A stretch of 24,175 nt of DNA from Candidatus Tectimicrobiota bacterium (GCA_016193065.1 JACPSX010000108.1:1-24175); one strand, 5' to 3'; numbered from the stretch's first letter, positions 1-24,175 are shown. Notes: generated from the letters alone by a model not told the origin. Made by a program: numbers and translations.

Positions 1-67
1 GGCTGATCCGCCTCAGGTGGAAGCTAGTTTCAAAGCCTCTTACATCAGTTAGGGGCAGATGTCCAGC

Positions 68-87
68 TTAAATTCAGGGGACACCTT
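68..87 (-). repeat. Left flank of RayT element, GTGTCCCC-type terminus
   Basis: Read on the minus strand this contains GGTGTCCCCTGAATT (71-85). It matches, in opposite orientation and with one substitution, GGTGTCCCCGGAATT at 813-827 on the plus strand. The two sequences bracket the REP-associated transposase gene at 157-759 as inverted ends about 740 bp apart. This is what I see; the inference is that they mark the boundaries of a unit recognised by the transposase. The sequence at 1-67 holds nothing I recognise. Confidence 0.5.
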
Positions 88-156
88 ACTTAACTTGTAG
101 CTTCCTTGCTCCCTTCGGCCGGGCTTCTGCCGCCTCAGCGTGCGTTCCATGATCAT

Positions 157-759
157 CTACAGCGCTTCCGTGAAGCGTTCACTTCCAAGCGGCCTGCCAG
201 TTCGCTCGTGTTTCCTGATGTCGTTCATTGTCTCTTCCTCCTCGGCCGAGGAGAGGAACCGTTTCCAGTCTCCAACGATCTCCAGCAGGGGAGACACCTT
301 GACAAGCTGATCCTCTACGCCGTCGAGGTGAGCCCGCGCACTGCTCCACTTCCATGACTGGGGTTCGCGCGCCAGTTGTGCCCGCACCGGATTCATCTCT
401 ATATATCGAGCCGCCGCAAGGAGATAGTTTTCATCCATGGGAAAAGAAGAAAAACGCCCTTCCCACAGATGTCCCCGCCAGTTTTCGCGAAAGTTGATCC
501 ATCGACTGTAACGCCGGTGTGCCTCGCCAACTCCCCGCCTTAGCCCACCCTCGGTTTCCGGAACCGCTATGAGATGGACATGGTTCGGCATCAGGCAATA
601 GGTCCAGATCTCCACACCACATTTCTGGGACCACTCGGCCATCAAAGAGATGTAAGCCCGATAATCTTCGTCGCGGAAAACGGTGGGCATTCGCCGGTTG
701 CCGCGCTGGGTCACGTGGTGAGGCATGCCGGCAGCTATCACCCGCGCAATTCGAGCCAT
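157..759 (-). CDS. REP-associated tyrosine transposase (RayT, Y1_Tnp), probably C-terminally shortened
   Basis: A single-strand DNA transposase-like protein of the IS200/REP family, 200 aa from the ATG at 757-759 (MARIARV); the longer frame to 792 lacks family similarity before this Met. The N-terminus carries the family pattern MPHHVTQRGNRR (12-23), the HUH metal-binding motif is NHVHLI with H60 and H62, and the catalytic tyrosine is probably Y119 in AARYIEMNPV. HxH plus a downstream Tyr is the known active-site set of Y1 transposases. The frame ends in TAG right after RPLGSERFTEAL. Translating past it in the same frame gives MERTLRRQKPGRR, which resembles the usual family C-terminus, so the stop looks like a nonsense mutation that removes roughly the last 25 residues. 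The protein may still be active or be decaying. Promoter not identified. Confidence 0.85.
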   Translation of the reverse strand: MARIARVIAAGMPHHVTQRGNRRMPTVFRDEDYRAYISLMAEWSQKCGVEIWTYCLMPNHVHLIAVPETEGGLRRGVGEAHRRYSRWINFRENWRGHLWEGRFSSFPMDENYLLAAARYIEMNPVRAQLAREPQSWKWSSARAHLDGVEDQLVKVSPLLEIVGDWKRFLSSAEEEETMNDIRKHERTGRPLGSERFTEAL

Positions 760-812
760 GACAGAGTAGAATACAATTAAAGCAAATCCCAAGTGAAAGA
801 AGAATTACGTAT

Positions 813-865
813 GGTGTCCCCGGAATTCGGAATTCCCGCGGAATTCCCGGAATTCGGGATTCCCT
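813..865 (+). repeat. Right flank of RayT element: GTGTCCCC terminus plus GAATTC palindrome cluster
   Basis: Starts with GGTGTCCCCGGAATT, the inverted counterpart of the left flank. It continues into four GAATTC hexamers (823, 830, 841, 850) separated by CCCG/CGG spacers and ending in CGGGATTCCC, so several overlapping hairpins can form. REP-like palindromes next to a RayT gene are a known arrangement; the exact folding unit is inferred. Confidence 0.55.
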
Positions 866-877
866 ATCCACATTCCC

Positions 878-1339
878 TCATTGAGGCACTCTCTCGACAC
901 AAGCCTTTTTAGGTTTTGAGGTGGGAATAAGATCTAACTTGTCTGGCGATATGAATTGAAAAGAATAGCTCATTATCTCACCAATCAAATTGTTTGCCCT
1001 TGTGATTGTGTACACCCCTCCCTGAGCTACTTCCGTTTGCCATTGACCATCTACCCAAATCAGATCGGCGGTATTGGCGACAGTTTTGTCACTACTTCTT
1101 TCAATATAAAGACCTTCTTTCTTGCCTAGAGGAATAACAATGCCAGCTTTGCCTCCATCCTTTAGAGAGCATTCGCCATAAAATACCGCCGTCCTTTCAT
1201 TCTTTAAGCGAGACAAATATTCTGCTACAAATTTTGTACCGGCCGCGTCTCTTGCCACGACTTGGTCTGTCGCCGAGCCCGCCAAAGAAGGAACAGGTAT
1301 TGCTAAAATGAAAGCTAGAAAAATGAGAGATTTCGACAT
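878..1339 (-). CDS. Small exported protein, candidate immunity protein for the upstream RHS tip
   Basis: A 153-aa protein that I do not recognise as a named family. Residues 1-20 form a clear Sec signal peptide (hydrophobic FLAFILAIPV, then PSLA before the likely cleavage site), so the mature protein should be periplasmic. The mature part has two cysteines, C57 and C147, that could pair, and is otherwise polar with alternating beta-like stretches (AGIVIPLG, ADLIWVDG). It starts 18 nt after the RHS gene stops, with a GAGG ribosome site in the gap, so both are co-transcribed. In RHS loci the small gene directly after the variable tip is usually the immunity gene; I infer that role from position, size and export alone. 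GC content is lower than in the core operon. Alternatively it is a second effector or an unrelated cargo gene. Confidence 0.7.
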   Translation of the reverse strand: MSKSLIFLAFILAIPVPSLAGSATDQVVARDAAGTKFVAEYLSRLKNERTAVFYGECSLKDGGKAGIVIPLGKKEGLYIERSSDKTVANTADLIWVDGQWQTEVAQGGVYTITRANNLIGEIMSYSFQFISPDKLDLIPTSKPKKACVERVPQ

Positions 1340-1357
1340 TTCAAGCCTCGTTGCGCG

Positions 1358-2281
1358 TCATTGCGCGAAGATGTTTATGTAAACCCCGCTAGCAGGCAAT
1401 TGCTGGCCTACGGGAACTCTTGGATTACCAGCCGTGGGGTAACTGTTGTTGAATGGCCCAAACTGCTGAAGAACGGGATATAGGCCATAACGGGCTGGCC
1501 TAGAAGGGTTCCCCTTTATGACAAATCCCTTTGCGCCGCCAGTTGTATCTTTTGAGCAAAGCGCAGTTGCAGCGGCCTGTTTTGCCTGCGAATAGGCGGC
1601 AACTATTGAAGGCACTTTATTACGCAGAGCGGTCTCGGCTTCCGCACTTAGTTGTGGGGGTGCGATGCCCCGATCAATCTTTCCTGGTATATAACGATTT
1701 TCAGCGATATACCCAATGACAACTCTTGCATCATAAATGCCTTTACCACTTAACGATCCAGTTTCGTTATAGATAATATTTGCAAGCTCCTCTTGGGTAT
1801 AAAGGCCTAGCAGGTCAATCCAATTCATCGGATTATTATCGACGTAACTGTAAAGTGGGTTGGCCCCTTGCTGGATACCTATTGGGTCAGGTTCAACATA
1901 CCGCCCGGTGCTTGGATCATAATCCCGGAAGTAGTTGTAATCCAGCCCGGTTTCTTCATCGAAGTACTGGCCGGGGAAACGGAGGTTCAGGGTGACTCCC
2001 GGCTGGGCGGTGATTGTGGTCTCCCCAAAGGGCTCCATGTCCACTTCCCACACTGTCTGGCCCTGCTCGTCCGTCATCATGACCGGAGTCCCGAGATGAT
2101 CCGTGTGGACATAGAGGAGAACCTCCGAGGGCGCCGCTTGACCAATTATCGTTTGAGCTAGTATAGACCCGAGTTCCAAAAGGGACAAGGCGGCCTCTGA
2201 AGACTTCAGGGGAAGCAAAGTTAGAGCCATACAGACAAAGGGAAGGAAAAGAGAAAGGGAGCCGAGGCGGGGGGACTTCAT
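1358..2281 (-). CDS. Miniature secreted RHS-repeat-associated core protein with variable C-terminal tip
   Basis: A 307-aa protein beginning at ATG 2281 with a good GGGAGGAAG ribosome site. Residues 1-30 are a Sec signal peptide. Residues 55-160 are the RHS-associated core: HTDHLGTP, PFGE, RFPGQYFDEETGLDYNYFRDYD, RYVEPDPIG, NPLYSYVDNNP and the terminal DLLGL. Full RHS proteins exceed 1000 residues and carry many YD repeats; here only the last core unit remains, directly fused to its own signal peptide. Residues 161-307 are the variable tip, which in RHS systems is the toxin. Its start, ELANIIYNETGS, followed by IGYIAENR (E173, N195, R196), is faintly reminiscent of SleB-type cell-wall hydrolases; that reading is tentative. 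The next gene is a small exported protein, consistent with toxin and immunity acting in the periplasm. It could also be a decayed orphan RHS tip. Confidence 0.85.
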   Translation of the reverse strand: MKSPRLGSLSLFLPFVCMALTLLPLKSSEAALSLLELGSILAQTIIGQAAPSEVLLYVHTDHLGTPVMMTDEQGQTVWEVDMEPFGETTITAQPGVTLNLRFPGQYFDEETGLDYNYFRDYDPSTGRYVEPDPIGIQQGANPLYSYVDNNPMNWIDLLGLYTQEELANIIYNETGSLSGKGIYDARVVIGYIAENRYIPGKIDRGIAPPQLSAEAETALRNKVPSIVAAYSQAKQAAATALCSKDTTGGAKGFVIKGNPSRPARYGLYPVLQQFGPFNNSYPTAGNPRVPVGQQLPASGVYINIFAQ

Positions 2282-2645
2282 GGCTGCTTCCTCCCAGAAG
2301 AGGGTGGTACCGTTTGCGGAGTGGAAGGGAACTGGTCAGAGATCAAAGCAAGAGGAGTGCCACGAGACCCGGGAGAAGAGTTGGAAAATGAGAAGTGCCG
2401 GATGATCAAAGAATTAGAGGGAAGGGGAAATGCTTGGAAACCGATTCCGATGGGAAGCAAACGCTCCGCACACCCAAGATCGCTGCACAAAAAACTGTGC
2501 AATTTGCATAGTTTTGATTGCGAATGCGTGGACGGCGAGCCGCACCCTTCTTTCCTCAAGAGACGGGTAGGAGAATGCCCTCGTGCTGGATTCAGGAGGG
2601 GAACATCACCAGAGATTGGAGGACAAAGGTTTTGGGATTCTAACC
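2282..2645. other. Non-coding stretch upstream of the RHS gene, with TGCA palindromes
   Basis: No convincing gene. Frames open on both strands show no family similarity. The one structured site is at 2484-2508: TGCACA and TGTGCA (2484-2489, 2496-2501) form a perfect inverted repeat with a 6-nt spacer, overlapping the palindrome TGCAATTTGCA (2498-2508). It lies about 200 bp upstream of the RHS start and could be an operator; no clear -35/-10 pair was found. Confidence 0.4.
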
Positions 2646-2750
2646 TCAAGACAGCCCGCGGCGGCGGCGCAGGAACCATTCGGCGCACAGGACCAGGGTC
2701 AAGAGGGCAAATGCCCAGGGGGTCTGCCCCAACTTCAGGCGGCGCTCGGC
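2646..2750 (-). pseudogene. Displaced copy A of the 3' end of the VWA/GATase-like gene
   Basis: On the minus strand this reads the last 34 codons plus TGA of the gene at 7547-9829, from AERRLKLGQTPW to FLRRRRGLS. Compared with the intact tail (7547-7651) there are 9 base differences in 8 codons, all synonymous, and the stop codon is kept. Similarity ends abruptly on both sides: just past the stop on one side, and before the AER codons on the other, where the frame reads DRPV instead of RLL. Such silent divergence shows the copy evolved as part of a functional gene elsewhere, not as a local duplicate left to drift. It faces the truncated ImmA/IrrE-like gene across the junction at about 2751-2763. 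Confidence 0.9.
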
Positions 2751-2763
2751 CACCGGGCGGTCA

Positions 2764-3141
2764 ACCCTTTGTAGTGATGGCATTGTTTTTGCCCAGCAAC
2801 ACTTTGGGGTGAGCTATTTCGCCATGCTTTATCTCCTTCAAAACCTTGGCTGGATCACGAAGAAGGACCGAGAACGGCTACAAGCCTTCAAGCCTAGTGA
2901 GATAGCCAGCCGTCTGGGACTGGAGATCGATCGCGAAGAAGAAGGACCGCCCGTCCCGCTCCAGTTTGTCCGGCTTGCACTGGAAGCTTATCGCGGGGGC
3001 AAGATTTCCCTGGGGAAGTTTGCTAACATGCTGCGCATGTCTCGTCAGGAAGCTATGGGACTGCTAAAGTCCCTCAACATCCCACTGAGACTCGGGACTG
3101 AAGATAAGGAGGCGCTCAAGCGGGAGCAGGAGAGTGGGTGA
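2764..3141 (+). pseudogene. 5'-truncated ImmA/IrrE-type or HTH regulator, C-terminal fragment
   Basis: The open frame runs uninterrupted from the repeat junction through 3141. Before the GTG at 2809 it reads SDGIVFAQQHFG and then VSYFAMLYLLQNLGWI. This matches the pattern 'A..FGVS...L.YRL..LGLI' seen at the end of the metallopeptidase domain in ImmA/IrrE proteins. The final part, FVRLALEAYRGGKISLGKFANML followed by SRQEAMGLL, is the small helical tail common in these regulators. The catalytic HExxH region and any N-terminal HTH are absent because the gene is cut at the junction with copy A. ImmA/IrrE proteins normally cleave or bind HTH repressors in mobile elements and toxin-antitoxin loci. 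A short protein of 110 aa could still be made from GTG 2809, but I regard it as a remnant. It suggests the element upstream of hicAB was once longer. Confidence 0.65.
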
Positions 3142-3189
3142 GGGAAGAGGCGGTCCGGCCGATCGGCCCGTTGTTCTTGATAACTACAG

Positions 3190-3321
3190 GTGATTGGGGT
3201 AATTGCCCAGTCACTAGAAAAACATATAACATATTGATTTATATATTGTTAAATTCAGATTGAATTAATAGTACTAAATTTAGTATCATTCCTTGCCGAC
3301 CTAATGGAAGAATAGTAGAAT
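3190..3321 (+). promoter_or_regulatory. AT-rich promoter/operator region of the hicAB operon
   Basis: A sharply AT-rich stretch between the ImmA-like remnant and hicA. It contains a perfect 14-bp palindrome, TACTAAATTTAGTA (3272-3285), 37 bp before the hicA ATG, and flanking TAACA/TGTTA half-sites around 3230-3252. HicB antitoxins with a ribbon-helix-helix domain are known to repress their own promoter by binding palindromes, so this is the likely operator. The -35/-10 elements are ambiguous in so AT-rich a sequence. The ribosome site for hicA is weak (GGAAG about 11 nt upstream). Confidence 0.5.
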
Positions 3322-3567
3322 ATGGGTCAGTGGGAGGAATACTTAGAGAAAATTCGCAATAACCCCCGTAATGCCCGCTTTGACGATATTCTCAACTTGC
3401 TTAGGCACTATGGGTTTCACATCAGGACAGGAAAGGGCTCCCACTATGTTGCCTCGCGTGGTCGCTACAGAATAGTCATCGTAAGAGAAAATCCGGTCAA
3501 GATCCCATATGTTCGACAGTGCATCAATGCGATAGACGGCGTGACCGAGGAGGACTCAGATGAGTAA
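3322..3567 (+). CDS. hicA: HicA-family mRNA interferase toxin
   Basis: An 81-aa protein with the dsRBD-like HicA fold pattern: helix (residues 19-31, RFDDILNLLRHYGF), the signature GKGSHYVA (37-44) with catalytic His41, then beta strands YRIVIVREN and the C-terminal helix YVRQCINAI. HicA toxins cleave mRNA and tmRNA in the cytoplasm and are held inactive by HicB. The charged tail DGVTEEDSDE is a little longer than in minimal members. The stop overlaps the hicB start by 8 nt (ATGAGTAA), so translation of the two is coupled. Toxin-first order and the small size are typical of hicAB. I see no missing key residue, so it is probably functional. Confidence 0.9.
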   Translation: MGQWEEYLEKIRNNPRNARFDDILNLLRHYGFHIRTGKGSHYVASRGRYRIVIVRENPVKIPYVRQCINAIDGVTEEDSDE

Positions 3568-4201
3568 GGATCTAGGTTATTACATGAAATTGGACTACCC
3601 TGTCACCCTTAAGAGGTGCCAAGAGGACGGGGAAGTTTATTTCTTGGCGGAAATTTCGATTCTGCCGGGCTGCATGTCGCATGGTAAAACCCCAAATGAG
3701 GCAATGGAGATGATCGAAGGAGCCAAGGAAACTTGGATTCGCTCTTTCCTGGAAGATGGCTATGAAGTTCCCGAGCCCAGAGATGAAGAGGAATATAGCG
3801 GCCGATTCGTCGTGAGAATTCCGAAATCGCTCCACAAGAATTTGGCCGAGATGGCTAGGCGTGAGAACGTGAGTCTCAATCAATTGGTTGTCAGTTTGTT
3901 ATCAGCTAATGCAACTAGAGAAGCCTTCAACTTTCAGGAAGCCGCAGGAAGAGACCGATGGGTTAGGGAGCTAGTCAAAAATTGGCTACCTTCTTCTTGC
4001 GTTGTATCTCAGGATCCAAGTGGCCACTTTTTGCTCAGTATAGATCCAACATCTCATTCGGGAGGAGTAGAAACATGGGATGCTCAACTCACCAAACCAA
4101 TCCCGAAGCTCGAGAATCCGTTCTTTGCTCTGCAAAAGATACAGGCACCATACTCCACAACTGAACAATTCGGAGAGACAAAGCACCCGGAGCAGGTATA
4201 G
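3560..4201 (+). CDS. hicB: HicB-family antitoxin with ribbon-helix-helix domain and long C-terminal extension
   Basis: A 213-aa antitoxin. Residues 1-75 form the degenerate RNase-H-like HicB domain (YPVTLKRCQEDGEVYFLAEI, LPGCMSHGKTPNEAM, AKETWIRSFLEDGYEVPEP). This domain binds HicA and blocks its active site. Residues 81-115 (GRFVVRIPKSLHKNLAEMAR, then NVSLNQLVVSLLS) are a canonical ribbon-helix-helix DNA-binding segment, so it should repress its own promoter, probably at the palindrome 3272-3285. Usual HicB proteins of this architecture end at about 110-140 aa. Here about 98 further residues (116-213) follow, tryptophan-containing at first and low-complexity and polar at the end. An extended antitoxin tail beside a third gene recalls chaperone-dependent toxin-antitoxin systems, but the comparison is by architecture only. 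The next gene starts within the stop codon (1-nt overlap). Confidence 0.9.
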   Translation: MSKDLGYYMKLDYPVTLKRCQEDGEVYFLAEISILPGCMSHGKTPNEAMEMIEGAKETWIRSFLEDGYEVPEPRDEEEYSGRFVVRIPKSLHKNLAEMARRENVSLNQLVVSLLSANATREAFNFQEAAGRDRWVRELVKNWLPSSCVVSQDPSGHFLLSIDPTSHSGGVETWDAQLTKPIPKLENPFFALQKIQAPYSTTEQFGETKHPEQV

Positions 4202-4908
4202 TGAAAGATATTTCCAATCTCACAATTGAAAGAACATTTTTATTCCGTCAAGACTCTATTCCGTTTGCTGGTCTACTGGCTCCAGGTACGATTGAGCGAG
4301 CCTTTCAGCCATTCAGATTCGGAGTCGCCGGAACAATAATTCAAGAGCCTTCCAGTGGTAAGATCCTTGAGCTCCAGATGGCTAACGGGAGTTTCGATGT
4401 AGATAAGGAGAAAAGTCTCATTGTGGGTAAACTAGACATCTCTGAGCGGAAGATTCACTTTACTATCGGGTCGACTTTTGAAGAAAGTGAGAAATTCTTT
4501 CGTGCGGTATTAGATAGCATAAGTGGGGCTACTCAAGTCTCAATGTCGCCTGGAACTGATATCTTGGTCTCGACTATACAGACCTCATGCGCAGTTACAC
4601 TCGATTTTTCCTTCGAGACCTTCTTTTCTCCGAGATTCCTTTCATTCCTTCAAGGGCAGGCACAACAGTTAATGTCCATTTCAGTGGCCGATGTTAACGT
4701 AAGACCTTTTAAATTCTCTGCTGAGGTCAGCTATGCTGTGAAAGATGAGAGCCTTCACAAACACAAAATCATGGTCTCCAACAAACCCCTAGTTATTGAA
4801 CCAAGAGTTAACACGCCTTTCGAAGAGAACCGCTTTTTCACGTCCTCTCCCTGCGATCCCGAAACGCACTTTAATCTACTTCGAGCACTTGAAGACTCGA
4901 TGAGATAG
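4201..4908 (+). CDS. Unknown protein, third gene of the hicAB operon
   Basis: A 235-aa protein of no family I recognise, starting at GTG 4201 that shares its first base with the hicB stop, so it is translationally coupled. There is no signal peptide or membrane segment. The sequence is rich in predicted beta strands (GVAGTIIQEP, KSLIVGKLDI, KIHFTIGS, CAVTLDFSFETFF, FKFSAEVSYAV) and ends in a short helix (HFNLLRALEDSMR). Tight coupling to hicA-hicB and shared AT-richness argue that it belongs to the system, perhaps as a chaperone or modulator acting on the HicB extension, or as cargo. It does not visibly resemble SecB, the chaperone of known three-part systems. A weak inverted repeat follows (AAGGGGAA 4926-4933, TTCCCCTT 4958-4965) that may help end transcription. 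Confidence 0.7.
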   Translation: MKDISNLTIERTFLFRQDSIPFAGLLAPGTIERAFQPFRFGVAGTIIQEPSSGKILELQMANGSFDVDKEKSLIVGKLDISERKIHFTIGSTFEESEKFFRAVLDSISGATQVSMSPGTDILVSTIQTSCAVTLDFSFETFFSPRFLSFLQGQAQQLMSISVADVNVRPFKFSAEVSYAVKDESLHKHKIMVSNKPLVIEPRVNTPFEENRFFTSSPCDPETHFNLLRALEDSMR

Positions 4909-4973
4909 CGTATCCCCCCGAACTCAAGGGGAAGCCCTCCTACAAAAATTTCAGGATTTCCCCTTTCCAGTCC

Positions 4974-5036
4974 TCAGGACAAGCCCCGGCGGCGGCGCAG
5001 GAACCATTCGGCGCACAGGACCAGAGTGAGGAGGGC
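4974..5036 (-). pseudogene. Displaced copy B of the 3' end of the VWA/GATase-like gene
   Basis: The minus strand reads ALLTLVLCAEWFLRRRRGLS and TGA, the last 20 residues of the gene at 7547-9829, without a single amino-acid change. Against the intact tail there are 7 base differences, all silent, and its silent pattern also differs from copy A. Upstream of the matching codons the frame reads PA and similarity stops. Directly beyond the stop the flanks of the three copies diverge. It separates the hicAB block from the AbiE block. Confidence 0.88.
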
Positions 5037-5087
5037 GGCGGGCGCTGCTTTATGTGGGTGAACGCTTCATCCGTGGTAGAGGGTTTC

Positions 5088-5933
5088 TCAATCCTCGTCC
5101 CACGGTGCGATATTGAGCGCATCAAGCCACGCGGTGACCATTTCGTACGCCCGGCGCTCGATGATGGCCCGCTCTTCCGGGTCCGTAATCTCAAGAAAAT
5201 CAGCGACCCATTTCGGTCCCGCGTGATCCACAGAAAGGAATTGGCTCCGGATCTTCCCCAGCCCTTCGCGCACGAGCCGGTTCGAGATGTGAGGACGGAA
5301 CGCTTCTGCCAGGCCGGCGGTGCCTCCGGGATAGTGGCGCACGCAGTAATCGATGTCGTAAGCGTCCTTCTCCTTGAGACGATCCGCCAGAGCCATCCCC
5401 TTCATCACCAGCCAGGGAACGATCCCGGCCACACGGAACGTCACCCGGTCGCGTCCGCCGCCGGGGAGCTCTCCTTCCACCGAAACCTGGACAGGATTGG
5501 AAAAGGCCAGATCACACCCTCGTGCCTTCCGGGCACGGACGTCCTGTACGGGTTGAGTCCGGTGGCCGGGGCCGGTGCCTCCATACTCTCCGGACAAAAG
5601 GTCTACCTCGATCACGACGGGGTCACGCCCGGGCAGCGGGATCTCACGGAAGAACCGGAACGGCTGGTCCGGGTCCTGCCGGTACCCTCGGGAAGCGAAT
5701 GTCTCAAGAATCGTCCGGTAGGATTCTTCAGGAATTCTCCTGAAGTCCAGTGCAAGGTCGATGTCCAGAGTGCCTGCATGAGGTTCTGACGCTTGCGGAA
5801 AGAGCAGGGGAGGGACCCAGCCCCCAACGACCACCGTATGATCTCTGATCTGCCCCATGAGATGGATGAGCTCGATCAGGACGGACCGGCAGGCTTCCAC
5901 AGCCTCCGCGCTGTAATCCCGTTGGGTCACCAT
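5088..5933 (-). CDS. AbiEii-like nucleotidyltransferase toxin of a type IV toxin-antitoxin pair
   Basis: A 281-aa protein with a DNA polymerase beta-type nucleotidyltransferase core. GGW (37-39) stands for the family's GS/GG motif, TLDIDLAL gives metal ligands D57 and D59, and IEVDLL offers the third carboxylate D111. MKGMALADRLKEKDAYDIDY (178-196) matches the K...R..KD..D conserved region of AbiEii/AbiGii toxins. Known AbiEii-type enzymes transfer nucleotides to RNA acceptors and stop growth; which acceptor is used here is unknown. It is the second gene of its operon and overlaps the antitoxin gene by 7 nt, a common order. The C-terminal third (220-281) is helical and less conserved. All catalytic residues appear present, so it should be active. 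Confidence 0.8.
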   Translation of the reverse strand: MVTQRDYSAEAVEACRSVLIELIHLMGQIRDHTVVVGGWVPPLLFPQASEPHAGTLDIDLALDFRRIPEESYRTILETFASRGYRQDPDQPFRFFREIPLPGRDPVVIEVDLLSGEYGGTGPGHRTQPVQDVRARKARGCDLAFSNPVQVSVEGELPGGGRDRVTFRVAGIVPWLVMKGMALADRLKEKDAYDIDYCVRHYPGGTAGLAEAFRPHISNRLVREGLGKIRSQFLSVDHAGPKWVADFLEITDPEERAIIERRAYEMVTAWLDALNIAPWDED

Positions 5934-7003
5934 CGCGGCCGGAGCCTCTGCTCCAGGATGAATGTGGCGGCTTCTTCTCCCCTCCCCTTGTACCCCGCCA
6001 GGTCGAGGTAGAGCTGGATGTCGCTGGCGACTGTCTCCCCGTTCACCCTCCTGGCGGCATAGAAGAGGCCCTCGTCAAATGGGTTCAAAATCGTGAAGTT
6101 TGCTCCGGAGGGGACGGGCTTCCATCCCAGCGCCTTGGCTAGCTTCGCTGCATCACTCTCCGCATAGGCGAACCCTCGCGAGTAGCGCGCAAAGGGCGCC
6201 GTGCGCGCAGCTCCCGAGAAGAGGGTGAACGCATAGCGAATCTTGTTCTTGCGGCAGTAGTCGGCAAGCGTCCGTTCGATCTCGGGAAGCTCTCCAGAGG
6301 CAAAGCAGTCGAGCGGGCTGCTCTTCAGATAGGAATAGTTCTCCGCCCACTGCCGGAGAAGCTCCTCGGGCCGGGTCAGGCGCAACCCTTTGTCTTCTTC
6401 CCGGGCGTACTCCAGATCGAGAAGCCGCTGCTTCACCTTGAAGGCCAGCCCCAGGCTCACCTGAGCCTTCTGCGCCATCGCCTGCACCTGCCAGGATCGT
6501 TCTGCCTCTTCCAGGAGCACCCGCAGAACCCGACTTGCCTTCGGGGTGAAGAGGTTTCGCAACGGGCGCCGCTCGACCTTCGGGTTCGAGAACCCCTGCC
6601 GCTCGATGAACACCTGGCCAAAGGCGAGGCGGCAGTCCCCCGCCTGATCCACGAAGCCGACTCCCTCCTCCTTGCAGATCTCCCGTGAGCGGGGGCCGAT
6701 GTAGGGAGCCGCCACGACGCCGTACGTTCTGGCGCCCGAAAGACAGGTCCGGAGCTGCTGGATTGCCCCTCGGATCAGGCGGGGCTCCCCACTCCCCTTG
6801 GCTTCAACGAGGACCCGCCAGCGTTCTCTGCCTGCCATCAAGTCAAGGACGAGGTCAACCCGTCTGCCCTGAAGCGGAGCGCCCCTCTTCCACCCCTTGA
6901 GACGGACGAAGGGCACCTGCGAGAGGATGGTTTCAATGCTTTCCTCTATCTGGGATGAGGGTGGCTCGGGAAGAGAAGCGATCGACTTTGCAAGTCCCGG
7001 CAT
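5927..7003 (-). CDS. AbiEi-family antitoxin/regulator with PD-(D/E)XK-like N-terminal domain
   Basis: A 358-aa protein from ATG 7003, which has GGGGGAA at a fitting distance; an in-frame TTG at 7075 would place the start inside the operator array and is less likely. Residues 35-125 look like a restriction-nuclease fold: RRVDLVLDL (D50), RVLVEAKG (E67, K69), a Gln-bearing helix AIQQL, then GVGFVDQAGDCRL. Residues about 145-205 are a winged-helix segment (ASRVLRVLLEEAERSWQVQA..). The C-terminal end DIQLYLDLAGYKGRGEEAA is the hallmark of AbiEi-type antitoxins. This combination corresponds to the AbiEi_2 (former DUF2186) group. AbiEi proteins neutralise the toxin indirectly and repress their own promoter by binding inverted repeats, which are visible upstream here. 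Whether the nuclease-like domain cleaves DNA is unknown. Confidence 0.8.
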   Translation of the reverse strand: MPGLAKSIASLPEPPSSQIEESIETILSQVPFVRLKGWKRGAPLQGRRVDLVLDLMAGRERWRVLVEAKGSGEPRLIRGAIQQLRTCLSGARTYGVVAAPYIGPRSREICKEEGVGFVDQAGDCRLAFGQVFIERQGFSNPKVERRPLRNLFTPKASRVLRVLLEEAERSWQVQAMAQKAQVSLGLAFKVKQRLLDLEYAREEDKGLRLTRPEELLRQWAENYSYLKSSPLDCFASGELPEIERTLADYCRKNKIRYAFTLFSGAARTAPFARYSRGFAYAESDAAKLAKALGWKPVPSGANFTILNPFDEGLFYAARRVNGETVASDIQLYLDLAGYKGRGEEAATFILEQRLRPRW

Positions 7004-7048
7004 CCGAAATTCCCCCGACCGGGAATGCCTCCGGTCATGGCGAGGCAA

Positions 7049-7170
7049 TTTCACTGAGGGAGCACCTTTTCCCAACCGGTGAAAGCCTACAATTGAATGA
7101 AACCCGAGTCAAGGAGTTTCACTGAATCGTTTTGTTTCACCAAATGGTGAAATTAGCTATTTTAGTGAAA
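7049..7170. promoter_or_regulatory. Six TTTCAC/GTGAAA boxes, including a perfectly symmetric four-box operator
   Basis: TTTCAC occurs at 7049, 7117 and 7135 and its complement GTGAAA at 7079, 7147 and 7165. The central four (7117-7122, 7135-7140, 7147-7152, 7165-7170) are symmetric about one axis at 7143/7144, with start spacings of 18, 12 and 18 bp. The inner pair is TTTCAC-CAAATG-GTGAAA, itself near-palindromic throughout. The two outliers sit in the leader and across the -10 region. AbiEi repressors are known to bind inverted repeats cooperatively at their own promoter; I infer the same here. Confidence 0.7.
7084..7112 (-). promoter_or_regulatory. Predicted sigma70-type promoter of the AbiE-like operon
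   Basis: On the minus strand TTGACT (7107-7112), a 17-bp spacer and TAGGCT (7084-7089) form a fair -35/-10 pair, about 80 bp ahead of the preferred ATG. One TTTCAC box overlaps the -10 edge and the symmetric four-box array lies immediately upstream of the -35, an arrangement suited to repression. Confidence 0.5.
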
Positions 7171-7252
7171 CACCCCCTTTGCAAAGTGCTGTCGAATCTG
7201 CTCTGAAAATGGCTCGTTCACCCCCTCCCTGCTCCAAGACTGTGTCATAAGT

Positions 7253-7285
7253 CCGTTCATGGTTCGACTGGCTCACCACGAACGG
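7253..7285. repeat. REP-like imperfect palindrome inside restriction-gene remnant
   Basis: CCGTTCATGGT (7253-7263) and ACCACGAACGG (7275-7285) form an 11-bp stem with one mismatch (G-U in RNA) around an 11-nt centre TCGACTGGCTC. Its composition, GTTCGTGG...TCGAACCATGAACGG, is of a type scattered through many bacterial genomes as REP-like units. It truncates the hsdR-like reading frame; the stop codon of that frame lies inside the palindrome. Confidence 0.6.
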
Positions 7286-7546
7286 GCATCCGGCCCATGC
7301 GCGACGAGCACCCGCTCGATGGCTTCCTCGAAGCTGCGTTCGGAAACATCAACCATGGGCTACCTCCCTCGCCTCCCCGAGCTCGGTCCGGCGATCACCG
7401 CGGCGGCCCCGGCGGTCGCAAGTTCCGAAAGCGGCACCACGGTCACGCGCCGCTCGAGGTCATAGCGGCCATGAAAATCGAACATCGACAGTTCATTTTT
7501 CATGGTGTCAGAAGGGTCCATCGGAATAAATCGGAGGCGGATTACA
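7286..7546 (-). pseudogene. Remnants of a restriction-modification locus (hsdR-like 5' end and end of a preceding gene)
   Basis: On the minus strand a first frame reads FIPMDPSDTMKNELSMF, then HGRYDLERRVTVVPLSELA, and ends with TAG at 7360-7362. Three bases later ATG (7354-7356) opens MVDVSERSFEEAIERVLVAH, then GPDA, which resembles the N-terminus of type I restriction subunits HsdR. After about 24 codons this frame enters the REP-like palindrome and stops at 7273. I see neither a complete methylase nor a helicase, so the locus is a fragment. The preceding frame is not identified. The remnant begins directly beyond the stop codon of the VWA/GATase gene, at the proposed insertion boundary. Positions 7171-7252 hold nothing further that I recognise. 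Confidence 0.4.
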
Positions 7547-9829
7547 TCACGACAACCCGCGGCGGCGGCGCAGGAACCACTCGGCGCACAGGACCAGGGT
7601 TAGCAGGGCGAAGGCCCAGGGGGTCTGCCCCAGCTTCAGGCGGCGCTCGGCCAGCAAGCGGAACTGAGAGCGGGACTCCAGCAGGCGGCGGATCTTGTCG
7701 ATGCCGCCCCGGCTGAGCTCCTCGGGAGAAACCACAAGGCCCTGGGAGGAGCCGGCCAGGCTCTGCAGCGTTTCCCGGTTCGGGAAGCCGCTGGCAGCCT
7801 CCAGTGTGCCGCTCTGGACACGAAAGGAAAATTCGCTCCTACCCGGATTCTCCGGCTGGCCTCGGGTCTCCACCCGTACCCGATATTCGCCGGAGTTGCC
7901 GGGCCGCCAAGTGGCAATGAAGTCACCGGCCTTTTCTCCAGGCTTGGGAATCAGGGAGACGTTCTCCCCGCCGGGGCCTTGCAAGGACACGCTCAAGGTG
8001 GGGTTTTTGGCCGGGCTGTAATCCCGGTCCAGGGCGCGGATGCGGATCGTCACCTCCTCGCCGGGCTCGTAAACGGCCCGGTCCGCCTTTGCCACCAGAG
8101 GATCAAGCCCCGGATCCCGGATGAGCCAGCGCACCATCCGGTGCACGAACTGGAGGTAAGGGCGGTTGCTCTGATCTCCGCCGGCGGCCGTGAAGTTCCA
8201 GCGCCAGAAATAGTCGCTCATGAGAGCCATCGTTCGCCCCTTCCCGTAAGTGCCGACGACCAGCACGGGCTCCGCGTTGCCTTCGCCTCCCAGACCGCGC
8301 CCGGTGGCCAGGAGAATGGCGCCGCTCTTCAGACGGTCCACCCGGTTGTAGCCGTCCAGGCGCGGAAGCTGGTTCCAAACTTCCGCGGGGGAATGGCCGT
8401 TGGAGCCGAATCGGGTCATGGGGTGGTTTGTCCCTTCCCGGGTCAATTGCACGGAGATGGAATTTTTCTGGTAGGTGGCCTGGGAGTCTCCCATCCGGAC
8501 CGGCAGGATCTCCTCGATGGGCGTGCCGGCGTAGCCGCCGTCCCGGAAGGAACTGGGTCCACCGAGCATGGCGAAGGCGCCTCCCTTCTCCACGAATTTT
8601 TTAATGTTCTCCAGGTAGTGGAAGGGGAAGTAGGGGAGATACGTAAAGTTGTCGAAGACGATCAGGTCGAAATTGTCCAGCTCCTGGGTAAAGAGGCGGT
8701 CCGTGGGGAAGGGGATCAAGCTGAGTTCGTTTTCCGGAACATTGACCTCGTCCAGAGGAGTGCGCAGGATGACGAAGGAGACGAGATCGAGGGTCGGGTC
8801 GCTTTTGAGAGCCTCGCGCAGGAAGCGGTAGTTCCAGGAAGGGGAGCCGCTGACGATGAGGGCCCGGATGCGGTCCCGCAGCACCCGAACGGTAAGCTGC
8901 ACCTGATTGTTGCCGGCGATTTCCTCTTCGGCCCGCAAGGGGGTGCTTGCCGAGAGCTGGTGGTCGCCCACTTCCTTGGGGGTGAGCCTAAAACTGACCT
9001 GTGCCTCACCCTCCGCAGGCACGGTCACGGTCTTGGATTGCAGGATTCTGTCTCCCCGGCGCAGGATCAGGGGGACCGAGAGTTCCGGATAGCCGTGGTT
9101 GCGCACGGAGAACTTCAGATCCAGAGGAATGTTCACGAAGCCAAGAGGTGGAACGTTCAGGGAAGAAACGGAGAGGTCCCGGAACTTTTGCGGGTTGCCC
9201 ACAGGAATGGCAACGATGGGAACCCCCCGCGGAGCCTGAGGAGGAGCGCCGTCGGTCTGTGCGCCGTCGGAAAGCAGGAGGACGCCGGCCAGGGGTGCTT
9301 GCTCTTCCCGGCTCTGGTCCGTAACCTGAGCGAGTGCTTTCTGGATTCGCGTGGCACTCCCTTCCGCTCTCGCTTGGGCCAGGTCTTTCGCGGAGACTCT
9401 CTGCAGGTCTTCATTGAACAGGTAGAGTTGCGGGGTAAAGCGGCCCTGCAGCTCGTGCAAGAGGCCTGCCTGTGAGTTTCCCAGGGCCTGGCGGGCCAGG
9501 TCAAGCCGGGTTGCGGAGGGGTTCCCGTCCTTCAATCCCATGCTGCGGGAGTTGTCGACCAGCACCGCCACCGCAGGCACCAGCCTCTCGCGCTCCTGGA
9601 TCAACAGGACGGGGCCCAGCAGGAGCCCGAAGAAGAGGGCAAGCGCCAGAGTTCGCATGCCGATCAGCAGCGCCGAGTCTTTGCGGCCCACCCTGTGCAG
9701 GATCTTCACGAACTGGAAACCCAGAAGAGCGCTGCCGCCAAGCGCCAGAAGGATGAGGACCCAACCGGGAACCAGGGACTCCCAGGCCAGGGCTGATGTA
9801 CTCCAAATTGTAGGCGCAGAAGAAGGCAT
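7547..9829 (-). CDS. Membrane protein with VWA domain and GATase-like domain
   Basis: A 760-aa protein, last gene of the envelope operon. Two membrane helices (about 22-42 and 54-76) precede a von Willebrand A domain with an intact MIDAS start VDNSRSMG (D92, S94, S96). A middle part has Ig/CARDB-like strands. A class I glutamine-amidotransferase-like fold follows (IRALIVSGSPSWNYRFLREA, DNFDLIVFDNF, FVEKGGAFAMLGGPSSF, GTYGKGRTMAL), which in this family lacks the amidotransferase nucleophile. A last helix (PWAFALLTLVLCAEWFL) is followed by RRRRGLS at the cytoplasmic end. Such proteins accompany MoxR-DUF58-BatA clusters and are thought to act in assembly or surveillance at the membrane; the substrate is unknown. 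It begins 1 nt after the DUF4159 stop. Its final 34 codons are the sequence duplicated at 2646 and 4974. Confidence 0.85.
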   Translation of the reverse strand: MPSSAPTIWSTSALAWESLVPGWVLILLALGGSALLGFQFVKILHRVGRKDSALLIGMRTLALALFFGLLLGPVLLIQERERLVPAVAVLVDNSRSMGLKDGNPSATRLDLARQALGNSQAGLLHELQGRFTPQLYLFNEDLQRVSAKDLAQARAEGSATRIQKALAQVTDQSREEQAPLAGVLLLSDGAQTDGAPPQAPRGVPIVAIPVGNPQKFRDLSVSSLNVPPLGFVNIPLDLKFSVRNHGYPELSVPLILRRGDRILQSKTVTVPAEGEAQVSFRLTPKEVGDHQLSASTPLRAEEEIAGNNQVQLTVRVLRDRIRALIVSGSPSWNYRFLREALKSDPTLDLVSFVILRTPLDEVNVPENELSLIPFPTDRLFTQELDNFDLIVFDNFTYLPYFPFHYLENIKKFVEKGGAFAMLGGPSSFRDGGYAGTPIEEILPVRMGDSQATYQKNSISVQLTREGTNHPMTRFGSNGHSPAEVWNQLPRLDGYNRVDRLKSGAILLATGRGLGGEGNAEPVLVVGTYGKGRTMALMSDYFWRWNFTAAGGDQSNRPYLQFVHRMVRWLIRDPGLDPLVAKADRAVYEPGEEVTIRIRALDRDYSPAKNPTLSVSLQGPGGENVSLIPKPGEKAGDFIATWRPGNSGEYRVRVETRGQPENPGRSEFSFRVQSGTLEAASGFPNRETLQSLAGSSQGLVVSPEELSRGGIDKIRRLLESRSQFRLLAERRLKLGQTPWAFALLTLVLCAEWFLRRRRGLS

Positions 9830-9830
9830 T

Positions 9831-10592
9831 TTAGAGAACCTTGCGCCGCAGGAACGGCAGGTGAATCAGATCGCGTTTGTAATCCGCGGTCAGGGCGTAC
9901 AGGACCACGTTGATCCCCAGGCGAAAGGCGTAGGAGCGCTGCGTCTCACCGCCGGGCACGGCCTCGTACCGCCAGTTCCCCAGATAGTCCCTCTCCCAGG
10001 CGCTCCCCACGTCGTTCTGCGTGTAGAGGAGCGGGGTCCAGTTGTCGAGGGTGATCCCCAGCAGGAACGGGTTCACGATCCGTCTGCCCCCCAGATTTCG
10101 CAGCAGATAAAAGGAGCGGAAGGCGGAGTGATCCTGGGAGAGGCGCTCCAGGCGATGTTGCGCGAAAGCCCGCTCCAGTTCACTGCGCAGGCTCTTGTCA
10201 AAGCCGGAAGCCGGGGTACCGGAGGCATCGTCCACAAAGAGAAGCCCTCCAAGGCTCGCAAACTTCCGAAGATTCTCCATCTCTTCGGGGGAAAACGGGG
10301 CAAACTCGTTGCGGCCCGTCATGTAGAGAAACGGGTACTGGAAAAGGTCCCGGTCGGTCAGGCTCAGCACCTTTCTCTCGGAAGCCGCGTCGACGCTGGT
10401 GCGGGCGGTCAGTTCCCGCAGGAACTCCACCTGGGCATTCGGGTGGGGGTCCCAAGTTCCGCCGCGGTAGCGGAGCTGGGCAAAAGTAAAGCGGCTGTGA
10501 GATTGGGCGAGTGTCTGAGCGGAAGCGGCACTGCCCAGGAGCAGAGTTCCCAGGGCTCCCAAGGACTGCAAAAGAAATTGGCGCCGGTCCAT
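9831..10592 (-). CDS. DUF4159 domain protein with Tat signal
   Basis: 253 aa from ATG 10592, preceded by AGGAGAAAGGGG. A longer open frame exists but would overlap the preceding gene. The N-terminus MDRRQFLLQSLGALGTLLLG, then SAASA, is a twin-arginine signal, so the protein is exported folded. The body matches DUF4159: FTFAQLRYRGGTWDP near the start, LFQYPFLYMTGRNEF, LRKFASLGGLLFVDD in a GATase-like Rossmann core, then FRSFYLLRNLGG, and YAFRLGINVVLYALT near the end. DUF4159 proteins occur almost always beside BatA/VWA proteins; the biochemical role is not known. It lies 10 nt after the BatA-like gene and 1 nt before the VWA/GATase gene, so all are co-transcribed. Confidence 0.85.
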   Translation of the reverse strand: MDRRQFLLQSLGALGTLLLGSAASAQTLAQSHSRFTFAQLRYRGGTWDPHPNAQVEFLRELTARTSVDAASERKVLSLTDRDLFQYPFLYMTGRNEFAPFSPEEMENLRKFASLGGLLFVDDASGTPASGFDKSLRSELERAFAQHRLERLSQDHSAFRSFYLLRNLGGRRIVNPFLLGITLDNWTPLLYTQNDVGSAWERDYLGNWRYEAVPGGETQRSYAFRLGINVVLYALTADYKRDLIHLPFLRRKVL

Positions 10593-10602
10593 CCCCTTTC
10601 TC

Positions 10603-12717
10603 CTAGTTGCGGTGTGCCACGAAGGCTTCGGCCGCCAGAACTCCACCCAGGACCAGGAGGAACCAGGGAGAGAAGTCGGTCTCTCTGGTTCCCAAAAGGC
10701 TCTCCTCCTTGCCGGCCGGAGCGGCGATCCGATCGAGAGGAATCCCGCCTGCTTTTTGCTTGAGCTGAGCAAGGTCCACAGGGGTCAAATCGGATTCGGC
10801 AGCCGGTGGGTTCACCCCGTACCAGATCTCCTGGCTGCCGGGAACCTCAAGCCGGTAAATCCCGGGGGGACCTTGGGGCTGGAAGACGACAACCGCCTTG
10901 TCCCCGCGATTTTCAATGGGCACTGCAATGGAGCGCCCGCCGGGTTCCCGGAGCCGGGCCTCTTTTCCGACTCCGCTGACCGGGACCACGACCTCCTGCT
11001 TTGTCCCCCACGAGATCGTCTGGACTCCCTGATCGGCCAGGCGGCCCGTGACGGACAGCACCGCCTGCTGGAACAGGGGCAGATAGGCAGAGGTGGCGGG
11101 AAGATTGTTCCAGTCCAGATCGGCGCTGGAGGTAAACAGCAGAACCTTCCCACGGCCCACAGAAGCTTCCAGGAGAAGAGGGTCACCGCTTTCCATCTCC
11201 AGTAGGGAGTGTACCGGGGTTCTTCGCGATTCCACCCTGAAATAACGGGAGAAGCGCGCATTGCGAAAGGCTTCTTGCCCGGGGCCGCGGAAGATCTCGA
11301 CGATGGGGCTACCTACGTCGATCCGGGTTATCCGGAATGGGCTTTTCTCGACCGCGGTCTTGATCTCCGCGAGAGACACAGGCAGCAAGGGGGTGGCCCC
11401 TTCGAAAAGATCGCGGTTGTAGCGCTGGGGTTCCACCTTGTCCCCCAGGAAAAAGATCAATCCCCCTCCGTCCCAGAGATAGCGGAACAGGGAACTGCGG
11501 GCCTCTGGGCTGATGGACTCCACGTTGGCCAGAATGACAGCCCCGTAATCCTTCAGCGAAATCCCCTCGATTTCCTTGGGGGTCACGACCCGCGGGCCGA
11601 TGAGTCCCCGCTCCCCAACCCCCTCCGGGTGCAGGGCGTTTGTCAGATAATAGGTCTCGCTGGCGGATAGGGAAGGCCTGGGGTCCCCATCGACGACCAG
11701 AACTTTGACTTCCGCACTGACGTTGAGCGGAAAGAAAAGACGGTCATCGCCGGAAAGATCATCCGGCCCCAGTTCGATTCTCCCTTCCTGGAGTCCGGCA
11801 GCGGGAGGGAGGAAAGAGATGTTCACTGCCCGGCGCTCTCCGGGCTCTAAGTCCACGAGCTGTTCGGCGAGCTTGGCTGACCCCACCCAGAGGCTCACGG
11901 GGACGGCTTTCTGCGCCTGGGTGGAGAAGTTTGCAACGACAGCCTTGAGCTGCGAGGGGGTTCCTTGGCCCATGGGATCCCTGGCCACCTCGACGCTTTG
12001 CACGGACCGGTTTGCGGAGGAAGCTCCAGCCGCCAGGTCCACCAGAGTCACCGGGATATCCAGGTTGATTCCCCGCAGCGCCCCGGGGTTGAACTGGTCC
12101 CAACCATTGCGCCCCAGGTCGGTGACGACCACGATGGCACTTTTCCCCTGGGCCTTTTCCCGGGCGAGGAGCTGATAGGCTTGTTGGAAGACTCCGGGGA
12201 TATCTGCGGTCCCGTAGGAAAATGTGATCCCTTTCAGAACCGCCAATGCCTGGGCGCGATCTCCGAGCGTGAGAGGCCCCTCTGACTTGGTCGCCGGGTT
12301 CGTGGCCAGCAAAACCATCCTGTGGCCGCCCGCGAGACCTTGCAGAAAGGCTTCCAGGATTTTTCGACCCCGGTCCAGGCGGGTCATATTGCCTTCCAAA
12401 TAGCCCATGCTGAGGGAGTTGTCCAGGATCAGGACGAGCGCCTCGCTTTGCCGGGCAATCTCCAGAATGTCCCGGCTGCGGGAGAAAACCGGATGGGCGA
12501 CGAAGAGGGCGAGCAGGGCCACGGCGGCCATGCGCAGGGCCAGCAGCAGCCATTGCCGGAGCCGGTTGCGGCGCACCAGCCGGTTGTGGGCCAGCAACAA
12601 ATAGCGCATGGGGGCAAAGGGGATGCGGTGCAGGCGGCGCTTGCTGATGAGATGTATCAACACGGGAAGGGCCACGGCCCCCATTGCCGCCAGCATCCAG
12701 GGATTCATAAAACCCAT
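10603..12717 (-). CDS. BatA-domain and VWA-domain membrane protein
   Basis: A 704-aa protein. Residues 1-90 are the BatA N-terminal module: NPWMLAAMGAVALPVLIHLI, the basic loop SKRRLHRIPFAPMRYL, then a second helix WLLLALRMAAVALLALFVAH. The VWA domain starts with LDNSLSMG (D99, S101, S103, intact MIDAS) and continues through AIVVVTDLGRNGW. A GATase-like region follows (VKVLVVDGDPRPSLSASETY, YLWDGGGLIFFLGD, GRGKVLLFTSSADLDWNN), and a C-terminal helix (FSPWFLLVLGGVLAAEAFVA). BatA-type proteins work with MoxR ATPases in envelope stress and assembly. The start lies 2 nt after the DUF58 stop, with GAGG as ribosome site inside that gene; a second Met at codon 4 is an alternative start. Confidence 0.88.
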   Translation of the reverse strand: MGFMNPWMLAAMGAVALPVLIHLISKRRLHRIPFAPMRYLLLAHNRLVRRNRLRQWLLLALRMAAVALLALFVAHPVFSRSRDILEIARQSEALVLILDNSLSMGYLEGNMTRLDRGRKILEAFLQGLAGGHRMVLLATNPATKSEGPLTLGDRAQALAVLKGITFSYGTADIPGVFQQAYQLLAREKAQGKSAIVVVTDLGRNGWDQFNPGALRGINLDIPVTLVDLAAGASSANRSVQSVEVARDPMGQGTPSQLKAVVANFSTQAQKAVPVSLWVGSAKLAEQLVDLEPGERRAVNISFLPPAAGLQEGRIELGPDDLSGDDRLFFPLNVSAEVKVLVVDGDPRPSLSASETYYLTNALHPEGVGERGLIGPRVVTPKEIEGISLKDYGAVILANVESISPEARSSLFRYLWDGGGLIFFLGDKVEPQRYNRDLFEGATPLLPVSLAEIKTAVEKSPFRITRIDVGSPIVEIFRGPGQEAFRNARFSRYFRVESRRTPVHSLLEMESGDPLLLEASVGRGKVLLFTSSADLDWNNLPATSAYLPLFQQAVLSVTGRLADQGVQTISWGTKQEVVVPVSGVGKEARLREPGGRSIAVPIENRGDKAVVVFQPQGPPGIYRLEVPGSQEIWYGVNPPAAESDLTPVDLAQLKQKAGGIPLDRIAAPAGKEESLLGTRETDFSPWFLLVLGGVLAAEAFVAHRN

Positions 12718-12719
12718 GG

Positions 12720-13604
12720 TTAGCCTCGCGTTGAAAAAAACCGGATCAGGGACTGGTCCAGAGGAACCGAGGTATCCAGAAGGGTGTAGTCCATCCCGGC
12801 CTGTGCACAGGCCCGGCGGTAGTGCTCACAGAATGTGCTGATGAGCTCCACGTATTCCCGGCGGATGGCCTCGGGATCCGTAATGACCCGCAGGTCCTCT
12901 TCGAGCCCTTCGAAACGGACCGTGTCCCGAAAGGGGAGGGTCAACTCGTCGCGATCGAGCACGTGGAAGACCATGACCTCGTGCTTGAGAAACTCAAAGC
13001 GCTTGAAGGCCTGGATGATCCCGTCCCCTTCTTCCAGAAGGTCGGAGAGGACCAGGACCAGACTGCGGCTTTTCAAGCTCCCGGCCAGCTCACTCAGGGT
13101 CTCACCCAGGGTGGTTTCCCCGCGGGGCTCCACCTCTTCCAGGGCGCCGGCGATGGTTCCCAACTGATCCCGCCCGGCCCGGACGGGAAGGCTGCGCTTG
13201 AGCGTTTTGGAACACAGGGTAAGACCTACGGAGTCTCCCTGGTGGAGAAGGATGTGGGCCATGGAGGTAGCCACGAAGCAGGCATAGGCAAACTTGCTCC
13301 AGGTGGCCTTTTCTCCCCGGTACGACATGGAGGCGCTGCCGTCCAGCACCAGAAAACAGCGCCGGTTGGTCTCCTCCTCGTATTCTTTGATGTAGTAGCG
13401 GTCCGATTTGCCGTAGACCTTCCAGTCCACGTGGCGGATCTCGTCTCCCGGGCTGTACTCACGATGCTCGGCGAACTCCACGTTGAACCCCTTGAAGGTG
13501 CTCTTGTGGACTCCCGAGAGGAACCCCTCCACGCTGTGGCGGCCCTTCAAGGTCAGGGAAGAGAGCTTCCCCAGAAGCTGCGGGTCGACGTAACTCCAGG
13601 CCAT
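12720..13604 (-). CDS. DUF58 domain protein, partner of MoxR
   Basis: 294 aa from ATG 13604 (MAWSYVDPQLL), 1 nt after the moxR-like stop, with GAGG as ribosome site; an upstream non-ATG extension would run into that gene. The DUF58 signature is complete: GRHSVEGFLSGVHKSTFKG, FAEHREYSPGDEIRHVDWKV, then the VWA-like part FLVLDGSASM with an intact DxSxS, and SLVLVLSDLLEEGDG. DUF58 proteins are membrane-proximal, VWA-like factors always paired with MoxR ATPases and often with transglutaminase or Bat proteins. There is no membrane helix, so it probably acts in the cytoplasm against the membrane partners encoded downstream. Confidence 0.92.
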   Translation of the reverse strand: MAWSYVDPQLLGKLSSLTLKGRHSVEGFLSGVHKSTFKGFNVEFAEHREYSPGDEIRHVDWKVYGKSDRYYIKEYEEETNRRCFLVLDGSASMSYRGEKATWSKFAYACFVATSMAHILLHQGDSVGLTLCSKTLKRSLPVRAGRDQLGTIAGALEEVEPRGETTLGETLSELAGSLKSRSLVLVLSDLLEEGDGIIQAFKRFEFLKHEVMVFHVLDRDELTLPFRDTVRFEGLEEDLRVITDPEAIRREYVELISTFCEHYRRACAQAGMDYTLLDTSVPLDQSLIRFFSTRG

Positions 13605-13605
13605 T

Positions 13606-14619
<1,014 letters not shown>

Positions 14620-14639
14620 AATAATTCCCTTCTTAATTC

Positions 14640-16274
14640 TTAGCGCCCGGGATGGGCGGAGGAGAGCAGGTCGGCGATCTCCTGTTCCTGTTTCGACCGG
14701 CTGGGGTTTCCCAGGCCGTTGTACAATTCGGCAAGTCTTGTGTGAACGCGGGGGTCATAGGGGTTAATCTGGATGACTTGCTCGAAGGCATCCCGGGCTT
14801 CCCGGAGTTTCCCGGACTGCCGGTAGAGTTCCCCCAGATGGCTGTAGGCGGGCGCGTAGTCCGGGTTTGTGCGCAGGATCTGTTCCAGGTAGGAGATGGA
14901 CTCCTGACCCCGGTCCGCGCGGATCAGAGCGGTGGCGAGCTTGTTGAGGAGGTACGGAGAGTAGGGATCCTTACTGAGGCCGCGAAAATACTCCAGAACC
15001 GCCACGGGGTTTTGGCCTCGGGACACGAACATGTCCCCCAGACGCACGTGATTGCGGGCCACTAGAGAGCGAATTTGCTTGAGCTCCTGTGCTTCCGTAT
15101 CCACCACCCCTCCTTCACGCACGGTGTAGTTGGGGAGACCCACCCCTTCAATTTCCTTTAGTCCCTTGGCGCGCAAGAAACTCTTCCAGGCCGCCTCAAA
15201 GTCCGCGAAGGGGGTCTCCAGAATGTTCTCGATGGCTTTGCGGGTGCCCCCCTCCCCCAGGGATTCAATGTCGCTCAGAAGCTTACGCAGGATGCCGGGA
15301 CCTCCCCGGGTGGCCAGGTAGTCGATGGCCGAAGCCCCCTCGGCGTAGGAAAGCTGGATTTTTTCCGATGTGTCCAGGTTCACGAGGGAGGGTTCCATGT
15401 CAGAGAACGAGACAAACGCTCCGCTGCGCAGGGCCCGGGCCAGGAGAGTTTCGTTCAGGGGGTTTAGGTAAAGGGACGGCTCACTGCGCCAGCGTGCTTC
15501 CTGATACTTGGCCAGCCCCTCGTGCAGCCAGATGGGCGCGTAGTTTCCGGACAGCTTGACGATCAGGACGTGCAGGTATTCGTGCACCAGGGCATCGAGC
15601 CAGCGGTAGCCGCGCAGCAGGGTGCGGGGAGAGATGACCATGATCTTGTTGAACTTGGCAATCCCCACGGCCCCCGAAACTTCGATGTCTTTGCGGCTCA
15701 AGGTGGAGGCCTTCTGAAAGCTCGTGGTGTCGGGAAAGATCTCGACCCGGACGGGCTCTCGGGGTGCAAAGCCGAATTCCCGGGCCATCCTTTCGTAAAT
15801 TTTCTCCAGAGCCTCCGTGGCATACAGGCTCAATACACGATCTTCGGGGTCCTTAAAGCGCACGACGAAATGCGGGCTCTGCACCCGAGCAAGGGGGCTT
15901 ACGGTGGCCACCGTGTCCCGAACAAATGCGGTCTGGCCCTGGGTTTCCGGGTTGGGGGATATACTGCGGGCCTTTTCGGCCAGATCCAGAGCTTTGTCGT
16001 ATTCCCCGGCATAAAAAGCGGCCCAGCTTAAAGCAGACAAGAGCTGGGCATCCTGAGGTTGCTGTCGCAGGAGTTCTTCGCCCAGGCGGCGGGCCTCGGC
16101 GGCATCCCAGCGCCGCAACGATTCGTGCAGGCGATCAAGACCGGCCACATCGCTGGGGCGGAACGTGGCATGGCTTGCGGCGGCAGGCCAGAGCAGCGCC
16201 AGAGTCAATAGCCCCAGACAAGCCCACAAGCGAACCGCCCGGGCCGGCTTCTTTCTACTCGGTAAGATTCTCAA
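14640..16274 (-). CDS. Exported TPR protein with gluzincin metallopeptidase domain (Peptidase_MA-like)
   Basis: A 544-aa protein. The start appears to be TTG 16274 with GGAG 8 nt ahead, since the signal peptide (basic start, then ACLGLLTLALLWPAAASHA) begins right there and no ATG precedes it. Residues 40-110 form TPR-like helices. The peptidase domain has HEYLH (231-235) and, after 15 residues, WLHEGLAKY supplying Glu252, the zinc ligands of gluzincins. Residues 400-540 are at least three TPR repeats (PYSPYLLNKLATAL, PAYSHLGELYRQSGKLREA, PRVHTRLAELYNGLGN). It should act in the periplasm or at the outer membrane on protein or peptide substrates bound by the TPRs. It overlaps the DUF4175 gene by 20 nt and precedes moxR by 20 nt. 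The peptidase in this operon is a plausible client of the MoxR system. Confidence 0.85.
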   Translation of the reverse strand: MRILPSRKKPARAVRLWACLGLLTLALLWPAAASHATFRPSDVAGLDRLHESLRRWDAAEARRLGEELLRQQPQDAQLLSALSWAAFYAGEYDKALDLAEKARSISPNPETQGQTAFVRDTVATVSPLARVQSPHFVVRFKDPEDRVLSLYATEALEKIYERMAREFGFAPREPVRVEIFPDTTSFQKASTLSRKDIEVSGAVGIAKFNKIMVISPRTLLRGYRWLDALVHEYLHVLIVKLSGNYAPIWLHEGLAKYQEARWRSEPSLYLNPLNETLLARALRSGAFVSFSDMEPSLVNLDTSEKIQLSYAEGASAIDYLATRGGPGILRKLLSDIESLGEGGTRKAIENILETPFADFEAAWKSFLRAKGLKEIEGVGLPNYTVREGGVVDTEAQELKQIRSLVARNHVRLGDMFVSRGQNPVAVLEYFRGLSKDPYSPYLLNKLATALIRADRGQESISYLEQILRTNPDYAPAYSHLGELYRQSGKLREARDAFEQVIQINPYDPRVHTRLAELYNGLGNPSRSKQEQEIADLLSSAHPGR

Positions 16275-19200
16275 AGTACTTCTCCACCTTGCCCTTGTAT
16301 TGAGAAGGAATCTTGTCCTGCAGGGACCGGATCACCCCCTGGCGGAAAACCTCGGGGGCCCTGTAATCCTCCCGTCCCGGCAGTTGGAAATCGCGCTCGC
16401 TAACCCCCTGTCTGCCCCTTTCCTGGAAGCTGCGGTCCGGCTGCCGCATGGGAGGCTCCCTCATGCCCCGGAAGTAGTAAGGGGAGATCCCGGCCTGGGA
16501 TAGCATGGGGGCCGGGGTGCCCATGAGGCGGCCGCGCTGGGCCATCTGCTGCATGGCGTTTTGCAGGTTCGATTGGGTCTGGCTCAAACGGTTGATGGCC
16601 TCTTGCTCCGGGGGGATCGCCTCCCGGGAGGCCCGCTCACCCAGTTGGGTTTTGGCCTCTCCCATGGAGCCGGCTGCTCCTTCCAGCCCCTCCAGGAGTT
16701 CGGGCCCGAGAAAGGGGGTGAGGAAGGAGAGTTCCCGCAGCTTATTCAGCAGGGCCTCGGTCTTATCCTGCAGGGCTCTCTGACGGTTTTGCAGTTCTCC
16801 AAACTCACCGGCTTCCTGCTCTCCAACCACATCGCGATTGCGGCCCGGCAGTCTCTGCAGATCTTTTTCCAGAGAGCGCAGCGCTTCCCGCATGGCCTCG
16901 AAGCTCTTTTCGACCCGGTTCCGAAGCTCGGGGGAAAGCTCACCGGCGGACATCTGAGAGCGCAGCCGCCGCGCCAGATTTTCCTCCTGCGCCAGAGCTT
17001 CCTTGAGCCGGAGCTTCCCCTCCTCCAGGTGGCGTTCCGCGATTTCGCGTTCCATCTGGCGCAGCGTATCCCTCAGCCGGTCCAGGGACCAGCGCAAGTC
17101 CCAGCCGCCCCGGTTCAGATCCCCGCCGGTTTGCTCCCCGACCCCTTTGAGCTTCTCCCGCACCTGGCCCAGGGTATCCCGCAGGCGTTTCTGCAGGTCG
17201 GGGAAGAGTTCCTGCTGCCGCTTGTTGAGGAGGTCCGAGAGCTTACTGTCCAGGTTCCCGGTGTCTTTGAGGAGCTGCTTCTGGGTTTCAATCAACTCCT
17301 GGAGAATGTTGCTGGCTTTTTCCGATTCCCGCTGGGACATGTTGAAGGGGAAGTTTTGGGCCATGTTGAACATCCCTTGCAAGCTTGCCATCATCTGGGA
17401 GAGGGCCCTCATGAAGTTTTGGGCCAGTTGCCGGGCGGCTTCCAGATCTCCGGCCTGGAGCAGGCGCTGCAGCTCCTGGAGGTCGCGGAAGAGATCGCCG
17501 AAATTCAGGGTTTCCCCGCTCATCTGGTTGATGAACTCGTCGGGCATCTGGCGGGCCAGTTGGGACAGAGATTCCATCATCTGCTGCATGAGGTTCTGGA
17601 GTTTCCCGAGGGTATCCATGAGAGAGCGCATCAGATTGGGGTCAAACTTCTGGGCTAACTGGTCCAGGGCGTCCAGCAGTCCGCGCTGCATGTTCGTGAT
17701 GTTCTGGGTGGATTGCATGAGATCCCGCATCTTCTGGCGCTGCAGGGTCTCCTCGGCCAGCAGGGCGGCCTTTTCCAGCTCCGAGGTGACCTTCTCCTGG
17801 CGGTCCGTAAAAGGCTGGGAGCCCACCCGAGGCCGGGCCTTGAATTCGTCCTGGAGAAACTGCAGGTTGCGCTTCAAGGTGTCCAGGTCCATGAGAGTGG
17901 AGACATCCGAGAGGGGGTCCTTTTCCATGCGCTGCAGCCCCTCGTTGAGCCGGTCCACCACCTCGTTGAGCCGGTCCTTGAGCTTGCCGTGCTCCTCCCG
18001 CAGCTCCTTTTCCACCCGCTCGGCGTCGGCGGGAGGCAGACGGCCCTCCTGAAACTGTTCGAGTTTCTCCCCGTATTGGAGCTGGTTCCCGAGCAGGTCC
18101 AGTAACTTTTCGGCCAGGTCACGCTGCAGGTCCTGGACCCCCCGATGGCGTTCCTGGGCACTGTGGACGATCAAGACGTGCTCGGCGGAAAAGCCGGTCT
18201 TGGGACCCGAGAAGACATCGTTGTCCTGGGCCTCCAGGTGATAGCGCACGACCGTCCCGGGTTCCAGGGAGAGCAGACCAAGATCCCAGAGATAGTGCCC
18301 GCTGATTTTGCGCTCCCGCACCCCGGCCTTGCCGATCCGGATTCTCTGCTCCGGACCTTCTTTGAGACGGTAAACCAGGGTCACCGAGGAAAGACCGAAA
18401 TCATCGCCGGCCGTGAAGCCCAGGTCGATGATCTGGTATTCATCCACGCTCATCTCCGGCGGTGGGTTGACGATTTCCACCACCGGGAGTTGATCCGCAA
18501 TCGTCCGGAAGTCGTAATGCACGGGGTGGCGATTCTTGAAACCCTCGGTGTCTTCCAGCTCCAGATGGTACCCGGTTGAGGCCAGAGCCACAATGCGAGC
18601 CCCGAGCGCATTTTCCGGGGAGATTTGCATGGCCCTGCGGGTGCCATCGTCGAAGACCATGACGGCCCGAGAGATCTTCTTGTTGGCCTTTACTTTCAGG
18701 ATCACCTCGGTCCCTTTGAGGGCCTCCACGTGGCCGCTTCCTTCCCGCGCTTCCGGGGCCAGCCCCGTGTATTCCGGGTAGATGTACTGGATCTGAAAGT
18801 TCCCGGCGGCGGGGAGGTCGATGACCTCCACCTGATACAGTGGAGACCGATCCGATCCAACCCGGGCTTCGTAGCGAAAGGAGCTGTTCACCTGGGGGAG
18901 CAGTGTCCGGAAGCGCGCCGGCCCGGCCGCTGCCATGGCGATGGGGAGCTCCCGTCCGTCGCCGTTGTAAACCGTGAGCATCACCTGCTTGGGAAGAGGT
19001 CCTGTCGTGGTGGCCACAATCTCCAGGCTGTCCCCTCTGGGAATCTTCACCTGGCCGGGGGAAAGAGCGATGGACACGTGACGGGGTGGGATCGCCGCAA
19101 AGGGGTTCAAGAGGAGGGCCGCTGTCCGCTGGACTCCCGATGGAAAGAACATCCAGGACCCCACGAAGGCAACTCCCAGGGGAATGAGCGTGAGAAGCCT

Positions 19201-19665
19201 GGACCGCACCGCGGTCGGGTATTGCAGGCGCAGGTCAGGCGCCTTGCGGATGACTTGGGAAGCCTGGTCGATGGCGGCTGCCGCCAGGTCCACAGAGGCC
19301 CGGCCCTGGTTCTTCCCTTCGATAACCTCTTTTTGGAGTTGCCAGGCGTTGAGGATCTGGTTGCGCAGGAGTGGGTGTTCGTGCTCCAGATAACGAGCCA
19401 CCTTTTCTTGGGGGATTGGACGGAGGATTCCGAAAGCCAGACGGCAACCCAGGAAAACTACGATGAGGAAAAAGAGAAGAGCGTATACCGGAACCGCGTA
19501 GGGGAAGAAGGGAGCTGCGGCTTCGGCCAGCGGAGCACTGAGCCACAGGACGATTCCCAGAGCCAGCAGGACGGACCCGTTTTCCAGCAAGCCAAAAACT
19601 TTTAGCCGCTGCCGGCCTTTCTGGATGAGCCGGGTGACATCCTGAAACGACAAACTCGGCGACAC
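16255..19665 (-). CDS. DUF4175-family membrane protein with very long glutamine-rich coiled coil
   Basis: A 1136-aa protein, first gene of the operon, starting at GTG 19665 with GGAGG 10 nt upstream. Membrane helices lie at about 27-46, 55-78 and 150-170. A large periplasmic part (about 175-500) with beta-rich segments follows (HVSIALSPGQVKIPRGDSLE, YIYPEYTG). From about 505 to 1020 the sequence is almost uninterrupted coiled coil, rich in Q, E, L and M (LMQQMMESLSQLARQMPDEF and similar). The Met- and Gln-rich tail ends with VEKYFENLTE. DUF4175 proteins are known from Bat/MoxR gene clusters; the function is unknown but a rod-like scaffold is likely. Repetitive heptads could cause local assembly or alignment ambiguity. 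Confidence 0.85.
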   Translation of the reverse strand: MSPSLSFQDVTRLIQKGRQRLKVFGLLENGSVLLALGIVLWLSAPLAEAAAPFFPYAVPVYALLFFLIVVFLGCRLAFGILRPIPQEKVARYLEHEHPLLRNQILNAWQLQKEVIEGKNQGRASVDLAAAAIDQASQVIRKAPDLRLQYPTAVRSRLLTLIPLGVAFVGSWMFFPSGVQRTAALLLNPFAAIPPRHVSIALSPGQVKIPRGDSLEIVATTTGPLPKQVMLTVYNGDGRELPIAMAAAGPARFRTLLPQVNSSFRYEARVGSDRSPLYQVEVIDLPAAGNFQIQYIYPEYTGLAPEAREGSGHVEALKGTEVILKVKANKKISRAVMVFDDGTRRAMQISPENALGARIVALASTGYHLELEDTEGFKNRHPVHYDFRTIADQLPVVEIVNPPPEMSVDEYQIIDLGFTAGDDFGLSSVTLVYRLKEGPEQRIRIGKAGVRERKISGHYLWDLGLLSLEPGTVVRYHLEAQDNDVFSGPKTGFSAEHVLIVHSAQERHRGVQDLQRDLAEKLLDLLGNQLQYGEKLEQFQEGRLPPADAERVEKELREEHGKLKDRLNEVVDRLNEGLQRMEKDPLSDVSTLMDLDTLKRNLQFLQDEFKARPRVGSQPFTDRQEKVTSELEKAALLAEETLQRQKMRDLMQSTQNITNMQRGLLDALDQLAQKFDPNLMRSLMDTLGKLQNLMQQMMESLSQLARQMPDEFINQMSGETLNFGDLFRDLQELQRLLQAGDLEAARQLAQNFMRALSQMMASLQGMFNMAQNFPFNMSQRESEKASNILQELIETQKQLLKDTGNLDSKLSDLLNKRQQELFPDLQKRLRDTLGQVREKLKGVGEQTGGDLNRGGWDLRWSLDRLRDTLRQMEREIAERHLEEGKLRLKEALAQEENLARRLRSQMSAGELSPELRNRVEKSFEAMREALRSLEKDLQRLPGRNRDVVGEQEAGEFGELQNRQRALQDKTEALLNKLRELSFLTPFLGPELLEGLEGAAGSMGEAKTQLGERASREAIPPEQEAINRLSQTQSNLQNAMQQMAQRGRLMGTPAPMLSQAGISPYYFRGMREPPMRQPDRSFQERGRQGVSERDFQLPGREDYRAPEVFRQGVIRSLQDKIPSQYKGKVEKYFENLTE

Positions 19666-19846
19666 GGTAACGCCCCCTCCCCTCTGTCAGCGGGAACCCG
19701 AAAGGTCATATCGGTTGGACACCCAAACGGTGCGGGCGGTTCCCCTTCTCTCCAGATACTGCGCGCCTGCTGCCGTCGCGAAGAACGGAAGGAACCCTCC
19801 AGGTGCCACTAACCCAAGGGGGCACAAGGAAAATTGCAACGTCCCA

Positions 19847-19875
19847 TGTTTACCATAGGGGTAACCCTCTGTCAA
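19847..19875 (-). promoter_or_regulatory. Predicted sigma70 promoter of the DUF4175-MoxR-VWA operon
   Basis: The minus strand shows a perfect TTGACA (19870-19875), a 17-bp spacer and TAAACA (19847-19852). It lies about 180 bp before the GTG of the first operon gene. The leader 19666-19840 holds no gene I support; a 67-aa open frame there has no recognisable similarity. Confidence 0.55.
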
Positions 19876-19940
19876 TTGCGCGGTTATCACACCTGATTCT
19901 GTCCGAGGCCGGGGGCCGCCTTCCCGCGCAAAAGTTTACC

Positions 19941-19975
19941 GGGTACCCGCAAGAGCGGGTGCCCAAGGGGCACCC
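19941..19975. repeat. Two overlapping, mutually exclusive hairpins in the divergent intergenic region
   Basis: GGGTACCCGC (19941-19950) pairs with GCGGGTGCCC (19955-19964) around AAGA. The last eight bases of that second arm, GGGTGCCC (19957-19964), also pair perfectly with GGGCACCC (19968-19975) around AAG. The unit lies between the two predicted divergent promoters and has no T-run, so it is not a classic terminator. It may be a dispersed palindromic repeat. The rest of 19876-20071 shows nothing else. Confidence 0.45.
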
Positions 19976-20071
19976 TGGCCTCCTCCTTGCATCCGTAGAG
20001 CTCGGCTGCGCGGGCTGCTCCCTCTGAGCTGGTGGCTGGCCGCTGAACGCTTTCGTAATGGGAAAAAAGGT

Positions 20072-20100
20072 TTGCGGTTTGACGGATGGGATGCTAGAGT
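20072..20100 (+). promoter_or_regulatory. Predicted promoter of the scpA-scpB-rluB operon
   Basis: TTGCGG (20072-20077), a 17-bp spacer and TAGAGT (20095-20100) lie 37 bp ahead of the scpA ATG. The -35 is moderate and the -10 matches four of six consensus bases. It is the best-placed candidate in this intergenic region. Confidence 0.45.
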
Positions 20101-20137
20101 GAGCCGAATTTACAGACAGCGCGGTTAAGGAGTGTGG

Positions 20138-20878
20138 ATGGATTATCAGGTGAAACTGGAGGTCTTCGAGGGACCTCTGGATCTTCTCCTCCACCTCATC
20201 AAAAAGAACGAGGTGGACATCTACGATATCCCCATCGCCGTGATCACCCAGCAGTATCTGTCCTACCTGGACCTCATGCAGACCTTGAACCTGGATGTGG
20301 CCGGCGAATACCTGGTCATGGCGGCCACCCTGATCCACATCAAATCCCGCCAGCTTTTACCTCCCGAAGAAACCGCGGAGCCCGAAGGGGAGGAGATGGA
20401 GGATCCCCGGGAGGAGCTCGTTCGCCGTCTTTTGGAGTACAAAAAGTTTAAAGAGGCTGCCGAGGAGCTGCGCCGCAGGGAAGTCCTGTGGCAGGATGTC
20501 TTTGCCCGCCAGGCACCTTGGGAGGGCGATGGAGAGCCCCTGTCTTACGGCCAGGAAGCCACGGTTTTCGATCTCCTCTCGGCCCTGCAGGACATTCTCG
20601 ATCGGGTGCGGGAGATCCCCGGTGTCCCTCTCTCTCTGGAAGAGATCACGATCACGGAAAAGATCAACATGATCCTGAGCTGCTTGGCCGAGACCGAGAC
20701 GCTTGCCTTCGAGGATCTCTTTGCCACAAGCACAACGCGCATGGAAATCATCGTGACTTTCCTGGCCCTGTTGGAGCTGGTGAAACAGCGCCTGCTCCGG
20801 CTCTGGCAGCCGGCGCCCTCCGGGCCGATTCGGATCTACCGCGGCGTGGAAACGGGAACTGCCCATGAACGATTCTGA
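20138..20878 (+). CDS. scpA: Segregation and condensation protein A
   Basis: A 246-aa kleisin subunit of the SMC-ScpAB condensin that compacts and segregates the chromosome. The start is ATG 20138, 5 nt after AAGGAG; a GTG at 20132 overlaps that ribosome site and is rejected. The N-terminal SMC-binding part is typical: YQVKLEVFEGPLDLLLHLIK, NEVDIYDIPIAVITQQYL and MAATLIHIKSRQLLP. A charged linker (EPEGEEMEDPREELVRRL) and the C-terminal winged helix (EKINMILSCL, TRMEIIVTFLALLELVKQRL) follow. It overlaps scpB by 14 nt, the usual partner arrangement. Length is normal. Confidence 0.95.
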   Translation: MDYQVKLEVFEGPLDLLLHLIKKNEVDIYDIPIAVITQQYLSYLDLMQTLNLDVAGEYLVMAATLIHIKSRQLLPPEETAEPEGEEMEDPREELVRRLLEYKKFKEAAEELRRREVLWQDVFARQAPWEGDGEPLSYGQEATVFDLLSALQDILDRVREIPGVPLSLEEITITEKINMILSCLAETETLAFEDLFATSTTRMEIIVTFLALLELVKQRLLRLWQPAPSGPIRIYRGVETGTAHERF

Positions 20879-21461
20879 GCTGAAAGCGATTCTGGAATCG
20901 ATCCTGTTCATCGCTGAGGGTCCCGTGACCCTCAAGCAGTTCTGCGAACTGTTCCAGGAAAAGTGCGAGAAGGAACAGGTGCGCAGGCTTCTCGAAGAGC
21001 TGAAGATCGACTTTGCAGAGCGGGCCCTCCAGCTCGTGGAGGTGGCCGGAGGCTACCGGCTGTGCACTCGCCCCGTGCACGCGGAATGGATCCGCAGCTT
21101 CCAGGCTCAGGAGCGCCGGACCCGGCTTTCCCCGGCAGCCTTGGAGACTCTGGCCATTATTGCTTACCGGCAACCCATCACCCGGGTCGAGATCGACGAG
21201 ATCCGCGGGGTGGATTGCAGCACGGTCCTCAAGACCCTCCTGGAGAGGCGCCTGGTCCGCATCCTGGGCCGCCGGCGGGCTCCGGGAAACCCCCTCACCT
21301 ACGGTTCGACCCGGGAGTTTCTGGAGTATTTCGGCCTCAAGGACTTGAAGGATCTCCCGACTCTGAGCGAGTTTAGCCCCCCCGAAGAGGTGGAGATCTA
21401 TTCCCATGAAGCTGAGGCTGCAGAAGATCCTGGCGGAAGCGGGGATCTCCTCCCGGCGTGA
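20865..21461 (+). CDS. scpB: Segregation and condensation protein B
   Basis: A 198-aa protein with two winged-helix domains that dimerises and binds the ScpA linker in the SMC complex. Characteristic parts are ELKAILESILFIAEGPVTLK at the N-terminus, VAGGYRLCTRP, and LSPAALETLAIIAYRQPITR, then VEIDEIRGVDCSTVLKTLLE and LTYGSTREFLEYFGLKDLKD near the end. The start ATG 20865 lies inside scpA. The acidic C-terminal tail (EAEAAEDPGGSGD) overlaps the next gene by 56 nt, unusually long for this pair, so the tail is constrained by two reading frames. Confidence 0.95.
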   Translation: MNDSELKAILESILFIAEGPVTLKQFCELFQEKCEKEQVRRLLEELKIDFAERALQLVEVAGGYRLCTRPVHAEWIRSFQAQERRTRLSPAALETLAIIAYRQPITRVEIDEIRGVDCSTVLKTLLERRLVRILGRRRAPGNPLTYGSTREFLEYFGLKDLKDLPTLSEFSPPEEVEIYSHEAEAAEDPGGSGDLLPA

Positions 21462-22146
21462 AGCTGAAACATTCATCTTGGCAGGCCGGGTTACCGTTAA
21501 TGGCCGGATCGTGCGCTCCTTGGGCAGCAAGGCGGATCCCGAGAGTGACCTGGTGGCCGTTGACGGCCGCCCCCTGGGCCCCCCCGAAACCAAGGCCTAC
21601 TTCGTGCTGTACAAGCCCCGAGGGGTCATCACTTCCCGGAAAGACGAGCGCGGCCGCAAGACCGTCGCGGATTTGATGCGCTCCCTGCCGTTTCGGCTCT
21701 TCCCGGCGGGCCGCCTGGATTATGACGCGGAGGGAGTTTTGATCATGACGAACGACGGGGAACTGGCCATGGCCCTGACCCATCCGAGCTATCAAGTTTC
21801 CCGCACGTACTTGACCAAGGTGCGGGGGTTCCCTTCCCCTTCGGCGCTGGCCTTCTTGCGGCGCGGGTCCGGGAGCGGGCCCTCCCCGCGGGTCCGGCTG
21901 GTGAAAAAAACCCCCAAGAACTGCTGGATCGAGATTACCCTGACCACGGGTCGCTATCATGAGGTCAAGGAGATCTGTGCTGCAGCGGGGCATCCGGTTC
22001 TCCGGTTGATCCGGACAGCCCATGGGTGTGTGACCCTGGAGGGTCTTCAGCCCGGAGAGTATCGTCCCCTGCTCCCCCGGGAGGTCCGGCACCTGCGCAC
22101 CCTCCTGCGAACATTCCATGGAAATGGAGAGAAGATTCAACGCTAG
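21406..22146 (+). CDS. RsuA/RluB/RluE-family pseudouridine synthase
   Basis: A 246-aa enzyme that isomerises uridine in rRNA; scpAB linkage is typical of the RluB branch (23S rRNA), but the exact site cannot be fixed from sequence alone. Residues 1-45 are the S4 RNA-binding domain (MKLRLQKILAEAGISSRREA). The catalytic motif is AGRLDYDAEGVLIMTNDGEL with Asp105. YFVLYKPRGVITSRKD and TTGRYHEVKEICAAAGHPVL are further family blocks. The start ATG 21406 lies 56 nt inside scpB, and the 3' end overlaps the SLH lipoprotein gene by 29 nt, so the four genes are tightly coupled. Confidence 0.92.
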   Translation: MKLRLQKILAEAGISSRREAETFILAGRVTVNGRIVRSLGSKADPESDLVAVDGRPLGPPETKAYFVLYKPRGVITSRKDERGRKTVADLMRSLPFRLFPAGRLDYDAEGVLIMTNDGELAMALTHPSYQVSRTYLTKVRGFPSPSALAFLRRGSGSGPSPRVRLVKKTPKNCWIEITLTTGRYHEVKEICAAAGHPVLRLIRTAHGCVTLEGLQPGEYRPLLPREVRHLRTLLRTFHGNGEKIQR

Positions 22147-22864
22147 AGATTTTTTTCTGATCATCGTGACGATGGGTTTGCTGGCGGGTTGCGCGTCCCC
22201 GCTGCCCCCCCCGGTGCTACGGGACGAACCGGCCCAGGCTCCCTCTGTTCCGGCGCCACCACCGGACCCAATCCCCGCGCCTCTGCCTGCGCCGGGACCG
22301 CCGCCCGTCTTGGAAACACCAGCGCCTCCTCCGTCTCCCTCCCTGAGCCAGCGTTTTCCACAAATCGCCCGCAGCAGCGGGGTGACCCGGGCGGAGGCTG
22401 CAACCGTCATCGTGAGGGGAATACCTCGCTTCCACCTGATTCGTCCGCTGAAGTCTGTGGAGATTGTCACGGATATCCCGGACCACAGCGCCCGCCGGGA
22501 AATTTTGGAAGTGGTCGGCAAGGGGATTATGGAGGTGTACCCGAATCATACCTTTTCCCCTTCCTCCCTGCTCTCACGGGGGGAACTGGCGGAGATTCTA
22601 AGCACTCTGATCGATCGCCTGCCCGCCAACCGGCGGCCGCCTCTCCCTGGTTCCTCCTCGTCCCTCCGGTTCCAGGATCTTCTCGATAGAAACCGGTATG
22701 CTCCGGCAGTCTACCGGATGGTGCGGCTGGGAATCTTGAAACCGAAATCCGCCAGAACCTTTGGTGTCGGAGAGAAGGTCAGCGGCGGGGAACTCCTGGG
22801 GGCTGTGTCTGCCTTGAACGCATGGTTCACAACGGCCTCCCGGACGTCTTCGGATACCCGCTAA
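22118..22864 (+). CDS. Proline-rich lipoprotein with SLH-like repeats
   Basis: A 248-aa protein; start at ATG 22118, or ATG 22124 two codons later, both inside the rluB-like gene, with no ribosome site visible, so translation is probably coupled. The signal FFLIIVTMGLLAGC has a lipobox with Cys25. Residues 27-75 are a proline/alanine-rich linker (PAPPPDPIPAPLPAPG). The rest resembles S-layer homology repeats: VTDIPDHSARREILEVVGKG, then IMEVYPNHTFSPSSLLSRGE, and RFQDLLDRNRYAPAVYRMVR with LGILKP. SLH domains bind cell-wall or outer-membrane-linked polymers; in a diderm this is likely an envelope tether. Its link to scpAB is positional only. Confidence 0.75.
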   Translation: MEMERRFNARDFFLIIVTMGLLAGCASPLPPPVLRDEPAQAPSVPAPPPDPIPAPLPAPGPPPVLETPAPPPSPSLSQRFPQIARSSGVTRAEAATVIVRGIPRFHLIRPLKSVEIVTDIPDHSARREILEVVGKGIMEVYPNHTFSPSSLLSRGELAEILSTLIDRLPANRRPPLPGSSSSLRFQDLLDRNRYAPAVYRMVRLGILKPKSARTFGVGEKVSGGELLGAVSALNAWFTTASRTSSDTR

Positions 22865-22869
22865 TCCAT

Positions 22870-22949
22870 GTAGGGGCGCGATTTATCGCGCCTTAGTTTG
22901 TCCTGACTGCCGGCAGATTATTGTCGGGCGCAATGAATTGCGCCCCTAC
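22870..22949. repeat. Pair of inverted REP palindromes (REPIN-like)
   Basis: Two units face each other. REP 1 (22870-22892) begins with GTAG and has a perfect 8-bp stem GGCGCGAT-TT-ATCGCGCC (22875-22892). REP 2 (22926-22949) has a 9-bp stem GGGCGCAAT-GA-ATTGCGCCC and ends in CTAC, the complement of GTAG. A GTAG tetranucleotide before the palindrome is a described hallmark of REPs processed by RAYT transposases. The last bases of REP 2 supply the stop codon of the adjacent RAYT remnant. Confidence 0.85.
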
Positions 22950-23343
22950 TTAAGACTCGCTAACCAGCGATCAAATCCGTCCTCGCCTTTCCGTCGTGGA
23001 TTCTCCCGGTCGAGTTCCCAGCGCAATGGATTGGTCGCAATATATTCCCGCATGCGGTTTAAGGATTCTTCATTGCGAATGATGTGCTCGAAATGGTTGC
23101 ATTGCCACTCGAATTTTGGGAATTCTGCCAGTCGGATGAGACGGGTAGTTACTGCCTTAAAGTACGATGTTCCCCAGTGTAGGGGCGCGATTTATCGCGC
23201 CTTCGTTTGTTCTAACTATCTGTACCACCCGCCCCGCATCGTTCAATCCCATTTTCTCGTCTTCCACCTCGCCAAATGAATTCTCTCGATTACAGGTACA
23301 GATCGTCACGAAATAGGCACCGGCTTGGGAGTAGTCATACCCC
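22946..23343 (-). pseudogene. RAYT (Y1 transposase) pseudogene, split by a REP and lacking its HUH motif
   Basis: On the minus strand 23343-23202 reads GYDYSQAGAYFVTICTCNRE, then NSFGEVEDEKMGLNDAGRVV, the family N-terminus. After the REP at 23179-23201, in another frame, 23176-22946 reads WGTSYFKAVTTRLIRL, then WQCNHFEHIIRNEESLNRMR, EYIATNPLRWELDRENP and GEDGFDRWLASLK with stop TAG. The tail carries the catalytic tyrosine (REYIATNP) but the central HUH block, about 80-100 residues, is gone and replaced by the REP. No start codon is obvious. It is therefore dead. It belongs to a different RAYT subfamily from the gene at 157-759. Nothing else is seen in this interval. Confidence 0.8.
23179..23201 (+). 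repeat. Third REP unit, inside the RAYT pseudogene
   Basis: Identical over its full length to REP 1 at 22870-22892 (GTAG plus the 8-bp stem), and the next bases (CCTT/CCTTC, then GTTTGT) also stay similar. It sits exactly where the transposase frame is broken. Confidence 0.85.
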
Positions 23344-23367
23344 GAATTTTCCTCTGTTTCCTAAATC

Positions 23368-23397
23368 TTGACAGCCGTTTGCGGATCGGGCTATTAT
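23368..23397 (+). promoter_or_regulatory. Strong sigma70-type promoter for a leaderless transcript
   Basis: A perfect TTGACA (23368-23373), an 18-bp spacer and TATTAT (23392-23397). The expected transcription start, 6-8 nt past the -10, coincides with the ATG at 23404, and no ribosome site precedes that ATG. This is the clearest consensus promoter in the window. Confidence 0.65.
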
Positions 23398-23403
23398 TTG
23401 ATA

Positions 23404-24057
23404 ATGAAAGATTCATCCCTTCAGGAGAAATCGACCGAGCGACGCTCCTTCCTCAAGAAGGGGAGCCGGACAGCAGCCGTTCTCCTGGCCGGGCTGTTCC
23501 TCCTGGGCTGCCAGGCCAGGGTGGAAACGATTCCTGTCCTCGACACTCCCGCCCATCATACCGATGTAGGAATGCGGCTTCTGGAGCGGGGCAAGCTCGA
23601 TCAAGCCCTCCGGGAATTCCGCCTGGCCAAAGCCCTCGACCCCAGATACCCGCCGGCCTACCTGGGAGCCGGGATGGTCTATCGCAGCCAGGGGGATTTT
23701 GCCAAGGCATTTGCCGAGCTTCAGGAAGCCAGGACGAATGCTCAGACGGCCGCCCAAAAGATTTCCGCCCGCGCCGAGATCATTGTGACCTACCGCCAGG
23801 CATTCCTGGCGGGGCAGGGGGAAAAAGACTGGCTCAAGATCTCGGAACAGGAGTTTGCCGAAGGGACTGCCCAGCCCGGGGACCACTCGGCCCTCTATTA
23901 CGCCATGGGCCGGGCCTACTTGACTGCCTACGAATTTCTCAAAGCCGAAGAAATGTTCCGCAAGGTCGTTTCTCGGGACGGCCCTTACGCCAGGTCCGCC
24001 TCCGCGGAGCTGGCGATTATCGAGAAGGTGAAGCAGTTCATGAGAGAGGGCCGTTAG
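23404..24057 (+). CDS. Tat-exported TPR lipoprotein
   Basis: 217 aa from ATG 23404; the upstream in-frame GTG-type extension to 23368 would overlap the promoter. Residues 12-36 combine a twin-arginine motif (ERRSFLKKG, R13-R14), a hydrophobic core (AAVLLAGLFLLG) and a lipobox with Cys36, so the protein is probably Tat-dependent and lipidated. Residues about 52-150 form TPR helices (VGMRLLERGKLDQALREFRL, AYLGAGMVYRSQGDFAKAFA) and a last pair lies near the end (LYYAMGRAYLTAYEFLKAEE). TPR lipoproteins serve as outer-membrane or periplasmic scaffolds, PilF-like or secretin-pilotin-like among others; no specific partner can be named. A further gene begins about 43 nt later and may be co-transcribed. 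Confidence 0.85.
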   Translation: MKDSSLQEKSTERRSFLKKGSRTAAVLLAGLFLLGCQARVETIPVLDTPAHHTDVGMRLLERGKLDQALREFRLAKALDPRYPPAYLGAGMVYRSQGDFAKAFAELQEARTNAQTAAQKISARAEIIVTYRQAFLAGQGEKDWLKISEQEFAEGTAQPGDHSALYYAMGRAYLTAYEFLKAEEMFRKVVSRDGPYARSASAELAIIEKVKQFMREGR

Positions 24058-24100
24058 TGCCTTCGCGACCCTGCAGCAAACGGGACTCAGGAGTTCCTCT

Positions 24101-24175
24101 TTGCCTCCATTGACGCGAAAGGGGTGGGAAGGGGTATTGTGGATCCTGAGCGGGGCCGTTGTTGTTGCCCTCCTC
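24101..24175 (+). CDS. 5' end of a further gene, cut by the window edge
   Basis: From TTG 24101, 7 nt after AGGAG (24089-24093), the frame stays open to the edge and reads MPPLTRKGWEGVLWILSGAV, then VVALL: a short basic start and a hydrophobic segment, typical of a signal anchor or signal peptide. The family cannot be told from 25 residues. It probably belongs to the same operon as the TPR lipoprotein. Confidence 0.45.
   Translation, partial: MPPLTRKGWEGVLWILSGAVVVALL

Follow-up and report, generated by a model that had tools for sequence, protein, structure and literature searches.

Diverged copies of host gene ends bracket toxin–antitoxin and defence blocks in a Candidatus Tectimicrobiota genome and suggest stepwise addition at gene ends

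How small toxin–antitoxin (TA) and defence modules that lack mobility genes come to occupy new places in a chromosome has yet to be explained. Integron cassette arrays hold small, TA-rich cassettes in series, with repeated sites between them. The e14 prophage, integrated in icd, supplies a replacement 3' end and leaves a displaced 163-bp copy of the icd end at its far border (PMC6379469). Minimal mobile elements of Neisseria are whole-gene cassettes that homologous recombination inserts between conserved genes and that carry no mobility genes (PMC3082526). In an Escherichia coli assay, most recombinants were single crossovers of circles, in which 109–950 bp of the gene end became duplicated (PMC3240628). 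A search of an open subset of the literature yielded no account of TA modules that are flanked by diverged ends of host genes. Here, we describe such a locus together with similar arrangements in the same genome, and we consider how these blocks may have been added.

Three tails of one gene and the blocks between them

The window, meaning the whole analysed stretch of 24,175 nucleotides, derives from one MAG (294 contigs, 86% complete), the single source genome of this study. It contains no Ns, and its left edge is the end of a 27,119-bp contig, so that more tail copies may lie further left. An intact VWA/GATase envelope gene, the final gene of a conserved operon, is followed by two blocks and two displaced copies of its own 3' end, in the order gene, tail C, AbiE block, tail B, HicAB block, tail A.

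2646..2750, minus strand: tail A, displaced copy of the VWA/GATase tail, 34 codons plus TGA, 9 silent differences from C
2809..3141, plus strand: UPF0175-family protein, second block (Pfam PF03683 over cut-off)
3322..3567, plus strand: HicA-like toxin candidate, second block, directly 5' of HicB (PF07927, 17.3 bits against a cut-off of 27)
3560..4201, plus strand: HicB-family antitoxin, 213 aa, second block (Pfam PF05534 and PF15919 over cut-off)
4201..4908, plus strand: 235-aa protein, second block (ORF; no match in Pfam, PADLOC or NCBIfam)
4974..5036, minus strand: tail B, displaced copy of the VWA/GATase tail, 20 codons plus TGA, 7 silent differences from C
5088..5933, minus strand: AbiEii-type nucleotidyltransferase toxin candidate, first block (PF08843, 19.7 bits against a cut-off of 22.5)
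5927..7075, minus strand: AbiEi-type antitoxin/regulator, first block (Pfam PF09952, AbiEi_2, over cut-off)
7237..7288, no strand: REP-like palindrome of a dispersed family, inside the first block (pattern match)
7547..7651, minus strand: tail C, the present 3' end of the VWA/GATase gene, 34 codons plus stop (codon-by-codon comparison)
7547..9829, minus strand: intact VWA/GATase envelope gene (GATase1_like, MG2), 760 aa (ORF; Pfam PF07090 and PF01835 over cut-off)

A sequence-only reading of the window had proposed that the tails differ only silently and bracket the cargo, and both observations were confirmed. Codon-by-codon comparison on the minus strand placed A and C apart by 9 bases in 8 codons (dS 0.40, dN 0) and B and C by 7 bases in 7 codons (dS 0.54, dN 0), all synonymous; between A and B, 7 bases in 6 codons are changed, again synonymously throughout. 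Random substitution would leave silent changes alone with a probability of ~3e-5 for A and C and ~4e-4 for B and C, the comparisons not being fully independent. Homology among the tails starts abruptly at codon 34 (A) or codon 20 (B) from the end and stops no more than ~2 bases past the stop codon, and nucleotide similarity of tail A extends to about 2760. A blastn search of the whole MAG returned just the three copies (E-values 1e-58, 2e-38 and 9e-18; next best 0.17). The tails contain no amino-acid change against ~6 expected at a dN/dS of 0.2 (p 0.003), which could reflect a constrained membrane helix or a constraint at the DNA level. They also share a core of low variation, in which no more than one of 12 codons varies (p ~0.008, for a stretch picked post hoc).

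The first block, between tails C and B, has a G+C content of 0.61 and comprises the AbiE-like pair, the REP-like palindrome and small ORFs. The AbiEii-type candidate gene overlaps that of the AbiEi-type protein, whose plasmid relatives annotated as AbiEi are 33–38% identical, and near-identical copies of the palindrome occur on several other contigs. The restriction part of the earlier designation of this block, AbiE plus restriction, is not claimed here: a supposed HsdR start near 7273–7503, read by eye as a type I restriction remnant, returned nothing from Pfam or NCBIfam, and its 27-aa peptide had no match among plasmids. The second block, between tails B and A, has a G+C content of 0.47, and its HicA-like and HicB genes follow the order expected for HicAB. 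Neither block contains mobility genes by Pfam, PADLOC or NCBIfam. Specifically, no integrase or recombinase was found in the two blocks (Pfam; PADLOC) and none on the contig by PF00589, in agreement with the sequence-only reading. Searches of the VWA/GATase tail against viral contigs and phages, and of the cargo block against plasmids, gave no meaningful match. To the left, tail A is followed by an Rhs-core fragment and a REP-associated tyrosine transposase, and then by the contig end.

Copied gene ends across the genome and around toxin genes

The sequence-only reading had further proposed the VWA/GATase gene as a special insertion hotspot, with extra tails to be expected beside its relatives, and this gene-specific interpretation is not supported. 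Orthologues occur in Tectomicrobia, Nitrospinota and Myxococcota, the best being 39–40% identical, and a second tail was found downstream at 0 of 57 orthologous loci in other genomes, where downstream tail scores lay within the range of shuffled tails. Within the MAG, at least nine other, unrelated genes are accompanied at close range by an orphan, diverged copy of their own 3' end, and a copied 5' end was seen at one gene. The copied-gene-end pattern is genome-wide in this MAG and not peculiar to the VWA/GATase gene.

The CofH and symporter cases were met first, on contigs with integrase remnants. A later sample comprised 80 contigs chosen without regard to content (766 kb) together with targeted contigs, and hits from nucleotide and protein repeat scans were sorted by manual inspection. 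The names CoxS, TPMT and LLM were read by eye from the peptide.

CofH-like gene: 172-bp tail copy, 90.7% identical, past a HicA-bearing block
Na/sulfate symporter gene: 204-bp tail copy, 81% identical, past a PemK-bearing block
SAM methyltransferase gene: identical 54-bp repeat running through the stop plus 15 bases, behind a 0.8-kb Unstab_antitox/ParE module, then BrnT
Arylmalonate decarboxylase/racemase gene: copied tail, on the same contig as the SAM methyltransferase gene
LLM-type oxidoreductase gene: copied tail, from the scan of sampled contigs
NOV_C protein gene: copied tail, from the scan of sampled contigs
Glycosyltransferase-like gene: copied gene start, not tail, with Phd/VapC between the copies
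CoxS-type gene, contig C202: three tails, separating a HEPN module and a VapC-type PIN gene
RsmB/F-like gene, contig C113: copied tail, flanking a PIN gene
TPMT-like gene, contig C73: copied tail, flanking a VapBC-like pair

The CoxS-type locus is an array similar to that of the window, with UPF0150/HicA past its third tail. In both arrays, the shorter of the displaced tails lies closest to the gene (20 versus 34 codons in the window and 26 versus 43 in the CoxS-type array; n=2). A second AbiE locus of the genome lies between the copies of a 48-bp repeat of 96% identity. Across loci the copied homology spans 54–318 bp, often at 80–90% identity, and the blocks measure 2–3 kb in the window and 0.8 kb at the smallest elsewhere. 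Three groups of hits from the protein-level scan were rejected as gene-end copies: repeats between cytochrome-like ORFs (L146), internal repeats (L128), and some of the hits L167 and L190, whose ORFs look antisense or spurious.

Toxin families were also listed genome-wide and independently of repeats, giving 41 loci (ParE 8, PIN 25, HicA 8). For twelve of these, a local, low-copy pair of direct repeats spans the locus (9–10 under stricter criteria), compared with 1.5–6.6% of random positions and 3–9.5% of positions outside large ORFs. Toxin loci are thus enriched between repeats (p 3e-4 to 1e-8, depending on criteria), with the qualification that random-position controls match TA neighbourhoods imperfectly. 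The spanning repeats are again often gene ends, and the CoxS-type, RsmB/F-like and TPMT-like cases above came from this toxin-first listing. The remaining 29 toxin loci, as well as BrnT on contig C27, have no spanning repeat.

Control genomes, a set of limited size, were free of displaced tails. The same scan of 1.73 Mb from other genomes, fragmented MAGs among them, detected no tail copies, one gene-start copy and one internal copy, and two fragmented control MAGs yielded no tail copies. Low-copy direct-repeat pairs numbered 22 in 766 kb of the MAG against 10 in the 1.73 Mb of controls. Among 11 chromosomal TA loci of E. coli K-12, a single one has spanning repeats, which are multi-copy, REP-looking and situated beside rayT, and none of the 11 carries a gene-end copy; the comparison of the MAG with E. 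coli K-12 is small and not significant alone (Fisher p 0.25). The MAG's toxins had no match in control loci of other genomes.

Origin of the copies and routes of addition

A dead local duplicate beside a functional copy should drift to a dN/dS of roughly 0.5 or more. Pooled over 11 genes, with one pair each, the copies show dS 0.52, dN 0.10 and a dN/dS of 0.196. Because this value lies below the level of a dead duplicate, the copies parted mostly as ends of working genes, under purifying selection. This points to divergence in different genomes, perhaps those of one related lineage. The earlier suggestion that the tails evolved in functional orthologues fits these data, with dN at 0 in the VWA/GATase tails, and the architecture fits its further proposal of serial insertion at the gene end.

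We tentatively favour the explanation that DNA of a diverged relative was added, in successive rounds, by recombination at gene ends, although we place it just short of an even chance. The donor DNA would consist of a TA or defence block together with the relative's version of the same gene end. Once this DNA had recombined with the resident version, the resident gene would still possess a complete though hybrid end, and another copy would stay as a scar at the far side of the insert, so that repeated rounds at one gene could build the order seen in the window. Two routes, open at any gene and independent of a recombinase, may be envisaged: a small circle carrying block and gene end could enter by a RecA-type single crossover, or a linear piece could use homology as an anchor at one end and an illegitimate join at the other, duplicating the gene end instead of deleting sequence. 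The address would then most probably be homology to whichever gene end the insert carries, and less probably the fixed site of one recombinase. Since inserts in mid-gene break the gene, mostly those at 3' ends would survive, and since inserts between repeats tend to loop out, those held by TA modules would be over-represented; such modules could resist loop-out by killing cells that lose the insert. The order in which the two blocks of the window arrived is not proven, because every tail of an array is a potential recombination partner for an incoming block.

This homology-driven explanation draws support from the silent-only divergence, the similar arrangements at unrelated genes, the low pooled dN/dS, the enrichment of toxin families between repeats, the lack of any motif common to tails or junctions beyond shuffles, the absence of recombinases from the window blocks and of tail copies from the controls, and the precedent of single crossovers in E. 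coli. Against it, RecA would have to act on short, diverged repeats (54–318 bp, often at 80–90% identity), the CofH and symporter blocks contain integrase remnants, the 12-codon core could be an att core (with the post hoc p of 0.008), and BrnT on C27 and most toxin loci (29/41) lack repeats.

Several of these points bear on site-specific integration, the main rival, which we consider possible but unlikely. Here, tyrosine-recombinase elements would have targeted the 3' ends of several genes through attP sites with replacement tails and later lost their integrases, and the tails would represent attL and attR, much as e14 leaves a displaced icd end. Degenerate integrases do occur next to the stop of the symporter gene and within the CofH block, the genome contains scattered, decayed fragments resembling integron integrases, and the identical 54-bp repeat around the 0.8-kb ParE module, like the post hoc core of the VWA/GATase tails, would suit such elements. 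These features must be set against some ten unrelated target genes with no common motif, blocks as small as 0.8 kb and one case in which a gene start is duplicated. Moreover, no recombinase common to the blocks was found, recombinases are absent from the window blocks and from contig C67, and the serine recombinase family PF07508 is absent from the genome.

An old local tandem duplication of the gene or its end, with decaying copies between which TA genes later moved in, would also leave direct repeats beside the parent gene, and the arylmalonate decarboxylase/racemase and NOV_C copies have no shared stop in the alignment. However, dead copies should show a dN/dS near 0.5–1 rather than the pooled 0.20, the VWA/GATase tails have no amino-acid change, and the limits of homology recur in the last codons of genes, which makes this origin highly improbable. 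Slightly less credible still is an assembly artefact in which variants of co-occurring strains were strung into one contig: the source is a MAG, and copies at a dS of ~0.5 would fit a co-occurring relative, but the window has no Ns, identical stretches between tails are shorter than 40 bases with junctions in otherwise unrelated sequence, so that shared k-mers would not join the tails, many contigs repeat the arrangement and enclose toxin genes in it, and the two fragmented control MAGs show none.

Collectively, these observations suggest that gene ends received TA and defence blocks one by one through recombination, without a dedicated integrase. A more specific version of the homology-driven explanation, which we regard as doubtful, holds that TA circles carry the last 20–100 codons of one host gene and move between related genomes. 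Excision and insertion alike would use the gene end where other systems use an integrase-specific att or attC, and the modules would stack into arrays, each kept in place by its own addiction.

Gene ends as addresses and comparison with known systems

One genome thus provides about ten scars, each naming a recipient gene, a boundary and a donor divergence. If congeners confirm the pattern, gene ends would be the address of an integrase-free cassette traffic, and addiction would explain which inserts survive. Displaced gene ends can, moreover, flag insertions where neither an integrase nor a tRNA site is visible.

Like integron arrays, the loci described here hold small, TA-rich cassettes in series between repeats. 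Unlike them, each locus repeats the end of its own host gene, with no common site motif, and the genome gave no match over the TIGR02249 cut-off for integron integrase, its only integron-integrase-like sequences being decayed fragments. Elements at gene 3' ends such as e14 likewise have the 3' end of the target gene directly repeated at their two borders and keep the gene end functional, whereas the window blocks are 2–3 kb long and carry no integrase, and the targets are many, unrelated and without a common core. With minimal mobile elements the blocks share the whole-gene cassettes, including defence genes, and, in the window, the lack of mobility genes; those elements exchange one cassette for another between two flanking genes and duplicate nothing, whereas here inserts are added, the gene end is duplicated and arrays sometimes form. 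Single-crossover integration or homology-facilitated illegitimate recombination also places foreign DNA beside a gene and duplicates the gene end. It is known from the laboratory, whereas here it would be a recurrent and naturally retained route for TA modules.

A second array and closely spaced gene ends

Contig C202 of the MAG under study (G000) carries a second array resembling that of the window, in which the repeated element is the end of a CoxS-like gene. Its three copies (stretch L266, 224-4497) keep HEPN and VapC-PIN genes apart, and UPF0150/HicA lies past them.

On contig C27 of the same genome, two copied gene ends occur inside 4 kb (stretch L148, 13931-18287). A 54-bp end of a SAM methyltransferase gene, repeated identically, encloses a 0.8-kb Unstab_antitox/ParE module, followed in order by BrnT and an arylmalonate decarboxylase-like gene, the latter having a separate copied end of its own.

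Copied gene starts

On contig C8 of G000 (stretch L129, 251-1419), it is the start of a glycosyltransferase-like gene that is copied (132 bp, 89%), and the copies flank a Phd/VapC pair. The pattern therefore extends beyond 3' ends. Among the control genomes, the only comparable start copy was found in the Tectomicrobia genome G047 (contig C17, stretch L228), where the N-terminal piece of one gene (70 aa, 96% identical) recurs at a distance of 1.5 kb (5568-6839 and 8310-8519).

Integrase fragments and further window features

Integron-type integrase-like (TIGR02249) fragments are dispersed over contigs C49, C98, C188, C131, C48, C41, C73, C103 and C145 of G000; none of them exceeded the TIGR02249 cut-off, and most look decayed. 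Within the window, the following features were recorded:

157-792, REP-associated tyrosine transposase
878-1339, small ORF coming after the Rhs-core fragment
1358-2281, Rhs-core fragment that appears to carry a signal peptide and to have a C-terminal part that is variable
7237-7288, REP-like palindrome of the CCGTTCGTGGTGAGC..GTCGAACCATGAACGG type
22869-22908 and 23178-23217, 40-bp direct repeat, 92.5% identical, close to the right end

Near-identical copies of the palindrome occur on several contigs, and the small ORF could be the partner of the Rhs-core fragment.
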